Below are positions 1 to 46,519 of a stretch of DNA of 46,519 nucleotides, one piece after another (the first letter of the stretch is position 1; the number at the start of each line of letters is the position of its first letter). Origin of the DNA: Eubacterium sp. Lineage in GTDB: Bacteria > Bacillota > Clostridia > Oscillospirales > Acutalibacteraceae. The notes beneath the pieces are model-generated. The model saw only the letters and a program-made list of their open reading frames with translations. It did no database searches and had not been told where the DNA came from. The position numbers were made by a program, and so were the translations under genes. Location of the stretch: positions 1 through 46,519 of the forward strand of contig JAFSZK010000090.1 in assembly GCA_017458975.1 (NCBI GenBank). Reading direction: 5' to 3'.

Positions 1-51
1 TCATAAAGAAGGTTAGGTTTTGGCTTTATCCTTTTGCCCCTAACAACATAA

Positions 52-90
52 AAAACCGTCTGAATACGCAAGTATGAAGACGGTTTTATT
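52..90. terminator. Hairpin terminator
   Basis: AAAACCGTCT (52-61) pairs perfectly with AGACGGTTTT (78-87). The stem has A/T flanks, so it could terminate in either direction. It probably ends transcription entering from the left. Confidence 0.6.
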
Positions 91-170
91 ATGCCGTTAT
101 GACCTAAAATGATTTTGCCAAAACTGCTTCGCACCCAAAAAAGAGCATATTTTTTGTCAGAACAAAGCAC

Positions 171-209
171 AAAATCACCATTAGTCTTGCCGCCTTATGG
201 TGATTTTTA
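171..209. terminator. Hairpin terminator, bidirectional
   Basis: AAAATCACCAT (171-181) pairs with ATGGTGATTTT (197-207). The A run on one side and the T run on the other suit both strands. It may end the minus-strand ferritin-like gene that stops at 294. Confidence 0.55.
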
Positions 210-262
210 ATGAAGTTATGGCGTAAAAGATGCCATTTTTGGGCTGACATTCTTTACGACGG

Positions 263-288
263 GCGCCCCAAGGGGTGCTTTTTGTTTT
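263..288 (+). terminator. GC-rich hairpin with T tract
   Basis: A short GC-rich stem (263-268 with 273-278) is followed by TTTTGTTTTG. The T tract lies on the plus strand, so it would stop transcription coming from the left before it enters the 3' end of the minus-strand gene. Confidence 0.45.
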
Positions 289-293
289 GTTTA

Positions 294-743
294 TTATAAA
301 AATCTTCTTAAATCTTCGGTTAAGCGAAGCTCGGCGTTGACGAGTCTTTCGGCTAAATTCGTCGACTTTTCGTCGGCGTTTTTATATTGATTGATATACC
401 TTGAAAGCGACTTTACGCCCATATTACTGCCGTCGGTCATAAGGTCGGCAACCGTTGCGTCCGTCGGGTCGGCAAGATACATCGCGTTAGTTTTAACCCA
501 GCTCATACCCGTTGCAATCGGGTTAGGCATCTTGCCGTCGTCAAAGTGCTTTTCAAGCTGTTCTCCGAGCTCCTTTCCGATTGATTTATGCTCCTGCTTG
601 CTTGACGAGAGAATGTTTCTTAAATCGGGATTTTTGATTTTATCCAGTACATCGTCAATTGACTTTATCCCCATTTTAACTCCCGCGTCGCATTCGCGAA
701 GAAGCTTAACGGTATCGCCGTCTTTTCCTGTTTTATTATTCAT
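294..743 (-). CDS. Ferritin-like four-helix protein, unknown function
   Basis: A 149-residue, soluble, mostly helical protein with no signal peptide or membrane segment. The pattern of four amphipathic helices, a conserved-looking start (LLRECDAGVKMGIKSIDDVL) and a central 'MSWVKTNAMYL' stretch resemble small ferritin-like or DUF2383-type proteins common in Clostridia. I cannot name the family with certainty, and no complete diiron ExxH pair is obvious. The start is supported by GAGGTG six bases upstream of ATG at 743. It is divergent from the SGNH hydrolase gene, and the 120-bp space between them holds a TACAGT/ACTGTA inverted repeat. Function is unknown; stress or storage roles would be guesses. 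Confidence 0.6.
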   Translation of the reverse strand: MNNKTGKDGDTVKLLRECDAGVKMGIKSIDDVLDKIKNPDLRNILSSSKQEHKSIGKELGEQLEKHFDDGKMPNPIATGMSWVKTNAMYLADPTDATVADLMTDGSNMGVKSLSRYINQYKNADEKSTNLAERLVNAELRLTEDLRRFL

Positions 744-795
744 ATTATCACCTCGCTAATATTATTAACCGAAAAATGAAATATAAACATAACGA

Positions 796-839
796 TACAG
801 TCGGTTTTACTGTACATTTCTTTTATTCTGTGATATAAT
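796..839 (+). promoter_or_regulatory. Extended -10 promoter with inverted repeat
   Basis: TGATATAAT (831-839) is an extended -10 element, with TGTACA (811-816) 17 bp upstream as a weak -35. The inverted repeat TACAGT (796-801)/ACTGTA (809-814) overlaps the -35 and could be an operator. It would drive the SGNH hydrolase and rubrerythrin-like genes. Confidence 0.5.
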
Positions 840-865
840 ACTCTTACTTTGTCAGGAGAAATACA

Positions 866-1657
866 ATGAAAAAAAGACTGTTAATAATTATTCCGATTAT
901 AATCTGCACCGTGGCGGTGCTTGGCTTAATATGTGTAGGTGCGTTTATGGGATACGGTCCGTTTCACGCTGTCAGAAATTCGCTTACCGCTTCGTATGAG
1001 GGAAACGGCGAGGAATACAGCTTTGATAAAATTGAAGAGATAAGCTCGCCGCTTAAGGGCAAGAATATCTGTGTTCTCGGTTCCTCGGTTGTATACGGAT
1101 ATGCTTCTCAGGAATGCTCCGTTGCCGAATATTTCGGCGCGCGCTTCGGTTGTAATTATACCAAGGAAGCCGTAAGCGGTACGACCCTTGTTGATACGGG
1201 TAAGCTCTCCTATGTCAGCAGGCTCAGGGAGCTTGATAAAAACACTCACTACGACCTTTTTATCTGTCAGCTTTCGACCAATGACGCAACAAAGAAAAAG
1301 CCCCTCGGCGAGATTAGCACCGACGGTAATTTTGACACCTCTACGGTAACGGGTGCAATGGAATATATTATTAATTACGCAAGGATTACATGGGATTGTC
1401 CCGTTGTATTCTTTACGGGTTCGTATTATGAAAGTAAGGAGTATGCCGCGATGGTTACCCGACTCGGCGAGCTTAAGAAAAAATACGGTATAGGGGTAAT
1501 TGATTTATATTCCGACAAAGCGTTTAACTCTATTGGTGAAGAAAAGAGAAAGCTCTATATGAGCGACAATATTCATCCCACTAAGGCGGGCTATCGCGAC
1601 TGGTGGGGAGCAGAAATGGAAAAACAGCTTCTTGATTATTTAAAGGAGCAGAAATAA
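866..1657 (+). CDS. Membrane-anchored SGNH/GDSL hydrolase
   Basis: A 263-residue predicted esterase or acylhydrolase held outside the membrane by an N-terminal anchor (hydrophobic residues about 5-30). SGNH blocks are visible: GSS at 72-74 (Ser74 the likely nucleophile), SGTT near 103 (Gly block), STND at 136-139 (Asn138), and DNIHP at 234-238 with Asp234 and His237 completing the triad. Known family members remove acyl groups from lipids, sugars or cell-wall polymers; the substrate here cannot be read from sequence. RBS CAGGAG precedes the ATG. The next gene begins 13 bp after the stop behind its own AGGAGGG site, so the two probably share a transcript. Confidence 0.85.
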   Translation: MKKRLLIIIPIIICTVAVLGLICVGAFMGYGPFHAVRNSLTASYEGNGEEYSFDKIEEISSPLKGKNICVLGSSVVYGYASQECSVAEYFGARFGCNYTKEAVSGTTLVDTGKLSYVSRLRELDKNTHYDLFICQLSTNDATKKKPLGEISTDGNFDTSTVTGAMEYIINYARITWDCPVVFFTGSYYESKEYAAMVTRLGELKKKYGIGVIDLYSDKAFNSIGEEKRKLYMSDNIHPTKAGYRDWWGAEMEKQLLDYLKEQK

Positions 1658-1670
1658 AAAGGAGGGCACT

Positions 1671-2057
1671 ATGAGCATTTCAAACGAGGATATGAAAATC
1701 CTTTTAAAAGCGCAGCAGGGCGAGCTTGACGCAGTTTTAATGTATAACAAGCTTGCCGAGGTTGTTAAGGACGAAAAGGACGCCGAGACGTTTCGCACTC
1801 TTGCGGGCGAGGAGGGACACCATGCGTCCGTATTTAAAAATCTTACAAATCAGGTTTTAAAGCCGAAGAAAACTCTTGCGACAGTCGTTCCGCTTCTTTA
1901 TAAGCTTATAGGCAAAAAACGACTTTATCCTATTATTGCAAAGAGCGAATACGGCGCAGTTGATACGTATAAGCCGGTTGCCGAAAAGTTCCCCGAGGTT
2001 GAAAGCGTTATGAACGACGAGCACCGCCACGGTGATATAGTATCCGGTTTATTGTAA
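1671..2057 (+). CDS. Rubrerythrin-like ferritin-fold protein
   Basis: A 128-residue ferritin-like protein with a diiron ligand pattern: Glu18 in the first helix, E48xxH51 in the second, Glu93 in the third and E117xxH120 in the fourth. It lacks the C-terminal rubredoxin domain of full rubrerythrin, so any peroxidase role would need a separate electron donor. Between helices two and three there is a hydrophobic stretch (TLATVVPLLYKLI). It follows the SGNH hydrolase by 13 bp and is likely co-transcribed. Oxidative-stress protection in an anaerobe is the natural family-based guess; it is not shown by the sequence. Confidence 0.8.
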   Translation: MSISNEDMKILLKAQQGELDAVLMYNKLAEVVKDEKDAETFRTLAGEEGHHASVFKNLTNQVLKPKKTLATVVPLLYKLIGKKRLYPIIAKSEYGAVDTYKPVAEKFPEVESVMNDEHRHGDIVSGLL

Positions 2058-2074
2058 TGTAAACAGCGGGTTGC

Positions 2075-2110
2075 TTGTAATTATTCTTTTTCTGTATTAG
2101 AATAATTACA
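2075..2110 (+). promoter_or_regulatory. Promoter inside a 12-bp inverted repeat
   Basis: TTGTAA (2075-2080), a 17-bp spacer and TAGAAT (2098-2103) form a sigma-A promoter. The perfect inverted repeat TGTAATTATTCT (2076-2087)/AGAATAATTACA (2099-2110) covers both promoter elements. A protein bound here would block RNA polymerase, so autorepression by the downstream XRE regulator is the simplest reading. The RBS GGGAGGTG follows directly. Confidence 0.7.
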
Positions 2111-2123
2111 GGGAGGTGCTTTT

Positions 2124-2888
2124 ATGAATACGAAAGATGTACTTTATAAACTCAGAACCGAAAACGGGCTCTCACAGGACGAGCTTGCCCGAAAGGTTTT
2201 TGTTACCCGCCAGGCGGTATCACGCTGGGAAAACGGCGAAACCGTACCGAACACCGAAACCTTAAAGCTTCTGTCAAAGGTTTTTGACGTATCTATAAAC
2301 ACTCTTCTCGGCTCGCCGCAGAAGCTGATTTGTCAGTGCTGCGGAATGCCGCTTGAGGATGAGATTATCGGACGAAATAAGGACGGCTCGCTTAACGAGG
2401 AATACTGTAAATGGTGCTATGCCGACGGAACGTATACCTATAGCGATATGGACGAGCTTATTGAGGTCTGCGCGTCGAATATGGCGGGCGAAGGCTTTAC
2501 CGCGGAGCAGGCAAGGAAGTATTTAAAGGAGTCGCTGCCGAAGCTTAATTACTGGAAAAGGTATGAGGAGCTCGGAGACGGAGGAGAGTTTGACCTCTTT
2601 AAAAAGCAGCTGATTGACGAGATTAACGCGCTTAATGTTGAGGGTATGCCGAAGCTTGAAAATCTTAACGCGCTTGTCGGAAAATTCGTTAATATTGAAT
2701 ACCCGCTCCCCAGCGGAATAAAAGTAAGATTCCTTGACGACGGGACTACCTATCTCGGTAATCAGCTTGAAAGTGAATTCGGCGGAGACAGGTGCTTCGG
2801 AATAATTGCAAATATGGATTTTATTCTAATCTGCACCTATGAAGCCGAAGGCAAAAATCCCGAGCTTGTAATGTATAAGAAACGATAA
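2124..2888 (+). CDS. XRE-family regulator with zinc ribbon
   Basis: A 254-residue protein. Residues 1-62 form a Cro/CI-type helix-turn-helix (LSQDELARKVFVTRQAVSRWE). Residues 70-100 form a putative zinc ribbon with Cys70, Cys72/73, Cys95 and Cys98 and the GMPL motif typical of the zf_ribbon_2 group. The C-terminal half (about 105-254) is not recognised; its last part looks beta-rich and could be a ligand-binding domain. The start is fixed by GGGAGGTG six bases upstream. The promoter lies within a perfect inverted repeat, which suggests autoregulation. It is a monocistronic unit ending in a clear terminator. Confidence 0.8.
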   Translation: MNTKDVLYKLRTENGLSQDELARKVFVTRQAVSRWENGETVPNTETLKLLSKVFDVSINTLLGSPQKLICQCCGMPLEDEIIGRNKDGSLNEEYCKWCYADGTYTYSDMDELIEVCASNMAGEGFTAEQARKYLKESLPKLNYWKRYEELGDGGEFDLFKKQLIDEINALNVEGMPKLENLNALVGKFVNIEYPLPSGIKVRFLDDGTTYLGNQLESEFGGDRCFGIIANMDFILICTYEAEGKNPELVMYKKR

Positions 2889-2915
2889 AAAAACAGCCCC
2901 TCGGGGCTGTTCTTT
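2887..2915. terminator. Bidirectional terminator
   Basis: AACAGCCC (2892-2899) pairs with GGGCTGTT (2904-2911). An A run precedes the stem and a T-rich tail follows it. It lies between the convergent XRE and DUF3021 genes and can serve both. Confidence 0.85.
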
Positions 2916-3306
2916 ATTTACTCAGTAATTTGTTAATTTCTTTTTCGTTTGATTTTGAAATAAAGAAAACGGCGAGGTAAACGATAACGTAAATAATTAA
3001 GAAAGCGGGAAGCATATTCTTAATAACCTCAATTATGCTCTCTCCGTAGCCGCAAAGCGTGCAGGTTACGGTAACAACGCCGAAGGTTAAAACAAAGTGG
3101 ATTAACGTTGCCAAAAGAAGCTTAAGCCTTTCGGTATACATAATTCTTGTAATAATTCCGATTAAAAACGAGGTTACCGTCCAGCAGATAAGCTCTTTAA
3201 CAGACGCGTTTTCCGCTTTCATAATTACAAGCGAAAGGGTTGTGAATATAAAGCCGATGCCGGCGCCGATAATTCCGAAATGCAGTATATTAAGTAATGT
3301 TTTCAT
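2914..3306 (-). CDS. DUF3021-type membrane protein
   Basis: A 130-residue integral membrane protein with four predicted helices, roughly residues 8-30, 38-58, 63-85 and 98-118, and a charged C-terminus. Sequence style and its place directly behind a LytTR regulator match the DUF3021 family, whose members are regularly paired with LytTR transcription factors and are thought to modulate them; the mechanism is not established. The start lies 4 bp after the LytTR stop, with AGGAG upstream, so the two genes are translationally close. Confidence 0.75.
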   Translation of the reverse strand: MKTLLNILHFGIIGAGIGFIFTTLSLVIMKAENASVKELICWTVTSFLIGIITRIMYTERLKLLLATLIHFVLTFGVVTVTCTLCGYGESIIEVIKNMLPAFLIIYVIVYLAVFFISKSNEKEINKLLSK

Positions 3307-3310
3307 ATTA

Positions 3311-3751
3311 TTATCTCCTTACAAATTCTTTAAATCGGTTGAAATATTTTCTTGAAATAATAAGCGTTTCGCTTTTGTTTTTGAGCCTTGCGGTATAGTT
3401 TCCGCTGAACTCGGCAGAAATGGATTTAACAAAATTGATGTTAACAACCGTGCTTTTGTTTATCTGAACAAAGCCCTTTGAGCTCAGCGCTTCGCAAAGC
3501 TCGTAAAGCTTTTCCTTTACCTCGTACCTTCCGCTGTCGGTTACGGCGTAGGTCTTGCCGAGAGCCGACTCGAAATAGACTATATCGTCCGCGTTGTAAA
3601 GGAAGCTTTCGTCTTCGCCCTGAAGCATAAGCTTTCCGAACGCCGAGGAGTTCAGAAGCGAGATTATATTCATCGCTTCCTTGCTTGCAATATCTCCTTT
3701 TATGATAACCTCAAGCTCGGTGTTTTGTTCGTTTTCTAAACTGATTTTCAA
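3311..3751 (-). CDS. LytTR DNA-binding transcriptional regulator
   Basis: A 146-residue free-standing LytTR regulator without a receiver domain. The C-terminal LytTR domain (about 45-146) has the features FVQINKSTVVNINFV and ISRKYFNRF. The N-terminal 45 residues form a short alpha/beta segment seen in other LytTR/DUF3021 pairs. The start is taken as TTG at 3751, because AGGAGGTG stands 7 bp upstream of it. An ATG at 3775 would sit at about +3 of the predicted transcript and has no ribosome site. An upstream pair of 9-bp direct repeats fits a LytTR operator, so autoregulation is likely. The target beyond the DUF3021 partner is unknown. Confidence 0.85.
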   Translation of the reverse strand: MKISLENEQNTELEVIIKGDIASKEAMNIISLLNSSAFGKLMLQGEDESFLYNADDIVYFESALGKTYAVTDSGRYEVKEKLYELCEALSSKGFVQINKSTVVNINFVKSISAEFSGNYTARLKNKSETLIISRKYFNRFKEFVRR

Positions 3752-3783
3752 AACATCACCTCCTGATGACTGCATTATAACCC

Positions 3784-3812
3784 ATTATAGACTAATTGCA
3801 TTAATAATTCAA
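3784..3812 (-). promoter_or_regulatory. Sigma-A promoter of the LytTR-DUF3021 operon
   Basis: Reading the minus strand, TTGAAT (3807-3812), a 17-bp spacer and TATAAT (3784-3789) form a good promoter. It predicts a start near 3777, about 26 bases before the TTG start codon. Confidence 0.75.
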
Positions 3813-3813
3813 T

Positions 3814-3843
3814 TAAGAGGTAAAAAATTAACGCTAAGAGGTA
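3814..3843. promoter_or_regulatory. LytTR-type direct-repeat operator
   Basis: TAAGAGGTA occurs at 3814-3822 and again at 3835-3843 in the same orientation, separated by 12 bp (21 bp start to start). Two 9-bp direct repeats spaced by about two helical turns are the known geometry of LytTR binding sites such as those of AgrA. The inner repeat ends one base from the -35 box, a typical activator position. Confidence 0.7.
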
Positions 3844-3892
3844 TAAAATATAAGGTGAAATGCTTTTAATATTCTTTATTTACAAAAAACGA

Positions 3893-3917
3893 TAATAAAA
3901 AACCGCCTTTCGGCGGT
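3893..3917 (-). terminator. Terminator of the EamA transporter gene
   Basis: On the minus strand ACCGCC (stem 3912-3917/3902-3907, loop GAAA) is followed by a run of T (A run 3897-3901 on plus). Confidence 0.85.
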
Positions 3918-3929
3918 AATGGGTAATAC

Positions 3930-4355
3930 TTATATATTGATAAGCACAAGCCCTCCTGCGCAAAGTACGATTCCCGCAACCTGTTTAACGGTAATACTTT
4001 CTTTATAGAAAAGCATTGAAACAAAAATCAGAGCGACGGCAAGCGTAATATTTGCGGTAACGGATACGGTATTCATTGCCCAGCCGTTTCGGTAGGCGAG
4101 TATATACCCGAGCTCAAGCCCTATAATAACGACTCCGAGAACAAAGCTTGTCCAGTTCGTTTTTGAAAACTCCGTTATGATATTTTTATCCTTTGAGGTA
4201 ATAAAAAAGGTTATAAACGAAACTGCCGCCGCAACAAGATAGGTAATTGTAAGCGCCCCGAAGGCGTTAACCTCGCTCGGCGTTGATTTTGTACATACAT
4301 TATAAAGAATATTTGATACAACTATAATTATAATCGGGTATAGCATTGGCCACAT
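3930..4355 (-). CDS. Small EamA/DMT-family membrane transporter
   Basis: A 141-residue membrane protein with four to five predicted helices and the C-terminal pattern KESITVKQVAGIVLCAGGLVLI, typical of a single EamA repeat. Full-size EamA transporters have two repeats, so this half-size protein probably works as a dimer, like small multidrug-resistance proteins. The substrate is unknown. The start is placed at ATG 4355 because GGAGG lies 7 bp before it; an in-frame ATG at 4376 lies upstream of that ribosome site. The gene sits just behind the terminator of the response-regulator gene, leaving little room for its own promoter. Confidence 0.75.
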   Translation of the reverse strand: MWPMLYPIIIIVVSNILYNVCTKSTPSEVNAFGALTITYLVAAAVSFITFFITSKDKNIITEFSKTNWTSFVLGVVIIGLELGYILAYRNGWAMNTVSVTANITLAVALIFVSMLFYKESITVKQVAGIVLCAGGLVLINI

Positions 4356-4373
4356 ATATATTCCTCCGAAAAG

Positions 4374-4402
4374 CAAAAAAAAGCGCCGAATAATCGGCGC
4401 TT
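4374..4402 (-). terminator. Terminator after the receiver/PAS gene
   Basis: AAGCGCCGA (4381-4389) pairs with TCGGCGCTT (4394-4402); on the minus strand the stem is followed by eight T. The EamA start codon is only about 20 bp beyond, so read-through may set its expression. Confidence 0.85.
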
Positions 4403-4406
4403 AAAA

Positions 4407-5582
4407 TCAGTTTGTGTTTATAGCAAGAACAAGATATTTCTCGCCGTCCATAATCAGCTTTGAAGCTTTAAGCGTAACGCATTCGGTATTGCCGTTTAAA
4501 TTCATACGGAAATTAAGGAAATAGGATTTGCCCTTGTCAAACGCCTTTAAAATATTTTCCTTTGTAAATGAACGGATTACGGCTTCGGTATCCTCGGGGT
4601 GAACTAAGCTGAAAATGTATTTAAGACTCATTGCAAAGAAGTTTTCTCCGCTTTTGGTAAAGCCGAGCTGCTTATAAGTATCGTCAGCGCTGTATTCTAC
4701 AAAGCAATCGCTTGCAAGATGAACTAAGTAAATGCAAAAATAATCTGCAGTAAGCGCTCTGACAACGTCGGAATAAATGCTTGTGTCGTTACAAAATGAT
4801 TTCAGCTTTTCAAGCTCTGCAGCTTTAAGCTCGTTGTTTGTAATTCCGATAACGATTTGCGGTCTCTCTTCGGGGATAATCATTGCTTTTAAATGATAAT
4901 GCTCAAGCGAGCCGTTAATTTTTATTTTGTAATCAAGAGTAAGACCGTGATGAAGTCGCAGGGACGCTAAAAGATTATCCTTTTCAAACGCTGCGGCTAC
5001 TTTATCAAAGTCCTCGTCGCAAACGTTTTTATTTATCGTTTCATTGATTTTTTCAAAGAAGCCTTCGCCGCTTTTTTCTATACCGAGGGATAAAATATTG
5101 TCGTCGGTTGAAATAAACTCATATTTTCCGGTAGTCGCGTCAACAAGATATACGGTTTGATAATCCTCAAAAAGAGCGTTGATATAAGAATCAACCTCAT
5201 GACCGCTTACGCTTTTTGAGGAATTGAGCGCGTTTTCAATTCGTGCAAGAAGAACTGAGCGGGGAGGGAAGGGCTTTTTAATGAAATCAACTGCGCCTAA
5301 GCTCAGACACTCAGCCTCGCTATCCTCGTCAGAGGTTAAAACAATAACGGGAATATCTTTTAATTCGGGGTTTTTCTTGACTTCCATAAGAAAAGCAATT
5401 CCACCCATATTAGGCATAATTAAATCAAGAAGAATAAGGGATATATCGCTGTTTTCATTAAGATAAGCCAGTCCTTTTTCGCCGTCGGCAGCAAATTTAA
5501 CATTATAGCAATCACCAAGCATTACCTCAATCATTTCGGAATTAATAATATTATCATCAATCATTAAAATGTTTTTCTTCAT
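4407..5582 (-). CDS. Response regulator with two PAS-like domains
   Basis: A 391-residue cytoplasmic protein. The N-terminal receiver domain (about 1-120) has the acidic pair Asp9/Asp10, the phospho-acceptor Asp53 (LILLDLIMP), Thr84 (VLTSDE) and the KP pair in FIKKPF. Two similar regions follow (about 135-255 and 265-390), each with a 'YLVDATTGKYEFIS'-like start and a 'HPED'-like turn, consistent with PAS-type sensor domains. No DNA-binding, GGDEF or kinase output is visible, so it may act by protein contact. It lies 19 bp after a free Hpt gene and is probably co-transcribed, implying a phosphorelay with a kinase encoded elsewhere. Confidence 0.75.
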   Translation of the reverse strand: MKKNILMIDDNIINSEMIEVMLGDCYNVKFAADGEKGLAYLNENSDISLILLDLIMPNMGGIAFLMEVKKNPELKDIPVIVLTSDEDSEAECLSLGAVDFIKKPFPPRSVLLARIENALNSSKSVSGHEVDSYINALFEDYQTVYLVDATTGKYEFISTDDNILSLGIEKSGEGFFEKINETINKNVCDEDFDKVAAAFEKDNLLASLRLHHGLTLDYKIKINGSLEHYHLKAMIIPEERPQIVIGITNNELKAAELEKLKSFCNDTSIYSDVVRALTADYFCIYLVHLASDCFVEYSADDTYKQLGFTKSGENFFAMSLKYIFSLVHPEDTEAVIRSFTKENILKAFDKGKSYFLNFRMNLNGNTECVTLKASKLIMDGEKYLVLAINTN

Positions 5583-5601
5583 AGCTTTAAATTCCTTTCA
5601 T

Positions 5602-5940
5602 TTAAATCAGTTCTTTAAACTTTTCAAATCTTGAAAAAATAATATCCAGATAACCGCCGTCGTCGTCGACCGTGTTTTTACCTCTGAGCAAATCACAAAA
5701 TTCACTAACCGGAACGTAAAGCGGTGTTATTGAAAGATTACCTAACATACCCTTTAAATCATGCGCTTTGCTGAAAGCAACCTCAATTTCGCCGTTTTCA
5801 AAAGCGGCTTTCATTTTTTCAAGGTCGTCGCTTTTGAGGGCCTTTTCAACAAGTCCGAGATAAAACCCTTCGTTATTCATACACCTTTCAAGTCCCTCGT
5901 CAACGTTAACGCCCAGCGCTCTTAATTCTTCAATGTTCAA
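5602..5940 (-). CDS. Free-standing Hpt phosphotransfer protein
   Basis: A 112-residue helical protein with the Hpt motif AHDLKGMLGNL; His60 is the predicted phosphorylated residue. Such proteins pass phosphate between a hybrid kinase and a response regulator. The start appears to be TTG at 5940, with AGGATGATG upstream; no ATG fits better. A strong promoter lies just ahead. The receiver/PAS gene follows after 19 bp, making a two-gene phosphorelay operon with no histidine kinase nearby. Confidence 0.8.
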   Translation of the reverse strand: MNIEELRALGVNVDEGLERCMNNEGFYLGLVEKALKSDDLEKMKAAFENGEIEVAFSKAHDLKGMLGNLSITPLYVPVSEFCDLLRGKNTVDDDGGYLDIIFSRFEKFKELI

Positions 5941-5974
5941 ATTACATCATCCTAAAATATATTATTACTTGTCC

Positions 5975-6003
5975 ATTATACACTATATAATTGCATATAT
6001 CAA
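5975..6003 (-). promoter_or_regulatory. Promoter of the Hpt/response-regulator operon
   Basis: On the minus strand TTGATA (5998-6003), 17-bp spacer, TATAAT (5975-5980). Confidence 0.8.
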
Positions 6004-6047
6004 CAATTTTATTTATTAAAGCGGGGAATATAAGATACACTTTGGCA

Positions 6048-6076
6048 TTGGAACAAGGCGAAAAATGTGTTATAAT
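6048..6076 (+). promoter_or_regulatory. Promoter of the hemolysin III-type gene
   Basis: TTGGAA (6048-6053), 17-bp spacer, TATAAT (6071-6076), about 40 bp before the start codon. Confidence 0.75.
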
Positions 6077-6117
6077 TAATTCGGATAAATTATTGTTAAT
6101 GAAAGGAGTCGGGTGAT

Positions 6118-6783
6118 ATGAAGCCGTGGGAAGATATTTCGCTTGTGGAGTATTCGGAAAAAGAGGAGCTCGTGCATACCGTAACCCACGCTCTCGGTCT
6201 GATACTCAGCGGTTGTATTTTCGTTTACTGTCTGCTCCCTTCAATAAAAAGCGGCGACGCTCTTCGTATTATCTGCGGCTTTCTTTATTTTTTCGGCACT
6301 ACGGTTATGTTCCTGACCTCGGTATTATATCACGCCGAAAGGAATCCCAAGCGCAAAAAGCTGCTGCGCCTGCTTGACCATTGTATGATATTTTTTGCTG
6401 TCGCCGGTACGGCTACAGGCTGCGTTCCAGCGGTGTGCGAAATTGCGGGAAGGCTTCCGGGCGTTCTTATGGCGGTTTTCGCGTGGCTCGGCGCGCTGAG
6501 CGGTCTGTTTCTTACCTTTTTCTCATTTAAGACCACCCGCGCCGCTCAGATGGTTCTTTATATAGGCACCTCCTTCGCCTGCGCAATCGCGGGAGGAAAG
6601 ACGTATAAGCTGCTTCCGAGGGAGGCGTTTTATCATCTTCTTTGCGGCGGCGCATTTTTGCTTATTGGTACGGGACTCTACGGTATAGGTAAAAAGAAAC
6701 GCTATTTCCACGCTGTTTTTCACGTGTTTATAGATATCGGGCTTACGGTCTTTTTCCTCGGAATAAAAAAGTACTGTTTTTAA
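6118..6783 (+). CDS. Hemolysin III / PAQR-family membrane protein
   Basis: A 221-residue integral membrane protein with seven predicted helices. The family's conserved residues are present: E17xxxxxTH near the N-terminus (His20, His24), SxxxH (Ser68, His72), DH at 87-88, and HxxxH (His198, His202) in the last part. In eukaryotic PAQR proteins these His/Asp/Ser residues bind zinc and support ceramidase-like chemistry; bacterial members (YqfA/HlyIII) are mostly of unknown role despite the 'hemolysin' name. AAAGGAG lies 9 bp before the ATG. No terminator follows, and the next gene's promoter starts only 14 bp after the stop. Confidence 0.85.
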   Translation: MKPWEDISLVEYSEKEELVHTVTHALGLILSGCIFVYCLLPSIKSGDALRIICGFLYFFGTTVMFLTSVLYHAERNPKRKKLLRLLDHCMIFFAVAGTATGCVPAVCEIAGRLPGVLMAVFAWLGALSGLFLTFFSFKTTRAAQMVLYIGTSFACAIAGGKTYKLLPREAFYHLLCGGAFLLIGTGLYGIGKKKRYFHAVFHVFIDIGLTVFFLGIKKYCF

Positions 6784-6797
6784 TACGACGAATTGAT

Positions 6798-6826
6798 TTG
6801 AAACAATCTGTATTATATGATAAAAT
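6798..6826 (+). promoter_or_regulatory. Promoter of the GDPD gene
   Basis: TTGAAA (6798-6803), 17-bp spacer, TAAAAT (6821-6826). Transcription would begin near 6833, so translation must start downstream of that, at ATG 6855. Confidence 0.8.
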
Positions 6827-6854
6827 AATTACAATTACCAAACGGGAGGCAAAT

Positions 6855-7859
6855 ATGTCTGTTAAAACCGAGCGCAGACCTAAAACTAAGGGCAAAAAGG
6901 TTGCGCTGATAATACTATTGGTACTCGTGACGATTCTGGCTTTTGATTCTTTTGAAGCTGTTTATCGTTCAAAACCCGAAAGCATTAAAAGCTATGAAAC
7001 GAAGAATAACAACATAAGTACTACGGGTAAGCCATTCGTAAGCGCTCACAGAAGCGGCGGCGGTATCGCGCCCGAGGAGTCAATGCTGGCGTTTAAAAAC
7101 TGTATAGAAAACGAAAATTTCAACGTCGATATTTTTGAATTTGACCTCCACGTTACCAAGGATTCTCAGCTGATTCTGCTGCACGATGATACTCTTGAGC
7201 GCACTACCGACTGCGCAGAGGTTTTCAAGGTTAAAAAGGCGCGTCCCGAAAACTATACGTACGCCGAGCTGCGAAGGCTGAACATAGGAGCTCATTTTAA
7301 GAACACCGAGGGCGAAATGCCTTACAGTAATCTGAGCGGCGACGAAGTACCCGATGATTTAAGAATCGTGCGTCTTGAGGATGTGCTTGATTACTTAATT
7401 TCAAACGGTGATTTCAATTATATTATCGAGCTCAAAAACGGCGGTGAGCTCGGAAAAAAGGGAGTCGATTTGCTTGTTAAGGTGCTTGAAGAAAGAGACC
7501 TGCTTGACAAAACCGTATTCGGAACCTTTCAGGCGGAAATAACTAAGTATGTCGATGAAAACTATCCGCAGCTCAAACGCTCGGCTTCTATAATGGAGGT
7601 TCTCGAATTTTATGCAGCGGCAATGAGTAATAAAAAAGATTTTGCGCCGAAATATACGGCGTTGCAGATACCGTACAATATGCCGTACAGAATGCTTGTA
7701 AATCTCGGTGTCGCAAAAGTAATAAACTACGCTCATTCCCACGATATTGCCGTTCAGTACTGGACGGTTAATAAGGAGAGCGAACTTGAATATCTTTCCT
7801 CAGTCGGCGCCGACTGTATTATGAGCGACTACCCCGACGTTCTGTATAAAAAGAGATAA
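6855..7859 (+). CDS. Membrane-anchored glycerophosphodiester phosphodiesterase
   Basis: A 334-residue GDPD-family enzyme that would hydrolyse glycerophosphodiesters to glycerol 3-phosphate and an alcohol. An N-terminal membrane segment (about 14-31) anchors it, with the TIM-barrel domain outside. Catalytic and metal residues are intact: His65-Arg66, Glu74 (PEES), Glu95 and Asp97 (FEFDLH), and His110 (LLHDD). GGGAGG before ATG 6855 and the upstream promoter fix this start over longer readings. A strong terminator follows. A second, degenerate GDPD occurs at 30921. Confidence 0.9.
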   Translation: MSVKTERRPKTKGKKVALIILLVLVTILAFDSFEAVYRSKPESIKSYETKNNNISTTGKPFVSAHRSGGGIAPEESMLAFKNCIENENFNVDIFEFDLHVTKDSQLILLHDDTLERTTDCAEVFKVKKARPENYTYAELRRLNIGAHFKNTEGEMPYSNLSGDEVPDDLRIVRLEDVLDYLISNGDFNYIIELKNGGELGKKGVDLLVKVLEERDLLDKTVFGTFQAEITKYVDENYPQLKRSASIMEVLEFYAAAMSNKKDFAPKYTALQIPYNMPYRMLVNLGVAKVINYAHSHDIAVQYWTVNKESELEYLSSVGADCIMSDYPDVLYKKR

Positions 7860-7861
7860 TA

Positions 7862-7896
7862 AAAGAGTCACGCGAAGGAGCGTGACTCTTTTTATT
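7862..7896 (+). terminator. Terminator of the GDPD gene
   Basis: AAAGAGTCACGC (7862-7873) pairs perfectly with GCGTGACTCTTT (7880-7891) and is followed by TTATTT. Confidence 0.9.
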
Positions 7897-7924
7897 TGAC
7901 TGTATTAACAAAAAATGCTAAAAT
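7896..7924 (+). promoter_or_regulatory. Promoter of the secreted repeat protein
   Basis: TTGACT (7896-7901), 17-bp spacer, TAAAAT (7919-7924), just after the preceding terminator. Confidence 0.8.
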
Positions 7925-7956
7925 AAAAACAGATTGATAATTAAGGAGGATTGTTT

Positions 7957-9756
7957 ATGAAAATAAAAAGAATTATAAGCGCTTTTCTTGCGCTGACTAT
8001 GGTGCTCTCAATGCCGCTTTATGCGTTTGCGGATATAAATCAAACCGTAAGCGCGGGCTTTGGCGAAGGTCAGGAGCAACACGTTACCGTTAACGATAAC
8101 GTATCGGTTATTAATGAAGTAAACGCGGTTTTTGTTGAAGCGCATGCTCCCGGAAGTGCTGCGGATAAAAACGCTTCGGCTGAAGTCAAGGGTGACGTTA
8201 CCGCAGAATCATACGACTCGTTTTCGGCAGTATATGCTGAAGGACGAAACGGCGACGCAACTGTTAAAATTAATGGAAACCTGAAGGCAACCGTAACCGG
8301 CAGCGGCAATGTAAACGGTGTGGAATTATGGGGCCGTTCGTATAACGGTAGCGGCTATGCTTATGCAAACATAGGCGGAAGCATTACCGCAACCTCAAAC
8401 AGTGCTGCCTGCGGAATTGATAGTGACTGCGGAGACGCATTCGTTACAGGTGACGTAAGTGCAAGCGGAAGCAAAGCAACGGGCGTTTATAGTTACTGCG
8501 AAGGTAACGTTAATATCGGCGGAGACCTTAAAGCCGAGGGAAGCGCTAACGCTTGCGGCGCATTCCTTTGCACGTCGGATGAAAAACAGCAAACCTTAAC
8601 CGTAAATAAGGATGTTATTGTAAAATGTACCTCTGACGACCCGTCTTCGGTAGCAGACGGCGTCAGATTCTACGCTAACGGCGGCAAAGCCTATGCCGAT
8701 ATTAAGGGCAGTATTATTACGTCAAGTAACGCAGAAACTGCAGGGGGACTTCGCTTTATCTCAACAGGCAGCGACGGCGGTGGCTGCTATACTTTATCTC
8801 CGACTTATTTTGACGTTAAGGTTGGAAACAGCATTATATCCGACGATTACGGTATTGCAAAATGCAACGATTCCGGTACCGTTGACCTTCTTGTTGAAAA
8901 TGAGGTAAAAGCGAAAAATACCGCAGTATTACTCAAAGACAATTCTTCTCTGTATGAGCAGGCAAGCGACGGCAGCGGCTATTGCGTTAACCAGTTAAAT
9001 CTTACCGTATGGAAGCTGAACCTTAACGATAGAGGCAACGTTGCGGAACTTCTTGTGGATGATGACGAGGCGGTTGCCGCAAAAGCTTTTGAAAAGAAAA
9101 TCAACTATATCATTAAAGTTCAGCAGCCGACTGAAGGCGGTACCGTAAGCCTTGTTGACAGCAGCGGCAATGCGCTAAAAAAGAGCAATAATTATTACGT
9201 TGCCCATGAAGGCGAAAAGGTTGTTGTAAAGGCAAATCTGTTAAGCGGTTATACGGTTATAGCGGCTTACAACGGCGTGGGTGAAATGCTTCCGCTTCTG
9301 AAAGACGAAAACGGCAATTTCTATATTATCGTTCCCAAGGGCGGCGGAATCTATATCAGCGTTGATATTGAAGAATCATCCTCATATTCTTCCAACGAAG
9401 ATATTAGAAAAAAACCCGTACCTGTCGTAGCGGCAAAGAAGACGGCAAAGAAAGCAAACCCGCTGAAAATCAAAGGCAAAAAGGTAACTCTTAAAGCTTC
9501 CAAGCTTGCCGATAAGAAGCAGACTATCTCCGTTAAAAAGGCAATTAAGTTCGTTCAAAAAGGTAAGGGCACAATCACTTATAAGAAGATTAAAGGCAAT
9601 AAAAAGATTACCGTAAACAAAAAGACCGGTAAAATTACCGTTAAAAAAGGACTTAAAAAGGGAACCTATAAAGTAAAGGTTCAGGTTACCGCAGCGGGTA
9701 ATAGTAATTATAAAAAGGCAGTTAAAAAGACAACGGTGAAGATTGTTGTTAAGTAA
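7957..9756 (+). CDS. Large secreted beta-repeat protein, unknown function
   Basis: A 599-residue secreted protein. Residues 1-26 are a signal peptide (cleavage likely after YAFA). Residues about 30-330 contain imperfect repeats of roughly 20 residues with alternating hydrophobic strands and phrases such as 'INGNLKATVTG', 'IGGSITATS' and 'VTGDVSASG', suggesting a beta-helix or stacked beta fold. A domain near 365-455 (KVQQPTEGGTVSLVD...) resembles bacterial surface beta repeats. The last 110 residues are very Lys-rich with an Ig-like tail (VTAAGNSNYKKAVKKTTVKIVVK split across the end), a style common in clostridial extracellular proteins. AAGGAGGA sits before ATG 7957; an in-frame TTG at 7951 is less likely. 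No sortase motif is seen. Adhesion or wall binding is a guess. Confidence 0.75.
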   Translation: MKIKRIISAFLALTMVLSMPLYAFADINQTVSAGFGEGQEQHVTVNDNVSVINEVNAVFVEAHAPGSAADKNASAEVKGDVTAESYDSFSAVYAEGRNGDATVKINGNLKATVTGSGNVNGVELWGRSYNGSGYAYANIGGSITATSNSAACGIDSDCGDAFVTGDVSASGSKATGVYSYCEGNVNIGGDLKAEGSANACGAFLCTSDEKQQTLTVNKDVIVKCTSDDPSSVADGVRFYANGGKAYADIKGSIITSSNAETAGGLRFISTGSDGGGCYTLSPTYFDVKVGNSIISDDYGIAKCNDSGTVDLLVENEVKAKNTAVLLKDNSSLYEQASDGSGYCVNQLNLTVWKLNLNDRGNVAELLVDDDEAVAAKAFEKKINYIIKVQQPTEGGTVSLVDSSGNALKKSNNYYVAHEGEKVVVKANLLSGYTVIAAYNGVGEMLPLLKDENGNFYIIVPKGGGIYISVDIEESSSYSSNEDIRKKPVPVVAAKKTAKKANPLKIKGKKVTLKASKLADKKQTISVKKAIKFVQKGKGTITYKKIKGNKKITVNKKTGKITVKKGLKKGTYKVKVQVTAAGNSNYKKAVKKTTVKIVVK

Positions 9757-9779
9757 TGCGAAGTTGGGCAGGACAAAAA

Positions 9780-9957
9780 AGAATGATGTATCGGCATAGC
9801 CGAAATGATGTATTTTCACTGCGTTTCAAAATGATGCTGTTCGCTGCGCTCACAATGATGTGATGTTTGCCGTAAACGTGCCGCAGGCACACATCATTAG
9901 CGAAGCGACATCACTGCCGAAGGCAATATCTCTTGCCCGCAAGGGCAAACATCATTC
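9780..9957. repeat. Mini-hairpin array (REP-like)
   Basis: After the secreted-protein gene lies a chain of short hairpins joined by 'ATGATG'/'CATCATT' linkers: TCGGCATAGCCGA (9791-9803), GTGCCGCAGGCAC (9878-9890), TGCCGAAGGCA (9915-9925) and TTGCCCGCAAGGGCAA (9933-9948). A 21-base segment (9887-9907) is identical to one in the tandem repeat near 41616. No ORF is present. This looks like a dispersed intergenic repeat family. Confidence 0.7.
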
Positions 9958-9989
9958 AAAAAAGAGTCAACCGTAGTTGACTCTTTTTT
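9958..9989. terminator. Bidirectional terminator at tRNA-Asn
   Basis: A perfect 14-bp stem (9958-9971/9976-9989, loop CGTA) with A and T runs at the two ends. It begins one base after the encoded CCA of the tRNA and also faces the secreted-protein gene. Confidence 0.9.
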
Positions 9990-9990
9990 G

Positions 9991-10066
9991 TGGCTCCCCT
10001 TGCCGGGCTCGAACCAGCGACAACTCGGTTAACAGCCGAGTGCTCTACCAACTGAGCTAAAGAGGA
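9991..10066 (-). tRNA. tRNA-Asn (GTT)
   Basis: A 76-base tRNA on the minus strand. The acceptor stem TCCTCTT pairs with AAGGGGA (one G-U), followed by discriminator G and an encoded CCA (9991-9993). The D arm AGCTCAGTTGGTAGAGC, anticodon loop CTGTTAA with GTT at 10031-10033, and T loop GGTTCGAGCCC are all standard. It has its own promoter and terminator. Confidence 0.96.
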
Positions 10067-10088
10067 ATGTTTAATTTTGTGCTTACAT

Positions 10089-10117
10089 ATAATAACAAAT
10101 TTAATTATTAATGTCAA
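10089..10117 (-). promoter_or_regulatory. Promoter of tRNA-Asn
   Basis: On the minus strand TTGACA (10112-10117), 17-bp spacer, TATTAT (10089-10094). Confidence 0.85.
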
Positions 10118-10127
10118 TATGTTTTTT

Positions 10128-10159
10128 AAAAAACTTTCAGGGCGGGTAATCCCGCCCTG
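10128..10159 (-). terminator. Terminator of the rnf operon
   Basis: CAGGGCGGG (10138-10146) pairs with CCCGCCCTG (10151-10159), loop TAAT. T-rich tails exist on both sides. Confidence 0.85.
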
Positions 10160-10166
10160 TTTTTAA

Positions 10167-10964
10167 TTAGTATTCTTTGATTATTTTTACCGGGCACTTT
10201 TCGGCGCAGAGTCCGCACTGAGTACACTTTGAATAATCAATTTTAGCAATATTGTTTTCAAAAACGATTGCTTCGCTCGGGCAGTTTCTTGCACACATTG
10301 AGCATCCGATACATCCCGCCGTACAAGCGTTTTTAACCTCTTTACCTCTTGCGAGGTTGGAGCACTGAACCCTGTATTTGCTGTCTGCGGGGATTAGCTC
10401 AATAAGGTCGTGAGGACAAGCCTTAAGGCATTTTCCGCACGCTACGCACAGACTTTCGTCAACTACCGCCTTCTGGTCGATAATTCTTATTGCGCCGTGG
10501 TCGCAAACCTTAACGCACGAGCCGAAGCCGAGACATCCGTACTTACAGGCATACGGGCTTGAGCCGGGCATTTTTGAAGCGTAAAGACAGGTATCAATAC
10601 CGTAGTAATTATAGTCGGTTGTACGCTTCTCACAGGTTCCGTCACATTTTACGTAGGCAACCATTTTTTCCATTTCGCCGACCTCTTCGCCCATGATTTC
10701 GGCAATCTTCTGAGCAACCGGCATACCTCCTACGGGACACGCAGAAACGGGAGCCTCGCCCTTTGCGATTGCTGCTGCAAGAGCGTCACAGCCCGCATAT
10801 CCGCAGCCGCCGCAGTTTGAGCCGGGAAGCTCGGCGCGAACGGCTACTTCCTTTTCGTCAACCTCTACCTTGAACGCCTTTTCGGCAACGGAGAGGATTA
10901 TTCCGATAATCAGCGCGATTACCGCAAGAACAATAATCGCTGTAATAATAGCACTTGTATTCAT
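10167..10964 (-). CDS. rnfB: Rnf complex subunit B, polyferredoxin
   Basis: A 265-residue iron-sulfur subunit of the Rnf complex, which couples ferredoxin oxidation and NAD reduction to ion pumping. There is one N-terminal membrane helix (about 5-27), then the Fe-S domain with CGGCGYAGC and a downstream Cys, then a run of ferredoxin-type CxxCxxCxxxCP motifs (CVACGKCLKACP, CIGCSMCARNCP, CTQCGLCAEKCP). RnfB is thought to take electrons from ferredoxin. ATG 10964 is preceded by AAGGAGG, and an in-frame upstream start lacks such a site. It is the last gene of the operon, 10 bp after rnfA, and is followed by a strong terminator. Confidence 0.95.
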   Translation of the reverse strand: MNTSAIITAIIVLAVIALIIGIILSVAEKAFKVEVDEKEVAVRAELPGSNCGGCGYAGCDALAAAIAKGEAPVSACPVGGMPVAQKIAEIMGEEVGEMEKMVAYVKCDGTCEKRTTDYNYYGIDTCLYASKMPGSSPYACKYGCLGFGSCVKVCDHGAIRIIDQKAVVDESLCVACGKCLKACPHDLIELIPADSKYRVQCSNLARGKEVKNACTAGCIGCSMCARNCPSEAIVFENNIAKIDYSKCTQCGLCAEKCPVKIIKEY

Positions 10965-10974
10965 ACGCCCCTCC

Positions 10975-11556
10975 TTATTTCGGTAATACGCCGAATCCGT
11001 AGAAGGCAATTGACATCAGACACGCCGTAAGAAGAACGGCGGGAGTGCCCTTAAATGCTTTCGGGAAATCGTTGTTTTCGGTTTTTTCTCTTACGCCTGC
11101 CATAATAACAATAGCAACCATAAAGCCTACTGCTGTTCCGAAGCCCGAGATAACGCTTGTTAAAATGTCAAAGTCCTTCTGAACATTTGTAAGCGCTACG
11201 CCGAGAACGGCACAGTTTGTTGTAATAAGGGGAAGGTATACGCCGAGCGCTCTGTAAAGCGGGGGCACAAACTTCTTGAGGAAGAGCTCAACAAGCTGCA
11301 CAAGAAAGGCGATAACCATAATAAATACGATTGTTTTAAGATAAACCAAATCATATTTTACAAGCACAAGCCTGTAAAGTGTTGCCGCAACGGCGGAAGC
11401 AATTGTAATTACAAAGATTACGGCGCCGCCCATACCTGCTGCGGTTTTAACGCTTTTTGATACGCCGAGGAAGGGACAGATTCCGAGGAACTGAGCAAGA
11501 ACAACGTTATTTACAAGCGCTGTTGAGATTAAAACAAGAAACAGTGTATTAGCCAT
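10975..11556 (-). CDS. rnfA: Rnf complex subunit A, membrane
   Basis: A 193-residue membrane subunit, the usual RnfA length, with six predicted helices and family phrases such as 'LVNNVVLAQFLGICPFLGVS' split by helix boundaries, and NCAVLGVAL. RnfA and RnfE are homologous and inversely oriented; the Cys in each half (GICPFLG and TNCAVLG) is thought to hold an Fe-S cluster in the membrane. ATG 11556 follows AAGGAGG by 8 bp and overlaps the end of rnfE by 8 bp. Confidence 0.95.
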   Translation of the reverse strand: MANTLFLVLISTALVNNVVLAQFLGICPFLGVSKSVKTAAGMGGAVIFVITIASAVAATLYRLVLVKYDLVYLKTIVFIMVIAFLVQLVELFLKKFVPPLYRALGVYLPLITTNCAVLGVALTNVQKDFDILTSVISGFGTAVGFMVAIVIMAGVREKTENNDFPKAFKGTPAVLLTACLMSIAFYGFGVLPK

Positions 11557-12238
11557 TATTCTTTGCCTCCTTTTCCTCAATTTCCTTCATAGGACAGCTT
11601 GCGCAGTCTCCGTTGCAGCCTGCGTCGCCCTTAACGTGACGGTTAGCTCCCTTAAGCTGAAGCTTGTTCTGGAGAGCACAGAGCATTGCAAGCACAAAGA
11701 ACGCGCCGGGCGCCATAATGAAGATTGAAACAGGCTCGTAGCTCTTCGGCATAATCTGGATATTAAAAATTGTACCCGCGCCGAGAAGCTCTCTTACCAT
11801 ACCGATTGCGGTAAGTCCGATTGTAAAGCCTATACCGATTCCGATACCGTCAAAAATTGAAAGAATCGGACCGTTTTTATTTGCGTATGATTCGGCTCTG
11901 CCAAGGATAATACAGTTAACTACGATAAGTGGAATATATATTCCGAGGCTTTCGTATAAATCCTTGACATAAGCGTGCATAACCATTTCAATAACGGTTA
12001 CGAAGGAAGCTATAATAGTAATGTAAACCGGTACGCGAACTGCGTCGGGGATGATTTTTCTGAGAAGAGAAATCATAAGGTTAGAAAGGATTAAAACAAC
12101 CATTGTTGCCGCGCCCATACCTATACCGTTTTTAGCGCTTGTTGTAACCGCGAGAGTGGGACACATACCGAGCATAAGCACGAAGGTCGGATTTTCTTTA
12201 ACTATACCGTTATATAATCTTTCGCCGATAGCTTTCAT
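11549..12238 (-). CDS. rnfE: Rnf complex subunit E with Cys-rich tail
   Basis: A 229-residue membrane subunit homologous to RnfA, with six helices and the matching Cys motifs LGMCPTLAVT and VNCIILGRA. The C-terminus carries a soluble tail with a cysteine cluster (GCNGDCASCPMK), which the short proteobacterial form lacks; similar tails are known to me only loosely in Clostridia, and a metal site is an inference. ATG 12238 is chosen because AAGGAGA lies about 8 bp upstream; a GTG three codons earlier is too close to it. It overlaps rnfA and follows rnfG by 5 bp. Confidence 0.93.
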   Translation of the reverse strand: MKAIGERLYNGIVKENPTFVLMLGMCPTLAVTTSAKNGIGMGAATMVVLILSNLMISLLRKIIPDAVRVPVYITIIASFVTVIEMVMHAYVKDLYESLGIYIPLIVVNCIILGRAESYANKNGPILSIFDGIGIGIGFTIGLTAIGMVRELLGAGTIFNIQIMPKSYEPVSIFIMAPGAFFVLAMLCALQNKLQLKGANRHVKGDAGCNGDCASCPMKEIEEKEAKNNG

Positions 12239-12243
12239 ATATC

Positions 12244-12864
12244 TCACTCTCCTTTCAGAACGTTGTTGTAAAAGGAAATTGACTCGTTAACTGCCTGAGT
12301 TACGGCGGTTGTTGTAATCGTTGCGCCGCTTATTGCGTCAATTTCGTTGTTGTCACGGTTTGCGCCCGTTTTTGAAAAGGCGATTGTGCCCGCTTTGAGT
12401 CCCGAGAACTGCTCGGAAAATTCGGGCTTTGATGAGTTAGCGCCGAGACCCGGAGTTTCGCCGCTGTTATCAACAACCGAAAAGGCTGTGATAACGCCCT
12501 CGTTTGAAATACCAAGGGCAATTCTGACGTCGCCTCCGTATCCGTTTGGCGAGGTTGCGTCAATAACATAGCCGATAGTATTTCCGCTCTTGTCCTTTGC
12601 GGTAAGAGCCGCATTGATTTTTATACTCGGGTCTATAACGTGCGCGCTGTATTTATCAAGCAGAGAATCAAAATTCTCAACATCCTCAATTTTGTCAGCG
12701 TCGGTATAAACCGCTTTGTAAACTGCTGCCCTTGCGTCGGCGTCAGCCTTTGCAATAGGCTCCATTGTAACCTGGTTCAATACTGCGAGAATTGCAACCG
12801 AGAAAAGCGCTACAACAAAGAGAACAATAATGTTTTTAGCTGCATTTGATTTTGCTTTAGCCAT
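12244..12864 (-). CDS. rnfG: Rnf complex subunit G, FMN-binding
   Basis: A 206-residue subunit with one N-terminal membrane helix (about 11-31) and an extracytoplasmic FMN-binding domain. The covalent flavin motif SGATITT is at 179-185, with Thr185 the predicted FMN-phosphoester site. An AAAGGAGGA ribosome site precedes the ATG. It overlaps the end of rnfD by 8 bp. It relays electrons within the Rnf complex. Confidence 0.94.
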   Translation of the reverse strand: MAKAKSNAAKNIIVLFVVALFSVAILAVLNQVTMEPIAKADADARAAVYKAVYTDADKIEDVENFDSLLDKYSAHVIDPSIKINAALTAKDKSGNTIGYVIDATSPNGYGGDVRIALGISNEGVITAFSVVDNSGETPGLGANSSKPEFSEQFSGLKAGTIAFSKTGANRDNNEIDAISGATITTTAVTQAVNESISFYNNVLKGE

Positions 12865-13813
12865 TTTTCTTGTCCTCCTTTATATGTTTTGCTCTTTCAC
12901 AGCCAAACGGAAGAGGAGCGGTTTTGCTTTCAATAAGCGGAACAACAAGGTTACCGATAATAATTGAATACGAAACGCCCTCTGCGGTAGAGCCGAGAGT
13001 TCTGAAAAGTGCGGTGAGGAGTCCGATAAACAGAGCAAATATTACCTGACCTTTAACGGTAATCGGGCTTGTTACATAGTCGGTTGCCATAAAGAACGCA
13101 CCAACGAGAAGTCCGCCCGAAAGCGCCTGAGCAAGTAAGTACTGAGGAGTAACCTCATCGCCTGAAATAAGTCTTATAATTGCAATAAATGCAATTGTTG
13201 AGCCGATATAAATTAAAGGAATTCGGGGAGAAATAATCTTTCTTATAATAAGATAAATACCGCCGATTAAAATTGCGATAGCCGAAACCTCACCGATACA
13301 ACCGGAATGGTTACCGATAAATAAATCCATAAGCCCAACGCTTTCGCCCTTGCCCATTAAAGCAAGAGGAGTTGCCGAGGAAAGGCCGTCAACTGCGAAG
13401 TTAGTCATCCTTCCCGTAAACGAAATCGTAAGGAAGCAACGTCCTGCCAGAGCGGGGTTCATAAAGTTCTGACCAAGTCCGCCGAAGAGCATTTTCGTTA
13501 CAACGATTGCGAAAGCGGAGCCGAGAACAGCCATCCACCAGGTTGCCGTAGGCGGTAAATTAACCGCTAAAATCATACCCGTTACAACCGCTGAAAAATC
13601 AAATACGGTTATGGGCTTTTTCAAAATATATTCCGTTAACGCTTCAAACGCCATACAGCTTGCCACGCTGACAAGAATAAGCATTAACGAATTCCAGCCG
13701 AAGCGGTATACACCGAAGCCGAGAGTCGGAACGAGCGCAAGGGCTACGTTAATCATAATTGACCTCGTAGTCGTCTTTTCTCTCACGTGAGGAGAGATTG
13801 AAACATTATACAT
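12857..13813 (-). CDS. rnfD: Rnf complex subunit D, membrane flavoprotein
   Basis: A 318-residue polytopic subunit with about ten helices. It carries the NPALAGRCFL motif and the flavin-attachment region LSSATPLAL (Thr in SATPL is the predicted covalent FMN site; the usual first residues are SGAT or similar, so SSAT is a mild variant). RnfD is homologous to NqrB and probably takes part in ion translocation. AAGGAGGG precedes the ATG; 14 bp separate it from rnfC. Confidence 0.94.
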   Translation of the reverse strand: MYNVSISPHVREKTTTRSIMINVALALVPTLGFGVYRFGWNSLMLILVSVASCMAFEALTEYILKKPITVFDFSAVVTGMILAVNLPPTATWWMAVLGSAFAIVVTKMLFGGLGQNFMNPALAGRCFLTISFTGRMTNFAVDGLSSATPLALMGKGESVGLMDLFIGNHSGCIGEVSAIAILIGGIYLIIRKIISPRIPLIYIGSTIAFIAIIRLISGDEVTPQYLLAQALSGGLLVGAFFMATDYVTSPITVKGQVIFALFIGLLTALFRTLGSTAEGVSYSIIIGNLVVPLIESKTAPLPFGCERAKHIKEDKKNG

Positions 13814-13827
13814 ACTTTTCTCCCTCC

Positions 13828-15150
13828 TTACTTCTTTGCGTTCAGCTCGCGAAGCTGAAGTTTACCGAGTTTAAACATCTGTGTGAGCGGAATTTTTGCG
13901 GGACAGCCGTAAGCGCAGCAGCCGCATTCAATACATTCCATACCGCCGAGCTTACCGAAGGCTTCAATATCCTCGCGTTTAACCGCTCTTCCCATAAGCT
14001 GGGGAATAAGGTTTTCGGGGCAGGCGCGAACGCAGCGTCCGCAATGGATACACGGTGTTTCCTTAGCCTCGGCAACCTCGTCCTTACAGTATGCAAGAAT
14101 AGCCGCGCTGGTCTTTATCATAGGAACGTCAAGACTTTCCATAGCGATACCCATCATCGGACCGCCCGAAATGAATTTAACTGCGTCCTCCTTTGCGCCT
14201 CCTGCGGTTTCAAGGAGGTAGGAGTGGCTTATGCCAAGGGGGATGTCAAAGTTACCGGGCTTATTAACGCCCTCTCCCGTTACCGTTGCAATATTATGTA
14301 TAAGCGGCTTATTTTCGTAAACAGCTTCATAAATTGCAAATACGGTGCCGACGTTGTCTACAATGCAACCCTTATCGGCGGGAAGCATTTTTGAATTAAT
14401 CTTTCTTCCCGTAACGGCGTAAATAAGCTGTCTTTCACCGCCCTGGGGGTATTTCGTTTTAAGCGGACAAACCGAAACTCTGTCGTCAACCCTTGCAACC
14501 TTTGTCATAATGTCGATTGCCTCGGGCTTGTTAGCTTCAATGCCGATAATTGCCTGTGCGTTAGGAAGAACCTTGAGCATTGCCTGAATACCGAAGAGAA
14601 TTTCGTCAGGCTTTTCAAGCATTAAGCGGTAGTCCGACGTGAGGTAGGGCTCGCACTCCGCGCCGTTAATAATGATTTTATCAATACTGTCGGCATTTTT
14701 CGGGGTGAGCTTAACCGCTGTCGGGAAGCCTGCTCCGCCGAGACCAACGATACCTGCGCCTCTTACCGCGTCGATAATCTCGTCCTTTGATAAATCCTCA
14801 AGCTTTCTTTTACTTCCGAAGCCCTCGACAGCCTCGTCAAGACCGTCATTTTCAATTACAATTGAATCAATCCTGCTTCCGTTTACAACAAGTCTTTTTT
14901 CAATTGCTTTAACCGTTCCCGATACCGAAGAGAATATCGGAGCGGAAATAAATCCGCCTGCCTCGGCAATCATCTGTCCTTTAAGGACGCGGTCGCCCTT
15001 GGCAACAACAGCCTTTGAGGGAGCTCCTAAGTTCTGAGAAAGAGGAAATACCATTTCGTCCTGAGGCTCGACAGGCGCGATGGCGCAATCCTTGGCGTAT
15101 TCCTTACCGCCGTAAGGGTGAACGCCTTTTTTGAAGGTTTTTAACTTCAT
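13828..15150 (-). CDS. rnfC: Rnf complex subunit C, NADH-binding
   Basis: A 440-residue peripheral subunit that carries the NADH/FMN site and two [4Fe-4S] clusters. Visible features: N-terminal HPYGGKEY, a barrel-like hybrid-motif region (about 30-100), the glycine-rich GAGIVGLGGAGFPTAVKL nucleotide-binding stretch with the NGAECEPYL motif, and C-terminal CIHCGRCVRACP and CIECGCCAYGCP. It is the first gene of rnfCDGEAB, the order typical of clostridia and acetogens. A clear promoter lies upstream and AAAAGGAG precedes the ATG. Confidence 0.95.
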   Translation of the reverse strand: MKLKTFKKGVHPYGGKEYAKDCAIAPVEPQDEMVFPLSQNLGAPSKAVVAKGDRVLKGQMIAEAGGFISAPIFSSVSGTVKAIEKRLVVNGSRIDSIVIENDGLDEAVEGFGSKRKLEDLSKDEIIDAVRGAGIVGLGGAGFPTAVKLTPKNADSIDKIIINGAECEPYLTSDYRLMLEKPDEILFGIQAMLKVLPNAQAIIGIEANKPEAIDIMTKVARVDDRVSVCPLKTKYPQGGERQLIYAVTGRKINSKMLPADKGCIVDNVGTVFAIYEAVYENKPLIHNIATVTGEGVNKPGNFDIPLGISHSYLLETAGGAKEDAVKFISGGPMMGIAMESLDVPMIKTSAAILAYCKDEVAEAKETPCIHCGRCVRACPENLIPQLMGRAVKREDIEAFGKLGGMECIECGCCAYGCPAKIPLTQMFKLGKLQLRELNAKK

Positions 15151-15193
15151 TTCTCCTTTTCCTTTCCGTAATAAAATTACACAAATTCAGTTT

Positions 15194-15222
15194 ATTTTAT
15201 CATATTAGACAAAAACAATCAA
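15194..15222 (-). promoter_or_regulatory. Promoter of rnfCDGEAB
   Basis: On the minus strand TTGATT (15217-15222), 17-bp spacer, TAAAAT (15194-15199), about 45 bp ahead of rnfC. Confidence 0.75.
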
Positions 15223-15242
15223 TAATAATATTAAATATATTA

Positions 15243-15271
15243 TTGTTAATTAATTATCAATATGATATAAT
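15243..15271 (+). promoter_or_regulatory. Constitutive-type promoter upstream of the two-component genes
   Basis: TTGTTA (15243-15248), 17-bp spacer, TATAAT (15266-15271), divergent from the rnf promoter. Confidence 0.65.
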
Positions 15272-15296
15272 ACCTATAAGCTTTTCCTGAGCCGGA

Positions 15297-15325
15297 TTTA
15301 ATATTCGTTTAATGTTAAGTATATA
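15297..15325 (+). promoter_or_regulatory. OmpR-type direct-repeat box before the response regulator
   Basis: TTTAAT at 15297-15302 recurs at 15308-15313, 11 bp apart, the spacing of OmpR/PhoB-family half-sites. The 17-base sequence TTTAATATTCGTTTAAT is identical to that at 17282-17298. A possible -10 TATATA (15320-15325) follows. Autoregulation by the downstream regulator is inferred. Confidence 0.6.
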
Positions 15326-15345
15326 TATTTTTTTCGGGTGATAAA

Positions 15346-16029
15346 ATGAGAATTCTTATAGTTGAAGATGAATATAAGCTTGCCGACGTTATTGCGGCAA
15401 GGCTGAAAAAAGAGAATTATGAGGTTGATATTTCAACCGACGGCGAGGACGGACTCTATAACGCCGAAAGCGGAATCTACGATTTGATTATTCTTGACGT
15501 AATGCTTCCTAAGGTTAACGGCTTTGAAATCTTAAAGGAAATAAGAGAGGAAAAGATTGACTCAAAGGTAATTATGCTTACCGCAAAGTCAATGCTTGAG
15601 GATAAGCTCGAGGGACTTACGGGCGGAGCAAACGATTACGTAACAAAGCCGTTTCATATTGACGAGCTTGTTGCAAGGGTAAATATTCAGCTCAGAAGCG
15701 ACGTTAAGAATACCCAGGGCGATTATATTGAATTCGGCGATTTGAAGCTGAACACAAAAGCCTCAAAGCTTTTATGTACAAAGTCGGGAGAGGAGATTTC
15801 GGTTGTTAATAAGGAATATCAGCTTCTTGAATACTTTATGACAAACCCCAATCAGATATTATCAAAGGATATGATTTACGATAAGGTCTGGGGCTGGGAT
15901 AACGAAATTGAGTCCAATAACCTTGAGGCGTATTTATCATTTATACGCAGAAAGCTCAAGGCGATTGAGTCGGACGTTAATATTAAAGCCGTAAGAGGTA
16001 TGGGCTACAGAATGGAGAAGGCCGGATGA
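15346..16029 (+). CDS. OmpR/PhoB-family response regulator
   Basis: A 227-residue two-domain regulator. The receiver (1-120) has acidic Glu7/Asp8, phospho-acceptor Asp51 (LIILDVMLP), Thr79 region (IMLTAKS) and the conserved Lys in YVTKPF. The winged-helix output domain (about 127-225) ends with the usual 'AVRGMGYRM'. The next gene, its histidine kinase, overlaps it by 4 bp (ATGA), giving tight coupling. A direct-repeat box in its own leader is repeated ahead of the beta-helix gene downstream, so that gene is the likely target. Confidence 0.92.
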   Translation: MRILIVEDEYKLADVIAARLKKENYEVDISTDGEDGLYNAESGIYDLIILDVMLPKVNGFEILKEIREEKIDSKVIMLTAKSMLEDKLEGLTGGANDYVTKPFHIDELVARVNIQLRSDVKNTQGDYIEFGDLKLNTKASKLLCTKSGEEISVVNKEYQLLEYFMTNPNQILSKDMIYDKVWGWDNEIESNNLEAYLSFIRRKLKAIESDVNIKAVRGMGYRMEKAG

Positions 16030-17249
16030 AAAAGCTGAAAAACAAGGTATTTATTGTAATATTTTTAATTCTTACAATTTTTACCACGGGAATAGTTTTT
16101 GCGTATAATTTTACGCTTTATAACCAACAAAAGCATAATATTGAAAGAAGCCTTACCCAGACTGTGAAAATGGAGGTAAGGGGAGGTCCGCCGAGCGGCA
16201 GCTCCTTTGAAAAGCTTGAAGACGACGGATTTGATAATATCCGTTTTATGGACAGAAACGTTTATACCGTAATCCTTGGCGAGGATAATCAGATTAAGGG
16301 GGTTATCAACCACTCGAATAATGAAATCTCCGACGAGGATATCGAGGAAATCGCCGTTACAATGATTTCTCAGAGCTACCAAAAGGAAATAGGAAATCTC
16401 TTTGTTTGCGATTATTCCTATGCATATAACGAAGGCTCGTCAATCGTTATTGTTGATAATTCCGCGGTAAAGCAAATGCTCAGAACAACGCTGCTTGTGT
16501 CGCTGATACTGTATATTCTTGCCGAAATTATAATACTGTTGATTTCAAGAAGGCTGACTCTCTGGATAACAAAGCCGGTTGGCGAAAGCTTTGAAAAGCA
16601 AAAGCAGTTTATTGCCGACGCCTCCCACGAGCTTAAGACTCCGCTTGCGGTAATTATGGCAAGCAGCGACGCGCTTGAAAGTAATCCGGAGGAGAAAAAG
16701 TGGCTTGATAATATTAAGAGCGAAAGCGACAGGATGAATAAGCTTATTGCCGATTTGCTTGAGCTTGCAAAGAGCGAGGCGGTTGACGAAAAAACGCAGT
16801 ATACGCCCGAAAGCCTTTCAAAAGCGGTTGAAAAATCCTGTCTTACGTTTGAGGGAGTTATGTTTGAAAAGGGCATAACGCTTAAATATGATATTGAGGA
16901 TAATATAATCCTTAATATGGACAGCTTTAAAATAGAACAGCTTATGTCAATTCTTCTTGACAATGCTTTAAAGCACAGCGAAAGTCCTGCGGATATTGAG
17001 GTAAGCCTTAAGAAAAACAGGGATATCGTTTTAACCGTAACAAATCGGGGCGAAGGTATTCCGCAGGGCGAGGAGGAGCATATATTTGAGCGCTTCTACC
17101 GAGCCGACGACTCGAGAAACCGAAGCGAAAACCGTTACGGACTCGGACTTGCTATTGCAAAGAATATATGTGAAGGTCATAACGCTTCAATATCGGCAAA
17201 AAGCGAAAACTCAAAAACAACCTTTACGGTTATTTTCAAAGCAAAATAA
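16026..17249 (+). CDS. Membrane sensor histidine kinase
   Basis: A 407-residue kinase. Membrane helices lie at about 8-28 and 153-174 and enclose an extracellular sensor region of some 125 residues of unknown ligand. No clear HAMP domain is seen; the second helix runs almost directly into the dimerisation domain. His201 (DASHELKTPL) is the autophosphorylation site. ATP-binding motifs are present: N box (LLDNALKHS), F box (IFERFYR) and G box (YGLGLAIAK). It overlaps the response regulator gene by 4 bp and is followed by a terminator. Confidence 0.92.
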   Translation: MKKLKNKVFIVIFLILTIFTTGIVFAYNFTLYNQQKHNIERSLTQTVKMEVRGGPPSGSSFEKLEDDGFDNIRFMDRNVYTVILGEDNQIKGVINHSNNEISDEDIEEIAVTMISQSYQKEIGNLFVCDYSYAYNEGSSIVIVDNSAVKQMLRTTLLVSLILYILAEIIILLISRRLTLWITKPVGESFEKQKQFIADASHELKTPLAVIMASSDALESNPEEKKWLDNIKSESDRMNKLIADLLELAKSEAVDEKTQYTPESLSKAVEKSCLTFEGVMFEKGITLKYDIEDNIILNMDSFKIEQLMSILLDNALKHSESPADIEVSLKKNRDIVLTVTNRGEGIPQGEEEHIFERFYRADDSRNRSENRYGLGLAIAKNICEGHNASISAKSENSKTTFTVIFKAK

Positions 17250-17256
17250 ATTATTT

Positions 17257-17285
17257 AAACAGGATGAAATTCATCCTGTTTTTTA
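17257..17285 (+). terminator. Terminator of the two-component operon
   Basis: AAACAGGATGA (17257-17267) pairs with TCATCCTGTTT (17271-17281), followed by T. Confidence 0.85.
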
Positions 17286-17314
17286 ATATTCGTTTAATTT
17301 AAGGGTGGTATTAT
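17282..17314 (+). promoter_or_regulatory. OmpR-type box before the beta-helix gene
   Basis: TTTAAT at 17282-17287 and 17293-17298 (11-bp spacing) gives the same 17 bases, TTTAATATTCGTTTAAT, as in the response-regulator leader. TATTAT (17309-17314) is a plausible -10, and no good -35 is present, as expected for an activator-dependent promoter. Confidence 0.65.
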
Positions 17315-17344
17315 TCAGTCAACGAAACGAAAGGAGTAAACAAA

Positions 17345-18655
17345 ATGAAAAAATTAATCAGAATGATTATTATTGCAGTTTTAACAAGTGCAATAATTAC
17401 AGGCTCACTTTACTTTTACAATACGAATAATACCGAAAGCAGTATGCAGCAAATTCAAACGCAAAGCGAAACCTCCTCAGACGCGACGGGCGCAACGACT
17501 GTTGACGCAAAGCAGGAAACTCTGAGCGAAAGCTATGTTTCCGAGAGCGCCGACGAGAGCGCAGTGCTTGTGACAAACGGAGGAAGCGCAACAATTTCGG
17601 ACGCAAAAATCAATAAGAAATCCGGAGATTGCAGCAACAACGAAAGCGGTGAATTCTACGGGGTTAATTCGGGGGTTCTTGTTCAAAAGGACTCGACGGC
17701 TATTATTTCCGATACCGAGATAAACACCTCCGCAGGCGGTGCAAACGCTGTGTTTGCTACAGGCGAGGGAGCAAAAATTTATCTTAAAAATACTACAATT
17801 ACCACAACGGGAGAGCGCTCCTCAAGAGGACTTGACGCTACCTACGGCGGCTATATTGAAGCCGATAACGTTAAAATCACAACTCAGGGCGGCTCGTGCG
17901 CAGTGCTTGCAACCGACAGGGGCGAGGGCACTGTTATTGCCAAAAATTCTACACTTGAAACAAACGGCAGCGGCTCGCCGGTAATCTATTCCACGGGCGA
18001 TATTAGTATCACCAATACAAAGGGTACTGCAAACGGCTCTCAGATGGTTGTGATTGAGGGTAAAAATTCGGCAACCGTAACAAATTCGACTCTCACCGCA
18101 AGCGCAAGCGGAAACAGAGGCGACACCGACGTTGCAGGCGTTATGATTTACCAGTCAATGAGCGGCGACGCGGGCGAGGGCACCGGCACCTTTACGGCAA
18201 AAGGCTCTGCGCTTTCGGTTCAGAAGGATTCAAAGTATTATAAAACAGCTCCGATGTTCTTTATTACAAACACCGACGCTGTAATAAATCTTACCGACAC
18301 AAAGCTCGCCTTCGGCAGCGGTATTCTTATCCGCGCAAAGGGCACCGACGAGTGGGGAACAAGCGGCTCAAACGCAGGAAACGTAACGCTTAACGCCAAA
18401 AAGCAGACCTTAAAGGGCGATATTGAAGCCGATAAGATTTCCTCGGTTACGCTTAATCTTGAAGCGTCCTCCTATGAGGGAACGATAAATAAGGCTGATT
18501 CCGCAAAATCGGTTAAGCTCAAGCTTGATAAATCCTCAAAAATAAAGCTCACGGGCGATTCATATGTAACCTCTCTTGAAAACGCCGACTCCTCAAACGC
18601 CAATATTGATTTTAACGGCTATACTCTTTATGTAAACGGTAAAGCTGTTAAATAG
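17345..18655 (+). CDS. Secreted/anchored beta-helix protein
   Basis: A 436-residue exported protein. Residues 7-25 form a signal anchor or signal peptide; a Ser/Thr/Glu-rich linker follows (about 28-75). From about 75 to the end there are many short beta repeats of the type 'ATISDTEINTSAGGANAVFA', 'GGYIEADNVKITTQ' and 'NATVTNSTLTAS', characteristic of a right-handed parallel beta helix. No catalytic motif is recognised. AAAGGAG precedes the ATG. It stands directly behind a two-component system and carries the same direct-repeat box as that system, so it is probably its regulated output at the cell surface. Confidence 0.78.
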   Translation: MKKLIRMIIIAVLTSAIITGSLYFYNTNNTESSMQQIQTQSETSSDATGATTVDAKQETLSESYVSESADESAVLVTNGGSATISDAKINKKSGDCSNNESGEFYGVNSGVLVQKDSTAIISDTEINTSAGGANAVFATGEGAKIYLKNTTITTTGERSSRGLDATYGGYIEADNVKITTQGGSCAVLATDRGEGTVIAKNSTLETNGSGSPVIYSTGDISITNTKGTANGSQMVVIEGKNSATVTNSTLTASASGNRGDTDVAGVMIYQSMSGDAGEGTGTFTAKGSALSVQKDSKYYKTAPMFFITNTDAVINLTDTKLAFGSGILIRAKGTDEWGTSGSNAGNVTLNAKKQTLKGDIEADKISSVTLNLEASSYEGTINKADSAKSVKLKLDKSSKIKLTGDSYVTSLENADSSNANIDFNGYTLYVNGKAVK

Positions 18656-18675
18656 TTTTCATAAATCTCTCCATA

Positions 18676-18711
18676 AAAACAAACGGACTCCCGCGGGAGT
18701 CTGTTTGTTTT
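18676..18711. terminator. Bidirectional terminator
   Basis: A 16-bp stem (18677-18692/18695-18710, one G-U, effectively a 4-base loop) with A and T runs, between the convergent beta-helix gene and spo0A. Confidence 0.9.
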
Positions 18712-19477
18712 AGGATACTAATTTGAAATTCAGTGTTATTTTGTCGGCTATCATTGCAATAAATTCGCTGTTTGTGGGCTTGCCCCTCTGCGAATCTATT
18801 GTGTAGCCGAAAAACGACGATAAAACGTCAACGTCGCCCCTGTCCCACGCAACCTCAATAGCATGGCGTATCGCTCTTTCAACCCGCGACGGAGTTGTTT
18901 TATACTGCTTTGCAACTGTGGGATAGAGCAGCTTTGTTACCGACGAGAGCATTGCCGGCTCGTTGATACAGAGCATAATAGAGCTTCTCAGATACCTGTA
19001 ACCCTTGATGTGAGCCGGAACGCCGATTTGTCGCATAATGTCCGAAATTATTATTTCAGCGTCCTGCAAACCGTTTGATACGGGTGAATCCCCGTTTTCG
19101 CCGTGCCACTCTAAAAGGCTTTTAATCCTTTTGGCAACAGCGCTTGCGCTGACGGGCTTTATAATATAATAGTCCGCGCCCGCGTTAATAATCTGACTTT
19201 CAAATTCTCCGCTTTTAACCGTACCTAAAACTATTATATACGGTCTTTTTACCACATAATTGATAATGTGCTCAATAACGTCCAATGCGTCAGCTTCAGC
19301 CATAAAAGAATCCATAACCACCGCGTTAAAGCTGCCGTTTTCAAGAGCGCAAATGAGCTCATTACCGTTTTTTGAACATAAGCTTACACTAAAGCCGTCT
19401 TCCTCAAGTCTGCTTTTAAGCGAGCTGCAAAAATCCTCCTCTTCATTTGCAATAAGTATGTTCTGTTTTTCCTTCAT
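18710..19477 (-). CDS. spo0A: Sporulation master regulator Spo0A
   Basis: A 255-residue response regulator. The C-terminal domain (about 145-255) is a clear Spo0A DNA-binding domain, with HIKGYRYLRSSI, LYPTVAKQY, RVERAIRHAIEVAW and the closing 'GKPTNSEFIAMIAD'. The N-terminal receiver is divergent: the usual acidic pair reads Asn11-Glu12 followed by EED, and the phospho-acceptor is probably Asp56 in VVMDSF, while the Thr (LGT) and Lys (IIKP) are kept. ATG 19477 has GGAGGT upstream; a longer in-frame reading has none and would begin near the promoter. It is not next to spoIVB/recN as in Bacillus. It marks the organism as a likely spore former. Confidence 0.9.
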   Translation of the reverse strand: MKEKQNILIANEEEDFCSSLKSRLEEDGFSVSLCSKNGNELICALENGSFNAVVMDSFMAEADALDVIEHIINYVVKRPYIIVLGTVKSGEFESQIINAGADYYIIKPVSASAVAKRIKSLLEWHGENGDSPVSNGLQDAEIIISDIMRQIGVPAHIKGYRYLRSSIMLCINEPAMLSSVTKLLYPTVAKQYKTTPSRVERAIRHAIEVAWDRGDVDVLSSFFGYTIDSQRGKPTNSEFIAMIADKITLNFKLVS

Positions 19478-19506
19478 TGTTACCTCCGTTTTAATTAATG
19501 CGGATA

Positions 19507-19514
19507 TGCGACAA
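19507..19514 (-). promoter_or_regulatory. Possible 0A box
   Basis: On the minus strand TTGTCGCA differs by one base from a TTGTCGAA 0A box and lies at the predicted spo0A transcription start. Autoregulation is possible, but the match is short. Confidence 0.35.
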
Positions 19515-19518
19515 GGAG

Positions 19519-19547
19519 ATAATAACATAAACTGTAACAAAAATCAA
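19519..19547 (-). promoter_or_regulatory. Promoter of spo0A
   Basis: On the minus strand TTGATT (19542-19547), 17-bp spacer, TATTAT (19519-19524). Confidence 0.7.
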
Positions 19548-19560
19548 TAGATTTCATAAC

Positions 19561-19614
19561 AAAATATGAAAAAACTTCATATTTTACTACAAAATCGCTG
19601 TTTTCAAGCGATTT
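19561..19614. repeat. Two consecutive hairpins upstream of spo0A
   Basis: AAAATATGAA (19561-19570)/TTCATATTTT (19576-19585) and AAATCGCT (19592-19599)/AGCGATTT (19607-19614). They lie upstream of the spo0A promoter, so they are more likely binding sites or old terminators than leader structure. Confidence 0.5.
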
Positions 19615-19745
19615 CAACCCTAAAAATGACATAAAAGTTAAATGGTATTCTGTTATCGCTTGTAAATATTACACAAAAATTACAAAATTTACAAAAAAAT
19701 AACACAAAACACTTGCATATTGATTTCTTTTATTATATTATTATC

Positions 19746-19776
19746 TTGTATGTATGGCGGTATGCCCTATTATAAT
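19746..19776 (+). promoter_or_regulatory. Probable ftsE promoter
   Basis: TATAAT (19771-19776) is a perfect -10; TTGTAT (19746-19751) is 19 bp upstream, a long spacer. Confidence 0.45.
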
Positions 19777-19799
19777 TTAATGAACAGGAGAAAAAAGCT

Positions 19800-20663
19800 G
19801 TGATTGAATTTAAGGATGTTACAAAGGTGTATGAGAGTAACGGCACCAAAGCGCTTGATAACGTCAATATGAAAATTGAGGACGGCGAATTTGTTTTCGT
19901 CGTAGGCTCAAGCGGCGCGGGTAAGAGTACTCTTTTAAAGCTTATTATGCAGGAGGAAAAGCCTAGCGAGGGCGAAGTAATCGTTAACGGTTATTCCTCT
20001 CTTGAAATGAAAAAGAAAACTATTCCTTATTACAGAAGAACGATGGGTATCGTTTTCCAGGATTTCAGAATAATTCCCAAAATGTCGGTATATGATAACG
20101 TTGCGTTTGCAATGCGTGTTATCGGCGCAAAGGATAAGGACATAAGAAAGAGAGTACCGTATATTCTCAATCTTGTCGGTCTTTCAAAGAAGGCGCGCTC
20201 GATGCCTAACGAGCTTTCGGGCGGCGAGCAGCAGAGAGTTTCGCTTGCAAGAGCGCTTGTCAACAATCCCGAGCTTATTATTGCGGACGAGCCCACCGGT
20301 AACGTAGACCCCGAAATGAGCCACGAAATTGTAGACCTTCTTACAAAAATCAATAACAGCGGAACGACCGTTGTAATGGTAACCCACGAGCATGAGCTTG
20401 TTCGCTCGTTCCAGAGAAGGGTTATCGTTCTTCAGAACGGACAGGTTGTATCCGACACTCCCGACCCGACGTATGCTCAGTTCAAAACCGAAAAGCACGA
20501 AGAGGTTACCGATATGTACTACTATGAAGAGGACGTACAGCAATCCGAGGTAAGCGACGTGTTTGAAAACGTTATTGAAGGCGAGGAAGCACAGCCCGAA
20601 GAAGCTGAGGTTCGCGAGGCTGCCGTAACCGAAGAGGAAAATAACGACGGAGGTGAGCAGTAA
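19800..20663 (+). CDS. ftsE: Cell-division ABC ATPase FtsE
   Basis: A 287-residue ATPase that with FtsX transmits a cell-division signal to extracellular peptidoglycan hydrolases. Walker A GSSGAGKS is at 36-43, Q loop near 87, signature LSGGEQQRV at 139-147, Walker B LIIADE at 159-164 with Glu164, and the H loop His196. The ATPase core ends near residue 225, the normal FtsE length. Beyond it lies a 60-residue Glu-rich tail that is unusual. The start is GTG at 19800 with AGGAG upstream. It overlaps ftsX by one base. Confidence 0.93.
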   Translation: MIEFKDVTKVYESNGTKALDNVNMKIEDGEFVFVVGSSGAGKSTLLKLIMQEEKPSEGEVIVNGYSSLEMKKKTIPYYRRTMGIVFQDFRIIPKMSVYDNVAFAMRVIGAKDKDIRKRVPYILNLVGLSKKARSMPNELSGGEQQRVSLARALVNNPELIIADEPTGNVDPEMSHEIVDLLTKINNSGTTVVMVTHEHELVRSFQRRVIVLQNGQVVSDTPDPTYAQFKTEKHEEVTDMYYYEEDVQQSEVSDVFENVIEGEEAQPEEAEVREAAVTEEENNDGGEQ

Positions 20664-21583
20664 TGACATTTACAAGTATTAAATATCTCTTAAAAGAGGG
20701 TTTAAGAAATACGTGGACAAACCGTATGATGTCCGTAGCTTCAATAGCGGTTCTTTTAAGCTGTCTTGTAATAATCGGCTCGGCTTCAATGGTTTTCCTC
20801 AATATCAATTCCCTTGTCGAAAGAATTGAGGACGAAAACGTTATTATGGTTTACATTGAGGACAGTGCCGACCAGAACGCGATTGATACAATGGAAAAGA
20901 AAATAAAGAAGATAAAAAATGTTGATAACATCGAATTTATCTCAAAGGAGGACGCGTGGAAGAGCCAGCTCAAAACAATGGACGAGGCTGACAGGGCATT
21001 CTTTACCTCCTACACCACCGATATTCCGCTTCCAAACGCATTTAAGGTAACGGTTAAGGATTTATCAAAATTCAAATCGACGGTTAAAACTATCAAAAAG
21101 CTTGACAACATTGAAACCGTAAGACAGAATACGGAGCTTGCCAAGAAGCTTGATACAATCAGTCGCGGTATAAGCATTATTGCAATCGCAATTATCGCAG
21201 TACTTTTTGCAATTTCACTTTTCATTATTTCAAATACAATCAGAATTGCCGTATATTCAAGACGACTTGAAATCAGCATTATGAAATCGGTCGGTGCAAC
21301 TAATTCATTTGTAAGACTTCCGTTTGTAGTTGAGGGCGTAATAATCGGACTTATTTCAGGCATTGCCTCCCTCGGCGTGGTATGGGGAGTATATGAGCTT
21401 GCGCTTCAGCAATTTGCCGATTTAATCGACTCAATAAGATTAGTTCCGCTGAACTTTATTGACTACGCGCTTCCGATGCTCGGTGCATTTGTAGCGATAG
21501 GCGTAATAAGCGGCGTCGGCGGCTCGTTAATCACAATGAGAAGATACTTAAATAAGGAAGGTAGTGAGATAAGTGCAGTCTAA
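20663..21583 (+). CDS. ftsX: Cell-division membrane protein FtsX
   Basis: A 306-residue partner of FtsE. It has four membrane helices (about 22-45, 175-198, 222-248, 268-292) and an extracellular domain of some 125 residues between the first two. That domain is where FtsX contacts EnvC-like or CwlO-like hydrolases in known systems. The ATG overlaps the ftsE stop (TAATG), behind GGAGGTGA. The M23 hydrolase gene starts inside its last codons. Confidence 0.92.
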   Translation: MTFTSIKYLLKEGLRNTWTNRMMSVASIAVLLSCLVIIGSASMVFLNINSLVERIEDENVIMVYIEDSADQNAIDTMEKKIKKIKNVDNIEFISKEDAWKSQLKTMDEADRAFFTSYTTDIPLPNAFKVTVKDLSKFKSTVKTIKKLDNIETVRQNTELAKKLDTISRGISIIAIAIIAVLFAISLFIISNTIRIAVYSRRLEISIMKSVGATNSFVRLPFVVEGVIIGLISGIASLGVVWGVYELALQQFADLIDSIRLVPLNFIDYALPMLGAFVAIGVISGVGGSLITMRRYLNKEGSEISAV

Positions 21584-22826
21584 AAGATTTTTAAGAATAT
21601 TTTGTCTTGTTCTCTCATTAAGCTTTCTCTTTAACTCGGCTGTTTCGTCATACGCTGCTTCAACAAAGGCTCTTAATGAAAAAAAGCAGAAAATCCAGCA
21701 GCAGATAAACGAGACCGAAAAGAAGATTGACGCTCTTAAAAATAAAAAGGAAAAGACCCAGGAGCTTATTACCGAGCTTGACAAGAAAATTCAGTTAAAG
21801 CAGGACCAGATAGACGTTCTTCAAAAGGACGCCGACAGGCTTCAGGCTAAAATCACAACCGTTAAAAACAATATTGCTCAGACCGAAAGCGAAATCAACA
21901 AAATCCAGAAGGAAATTGACGAAAAGCAAAAGCAGTTCGACAAGACCTTTAAGGAATACTGCGAGCGTTTAAGAGCGATTTACGTATCGGGTAACGTAGG
22001 AAGTCTTGAGGTTATTCTTACGAGCGATGATATAAGCTCAATTCTTACCCGCTCACAGATGGTAAAATCCGTATCCCAGAAGGACAGCGACGCTCTTCAG
22101 GCGCTTCAGGATAAAATGAAGGAAATTGAAACGGGCAAGGCTGAACTTCAGGTTAAGCGTAACAAGCTTAAAGAGGATAAGGCAACCCTTCAAAAAAGCA
22201 AGAGCAAGCTTGATTCACAGATTGCAAAAATCAACGCTTCCAAGAAAGAGCTTGACGATGAAGTTGCAGAGGCTAACGCCCTTATCAAAAAGTATAGCAA
22301 GCAGAGCGGTGATTATATGGAAGAAATTACCGCTGATAAAAAAGAGGTTGAGAAAATCGAAAACGAAATTCAGAGTATCATTGCCGAAAGGTCGAGAAAA
22401 TACTCTAACTCGAATATCGGTCCTTCCTCAAACCTTATTAACGCAAAGGGTAACGGACAGTTCTGTTATCCTACCGATTACAGAACAATCTCATCGTATT
22501 TCTACCGTCACAGCGGTGCTTTCCACGGTGCGCTTGACTTCCCGTGTCCGGTAGGCTCAAACGTTTATGCGGGCGACGCAGGAACCGTTATTGACGCTAC
22601 AACGGGCTGGGGCGGCGGCTACGGAAACCGTGTATTTATTGACCACCATAACGGATTTGTTACAATCTACGGTCATAACTCAAGGCTTCTTGTACGCGAA
22701 GGACAGACCGTAAAACGAGGCCAGCTTATCGCAAAGAGCGGTAATACAGGTCACTCAACGGGTCCGCACTGCCACTTTGAGGTAAGAAAGAACGGAACAA
22801 GAGTTAATCCGCTTAACTATCTTTAA
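21573..22826 (+). CDS. FtsX-linked M23 peptidoglycan hydrolase
   Basis: A 417-residue secreted protein of EnvC type. It has a signal peptide (about 1-30), a long coiled coil (about 30-275), and a C-terminal M23 (LytM) endopeptidase domain (about 295-417). Zinc ligands and catalytic residues are intact: His318 and Asp322 (HGALD), His368, and His399/His401 (HCH), so it should cut peptidoglycan cross-links itself, unlike E. coli EnvC. The coiled coil probably holds the enzyme inactive until FtsEX acts on it. The start is GTG 21573, overlapping ftsX by 11 bp. A terminator follows. Confidence 0.9.
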   Translation: MQSKRFLRIFCLVLSLSFLFNSAVSSYAASTKALNEKKQKIQQQINETEKKIDALKNKKEKTQELITELDKKIQLKQDQIDVLQKDADRLQAKITTVKNNIAQTESEINKIQKEIDEKQKQFDKTFKEYCERLRAIYVSGNVGSLEVILTSDDISSILTRSQMVKSVSQKDSDALQALQDKMKEIETGKAELQVKRNKLKEDKATLQKSKSKLDSQIAKINASKKELDDEVAEANALIKKYSKQSGDYMEEITADKKEVEKIENEIQSIIAERSRKYSNSNIGPSSNLINAKGNGQFCYPTDYRTISSYFYRHSGAFHGALDFPCPVGSNVYAGDAGTVIDATTGWGGGYGNRVFIDHHNGFVTIYGHNSRLLVREGQTVKRGQLIAKSGNTGHSTGPHCHFEVRKNGTRVNPLNYL

Positions 22827-22841
22827 TAAATAATGACCGAA

Positions 22842-22870
22842 ACTCACCGCATTTTGCGGTGAGTTTTTTC
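22842..22870 (+). terminator. Terminator of ftsEX-M23
   Basis: AACTCACCGC (22842-22851) pairs with GCGGTGAGTT (22857-22866), then a T run. Confidence 0.9.
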
Positions 22871-22986
22871 TATATATTACTATATTTATTACAAATAAAT
22901 TAAAATTCTAAAATTTATTTTACTTATGAATAGCGTTGTGATAAAATAAATAATGTATAATTATATATTGAAGGGAAGTACCTTAA

Positions 22987-24492
22987 TTGAAATTAACCAA
23001 AAAAGTAATTGCATTGCTGATTTCGGCAATTTTTATTATAAACGGAGGCGTAATCGGAGTATTTGCGGAGGACGACAGCACCACAGGCTCGACAACTACC
23101 ACGACTACCGAGGTGTCCACAACAAAGGAACAGTCAACAAAACCGACCACAACGAAGCCGACTACAACCAAACCGACAACCACTAAAAAGCAAACCGAAA
23201 AGGAAAAGAAGGAAGCTAAAAGAAAGCTGGAGGAACAGAGAAAGCAGCTTCAGCAAAAAAAGAAGGAGGCTGACAGAAAGCTTGCAAAATACGGCAAAAA
23301 CGCAAAAGCTACCGAGGAATATATTTTAGCTCTTGACGAAAGAATAGGATATATAAACGAGGAAATTGCGGTATTAAGAGCACAAATGGACGCGAGCCAG
23401 CAGGAGATTGACAAGCTTAATGTTGAAATGCAGCCGCTTAAGGACGAGCTTGCAAAGCTGCAGAAGGAGTATGACTCCTACAAGGCTGAATACGACAAGC
23501 TTAACGCCGATTTCCAAAAGACTTATGAAGCTTACTGCACAAGGCTTCGCGCTATGTATGTAAGCGGATATTCAAGCGTCCTTGCAGCGCTTCTTTCGTG
23601 CGACGACCTTGAGGATTTTATTAACCGTTTTGAAATGGTAAGAGCCGTTACCAAAAGGGACGGTGCCCTCCTTAAAACCGTACATAAGGAAATGAAGAAA
23701 ATTACCGAAAAGCAGGACGGATTAAATAAGAAAAAGACCGACGTTGAAAAGAAGAAAAAGGTTTACGACGACAAGGTTGCAAAGTATCAGGCGGAGCAGC
23801 AAACCGTACTTGACAAGCGCGAGGATATCGCAAAGAGCAGAATTCAGCTTGATGAGGACAGACTCAAGAGCGACGAGCTCTACGCAGAATACGCCGCAAG
23901 CCATAAGATTTATTCCGATTTTGCCGATGAGGATACCCATGCGCTTGACTCGATTAATCAGGAAATTGACGATTTGATGTCGGGAAAGAAAAGCGCAAGC
24001 GAGGTTACCACTGCCAAGAACCCGAAGCTCGGCGACAAGAGCAAGGTTAAGGTAAAGCGTATCGGTAAAAACGACGTTTATGCAAATTCGGACGCAACGG
24101 TCAGCTTCAGATGGCCCGTTCCCGGTCACACCCGCCTTTCCCAGCATTTTGGCCATATCCGTGCGGGAAGAGTTCATAAGGGAATTGATATTCCGTGTCC
24201 GACTCACTCAAAGATTGTTGCGGCTCAGAAGGGCGTTGTTATAAGAGCGAGAAGTAATGCGAGCGAGGCTTACGGATACCACGTTATGGTATACCACGGT
24301 ACCGACTCCCACGGAAGAAGAATCGTTACCTGTTACGCGCATAATTCTAAGCTTCTTGTTGAGGTCGGCGACCATGTTGCTCAGGGTCAGCAGCTTGCCT
24401 GGAGCGGCTCTACAGGACGTTCAACCGGACCGCATTGCCACTTTGAGGTAATTATTGACGGAACAAAGGTAAATCCGGAGAATTACGTATAA
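22987..24492 (+). CDS. Second M23 peptidoglycan hydrolase, paralogue
   Basis: A 501-residue secreted paralogue of the preceding M23 protein. After the signal peptide (about 1-27) comes a Thr/Pro/Lys-rich linker with repeated TKPT units (about 32-65), then a long coiled coil (about 70-330) and the M23 domain (about 375-501). His397/Asp401 (HKGID), His452 and His483/His485 are intact. Both paralogues share a coiled-coil motif (YCxRLRAxYVSG). The start is TTG 22987 with a weak AAGGGAAG site. The stop overlaps the queH start by one base. The linker suggests that this copy reaches further into the wall. Confidence 0.87.
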   Translation: MKLTKKVIALLISAIFIINGGVIGVFAEDDSTTGSTTTTTTEVSTTKEQSTKPTTTKPTTTKPTTTKKQTEKEKKEAKRKLEEQRKQLQQKKKEADRKLAKYGKNAKATEEYILALDERIGYINEEIAVLRAQMDASQQEIDKLNVEMQPLKDELAKLQKEYDSYKAEYDKLNADFQKTYEAYCTRLRAMYVSGYSSVLAALLSCDDLEDFINRFEMVRAVTKRDGALLKTVHKEMKKITEKQDGLNKKKTDVEKKKKVYDDKVAKYQAEQQTVLDKREDIAKSRIQLDEDRLKSDELYAEYAASHKIYSDFADEDTHALDSINQEIDDLMSGKKSASEVTTAKNPKLGDKSKVKVKRIGKNDVYANSDATVSFRWPVPGHTRLSQHFGHIRAGRVHKGIDIPCPTHSKIVAAQKGVVIRARSNASEAYGYHVMVYHGTDSHGRRIVTCYAHNSKLLVEVGDHVAQGQQLAWSGSTGRSTGPHCHFEVIIDGTKVNPENYV

Positions 24493-25121
24493 TGAATAAA
24501 ATTAACTACCAGAAAGAGCTTGATAAAATAATCGAAGAGATTAAAAGCGAGGGTGCGTGCCCGAAGCTTATGCTTCATTCCTGCTGCGCGCCCTGCTCAA
24601 GCTATGTTCTGGAATACCTAAACAAGTATTTTGATATAACCGTATATTATTTTAATCCTAATATTTCGCCCGAGGGTGAATTTGAAAAGAGATTTGAGGA
24701 ACAAAAGCGTCTTATTAAAGAGCTTCCGGTCAAAACCGACGTTAAGCTTATTAAGGGTGCGTACGATTACGAGGAATTTCTCGACGCCGTTAAAGGATAT
24801 GAGGAGTGTCGTGAGGGCGGCGAGCGTTGTTTTAAATGCTACCGTCTTCGTCTTGAAAAAACGGCGCGCTATGCGGCTGACGAGGGCTTTGATTATTTTT
24901 GCACCACTCTTTCAATCAGCCCCCTTAAAAACAGCGAAAAGATAAACGAAATAGGTTACTCGCTTGAAAAAGAATACGGCGTAAAATGGCTTCCCTCCGA
25001 TTTTAAAAAGAAAGAGGGCTATAAGCGCTCAATTGAGCTTTCAAGGGAATATAATCTTTACCGCCAGAATTACTGCGGCTGCGTTTATTCCAAATTTGAC
25101 AGGGAGGAGAAATATGAATAA
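24492..25121 (+). CDS. queH: Epoxyqueuosine reductase QueH
   Basis: A 209-residue enzyme of the QueH (former DUF208) family, which reduces epoxyqueuosine to queuosine in tRNA, the last step of queuosine synthesis. The cysteine-rich motifs are present: HSCCAPC (Cys31, 32, 35), GERCFKCY and the C-terminal YCGCVYS. These bind an Fe-S cluster and a second metal. The ATG overlaps the upstream stop, and the last bases overlap rarA by 8 bp. No other que gene is in the window. Confidence 0.92.
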   Translation: MNKINYQKELDKIIEEIKSEGACPKLMLHSCCAPCSSYVLEYLNKYFDITVYYFNPNISPEGEFEKRFEEQKRLIKELPVKTDVKLIKGAYDYEEFLDAVKGYEECREGGERCFKCYRLRLEKTARYAADEGFDYFCTTLSISPLKNSEKINEIGYSLEKEYGVKWLPSDFKKKEGYKRSIELSREYNLYRQNYCGCVYSKFDREEKYE

Positions 25122-26391
25122 TTCCCCTCTTGCGGACAGAATAAGACCTAAAGAGCTTTGCGACATAGTGGGTCAAAAGCACCTGCTTACTCCCGGCAAG
25201 GCTTTATATAATATGATTGAAAACGGTGAGATTCCGAACCTGATTTTCTACGGACCGTCGGGCGTCGGCAAGACCACCGTTGCTTCTATTATTGCAAACA
25301 AAACTAAAAGAGCTCTGCGAAAGCTTAACGGTACTACCGCGTCCACTCAGGACATTAAGGATATTGTTGCGGAAATTGATACCTTTACCGCGCCAAACGG
25401 TATTCTTTTATATCTTGACGAGATACAGTATTTTAACAAAAGGCAGCAGCAAAGCCTTTTAGAGCATATTGAAAACGGAAAGATAACCCTCATTGCCTCA
25501 ACAACCGAAAATCCGTATTTTTACGTTTATTCGGCAATTCTTTCGCGCTCGACAGTTTTTGAATTTAAGAGCATTGATGCCGAGGATATTATTCCCGCCG
25601 TTAAGCGAGGCTTTGAGTATTTAAGTGAAGAAAACGGTATTGAAATTACTTACGAGGAAGAGGCTGTAAAAAAGATTGCCTACGGCTGCGGAGGAGATGT
25701 TAGAAAAGCGCTCAACTCGGTTGAAAACTGTTATTTTGCAACTCCCGCTAAGGACGGTAAAAAGCATATCACCCTTGAAACCGCCGAGGAGCTCGCCCAA
25801 AAAAGCTCTCTTCGTTACGACAGGGACGGCGATGAGCATTACGATATTGTGTCGGCATACCAGAAAAGTATGAGGGGAAGCGACCCGGACGCAGCGCTTC
25901 ACTATCTTGCAAGATTACTTGAAGCGGGGGATTTACCGAGCGCGTGCAGACGGCTTATGGTCTGCGCCTGCGAGGACGTCGGACTTGCGTATCCCCAAAT
26001 TATTCCGATAGTTAAGGCAGCGGTTGACGCAGCGATGATGGTAGGACTTCCCGAAGCGGAAATCCCCCTTGCCGACGCGGTTATTCTTGTTGCAACAAGC
26101 CCGAAAAGCAACAGCGCGAATAATGCGATTAAGGCGGCTATGAGCGACGTCAGAAAGGGAAATATCGGTCCTATTCCGCGTCAGCTTCAGAATAAGCATT
26201 TTGACGGTGAGGACGCTGAGGTCAAGGGTCAGCATTATATCTATCCCCATGATTATGAAAATCACTGGACGTATCAGCAATACCTTCCCGATAAGATAAA
26301 AAACAGAAAGTATTATGAGTTCGGCGACAACAAAAACGAGCAGGCGTATAAAGCCTATTGGGACAGAATAAAAGGAAAAGGTAATGACTAA
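25114..26391 (+). CDS. rarA: Replication-associated recombination ATPase RarA
   Basis: A 425-residue AAA+ ATPase of the RarA/MgsA/WRNIP1 family, which acts at stalled replication forks with SSB. Walker A GPSGVGKTT is at 47-55, Walker B LYLDEI at 99-104, sensor region STTENPYF, and the tetramerisation/C-terminal part has DVRKGNIGPIPRQLQNKHF. ATG 25114 is fixed by GGGAGGAG; an earlier in-frame reading would lie inside queH. It overlaps nth by 8 bp. Confidence 0.95.
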   Translation: MNNSPLADRIRPKELCDIVGQKHLLTPGKALYNMIENGEIPNLIFYGPSGVGKTTVASIIANKTKRALRKLNGTTASTQDIKDIVAEIDTFTAPNGILLYLDEIQYFNKRQQQSLLEHIENGKITLIASTTENPYFYVYSAILSRSTVFEFKSIDAEDIIPAVKRGFEYLSEENGIEITYEEEAVKKIAYGCGGDVRKALNSVENCYFATPAKDGKKHITLETAEELAQKSSLRYDRDGDEHYDIVSAYQKSMRGSDPDAALHYLARLLEAGDLPSACRRLMVCACEDVGLAYPQIIPIVKAAVDAAMMVGLPEAEIPLADAVILVATSPKSNSANNAIKAAMSDVRKGNIGPIPRQLQNKHFDGEDAEVKGQHYIYPHDYENHWTYQQYLPDKIKNRKYYEFGDNKNEQAYKAYWDRIKGKGND

Positions 26392-27016
26392 AAAGGAAAG
26401 AGCCCTCAAGGCTGTTGAGGCGCTGAAAAAGGAATATCCCGAAGCAATATGCTCGCTTGAAGCGAAAAACCCGTTTGAGCTTCTTGTTGCAACAAGGCTT
26501 TCGGCGCAGTGCACCGACGCAAGGGTTAATCTTGTAACTCCCGAGCTGTTTTCAAAATACAAAACACTTGAGGATTATGCTTCGGCAGACGTGAAGGATG
26601 TTGAAAAAATAATTCACTCCTGCGGCTTTTACCGCGACAAGGCAAAATCAATTGTCGGTATGGCGCAGATGATTATTTCCGATTTTGACGGAAGGGTTCC
26701 CGATAATATCGAGGATTTAACAAAGCTTCCCGGCGTAGGACGAAAGACCGCTAATCTCATAGTCGGCGATGTTTACGGTAAGGAAAGCATTGTTGTCGAT
26801 ACCCATATGATCAGAATATCAAACCGCATCGGCCTGGTAAACGTTAAGGACCCGTATAAGATTGAGCTTGAGCTGAAAAAGCTTATACCCGCCGAGGAGG
26901 GAAGCGATTTTTGCCACAGGATTGTACTTTTCGGCAGGGATACCTGCCCTGCAAGAAAGCCGAAATGCGATATATGTCCTATGGCTGATTTTTGCAAAAA
27001 GGTCGGAGTTAAATAA
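26384..27016 (+). CDS. nth: Endonuclease III (DNA glycosylase/AP lyase)
   Basis: A 210-residue base-excision-repair enzyme for oxidised pyrimidines. The helix-hairpin-helix LPGVGRKTANLI has catalytic Lys121, Asp139 (VVDTH) is the second catalytic residue, and the [4Fe-4S] cluster ligands are Cys188, Cys195, Cys198 and Cys204 (C-x6-C-x2-C-x5-C). Length and numbering match the E. coli enzyme almost residue for residue. It overlaps rarA by 8 bp and the next gene by one base. Confidence 0.96.
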   Translation: MTKKERALKAVEALKKEYPEAICSLEAKNPFELLVATRLSAQCTDARVNLVTPELFSKYKTLEDYASADVKDVEKIIHSCGFYRDKAKSIVGMAQMIISDFDGRVPDNIEDLTKLPGVGRKTANLIVGDVYGKESIVVDTHMIRISNRIGLVNVKDPYKIELELKKLIPAEEGSDFCHRIVLFGRDTCPARKPKCDICPMADFCKKVGVK

Positions 27017-27516
27017 TGGATAAATCAAACATAATTCTAATCGGTATGCCAGGCTCGGGAAAGAGCACCTGCGGAGTTATTGCCGCAAAGGTTATGCTTA
27101 AAAACTTTTTTGATACCGATTTGCTTCTTCAGGGGCTTGAAAGAAGCCGTCTTCAGGAGCTTATTGACGAAAAGGGAAACGATTATTTTTATAAAGCCGA
27201 GGAAAATGCAATTCTTTCGCTTAAGCTTGAAGCAACCGTTATTGCAACGGGCGGAAGCGTTATTTATTCCGAAAAGGCGATGAAGCATTTAAAGGAGCTC
27301 GGTACGGTAATATATCTTCATTTAAGCTATGAAACCATGATGAAGAGGATTAATAATTTTACTACAAGGGGAATCGTCGTTAAAAACGGCAGCACCCTTA
27401 AAGATATGTACGACGAAAGACTGCCGCTATATGAAAAATATGCGGATAAGATTATTGACTGTGACAATAACACCGTTGAAGAAACGGTTGAAATGATAGT
27501 GAGGTCGGTTTGTTGA
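27016..27516 (+). CDS. Shikimate-kinase-like P-loop kinase
   Basis: A 166-residue kinase-like protein. It keeps the P-loop GMPGSGKST (10-18), the FDTD motif (Asp35), the ATGG motif near 77 and the late ERLPLYEKYAD motif. However, the shikimate-binding Arg of the usual FRxxE motif is Tyr59 here (FYKAEE), and the lid reads TTRGIVV instead of the common RPLL. It may therefore be a diverged shikimate kinase or a kinase for a different small molecule. No other aro gene is nearby. It is coupled to nth (one-base overlap) and to the following secreted protein gene. Confidence 0.75.
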   Translation: MDKSNIILIGMPGSGKSTCGVIAAKVMLKNFFDTDLLLQGLERSRLQELIDEKGNDYFYKAEENAILSLKLEATVIATGGSVIYSEKAMKHLKELGTVIYLHLSYETMMKRINNFTTRGIVVKNGSTLKDMYDERLPLYEKYADKIIDCDNNTVEETVEMIVRSVC

Positions 27517-29369
27517 AAAGAGTATTATCTTTTTTGCTCTCGGTAATCTTAATACTTTGCTCATACCCTGTTTTCGCTCTTGCCGGGGACGGGGAGGTTC
27601 CTGCTGTTTCTCTTGAAAATCCGTCGATGCTGTGTTATGAAATTGCAGACGGCAAAACAGACAGCGAGTTAACCGACCCTTGTGTTTCAAAGAAGTACAA
27701 GGGCAATACCTACTATTCAAGCGGAAAGCAGCTTTATACCTCAATAAAAAACAATCTGCTTTCAAGGAAAAGCGCCTTTACAATCAGGTATCTTTCAAAG
27801 GGTACAAAGTATTGGAGGCCCGACGATTTTCAGAAGCTTTTATATGAGTTTTATTACTATTCAACCGACGACGAGCTTTCTTCCTCATGCGTTGACGGAG
27901 ATTATCTTCGTTACAGTATAAGCGAGATAGGCTTTAAGGACGGAAACGAGGATACTGCGCTTGACGGCTACTATTTCTATACTCTCAAGGCTACGGCTTC
28001 ATATTATAATACCGCTGCTCAGGAAAGCGCGGTTGACAGTGCGGTTAACTCTATTGTAAACAGCATTTCCTCAAAGGACTGGAGCGACTATCAGATAATA
28101 AAATACATACACGATTATCTTTGCGATAAGGGTACTTATGACCACGACGCGATGGGATATAAAAACGGAAAAGCCGTTGCGCTTCACCCGACCGCTTTTA
28201 CCGCTTACGGTACTCTTATCGGCGGAAAAAGCGTTTGCCAGGGCTATTCCGCGGCGTTTTACAGGATTTGTAAGGAGCTCGGCTTCAGCGTTTGCGTTGC
28301 GTCGTCCGACCCCGACGTGGGCTGTCATGCGTGGAATTTAATTCAGCTTGATACAAAGTATTATTATATTGACTGTACATGGGACGATGAGAGCAGGGAT
28401 ACCGGCACGGGGGACGATTATTACTACTTCCTTGTAAACTACGCTAAGCTGACGAGCAATGATTCCGTTCTCGATGAGCATAAGCTTTATCCGACGCTCT
28501 ACGATACAACGTATTTTAATAATAAATACCGAAAGAACATTGACACAAAAAATTATAACAGGAGTAATAACAAGCTTCTTTCAAAATGCTCGCACGGTAT
28601 TTCAAAGCTTAATAACGTTTATTCGTCATCCGCTATTAAACCCGCCGTTACGGTTAAAAATCCCGAAGGAGAAGCGCTTGAAGAGGGACGCGACTATACT
28701 CTTTCCTACTCGAATAATATAAATACGGGAGCCGCGAAAGCAATTATAAGCGGCCTGGGCGAATATTCGGGAAGCGGTTTTAAACAGTTTTATATTCTTC
28801 CGGGCGTTATAAAATTAACAGGCGCAAGCGATATTGCCCCGTCTTCGGCAACCGTAAAATGGACTGCCGCCTCCGGCGCAGTAACCGGCTACAGCGTTGA
28901 AAGAGTAAAGGACGGAAAATGGATTACCGTTTTAAGTACAACAGGTAATGCGGCAAATCTGAGCTCGCTTGCTTCCTCAGCTAATCAGTACGTAAGAGTA
29001 AGAGCCTATAAGCTCCTTGGGAAAAGAAGGCTTTACGGTGCTTACAGTAATACCTTATTCTTTTCAACAAAGCCTGCCAAGGTTAAAATAACCTCTGTTA
29101 AAGCGCCTTCAAATAAGCTGACGGTTATATGGAAGAAGGCGCCGAGGATTACCGGGTATCAGCTCAGATATTCATTGAGCAAGGATATGAAAAAAGCAAA
29201 GACGCTTAAGCTGTCTTCAAAGACGCTTAAAAAGACAGTTAAAAAGCTAAAAAAGGGCAAGAAATATTACGTACAGGTAAGAGCGTACAGAAAATATACC
29301 GACCCCTCAAAAAGAACTCGCACAATATACGGAGCGTGGAGCGCAAAAAAGTCCGTTAAGATTAAATAA
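27513..29369 (+). CDS. Secreted transglutaminase-like protein with Fn3-like tail
   Basis: A 618-residue exported protein. A signal peptide (about 1-25) is followed by an unassigned region and a transglutaminase/cysteine-protease-like core with the full Cys-His-Asp triad: Cys242 (SVCQGYS), His272 (GCHAWN) and Asp287 (YYIDCTWDD). The C-terminal third has fibronectin-III-like strands (SATVKWTAASGAVTGYSVE) and Lys-rich repeats that may bind the wall. TTG 27513 is chosen, 7 bp after GAGGT; it overlaps the upstream stop. Known relatives cross-link or hydrolyse peptides or wall proteins; the substrate is unknown. It ends the long coupled run that starts at 22987. Confidence 0.85.
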   Translation: MKRVLSFLLSVILILCSYPVFALAGDGEVPAVSLENPSMLCYEIADGKTDSELTDPCVSKKYKGNTYYSSGKQLYTSIKNNLLSRKSAFTIRYLSKGTKYWRPDDFQKLLYEFYYYSTDDELSSSCVDGDYLRYSISEIGFKDGNEDTALDGYYFYTLKATASYYNTAAQESAVDSAVNSIVNSISSKDWSDYQIIKYIHDYLCDKGTYDHDAMGYKNGKAVALHPTAFTAYGTLIGGKSVCQGYSAAFYRICKELGFSVCVASSDPDVGCHAWNLIQLDTKYYYIDCTWDDESRDTGTGDDYYYFLVNYAKLTSNDSVLDEHKLYPTLYDTTYFNNKYRKNIDTKNYNRSNNKLLSKCSHGISKLNNVYSSSAIKPAVTVKNPEGEALEEGRDYTLSYSNNINTGAAKAIISGLGEYSGSGFKQFYILPGVIKLTGASDIAPSSATVKWTAASGAVTGYSVERVKDGKWITVLSTTGNAANLSSLASSANQYVRVRAYKLLGKRRLYGAYSNTLFFSTKPAKVKITSVKAPSNKLTVIWKKAPRITGYQLRYSLSKDMKKAKTLKLSSKTLKKTVKKLKKGKKYYVQVRAYRKYTDPSKRTRTIYGAWSAKKSVKIK

Positions 29370-29374
29370 AACAC

Positions 29375-29403
29375 TTGCTTAAAAGATAACAAAATGTTAT
29401 TAT
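29375..29403 (+). promoter_or_regulatory. Promoter of guaB
   Basis: TTGCTT (29375-29380), 17-bp spacer, TATTAT (29398-29403). The leader is only about 30 bases, too short for a purine riboswitch. Confidence 0.7.
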
Positions 29404-29423
29404 AGTAAAAATATTTTTTGTAA

Positions 29424-30911
<1,488 letters not shown>

Positions 30912-30920
30912 GGTGGTATA

Positions 30921-31757
30921 ATGCCTGAAGAAAAGAAAAGCAGATGGCAACGCTTTAAACGGTTTTTAAAAAGAAATATGACGCCGCTTTGGGCAAAGAG
31001 ATTTTCTTATCAGGTTATCTCTTTTCTGGTGTCAATTGCAATGGTTTTCGGCGTTGCAAGCTATGCCTTTAATAAAACCTATGAGGAAACGGAGCTGAAA
31101 TTCGTGGATGATTTTACAATCACAGTTCATACCGGCGCTTTTGGTACTCCCGATAATTCCCTTGAATTTATAGAAAAGGTGATTAAGTCGGACGCCGATA
31201 TGCTTGAGGTTGATGTTCGCCAACGTCCCGACGGTACGGTTGTTATGGGTCACGATATTATTACGACTAACTCCGCGGGCGTGGAACTTGAAAAGGCGTT
31301 TGAGCTTATAAAGGATACCGATATTAAGGTTAATCTTGATATTAAGGATATTAATTCATTAATAAAGCTAAGAGAGCTTGTTGTTAAATACGGACTTAAG
31401 GAAAGAGTATTTATGACGGGTATCGAGCCGTATCAGACCGATGCGATTAAGGATAAATGTCCCGATATTCCGTACTATATTAACTACTCTCCGAGCAGAT
31501 TTAAGATTTTTTCCGAAAGCTATCAGCAAAAGCTTCTTGACCTGCTGAAGAAAACGGGCGCAATCGGTATTAACTGTAACCACCGCTATTCCTCAAAGCC
31601 GCTTTCGAATATGCTTCATTATAACGGCTATAAGCTTTCGGTATGGACGGTTGATAAAAAGTATAATATGAAGCGTGTGCTTTTAAATCAGCCCGACAAT
31701 ATTACAACAAATGAATATGACCTCCTCAACGAAATAATTGATAATTGGGGAAAATAA
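30921..31757 (+). CDS. Degenerate membrane-anchored GDPD-like protein
   Basis: A 278-residue protein of GDPD fold with an N-terminal membrane helix (about 31-50) after a very basic cytoplasmic start. His70, Glu96, Asp98 and His111 are kept, but the conserved HR pair reads His70-Thr71 and PENT reads Pro77-Asp78-Asn79-Ser80. Loss of the Arg and change of the metal-binding Glu to Asp suggest weak, altered or absent phosphodiesterase activity. AAGGTGG precedes the ATG. It is in an operon with guaB and ends at a strong terminator. Confidence 0.8.
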   Translation: MPEEKKSRWQRFKRFLKRNMTPLWAKRFSYQVISFLVSIAMVFGVASYAFNKTYEETELKFVDDFTITVHTGAFGTPDNSLEFIEKVIKSDADMLEVDVRQRPDGTVVMGHDIITTNSAGVELEKAFELIKDTDIKVNLDIKDINSLIKLRELVVKYGLKERVFMTGIEPYQTDAIKDKCPDIPYYINYSPSRFKIFSESYQQKLLDLLKKTGAIGINCNHRYSSKPLSNMLHYNGYKLSVWTVDKKYNMKRVLLNQPDNITTNEYDLLNEIIDNWGK

Positions 31758-31783
31758 AAAAAGCACCCGCAGGGTGCTTTTTT
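31756..31783 (+). terminator. Terminator of guaB-GDPD
   Basis: AAAAAAGCACCC (31757-31768) pairs with GGGTGCTTTTTT (31772-31783), loop GCA. Confidence 0.9.
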
Positions 31784-31890
31784 AATGACGAATTACAAAT
31801 TACGAATGACGAATTGAGGTTACTCGGCTTACGCCTCAGACAATTAGTTGCGAAGCAATTTCGTTTTGAATTAGGCTGGCTCATTAAGAA
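31784..31890. repeat. Intergenic repeat-rich segment
   Basis: AATGACGAATT occurs at 31784-31794 and 31805-31815 (21-bp period) with a similar ATTACAAATTACG between. Short hairpins follow (GAGG/CCTC, TTGCGAAGCAA). No ORF is present. It looks like a degenerate intergenic repeat unrelated to the 67-bp unit. Confidence 0.5.
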
Positions 31891-31897
31891 AAAGAAG

Positions 31898-32953
31898 CTA
31901 TATTAATTCGGCTTTGCCAAGCCACGGGTCATAAATTTTATCGCTGCAAACAAATTCAGTGTAAAGGTTAGCCGTCTTATAGTTATCCTTTGAAGCATTA
32001 AAACAGGTGACGTCAATATAACCGTTATTCATTTCCCAACAGAGATGATAATAGATTTTATCTTCCTGAACATATGCAGGTTTTGAGGTGTAAAACGAAG
32101 CATCTGTATATACGCTTTGAAATTCGAGAGTATTATATATTGTCATTATTGCGACAACCTTGCCGTCCTTTACACCTATGTAATCCGGCGTATAGCTTGA
32201 CGGACAGAAAAGCACGTCCATATTGCTGTGAAGTTCCTCATATGAAACATCAAAAGTTTTTTCAAGCATATTGATATAGCTGCTGTTTGTTTCGATATTT
32301 ATAAGCATTTCGTTATATTTATTTTTATATTCCGAAATGCTCATACCCAAGTCATCGCTTGATACGTTACAGGAGTTAAAGACGCCCTTTGTATTATGGC
32401 GCGCGGGCAGGGTATCGCTTGTAAACGTACAGCCTTCATTTGCGTTTATTCCTACTCTTTCGTGCAGGTCGCCCAACATTACGTCATACCATTCGCCGTT
32501 ACCCTCGGACGCGCCTGCTTCCTCGTCCAGTGTTCGGTAAAGATGAAAGTTTCCGTCAGGAGTTTCAAGATAACCGCAATAAGTTCTGCCCGTGTCAGGC
32601 GCCCAGTATTCATCACTGAAGAAAGCGGACGGGATATTATCTTCCGAAACCCAGAAAAACTGAGCGACAAGACCGTTTAAATCATCCTTTCGCTCTTTCG
32701 GGGAATCATATATAAAACACCAGCCCTCGCCCCTGTCGCTTTCAGGGTCGTTATATCCGTATTCGCATTTATATTTATCCTTCCACGTTCTTGGCAGACG
32801 AAGATAAAAATAATAGGTTTTCGCAGTTACGGAAGCAACGTAGCTGTCAGACGGTGAGGCTTCTTTGCTTTGATTTTTTATGAAATACCAACCGCCAAAA
32901 GCAACGGCTATAACCAGTATTATCGGTATAATTATTTTAAAAGTTTTTTTCAT
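31898..32953 (-). CDS. Membrane-anchored extracellular protein, unknown
   Basis: A 351-residue protein with an N-terminal membrane helix (about 5-24) and a long extracellular part with several cysteines and many aromatic residues (Tyr, Trp). I recognise no family or catalytic motif. The ribosome site is weak. It starts 49 bp after the esterase gene, across a hairpin, and no good promoter is visible in that gap, so it may be expressed by read-through from the esterase promoter. Confidence 0.7.
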   Translation of the reverse strand: MKKTFKIIIPIILVIAVAFGGWYFIKNQSKEASPSDSYVASVTAKTYYFYLRLPRTWKDKYKCEYGYNDPESDRGEGWCFIYDSPKERKDDLNGLVAQFFWVSEDNIPSAFFSDEYWAPDTGRTYCGYLETPDGNFHLYRTLDEEAGASEGNGEWYDVMLGDLHERVGINANEGCTFTSDTLPARHNTKGVFNSCNVSSDDLGMSISEYKNKYNEMLINIETNSSYINMLEKTFDVSYEELHSNMDVLFCPSSYTPDYIGVKDGKVVAIMTIYNTLEFQSVYTDASFYTSKPAYVQEDKIYYHLCWEMNNGYIDVTCFNASKDNYKTANLYTEFVCSDKIYDPWLGKAELI

Positions 32954-32968
32954 ATCACATCTTAAAAT

Positions 32969-33001
32969 AACGGGCGCAGGAATTTCCTTTGCCCGTTTTT
33001 T
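32969..33001. terminator. Hairpin between esterase and unknown gene
   Basis: AACGGGC (32969-32975) pairs with GCCCGTT (32991-32997). On the minus strand it is followed by ATTTTAA, a weak tail, so partial read-through is plausible. Confidence 0.55.
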
Positions 33002-33002
33002 A

Positions 33003-34127
33003 TTATTTCGTTGTTACGCTTTTGAAAAATTCAAGCGAGCCGTCAATTGCTTCCTGTCCCGATTTGCCAAACGGGTCTAAAATACTGAATACGTGAGGCA
33101 AAGCCTTACCGTTTTCATCGTTTCCGAAGTTTACGATTTCGTATTTGATACCCTTTTGTGCGAGAAGCTCGGAAGCTCTGTGAGTCTGGTCGTGAGCGAG
33201 CGCGTCGCCGTCGCTTGTAATAAGATATGTGGGCGGAAGCGAGGTATATTCAAGAATTTTGTCAAGGTCCATATACTCGTATGTTTCCTTCTTTTTGTAA
33301 TCCTTGCCCCACTGAATTTTTGTATAAACGCTGAACGCGCCGCCGTCCTTCATATATGCAACGGGTGAGGTAAGAACAAGCGCGTGAACCTTAAGACCCG
33401 CGTCAACAACTCTGAAGGTGTCGCGAAGCTCGGGACTTGTTAAAAATGCCGCTTCGTATGCTGCAATTTGTCCGCCTGCGGAGTCGCCCGTAAGCATAAC
33501 CTTTCCGAGGTCGCCGGGGTATGCGGGCATATTTGACCTAATCCAAAGCAACGCTTCGGCTACGTCCTGAAGCTGCTCGTTAACCGTAACGTCGGGAACA
33601 AGACGGTAGCTTACGGAAAACACGCAATAGCCCTTGCTTGCAAGCTCAAGACAGTAGTATTCGTTCAAATCCTTGTCGCCGTACATCCAGCCTCCGCCGT
33701 GAATATCAATAATTACGGGAAGCTTTTGCTTTTCCGTTCCCTTGGGATAGAAAACGTCAAGCTTATGATACATATTTCCGTCGTCAATATAAGGAATGCT
33801 CTTTTTCTTTTCAATGTTTTTCGGCGGGGTCTGCGTTGAATGCACCTTAGCGTCGCCATTTGCGCAAAAACGCCATACCATTTGCATTATTCTTATAACG
33901 GGATTATGTCTTATACCCTTTGAGCTGTCACATTTATATTCGATAGTATCGCTGTAAACCATACCGCCTACGGGTATGAGATTTTTTTCCGTATCGCGCT
34001 TCGGCATTGTAGTAATATTAATAAAAATAACCGAAGCAAGCGCGATAAATACGATAATACCTAAAATAACAACTAATGCTTTTTTGCCTTTTGAGAGCTT
34101 TTTCTTTTCTTTAACAGCTTCTGCCAT
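33003..34127 (-). CDS. Membrane-anchored alpha/beta hydrolase (HSL-type esterase)
   Basis: A 374-residue esterase or lipase-like protein. A membrane helix (about 17-38) anchors it; the catalytic domain should be outside. The oxyanion motif HGGGW is at 143-147 and the nucleophile Ser216 lies in GDSAGG, both typical of the hormone-sensitive-lipase family; the Asp (TSDGDALAHD region) and a late His (LPHVFS) complete the triad. ATG 34127 is preceded by AAGGAG; an in-frame start three codons earlier is less well placed. A consensus promoter lies upstream. The substrate is unknown. Confidence 0.87.
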   Translation of the reverse strand: MAEAVKEKKKLSKGKKALVVILGIIVFIALASVIFINITTMPKRDTEKNLIPVGGMVYSDTIEYKCDSSKGIRHNPVIRIMQMVWRFCANGDAKVHSTQTPPKNIEKKKSIPYIDDGNMYHKLDVFYPKGTEKQKLPVIIDIHGGGWMYGDKDLNEYYCLELASKGYCVFSVSYRLVPDVTVNEQLQDVAEALLWIRSNMPAYPGDLGKVMLTGDSAGGQIAAYEAAFLTSPELRDTFRVVDAGLKVHALVLTSPVAYMKDGGAFSVYTKIQWGKDYKKKETYEYMDLDKILEYTSLPPTYLITSDGDALAHDQTHRASELLAQKGIKYEIVNFGNDENGKALPHVFSILDPFGKSGQEAIDGSLEFFKSVTTK

Positions 34128-34149
34128 AATTCTCACTCCTTTTAAAAAG

Positions 34150-34178
34150 AGTATACATTATTATTTTTATGCTGTCAA
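34150..34178 (-). promoter_or_regulatory. Consensus promoter of the esterase gene
   Basis: On the minus strand TTGACA (34173-34178), 17-bp spacer, TATACT (34150-34155). Confidence 0.85.
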
Positions 34179-34204
34179 TTTTTAAAATAAAATATCATAT
34201 AAAT
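34174..34204 (+). promoter_or_regulatory. Possible sigma-E promoter of yqfC-yqfD
   Basis: GTCAATTT (34174-34181), 14-bp spacer and CATATAAAT (34196-34204) resemble sigma-E elements (GTCATATT and CATACAAT). yqfC and yqfD belong to the sigma-E regulon in Bacillus. The leader would be very short. Confidence 0.35.
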
Positions 34205-34219
34205 ATACGGGTGATAAGC

Positions 34220-34501
34220 TTGAAAAGGAACAGGGAAGAAAGCATTGCCGAATATGCGCTCTCGCCGAGCGTTGAAATAGTCGGGCGCGGGGAGTGCTAC
34301 GTTGATAAAATAAAAAGAATATCAAAGCTGACAAAGGAGAATATCGTTTTTGAACTAAAAGAATACAGCGTATCGGTATCGGGAAGCGAGCTTTATATCG
34401 GCTCATTTTCGGGCGAGGGCGCTCAGATTATGGGAAATATTACCTTGGTGGAGTTTTTGGAAAATGCTGAGAGTGACAAGATATCTTACGGGAACGGTTG
34501 A
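34220..34501 (+). CDS. yqfC: Sporulation protein YqfC
   Basis: A 93-residue protein of the YabP/YqfC family, the same length as the Bacillus protein. It has the beta-rich pattern VEIVGRGECYVD...ENIVFELKEYSVSVSGSELYIGSF (broken by loops). The start is taken as TTG 34220, with GGGTGAT upstream; longer readings begin before the likely promoter. yqfD overlaps its end by 38 bp. YqfC/YqfD act in the mother cell during sporulation; the biochemical role is not settled. Confidence 0.82.
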   Translation: MKRNREESIAEYALSPSVEIVGRGECYVDKIKRISKLTKENIVFELKEYSVSVSGSELYIGSFSGEGAQIMGNITLVEFLENAESDKISYGNG

Positions 34502-35624
34502 TTTTAAATTTGAGGAGGGCTTTTTTGAGGGCTTTATTAACGGGTGCCGAAACGAAAGGCTGAACATCTATAATATAGTCCGAAGCGAAAATGCGTTAAG
34601 CGCTTCAGCGCCGTCGGGGCTTTACGGCGAAATCTGCGCAGTTGCCGCTGATAACGGAGGAAGAATAACAGTTTTAAGAAAAAGGGGCTTCGGCGTTATT
34701 GCAAAAAAGCTTGAAAACAGGCTCGGAATTCTTTTCGGTCTGCTTCTTTGCGTTTTTCTTATTAATTTTCTGAGCGGTTTTATATGGAGTATTGACGTTA
34801 AGGGAAACGAAAAGCTCAGTGAAAGCGAGATTATTTCCTTTCTTGCGGATAACGGCTTTCACGAGGGTGTCTATTATAAAAGCGTTGATACAAGGCTTCT
34901 TGAAAACCTTTTGATGTCCTCCTTTGACGAGGTCGGCTGGGCGCATATTAACAGAAGCGGTACAAGGGCGAGCGTTGAAATAAGCGAAGCCACCGTCAAG
35001 CCCGAGATATATGAGAAAAAGGGCGCGAATCTTGTTGCAAAAAAGGACGGCGTAATTCTTAAAGCGATTGTATCCCGCGGCTTTCGTAAAGTAAAAAAAG
35101 GAGAAGCGGTTACAAAGGGAACGATTCTGATAAGCGGGGTAAGACAAAACGGAAGAAAAAATGAATTTGAATTTGCCGGGGGCGAGTTTATTGCCGAGGT
35201 GAAGGAGGAGGTTAATATAACTGTCAGCGCCGTTCAGAAATACAAGGGATACTATGAAGCAAAAGAATATAAAAGCCTTTATTTTTTCGGACTTGATATT
35301 CCGCTGACTTTAAAACGAAATAAGGAAAAAACCTTCGACAAAAGCGTAAGCACGTCTTATCTTAAACTTAATTCCGTAAGCCTTCCGATAGGAGTTAAAA
35401 CCGAAACCGTAACTCCCTATAAGGTATGTGAAAAGGAGCTTGATAAGAAATCGCTCAAAGCGCTTTGCAAAAGGGAATACGAAAAATATTTAAACGGGAG
35501 CTTTTCCGACGGGGGTATAATTACCGAAAACGTAAAGTTCAGCGTTAACGATGATTATGCAAGCGCCAAGGGTTATGTTATCTGCGCCGAGGATATCGGA
35601 GAGGAAGTTATAATTAAATATTGA
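34464..35624 (+). CDS. yqfD: Sporulation membrane protein YqfD
   Basis: A 386-residue protein with a cytoplasmic N-terminal domain (about 1-85), one membrane helix (about 88-110) and a large outer part that begins with a POTRA/FtsQ-like segment (IDVKGNEKLSESEIISFL) and contains 'GTILISGV'. This architecture matches YqfD. The ATG lies inside yqfC, with GGTGGAG upstream. The usual neighbours phoH and ybeY are absent; a hexuronate gene follows. Confidence 0.9.
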   Translation: MLRVTRYLTGTVDFKFEEGFFEGFINGCRNERLNIYNIVRSENALSASAPSGLYGEICAVAADNGGRITVLRKRGFGVIAKKLENRLGILFGLLLCVFLINFLSGFIWSIDVKGNEKLSESEIISFLADNGFHEGVYYKSVDTRLLENLLMSSFDEVGWAHINRSGTRASVEISEATVKPEIYEKKGANLVAKKDGVILKAIVSRGFRKVKKGEAVTKGTILISGVRQNGRKNEFEFAGGEFIAEVKEEVNITVSAVQKYKGYYEAKEYKSLYFFGLDIPLTLKRNKEKTFDKSVSTSYLKLNSVSLPIGVKTETVTPYKVCEKELDKKSLKALCKREYEKYLNGSFSDGGIITENVKFSVNDDYASAKGYVICAEDIGEEVIIKY

Positions 35625-35649
35625 TAATAGAGTTGTAATATGATAAAAT
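35621..35649 (+). promoter_or_regulatory. Promoter of the mannonate oxidoreductase gene
   Basis: TTGATA (35621-35626, overlapping the yqfD stop), 17-bp spacer, TAAAAT (35644-35649). Confidence 0.8.
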
Positions 35650-35676
35650 TAAAAGGAAATTAAAGGAGGCGTTTTT

Positions 35677-36525
35677 ATGCTACACGAAAACTTAAAAGGC
35701 AGGGTTGCCGTTGTTACGGGCGGCGGCGGAGTGCTTTGCGGTGCTTTTGCAAAAACTCTTGCCAAACAGGGCTGCAAGGTTGCTGTTCTTGATTTAAACG
35801 AAGAGGCGGCTCAGAAATGTGCCGACGAGATAAACGCCGACGGCGGTATAGCAATTGCAGTGGGATGTAATGTTCTTGAAATTGACTCAATGCAAAGGGC
35901 AAGGGATATTATAGCGGACAAGCTCGGAACCTGTGATATTCTTTTAAACGGCGCGGGCGGAAATAACCCGAAGGGTACAACGACTAAGGACACTCTTGAA
36001 AAGATTGACCTTGTTCAGAAGGACGAAAATATCAAAACATTTTTTGACCTTGACCCAAGCGGTATCAGCTTTGTGTTTAATCTTAATTTCCTCGGAACGC
36101 TTATTCCTACTCAGGTATTTGCAAAGGATATGGTGGAAAAGGAAAATGCGTGTATCGTTATGATAACCTCGATGAACGCGTTCAGACCTTTAACAAGAAT
36201 TCCTGCTTATTCGGCGGCTAAGGCTGCGGTTAAGAATTTTACCGAGTGGATGGCGGTTCACTTTGCTCCTATGGGAATAAGAGTTAACGCTATTGCGCCC
36301 GGCTTCTTTTCAACAAAGCAGAACGCGGCGCTCCTCTGGAACGAGGACGGCTCGCCCACCGAGAGAACGGGCAAGATTCTTGCTGCGACTCCTATGGACC
36401 GTTTCGGCGAGCCCGAGGAGCTTGACGGCACGCTGCTCTTCCTTTGCGATGAGGCGTACAGCGGCTTTATAACAGGTGTAAATATTCCCGTTGACGGCGG
36501 ATTTAACGCATATTCGGGCGTATAA
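35677..36525 (+). CDS. uxuB: D-mannonate oxidoreductase (SDR family)
   Basis: A 282-residue short-chain dehydrogenase. NAD(P)-binding TGGGGVLCG is at 14-22, with Asn91 (NGAGG), Ser165, Tyr178 and Lys182 (YSAAK) as the catalytic set. The GGVLCG loop and the long insertion near 100-128 are typical of SDR-type fructuronate reductases, which convert D-fructuronate to D-mannonate. Proximity to uxaC, kdgK and eda supports this. AAAGGAGG precedes the ATG. The match to the SDR family is certain; the substrate is inferred from family style and context. Confidence 0.82.
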   Translation: MLHENLKGRVAVVTGGGGVLCGAFAKTLAKQGCKVAVLDLNEEAAQKCADEINADGGIAIAVGCNVLEIDSMQRARDIIADKLGTCDILLNGAGGNNPKGTTTKDTLEKIDLVQKDENIKTFFDLDPSGISFVFNLNFLGTLIPTQVFAKDMVEKENACIVMITSMNAFRPLTRIPAYSAAKAAVKNFTEWMAVHFAPMGIRVNAIAPGFFSTKQNAALLWNEDGSPTERTGKILAATPMDRFGEPEELDGTLLFLCDEAYSGFITGVNIPVDGGFNAYSGV

Positions 36526-36541
36526 ACGAAAGGAGAAACAA

Positions 36542-37504
36542 ATGGCTAAAAGAGAACTTGCGCAGGCGGTCATTGATTCGTCAAACGCGTGTGCTGAATT
36601 AAAAGATGCAGCGCAGAAATATATTGACTCCCTCGGTACGGAGGAAGAAATAAAATATGCTAAATTCCTTATTGCCGAAGCGGAAGAGGATATTTGCTCA
36701 ATTGATTCTGCAATCGCCTTTTTACAGAGCGATAAGGCAAAGGAGATTTTCGGCGAGGAGCTTGCAAATGCAAAGCTTCAGGAGACCTTGAACAATAAGG
36801 CGAACGGTGAAGTATTCTGCGGCTGTGAGGGCTGCAGAGCGGCTAAGGCGATAATTGATAATAAAGCGCTTTTGCTTCCGCCCGAGGCTCCCGTAAACGA
36901 GGAGGTACCGCTTACCAAAAAATGGTATTTCTGGGTTCTTATTGCGCTTATAGTAATCGGCTTGATTATTGCAATTTGCGTAGGCGCTTCTTCACGCTCA
37001 AATAAGACAGACGTTACCACAACCGAGTCAACGAGCGTTGTAACCTCCGAGACAACCACCGAAAAGAAAAAAACAACAACCGAAGAGGAAACAGAGGAAG
37101 TAACGAAGGCTACTAAGCTTAAGGGCATTAAAAAGGTTAATACCGTTGACTATTCGGTAGCTGACGACGAAAGCGGATTTAATGCTGTAATTATGTATCT
37201 TAACAGCGCCGATAAGGATTTCGACGGCTACGAAATACAGGTTATCGACCCGTATGCAAGCACAACAAAAACAAAGTATCTTAAGCCTGATACCAAGGCG
37301 GTATATTTTGAAACGCAGGATACGGTTTATATGGTAAGAGCCAGAACCTATAAGGGCACGCCTGACGACAGCGACGCTCAGCTCAGCGAGTGGACGGAGC
37401 TTTGCGACAGCGACTTTATAGACGAAACAAAGCCCGTAGAAATTGATACCGCAAAGTGGAACGAAATCTCCTCGGAAAAAGGTATTTTAAACTTAACTGA
37501 CTAA
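36542..37504 (+). CDS. Membrane protein with 'Hsp90-like' small domain and Fn3-like tail
   Basis: A 320-residue protein. Residues 1-110 resemble a small helical, Cys-containing protein widespread in Clostridia and often mislabelled 'molecular chaperone Hsp90'; it shows the FGEE and C93xC95xxC98 features but no ATPase motifs. A membrane helix (about 127-147) follows, then a Thr/Glu-rich linker (150-190) and a C-terminal beta domain resembling Fn3. ATG 36542 has AAAGGAG upstream. It is 16 bp after uxuB and likely co-transcribed. The N-terminus is cytoplasmic if the usual topology holds. Function unknown. Confidence 0.75.
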   Translation: MAKRELAQAVIDSSNACAELKDAAQKYIDSLGTEEEIKYAKFLIAEAEEDICSIDSAIAFLQSDKAKEIFGEELANAKLQETLNNKANGEVFCGCEGCRAAKAIIDNKALLLPPEAPVNEEVPLTKKWYFWVLIALIVIGLIIAICVGASSRSNKTDVTTTESTSVVTSETTTEKKKTTTEEETEEVTKATKLKGIKKVNTVDYSVADDESGFNAVIMYLNSADKDFDGYEIQVIDPYASTTKTKYLKPDTKAVYFETQDTVYMVRARTYKGTPDDSDAQLSEWTELCDSDFIDETKPVEIDTAKWNEISSEKGILNLTD

Positions 37505-37507
37505 AAC

Positions 37508-37535
37508 AAAAAAGCTCCCTGCTGGGAGCTTTTTT
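37508..37535. terminator. Bidirectional terminator
   Basis: AAAAAAGCTCCC (37508-37519) pairs with GGGAGCTTTTTT (37524-37535), loop TGCT. It separates the convergent units and overlaps the stop of eda. Confidence 0.9.
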
Positions 37536-38188
37536 TATTTCATTTCTTGTCGTGCTTCTTTTATGCGCTGTACGAAGATTTTACCCGTTTCGGTAATCTT
37601 GTCATAGTCGCCCGTCTTTGCGCCTGCGGTAAGGGAGGAGCCCGCGCCTACCGCGATTGCGCCCGCCTTAATCCAGTCCTTGACGTTGTCAATATCAACG
37701 CCGCCCGAGGGCATCATAACCGCCTGCGGAATAGGACCGTGGATATCCTTAATAAACCTCGGACCTGCAAGGTCGCCGGGGAATACCTTAAGCACGTCCG
37801 CGCCGGCTTCCATCGCTCTTACTGCCTCGGTGGGAGTATATATACCGGGCATTGAGGGTATGCCGTAGCGGTTACAGCATTTTACGGTTTCGGGGTCAAA
37901 ATAGGGGGATACGATATATTCCGCGCCGGCTAAAATTGCAATTCTTGCGGTAGCGGCGTCCATAACCGTACCTGCGCCTATAATAATTTCGCCTGACGAG
38001 TATTTTGTTTTCATAGCCTCAATAAGCTTATCCGCATGGGGTACGGTAAAGGTAAGCTCAATAGCCGCAACTCCGCCTGCAATACAGGCGTCGGTAATTT
38101 TTTCAGCCTGTTCAATTGAGGTTGCGCGAACCACTGCGACAATACCGACCTCTTCAATTTTCTTTAAGGTTTCAAATTTATTAGCCAT
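37535..38188 (-). CDS. eda: KDPG aldolase (KDPG/KHG aldolase)
   Basis: A 217-residue class I aldolase that splits 2-keto-3-deoxy-6-phosphogluconate into pyruvate and glyceraldehyde 3-phosphate. Schiff-base Lys134 lies in VLKVFPG, Glu44 in IELTF, and GAGTV and MPSGGV form phosphate and pyruvate sites. ATG 38188 follows AAGGAG; a longer in-frame reading would lie within kdgK. It is the last gene of uxaC-kdgK-eda, 10 bp after kdgK. Confidence 0.94.
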   Translation of the reverse strand: MANKFETLKKIEEVGIVAVVRATSIEQAEKITDACIAGGVAAIELTFTVPHADKLIEAMKTKYSSGEIIIGAGTVMDAATARIAILAGAEYIVSPYFDPETVKCCNRYGIPSMPGIYTPTEAVRAMEAGADVLKVFPGDLAGPRFIKDIHGPIPQAVMMPSGGVDIDNVKDWIKAGAIAVGAGSSLTAGAKTGDYDKITETGKIFVQRIKEARQEMK

Positions 38189-38198
38189 AATAATCTCC

Positions 38199-39296
38199 TT
38201 ATCTCTGTACGCGTGCCGAAGCGCCGCCAACCTTTGCTTCAACCTCTTTAAGGCTTGCCATTGAGGTATCGCCCGGGGTGGTCATTGCAAGCGCGCCGTG
38301 TACCACGCCGTAATCAAGAGCCTTTTGAGCGTCGCCGAAGGTCATAAGTCCGTATATTAAACCGCTTGCAAAGCTGTCGCCGCCGCCGACTCTGTCAAGA
38401 ATTTCAAGAGCGGGAAATTCAATTGAATTGTATATTTTTCCGTCAGAGCGGCAAATTGCTTTCCAGTCGTTAACCGTAGCGGTTTTAACGGTTCTCAGCG
38501 TTGTTGCAATAACCTTGAAATTAGGATAAGCCTTTGTTACGGTTTCAAGCATTTTATAATATCCGTCAAGGTTAAGCTCTTTAAGCTCGGTGTCGTTGCC
38601 CTCAACCTCAAAGCCGAGGCAGGCGGTGAAGTCCTCCTCGTTGCCTATCATAACGTCAACGTACTTTGCAATTTCGCGGTTAACCTTCTGCGCCTTTTTC
38701 TGACCTCCGATATCCTTCCAGAGGGACGGACGGTAGTTAAGGTCGTAGGACACGACGGTTCCGTATTGCTTAGCCTTTTTAACCGCTTCGATAACGGTCT
38801 GCGCCGAGGTTTCAGAAAGCGCCGCGTAAATGCCGCCCGTGTGGAGCCAGCGAACGCCGAGAGTACCGAAAATATAATCAAAGTCGACGTCGTCCTTTGT
38901 CATTTTTGAAACAGCGGTGTTGCCCCTGTCGGACGCGCCCACGGCTCCTCTTATACCGAACCCGCGCTCGGTAAAGTTAAGTCCGTTTCTTACGTTTCTT
39001 CCGATACCGTCGTAGGGGAACCACTTAATAAGACTTGTATCAACTCCGCCCTGAAGAATTAAATCCTCAAGAAGATAACCGATTTCGTTTTCCGCAAAAG
39101 CGGTAATAACGGAGGTTTTAAGCCCGAAGCAGCGTCTTAAACCTCTTGCAACGTTGTATTCTCCGCCGCCCTCCCACGCTTTGAAGGAACGGGCGGTTTT
39201 TATTCTTCCCTCTCCGGGGTCAAGGCGAAGCATAACTTCGCCGAGGGAAACCTCGTCAAAGGTACATTTGTCCTTAGGCTTTATTTTTAAATCCAT
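38199..39296 (-). CDS. kdgK: 2-keto-3-deoxygluconate kinase (PfkB family)
   Basis: A 365-residue sugar kinase. The PfkB signature near the C-terminus, DRVGGGDSFASGLIYG, contains the catalytic Asp, and an N-terminal GGGEYNVARGL matches the sugar-binding region. It phosphorylates KDG to KDPG. It is flanked by uxaC and eda with gaps of about 10 bp. GGAGA precedes the ATG. Assignment to KDG rests on context as well as family. Confidence 0.9.
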   Translation of the reverse strand: MDLKIKPKDKCTFDEVSLGEVMLRLDPGEGRIKTARSFKAWEGGGEYNVARGLRRCFGLKTSVITAFAENEIGYLLEDLILQGGVDTSLIKWFPYDGIGRNVRNGLNFTERGFGIRGAVGASDRGNTAVSKMTKDDVDFDYIFGTLGVRWLHTGGIYAALSETSAQTVIEAVKKAKQYGTVVSYDLNYRPSLWKDIGGQKKAQKVNREIAKYVDVMIGNEEDFTACLGFEVEGNDTELKELNLDGYYKMLETVTKAYPNFKVIATTLRTVKTATVNDWKAICRSDGKIYNSIEFPALEILDRVGGGDSFASGLIYGLMTFGDAQKALDYGVVHGALAMTTPGDTSMASLKEVEAKVGGASARVQR

Positions 39297-39307
39297 ATTT
39301 TTCTCCG

Positions 39308-40708
39308 TTATTTAAAACCAAAGTATTTTACTGCGTTATTGAAGCATATGCCCTCAATAATCTCTTTAATAATTTCTTCGTCGTATGATACCATACCCTC
39401 GTCGAGCCACTCTCCGATAAGGCGACACATAATTCTTCTGAAATACTCGTGTCTTGCGTAGGAGGTAAACGAGCGCGAGTCGGTTTCCATACCTACAAAC
39501 TTTCCGAGCACGCCGAGATTTGCAAGACTCTTCATCTGGGCTGTCATACCGTCCATTGTATCAAGGAACCACCATGCGGGACCGAACTGGATTTTGCTTT
39601 CAGCCTCTGCGCTCTGGAAGTTTCCGAGCATTGTTGCAAGAACGGTATTGTCCTTGTCGTTAAGGTTAAACAAAATTGTTTTCGGAAGAAAGCCCATATA
39701 ATCGAGCGAGTCGAGAAAACGGGAGAGCGGCTTTGCGATTTCGCAGTCGCCGACGCTGTCGTATCCCGTATCCGCGCCGAGGGATATAAACTGTCTTGAA
39801 TTATTATTTCTCATTGCGCCGATATGTATTTCCATAACCCATCCGAGCTCGCTGTATTTCTTACCGAGGGAGAGCATAACGGCGGTTCTGTACTTATCCG
39901 TTTCGCTCTGAGTGAGGTATTTTCCCTCAAGACCCTTTTCAAAAATTTCCTCGAGCTCCGCCTCGCTTGATACCTCAAAGGGTACGTAGTCAAACGCCTG
40001 GTCGGAAACCTTGCAGCCTGCGGAGTTGAAATATTCCGCTCTGACCTCAAGCGCCCTGCATACGTCGGCAACGGTGTTAATAGCAATTCCCGAGGCTTTC
40101 GAGAGCTCGGATATATAGTCGCCGAAGCCGTCGAGGTTGATGTTAAGCGCCTTGTCGGGACGGAAGGAGGGGAGAACCTCAAAGGATAAATTCTTTTCCT
40201 TTAAAAGCTTATGATATTTTAAATCGTCAATCGGGTCGTCGGTTGTGCAGACATATTTTACGTTTGACTTTTCAATAAGGCTTTGCGGTCTGAAATCTCC
40301 GTTTTTAATCGCCTGGTTTGCTTTTTCATAAATCTCGTCGGCGGTTTTTTCACTCAGCGGGGTTTCAATGCCGAAATATCTTTGAAGCTCAAGATGCGCC
40401 CAATGGTAAAGAGGGTTGCCTATACAGTACTGTAATGTCTTTGCAAACGCTCTGAATTTATCCTTAGGCGATGCGTCGCCCGTACAGTATTTTTCCTCAA
40501 TGCCCGCGCTTCTCATAGCGCGCCATTTATAATGGTCGCCCGAAAGCCAGAGCTGTGAAATATCGCTCGGTTCCTTATTTTCATATATTTCCTCAGGACT
40601 CAGATGACAGTGGTAGTCGCAAATAGGCATATTTTTTGCAAATTCATGGTAAAGCTTTTTTGCGCTTTCACCGTTTAAAAGGAAGTCCTTATCCATAAAT
40701 GCTTTCAT
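39308..40708 (-). CDS. uxaC: Glucuronate/galacturonate isomerase
   Basis: A 466-residue isomerase of the UxaC family that converts D-glucuronate to D-fructuronate (and galacturonate to tagaturonate). The N-terminal metal motif DYHCHLSPEE has His33 and His35. Also visible are the 'TTDDPIDDLKYH' segment and 'EIHIGAMRNNN', and the length is normal. AGGGGTGA precedes the ATG, and a strong promoter lies upstream. It is the first gene of uxaC-kdgK-eda. Confidence 0.95.
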   Translation of the reverse strand: MKAFMDKDFLLNGESAKKLYHEFAKNMPICDYHCHLSPEEIYENKEPSDISQLWLSGDHYKWRAMRSAGIEEKYCTGDASPKDKFRAFAKTLQYCIGNPLYHWAHLELQRYFGIETPLSEKTADEIYEKANQAIKNGDFRPQSLIEKSNVKYVCTTDDPIDDLKYHKLLKEKNLSFEVLPSFRPDKALNINLDGFGDYISELSKASGIAINTVADVCRALEVRAEYFNSAGCKVSDQAFDYVPFEVSSEAELEEIFEKGLEGKYLTQSETDKYRTAVMLSLGKKYSELGWVMEIHIGAMRNNNSRQFISLGADTGYDSVGDCEIAKPLSRFLDSLDYMGFLPKTILFNLNDKDNTVLATMLGNFQSAEAESKIQFGPAWWFLDTMDGMTAQMKSLANLGVLGKFVGMETDSRSFTSYARHEYFRRIMCRLIGEWLDEGMVSYDEEIIKEIIEGICFNNAVKYFGFK

Positions 40709-40731
40709 ATTTTCACCCCTTAATCACAATT

Positions 40732-40760
40732 ATTATATACTGTAAGGTTTTTCTTTTCAA
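40732..40760 (-). promoter_or_regulatory. Promoter of uxaC-kdgK-eda
   Basis: On the minus strand TTGAAA (40755-40760), 17-bp spacer, TATAAT (40732-40737). Confidence 0.85.
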
Positions 40761-40810
40761 TAATATAGTAAAATAAAAATAAAAGAATTTTAAATTTATT
40801 CGCGTTTGCA

Positions 40811-40839
40811 TTGACAAAAAAGAATAAAAATTTTAAAAT
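40811..40839 (+). promoter_or_regulatory. Consensus promoter of the TM2 gene
   Basis: TTGACA (40811-40816), 17-bp spacer, TAAAAT (40834-40839). Confidence 0.85.
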
Positions 40840-40872
40840 TAGTATATAAATTTTTGTAAAGGAGTTAGTACT

Positions 40873-41514
40873 ATGAATTGTCCTAATTGCGGAAGAGAAT
40901 TAATGGAAGGCGAGGTTTGCACCTGTACCGAAAACGTACAAAGCGAACCGGTTGAAACTCCGGCAGCGGAGCCTGTACAGAGCGAAACGCCCGTAACACA
41001 GGAGGCGCAGCCCCAAAGCGAAGCGGCTTCACAACCGAATTATTATCAGCCGCCCCAGCAGCCTTATTATTCACCCGAACAGGCGCAACAGAATTATTAT
41101 CAGCAGCCGCAGCAGGCTTATTATCAGCCACCGGTAGCTCCCGTAATGCCGCAGCCCGTTATTGAAATGCCTGCAAGAACCGATTATCCCGAGGGATATA
41201 AAATTAAGAGAAAGTATGTTGCGGTTATTCTTGCAGCGTGTCTCGGCTGTATCGGTATTCACCATTTCTATCTCGGCGATAAAACAAAGGGAATTATTAA
41301 AATCCTTCTTACAACACTCGGCGCGCTTATTGTCGTAGGTCCCATAGTTGCTTATGTGTGGTCAATCGTTGACGCAGTATTACTCTTAACCGAAAACGAG
41401 GATAAGGACGCAAACGGCTTCAAGATTCAGACCTTTGAGGAAGCTCTCGTAGCCGAAAGACTCAGAGCCGAAGCGCAGGCAAAGGAAGAGGAAGAGGAAG
41501 CAGAAGCAGAATAA
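40873..41514 (+). CDS. TM2-domain protein with zinc ribbon
   Basis: A 213-residue protein. An N-terminal mini zinc ribbon (CPNC at 3-6, CTC at 16-18) is followed by a Pro/Gln/Tyr-rich low-complexity stretch (about 40-100), then a TM2 domain (about 112-180) with two membrane helices, the motifs GCIGIHHFYLGD and a DAVLLL end, and an acidic tail. TM2 proteins are widespread and of unknown function. The RBS AAAGGAG precedes the ATG. Its 3' side carries a 67-bp tandem repeat and a terminator. Confidence 0.85.
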   Translation: MNCPNCGRELMEGEVCTCTENVQSEPVETPAAEPVQSETPVTQEAQPQSEAASQPNYYQPPQQPYYSPEQAQQNYYQQPQQAYYQPPVAPVMPQPVIEMPARTDYPEGYKIKRKYVAVILAACLGCIGIHHFYLGDKTKGIIKILLTTLGALIVVGPIVAYVWSIVDAVLLLTENEDKDANGFKIQTFEEALVAERLRAEAQAKEEEEEAEAE

Positions 41515-41526
41515 ATGAAGTAATGT

Positions 41527-41680
41527 TTGCCAAAGGCAATGTGCGTTAGCACACATCATTAGCGAAGTGTCATCATTGCACAGCCAATATCATTTGCCAA
41601 AGGCAATGTGCGTTAGCACACATCATTAGCGAAGCGTCATCATTGCACAGCCAACATCATTTGCCAAAGGCAAACATCAT
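41527..41680. repeat. 67-bp tandem repeat (2.3 copies)
   Basis: Unit starts are at 41527, 41594 and 41661 (last copy partial). The two full units differ at only two positions. Each unit contains the hairpins TTGCCAAAGGCAA and TGTGCGTTAGCACA and CATCATT linkers. A 21-base part (41616-41636; 41549-41569 with one change) is shared with the array at 9887-9907. No ORF is present. Confidence 0.85.
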
Positions 41681-41681
41681 T

Positions 41682-41712
41682 AAAAAAGAGCCTCCCTTGA
41701 GGCTCTTTTTTT
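41682..41712. terminator. Bidirectional terminator
   Basis: AAAAAAGAGCCTC (41682-41694) pairs with GAGGCTCTTTTTT (41699-41711). It serves both the TM2 gene and the PurF-like gene. Confidence 0.9.
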
Positions 41713-43123
41713 ATTCTCTTCCGTCCCAGCAATAGGTGCAAAGCTTATCGGGGTCGATTCCTGCGGAAGAAATCATATCGTCAAGACGGTTGTATCTGAG
41801 TGTAGTGAACTTAAGCTGCTCTCTTATTTTTTCAAGCATATTTGCATATCTTTTTGAATCCGGGTCGGCGTATTCCTTAAGAACTTCCATACTCGGGTTT
41901 TCGCCCTCAAGCTCGTTTATTACTCTTCTTGTAATAAGCTCCATTTCACTTGTTGAGCGAGAGAAGTTGAGATACTTACATCCAAACATAATCGGCGGAC
42001 ACGCGGGTCTGATGTGTACCTCTTTTGCACCGTTTGCAAAAAGGTATTCCGTGGTTTCGCGAAGCTGGGTTCCTCTTACGATTGAGTCGTCAATCATAAG
42101 AAGGCTCTTGCCGTCAATTAAGTCCTTTACGGGAAGGATTTTCATTTTTGCAATAAGATTTCTCTTGCTCTGATTAGTCGGCATAAATGAGCGCGGCCAG
42201 GTCGGAGTGTATTTTACAAAGGGTCGGGAATAGGGAACGCCCGATTCGTTAGCATAACCGATTGCGTGAGCAACGCCCGAGTCGGGAACGCCCGCAACAA
42301 TATCGGGCTTAACCTCGCCGGCGTCGCGTTTAGCGAGCGCGCTTCCGCATTTATAGCGCATTTCCTCAACGTTGATTCCCTCGTATTTTGACGACGGATA
42401 GCCGTAGTAAATCCAAAGGAAGGTACAGATTTTCATATCGTCCCCGCCCTTGACAATCGTTTTAACCCCGTCGGGCGTTAAAACAACAATCTCACCGGGT
42501 TCAAGCGAGCGGTATTCCTTATAACCCAAATTAAGATATGCAAAGCTTTCAAAGGAAGCGCAGTAGCCGTCCTTTTTTTCGCCGAGCATTATCGGAGTAC
42601 GTCCGCGCCTGTCCCTTGCCGCAAATACTCCGTCGGGAGTAAGGATAAGCATACTCATTGAGCCGTCAATGATTTCCTGGGCGTACTTAATACCGTCGAT
42701 AAAGTTATCCTTCTGGTTGATAATAGCTGCAACGAGCTCTGTCTGGTTGATGTCGCCCGTGTGCATTTCAAAAAAGTGAGCGCCTTTTTCAATAATATTT
42801 TTTATAATTTCCTCGCTGTTGTTGATTTTTCCGACAGTGGAAATAGCAAAGGTGCCGTGATGTGAACGAACAAGAATCGGCTGAGCCTCATAATCGCTTA
42901 TTGAGCCGATACCCATATTGCCGTGCATTGAGTTGGACTCGGACGCGAATTTTGTTCTGAAGGGTGAGTTTTCAATATTGTGAATTGCCTTTTCAAAACC
43001 GTTTTCCTTGCTGTAAACCGCCATACCTGCGCGCCTTGTGCCGAGGTGTGAGTGGTAGTCTACGCCGAAAAACAAATCGAAAACGCAATCCTCTTTTGAT
43101 ACTGCTGCAAAAAATCCTCCCAT
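41711..43123 (-). CDS. PurF paralogue with inactive glutaminase domain
   Basis: A 470-residue protein with the two-domain layout of amidophosphoribosyltransferase. The PRPP loop LLMIDDSIVRGT (341-352) is intact, as are four cysteines at the positions of the Bacillus PurF [4Fe-4S] ligands: Cys233, Cys382, Cys462 and Cys465. But the N-terminus reads MGGFFAAVS, so the essential first-residue Cys nucleophile is Gly; the usual HVRY Arg is replaced (GNMGIG) and the HNGN Asn is Val97. Glutamine hydrolysis should be impossible. RBS AAGGAGG before MGG confirms the start. It could use ammonia, act on another amine, or be regulatory. It stands alone, with no purine operon. Confidence 0.85.
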   Translation of the reverse strand: MGGFFAAVSKEDCVFDLFFGVDYHSHLGTRRAGMAVYSKENGFEKAIHNIENSPFRTKFASESNSMHGNMGIGSISDYEAQPILVRSHHGTFAISTVGKINNSEEIIKNIIEKGAHFFEMHTGDINQTELVAAIINQKDNFIDGIKYAQEIIDGSMSMLILTPDGVFAARDRRGRTPIMLGEKKDGYCASFESFAYLNLGYKEYRSLEPGEIVVLTPDGVKTIVKGGDDMKICTFLWIYYGYPSSKYEGINVEEMRYKCGSALAKRDAGEVKPDIVAGVPDSGVAHAIGYANESGVPYSRPFVKYTPTWPRSFMPTNQSKRNLIAKMKILPVKDLIDGKSLLMIDDSIVRGTQLRETTEYLFANGAKEVHIRPACPPIMFGCKYLNFSRSTSEMELITRRVINELEGENPSMEVLKEYADPDSKRYANMLEKIREQLKFTTLRYNRLDDMISSAGIDPDKLCTYCWDGRE

Positions 43124-43151
43124 AACTTCCTCCTTATGCTTGTTTGATTGT

Positions 43152-43180
43152 ATTATAACAGAATAATTACCCTATATAAA
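43152..43180 (-). promoter_or_regulatory. Promoter of the PurF-like gene
   Basis: On the minus strand TTTATA (43175-43180), 17-bp spacer, TATAAT (43152-43157). Confidence 0.6.
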
Positions 43181-43189
43181 TAGTTATAT

Positions 43190-43232
43190 CTTAAAAATAC
43201 AATGAAGCAGAGCAAAAAATTTTGCTCTGCTT
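43190..43232 (-). terminator. Terminator after dnaJ
   Basis: AAGCAGAGCAAA (43205-43216) pairs with TTTGCTCTGCTT (43221-43232). On the minus strand it is followed by CATTGTATTTTT. Confidence 0.75.
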
Positions 43233-43242
43233 AGGCTGTTTT

Positions 43243-44388
43243 TTATTTAAATTTATCAAAAAATCCTTTTTTGCCGGGATTTTTGGGCGCAACATAGTCC
43301 TTGTCAAACTGTTTGAGCAGGTCCTTCTGCTCGCCGGTAAGGCTTGTAGGAATATCAACGATAACCTTAACGTAGAGGTCTCCCTTTCCTACGCCGTTAA
43401 GACGCTGAATTCCCTTGCCCTTGAGCTTGAATACCTCGCCCGGCTGAGTACCTGCGGGCATGGTATACTTAACATCGCCGTCAAGAGTAGGAACGCGAAG
43501 CTCCGCACCGAGGGAAGCCTCAACGATAGAAACGTGCTTGTTGTACCAGATGTCAAATCCGTCGCGCTCAAAGTCCTTATGCTTTTTGATATTAACAATA
43601 ACCCTGAGGTCGCCCGTGGGACCGCCGTTGATTCCGGCATCACCGAAGCCGCGCACGTTAACAACCTGACGGTTATCAATACCTGCGGGGATATTAATAT
43701 CAACCTTTGTGCGCTTTCTGACCTTACCCTTGCCCTGACATTTCGGACAGGGATTGTCAACGATTTTGCCCTTGCCTGCGCAGCGCGTACAGGGTCTTTG
43801 AGTGCTGATAGTACCGAAGGCGGTTCTCTGCTGAACGTTGATAACGCCTCTGCCTCCGCAATCGGGACAGCTTTTAGGCGAAGAGCCGGGAGCCGCACCC
43901 GTGCCGTGGCACTGAGAGCAATCCTCAACCCTTGACACGTCAACAGCCTTTTTACATCCCTTGGCAGCCTCCTCAAAGGTGATTGTAACGGCGCTTTGAA
44001 TATCCCTTCCGGGACGGGGAGCGTTCGGGTTTCTTCCGCCGCCGAAGCCGCCAAAGCCGCCGCCTCCGCCGAAAATTGAGGAGAAAATGTCGCCGAGGTC
44101 AATGTCGCCGTCGAAACCGCCGAAGCCTCCGGGACCGCCTGCGCCTGCTCCGTAGTTGGGGTCAACTCCGGCAAAGCCGAATTGGTCGTAGCGAGCCTTT
44201 TTCTGAGGGTCGGACAGTATTTCATAAGCCTCGTTGCATTCCTTGAATTTTTCTTCGGCAACGGGGTCGTCGGGGTGTAAATCGGGGTGATACTGTTTAG
44301 CCGCTTTACGGTATGCTTTTTTTATTTCGTCGTCCGAAGCGCTCTTGCTTACGCCGAGCACCTCGTAGTAATCTCTTTTATCGGGCAT
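43243..44388 (-). CDS. dnaJ: Chaperone DnaJ
   Basis: A 381-residue class I (type A) Hsp40. The J domain (about 3-70) has the HPD motif (YHPDLH), a Gly/Phe-rich region follows (about 75-115), then four zinc-binding CxxCxGxG repeats (CSQCHGTG, CPDCGGRG, CTRCAGKG, CPKCQGKG) and the substrate-binding C-terminal domains. It stimulates DnaK ATPase. ATG 44388 is preceded by TTGGAGG; an in-frame reading four codons longer is less well placed. It lies 75 bp after dnaK, across a hairpin. Confidence 0.96.
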   Translation of the reverse strand: MPDKRDYYEVLGVSKSASDDEIKKAYRKAAKQYHPDLHPDDPVAEEKFKECNEAYEILSDPQKKARYDQFGFAGVDPNYGAGAGGPGGFGGFDGDIDLGDIFSSIFGGGGGFGGFGGGRNPNAPRPGRDIQSAVTITFEEAAKGCKKAVDVSRVEDCSQCHGTGAAPGSSPKSCPDCGGRGVINVQQRTAFGTISTQRPCTRCAGKGKIVDNPCPKCQGKGKVRKRTKVDINIPAGIDNRQVVNVRGFGDAGINGGPTGDLRVIVNIKKHKDFERDGFDIWYNKHVSIVEASLGAELRVPTLDGDVKYTMPAGTQPGEVFKLKGKGIQRLNGVGKGDLYVKVIVDIPTSLTGEQKDLLKQFDKDYVAPKNPGKKGFFDKFK

Positions 44389-44422
44389 AGCTGCCTCCAA
44401 GCTTAGTATTTATGTATAACCG

Positions 44423-44453
44423 CAGCCCTAAGCCCGTAAAAGGCTTAAGGCTG
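44423..44453 (-). promoter_or_regulatory. dnaK-dnaJ intercistronic hairpin
   Basis: A 12-bp stem (44423-44434/44442-44453, one G-U on the minus strand, 7-base loop) lies between dnaK and dnaJ. No T run follows, so it is probably an RNA-processing or stability element. Confidence 0.5.
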
Positions 44454-44463
44454 AAGGGGTTTA

Positions 44464-46317
<1,854 letters not shown>

Positions 46318-46320
46318 TTA

Positions 46321-46519
46321 TCAGTTTGCTGTTTTGACCATTGCCGGTCTTATTACCTTATCCCCGAGCTTGTAGCCCTTCTGGAATACGTCGGTAACCG
46401 TATTTTCTTCAAGCTCATCGTCCTCAATATGCATTACCGCATTGTGGAATTGGGGGTCAAAGCTGTCCCCCGGAGCGCCGAATTGCTCAACGCCGAGCTT
46501 TGTAAGAGCTGCCATAAGA
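46321..46519 (-). CDS. grpE: Nucleotide exchange factor GrpE (3' part)
   Basis: The C-terminal 65 residues of GrpE, running off the right edge of the window. The beta domain motifs FDPQFHNAVMHIEDD and KGYKLGDKVIRPAMVKTA are diagnostic. An in-frame ATG at 46515 is internal, not the start, because the reading frame stays open to the edge. GrpE releases ADP from DnaK. The regulatory CIRCE/hrcA end of the operon lies outside the window. Confidence 0.93.
   Translation of the reverse strand, partial: LMAALTKLGVEQFGAPGDSFDPQFHNAVMHIEDDELEENTVTDVFQKGYKLGDKVIRPAMVKTAN

Follow-up and report, generated by a model that had tools for sequence, protein, structure and literature searches.

PurF proteins and the family of the window

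Textbooks present the first committed step of purine synthesis as one that depends on glutamine. The closest described relative of the protein studied here is PurF of the B. subtilis type (1ao0/1gph; TIGR01134), whose fold, domain order, PDSG and DDSIVRGT loops and four cluster-type cysteines are common to the family that we describe. In contrast to that enzyme, the family lacks Cys1, the Arg of HRGQ, the core of the glutamine loop and the Asn of HNGN, has an altered flexible loop and a C-terminal insert, and reaches 196 bits against a cut-off of 350. In E. coli PurF the glutamine loop runs from R73 to E84, and in PurF Y74 and I335 form one wall of the ammonia channel (excerpted text of PMC7953260). 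When Cys1 of the E. coli enzyme is changed to Ala or Ser, glutamine use is lost and ammonia is still accepted as donor (excerpted text of PMC3261824), so ammonia chemistry is within reach of the PurF fold. That enzyme is a laboratory point mutant, whereas in our family several glutaminase features have been lost together and the losses are fixed family-wide. The same excerpt describes crenarchaeal PurF' (Brown et al., 2011), a PurF-like cluster without the N-terminal Cys, encoded near purF and other pur genes and offered, as a proposal, as a possible ammonia-dependent aminotransferase. Our family resembles PurF' in the missing N-terminal Cys; some of its genes lie near pur genes, and the window's copy does not. 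The two differ in that, as described there, each Crenarchaeon carries one gene per cluster, PurF and PurF', while in some family genomes no other PurF was detected and the gene stands in the place before purM. Our literature search on glutaminase-less PurF, which left most subscription papers outside its scope, found only PMC3261824. As far as these searches show, a bacterial family with a deeply eroded glutaminase site, encoded directly before purM in genomes with no canonical PurF detected, is apparently new.

The window, by which we mean the whole analysed stretch of 46,519 nucleotides (Eubacterium sp., contig JAFSZK010000090.1), encodes a 470-aa PurF-like protein at 41711-43123. A reading made from the sequence alone had placed the gene there without giving a strand; the coordinates hold, and the gene runs on the minus strand, from its ATG at 43123-43121 to the stop at 41711. 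None of the 16 in-frame codons that separate this ATG from the preceding stop encodes Cys. The protein scores above the cut-off for Pfam GATase_7 (33.9 bits, cut-off 25) and below those for the Pfam phosphoribosyltransferase domain (21.9 bits, cut-off 26.3) and the NCBIfam purF equivalog TIGR01134 (196.3 bits, curated cut-off 350). Its predicted model has the two-domain PurF fold.

We aligned the window protein and its relatives from 117 loci, 118 family sequences in all, with 14 canonical PurF proteins (Table 1). The family was picked by three strings (PTW, CTYC and a start of the form [GSA]-G-x-F), so the pick itself partly accounts for three traits, namely the missing Cys1, a portion of the flexible loop and the last two cysteines; all other columns were free to vary. 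The pick was passed by 117 of 120 loci, and in the three that failed (L097, L126 and L127) the nucleophile place is likewise occupied by Gly, not Cys. The sequence-only reading had noted Gly at the nucleophile position (residue 2) and the loss of the Arg of its HVRY motif and the Asn of HNGN, all of which the window protein and its alignment with canonical PurF bear out. HRGQ of canonical PurF has become HLGT in the window protein, and HNGN, whose Asn presumably has an oxyanion-hole role, has become TVGK. Eight glutamine-loop residues, RYSTTGGK in L011, are missing from the window protein, and Y74 has gone with the same deletion throughout the family; the column taken for I335 holds M in 110, T in 7 and I in 1 of the 118 sequences.

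The other half of that reading, that the PRPP loop at 341-352 and Cys233, 382, 462 and 465 persist, is likewise upheld, in 118/118 sequences, and the PPi loop PDSG is also kept in all 118. The four cysteines characteristic of Fe-S type PurF (B. subtilis class) are thus present in the window protein as read from its sequence, aligned with cysteines invariant in 14/14 canonical proteins, and we take them to be cluster ligands as in that class. The flexible loop of the phosphoribosyltransferase (PRT) domain reads KYTPTW in the window protein versus KN.Y in canonical PurF, with TPTW in 118/118 family sequences (PTW itself being a selection string), and the family has a C-terminal insert before the last two cysteines. 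The Asp, Asp and Ser of the PRPP loop whose replacement markedly cut the activity of the Arabidopsis enzyme (excerpted text of PMC7056826) are all kept. To judge from the alignment, the window's PurF-like protein is not a lone degenerate gene and its losses and retentions are not due to chance, because they are shared by 118/118 family sequences.

Table 1. Coordinates of the PurF-like gene, its sites and nearby signals in the window, and of carB genes beside family members elsewhere
Feature	Position	Strand	Basis or conservation
ORF, glutaminase-less PurF-like protein, 470 aa	41711..43123	-	ORF reading, profile searches, alignment
Codon 2, Gly where canonical PurF has nucleophile Cys1	43118..43120	-	G 109/118, S 9/118; C in 14/14 canonical
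Codon 27, Leu for HRGQ Arg	43043..43045	-	L in 118/118; R in 14/14 canonical
Codons 75-77 (ISD), place of 8-residue glutamine-loop deletion	42893..42901	-	R73, Y74 columns empty in 118/118
Codon 97, Val for HNGN Asn	42833..42835	-	V 107, I 9, T 2 of 118; N in 14/14 canonical
Cys233, first Fe-S-type cysteine	42425..42427	-	118/118
PRT flexible loop, codons 304-313, here KYTPTWPRSF	42185..42214	-	alignment
Intact PRPP loop, codons 341-352, LLMIDDSIVRGT	42068..42103	-	D-D-S-x-V-R-G-T in 118/118
Cys382, second Fe-S-type cysteine	41978..41980	-	118/118
Cys462 and Cys465 (CTYC), third and fourth Fe-S-type cysteines	41729..41740	-	118/118; CTYC is a selection string
Ribosome-binding-like AAGGAGG, 5 bases before ATG	43129..43135	-	read from sequence
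Promoter-like site before the PurF-like gene, TTTATA-17-TATAAT	43152..43180	-	consensus match only
Terminator-like stem between dnaJ and the PurF-like gene	43205..43232	-	consensus match only
Terminator-like stem after the PurF-like gene	41682..41711	- (also listed on +)	consensus match only
carB upstream of family gene in G448 and G474	L151:92-4763; L167:2-4638
carB downstream of family gene in L115	after position 9404

Occurrence of the family and of canonical PurF

Searching about 5.8 billion proteins gave at least 7997 scored candidates, all at E 1e-20 or better; beyond the best 120 they may include canonical PurF. A tree of PurF and MGGFF-type proteins had been suggested as a check on the sequence-only reading; in a quick search with 80 members and 11 canonical proteins, the two groups fall on either side of a branch with SH-aLRT 100. 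At E 1e-70, and counting the window's own genome, the family occurs in 20/299 genomes of the phylum and 54/194 of the class. Named carriers among the best 80 of 597 matches include Eubacterium ruminantium ATCC 17233, Claveliimonas bilis, Acutalibacter and many Lachnospiraceae, and by the record titles of the same 80 a good share of the Clostridia carriers come from gut and rumen samples. We dropped a possible Bacteroides link, as Bacteroides ihuae, used as a control, matches at 1e-20 but not at 1e-35 or 1e-40, more weakly than members do.

The genus, class and named-genome surveys, like the retest described below, told canonical from family PurF by scores, not by full reading; on that footing the window's genus (36 genomes including its own) has canonical PurF in 28, the family type in 33 and both in 26, the class has canonical PurF in 150/194 at E 1e-90 (151 with G453), and both proteins occur in 7/7 named genomes searched, a subset of the 80 named loci that includes Claveliimonas bilis and Eubacterium ruminantium. 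Among the 54 class-survey carriers, 38 also have canonical PurF (37 at first count, plus G453). Since canonical PurF is present in these 38 carriers and in 28/36 genomes of the genus, this gene of the window does not necessarily encode the main enzyme. The word paralogue, used in the sequence-only reading, therefore fits the family, with both proteins in 26/36 genus genomes; for the window's own genome it is not borne out, as a TIGR01134 search of the 90%-complete sequence found no second, canonical PurF. Two weaker matches in that assembly were rejected as canonical PurF: the one on contig C87 is GlmS (492 bits to TIGR01135), and the one on C17 (35.5 bits) is asparagine-synthetase-like by eye. 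The GXGXG gene that adjoins canonical purF in L145 and L146 was also not found there; this empty result shows nothing by itself, and because the neighbour gene is missing too, an assembly gap and a true loss of canonical PurF look the same in this genome. In L145:9863-13959 and L146:4052-10627, both from the window's genus, canonical purF lies outside the pur operon and adjoins a split glutamate-synthase-like cluster with GXGXG, Glu_synthase, GATase_2, ferredoxin and pyridine-nucleotide oxidoreductase genes (domains searched in L146).

We retested at a lax threshold 26 carriers suspected to be without canonical PurF and found none over the cut-off in 25, which are mostly draft genomes. These sole-copy carriers comprise 16 of the 54 class-survey carriers, the window's genome included, and nine from the relatives set. 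G453 was dropped, as an insert splits its canonical PurF for the model, and G019 and G027, which hold fragments of canonical PurF, were not counted as lacking it. Six of the 25 come from the window's genus, as drafts that are 90-95% complete; G506 is the only one in a single contig. In 14 of the 25 a weaker match besides the family protein fits GlmS, as checked for the window's genome. The purine pathway is present in nearly all of them: purM was found in 24, purD in 23 and purL in 23, with all three together in 23/25; the two exceptions are G053, with none of the three, and G434. Among 14 genomes with neither PurF form (G047, G054 and 12 of 27 such class-survey genomes, the 12 scored at the survey threshold, at which a canonical PurF split as in G453 may have been missed), purM was over the cut-off in 1, purD in 2 and purL in 2. 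Some hits fell short of the cut-offs: a partial purD match in G380, a stretch in G426 that resembles purL and contains stops, and weak purM matches in G200, G426 and G430. Canonical PurF is missing in 16/54 carriers versus 27/140 non-carriers, a difference that is not significant (p 0.13) and in which only the carriers had been retested.

Some genomes depart from this pattern. G047 and G054 hold purD and purL (G054 also purM) with no PurF-like match over the GlmS level, which calls for caution about absences of PurF in general; a pathway without PurF in these two is either an assembly gap or an unknown first enzyme, and such gaps or enzymes do occur. Conversely, G053 (98% complete) has the family protein (C2:56252-57409) and gave no purM, purD or purL match, so its copy is perhaps a remnant or has some other task in that genome.

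Gene order and proposed function

In 8 of the 25 sole-copy carriers (G033, G048, G050, G052, G365, G403, G434 and G506) the family gene is followed immediately by purM, in the same orientation; the G434 operon runs into a run of N. The same placement is seen in three genomes with canonical PurF (G046, G051 and G469), and in G473 the order is family gene, canonical purF, purM. Ten of these 12 copies before purM or purF-purM belong to a single 11-row clade (SH-aLRT 96), and the G046 and G050 copies lie outside it. The window's copy belongs to a separate 37-row clade (SH-aLRT 99), whose sole-copy carriers with purM, purD and purL (G391, G424, G415, G480, G448, G512 and G360) have the family gene at a place not adjoining purM. 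A ZMP/ZTP riboswitch precedes purE in the G365 and G403 operons; a search of five more loci, including G506 and G033, gave none. The G365 operon runs purE, family gene, purM, purN, IMP cyclohydrolase (PF07826, presumably the archaeal kind), lone AICAR transformylase, purD, purL; its cyclohydrolase-like and transformylase genes (L129:12933-14849) replace the bifunctional PurH. Purine neighbours are found in the window's clade as well: the family gene could be called in 74 of the 80 named loci, and in 8/74 a pur gene is adjacent on the same strand within 194 bp (purB in L064, L066, L067, L070, L076 and L081; purF in L042 and L101), where about 1% would be expected (12 pur genes among about 2300; p ~1e-6, the loci not all being independent). 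Separately, carB, for the large subunit of carbamoyl-phosphate synthase, adjoins the family gene within about 30 bp in G448, G474 and L115.

The sequence-only reading had left three roles side by side: an ammonia-dependent enzyme, a repurposed transferase or a regulator. The residue pattern, the predicted fold, the tree, the co-occurrence with pur genes where no other PurF was detected and the place before purM are what we observed, and the last two of these favour the first role. Because the PRPP loop is kept, the glutamine-using residues that we examined are lost and the protein is the sole PurF detected beside purM, purD and purL in relatives, this PurF-like protein with its PRPP loop and four cysteines is likely an ammonia-using phosphoribosylamine synthase (probability roughly 0.7). 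The outcome named as telling against the earlier reading was an only PurF that takes glutamine as donor. In relatives the family protein is indeed the only PurF-like protein found beside the pathway; glutamine as its donor is very unlikely from the sequence, because the residues that would use it are missing. PRPP would bind at the intact PRPP and PPi loops. As the family has lost the glutamine loop and also one wall of the interdomain channel (Y74; Met in most sequences at I335), ammonia would arrive at the phosphoribosyltransferase site from solution. The phosphoribosylamine product would be handed to PurD; the dead Ntn domain would be retained as a scaffold, and the protein would bind an Fe-S cluster. 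Where canonical PurF coexists, as it does in most of the window's genus, we predict a pair of isozymes, one glutamine-fed and one ammonia-fed. AsnB and AsnA are a comparable glutamine-fed and ammonia-fed pair. We also lean, by a narrower margin of belief, towards the view that glutaminase-dead PurF has replaced the glutamine enzyme in several lineages of Clostridia and their kin, as the sole phosphoribosylamine synthase of pur operons and a glutamine-free entry to purines.

It is improbable, in our estimate, that the protein is instead a catalytic phosphoribosyltransferase subunit given ammonia by a separate glutaminase protein, with glutamine still the cellular source. Split amidotransferases such as PdxS/PdxT and HisF/HisH are known, the Ntn domain has been kept (at least 54% identity to the window over full-length class matches), the GlmS-fitting matches in 14/25 sole-copy carriers could be read in this sense, and a gene reading as glmS by eye lies just upstream in L036. 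Beyond L036 and the canonical purF of L042 and L101, however, no recurrent glutaminase-type gene adjoins the family gene among the neighbours listed; the commonest clustered families at -1 are purB (5/74) and one other (4/74), leaving room for a partner encoded elsewhere. The loss of the glutamine loop, channel residue Y74 included, also speaks against this reading. We likewise give little weight to a pseudoenzyme that senses PRPP or nucleotides and acts, without catalysis, as a regulator or partner of canonical PurF, even though most carriers hold both proteins and canonical purF adjoins the family gene in G051, G473, G475, L042 and L101, with purB between them in G479, L066 and L076. Against this stand the 25 carriers in which no canonical PurF was detected as a target of regulation (23 with purM, purD and purL) and the PRPP loop kept in 118/118; a pure regulator is disfavoured because in these relatives the family protein is the only PurF-like protein beside the pathway.

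The family-wide TPTW loop (118/118, with PTW a selection string), the C-terminal insert, the carB neighbours and the G053 copy could each fit a PRPP-dependent transferase repurposed for another amine acceptor or another pathway, and the KYTPTW flexible loop could, on sequence grounds, accept another amine. We consider such a role unlikely, as three things point to purine synthesis: the gene's position ahead of purM where no other PurF was detected, its neighbours purB and purF, and the ZTP riboswitch preceding two such operons. Should the family run on free ammonia, many Clostridia would be tied to ammonia supply for making purines, glutamine-analogue inhibitors would miss its first step, and database records naming these proteins amidophosphoribosyltransferase would be wrong on the donor. 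The family also makes the 2011 crenarchaeal PurF' idea directly testable in bacteria with no detected canonical PurF to mask the result.

Surroundings of the gene in the window

Upstream of the PurF-like gene on the same strand are dnaJ (43243-44400) and then dnaK (44464-46293), and downstream is a convergent TM2-domain gene (40873-41514), so that this copy lies near dnaJ and outside any pur operon. The earlier statement that it has its own promoter and is not in a pur operon is consistent with the promoter-like site and the flanking terminator-like stems of Table 1, the basis for which is consensus scans only; these pattern matches are in keeping with a gene that stands alone and are not proof of it. 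Over the window, Rfam at gathering scores gave a tRNA and nothing else, and PADLOC gave no match at 0.01. Between the TM2-domain gene and the terminator-like stem of the PurF-like gene, a 67-bp unit is repeated 2.2 times with 97% matches (41526-41673), and its first 42 bases have no other copy in the window at up to 3 mismatches. Elsewhere in the window, a gene for a QueH-type epoxyqueuosine reductase (PF02677) lies at 24492-25121.
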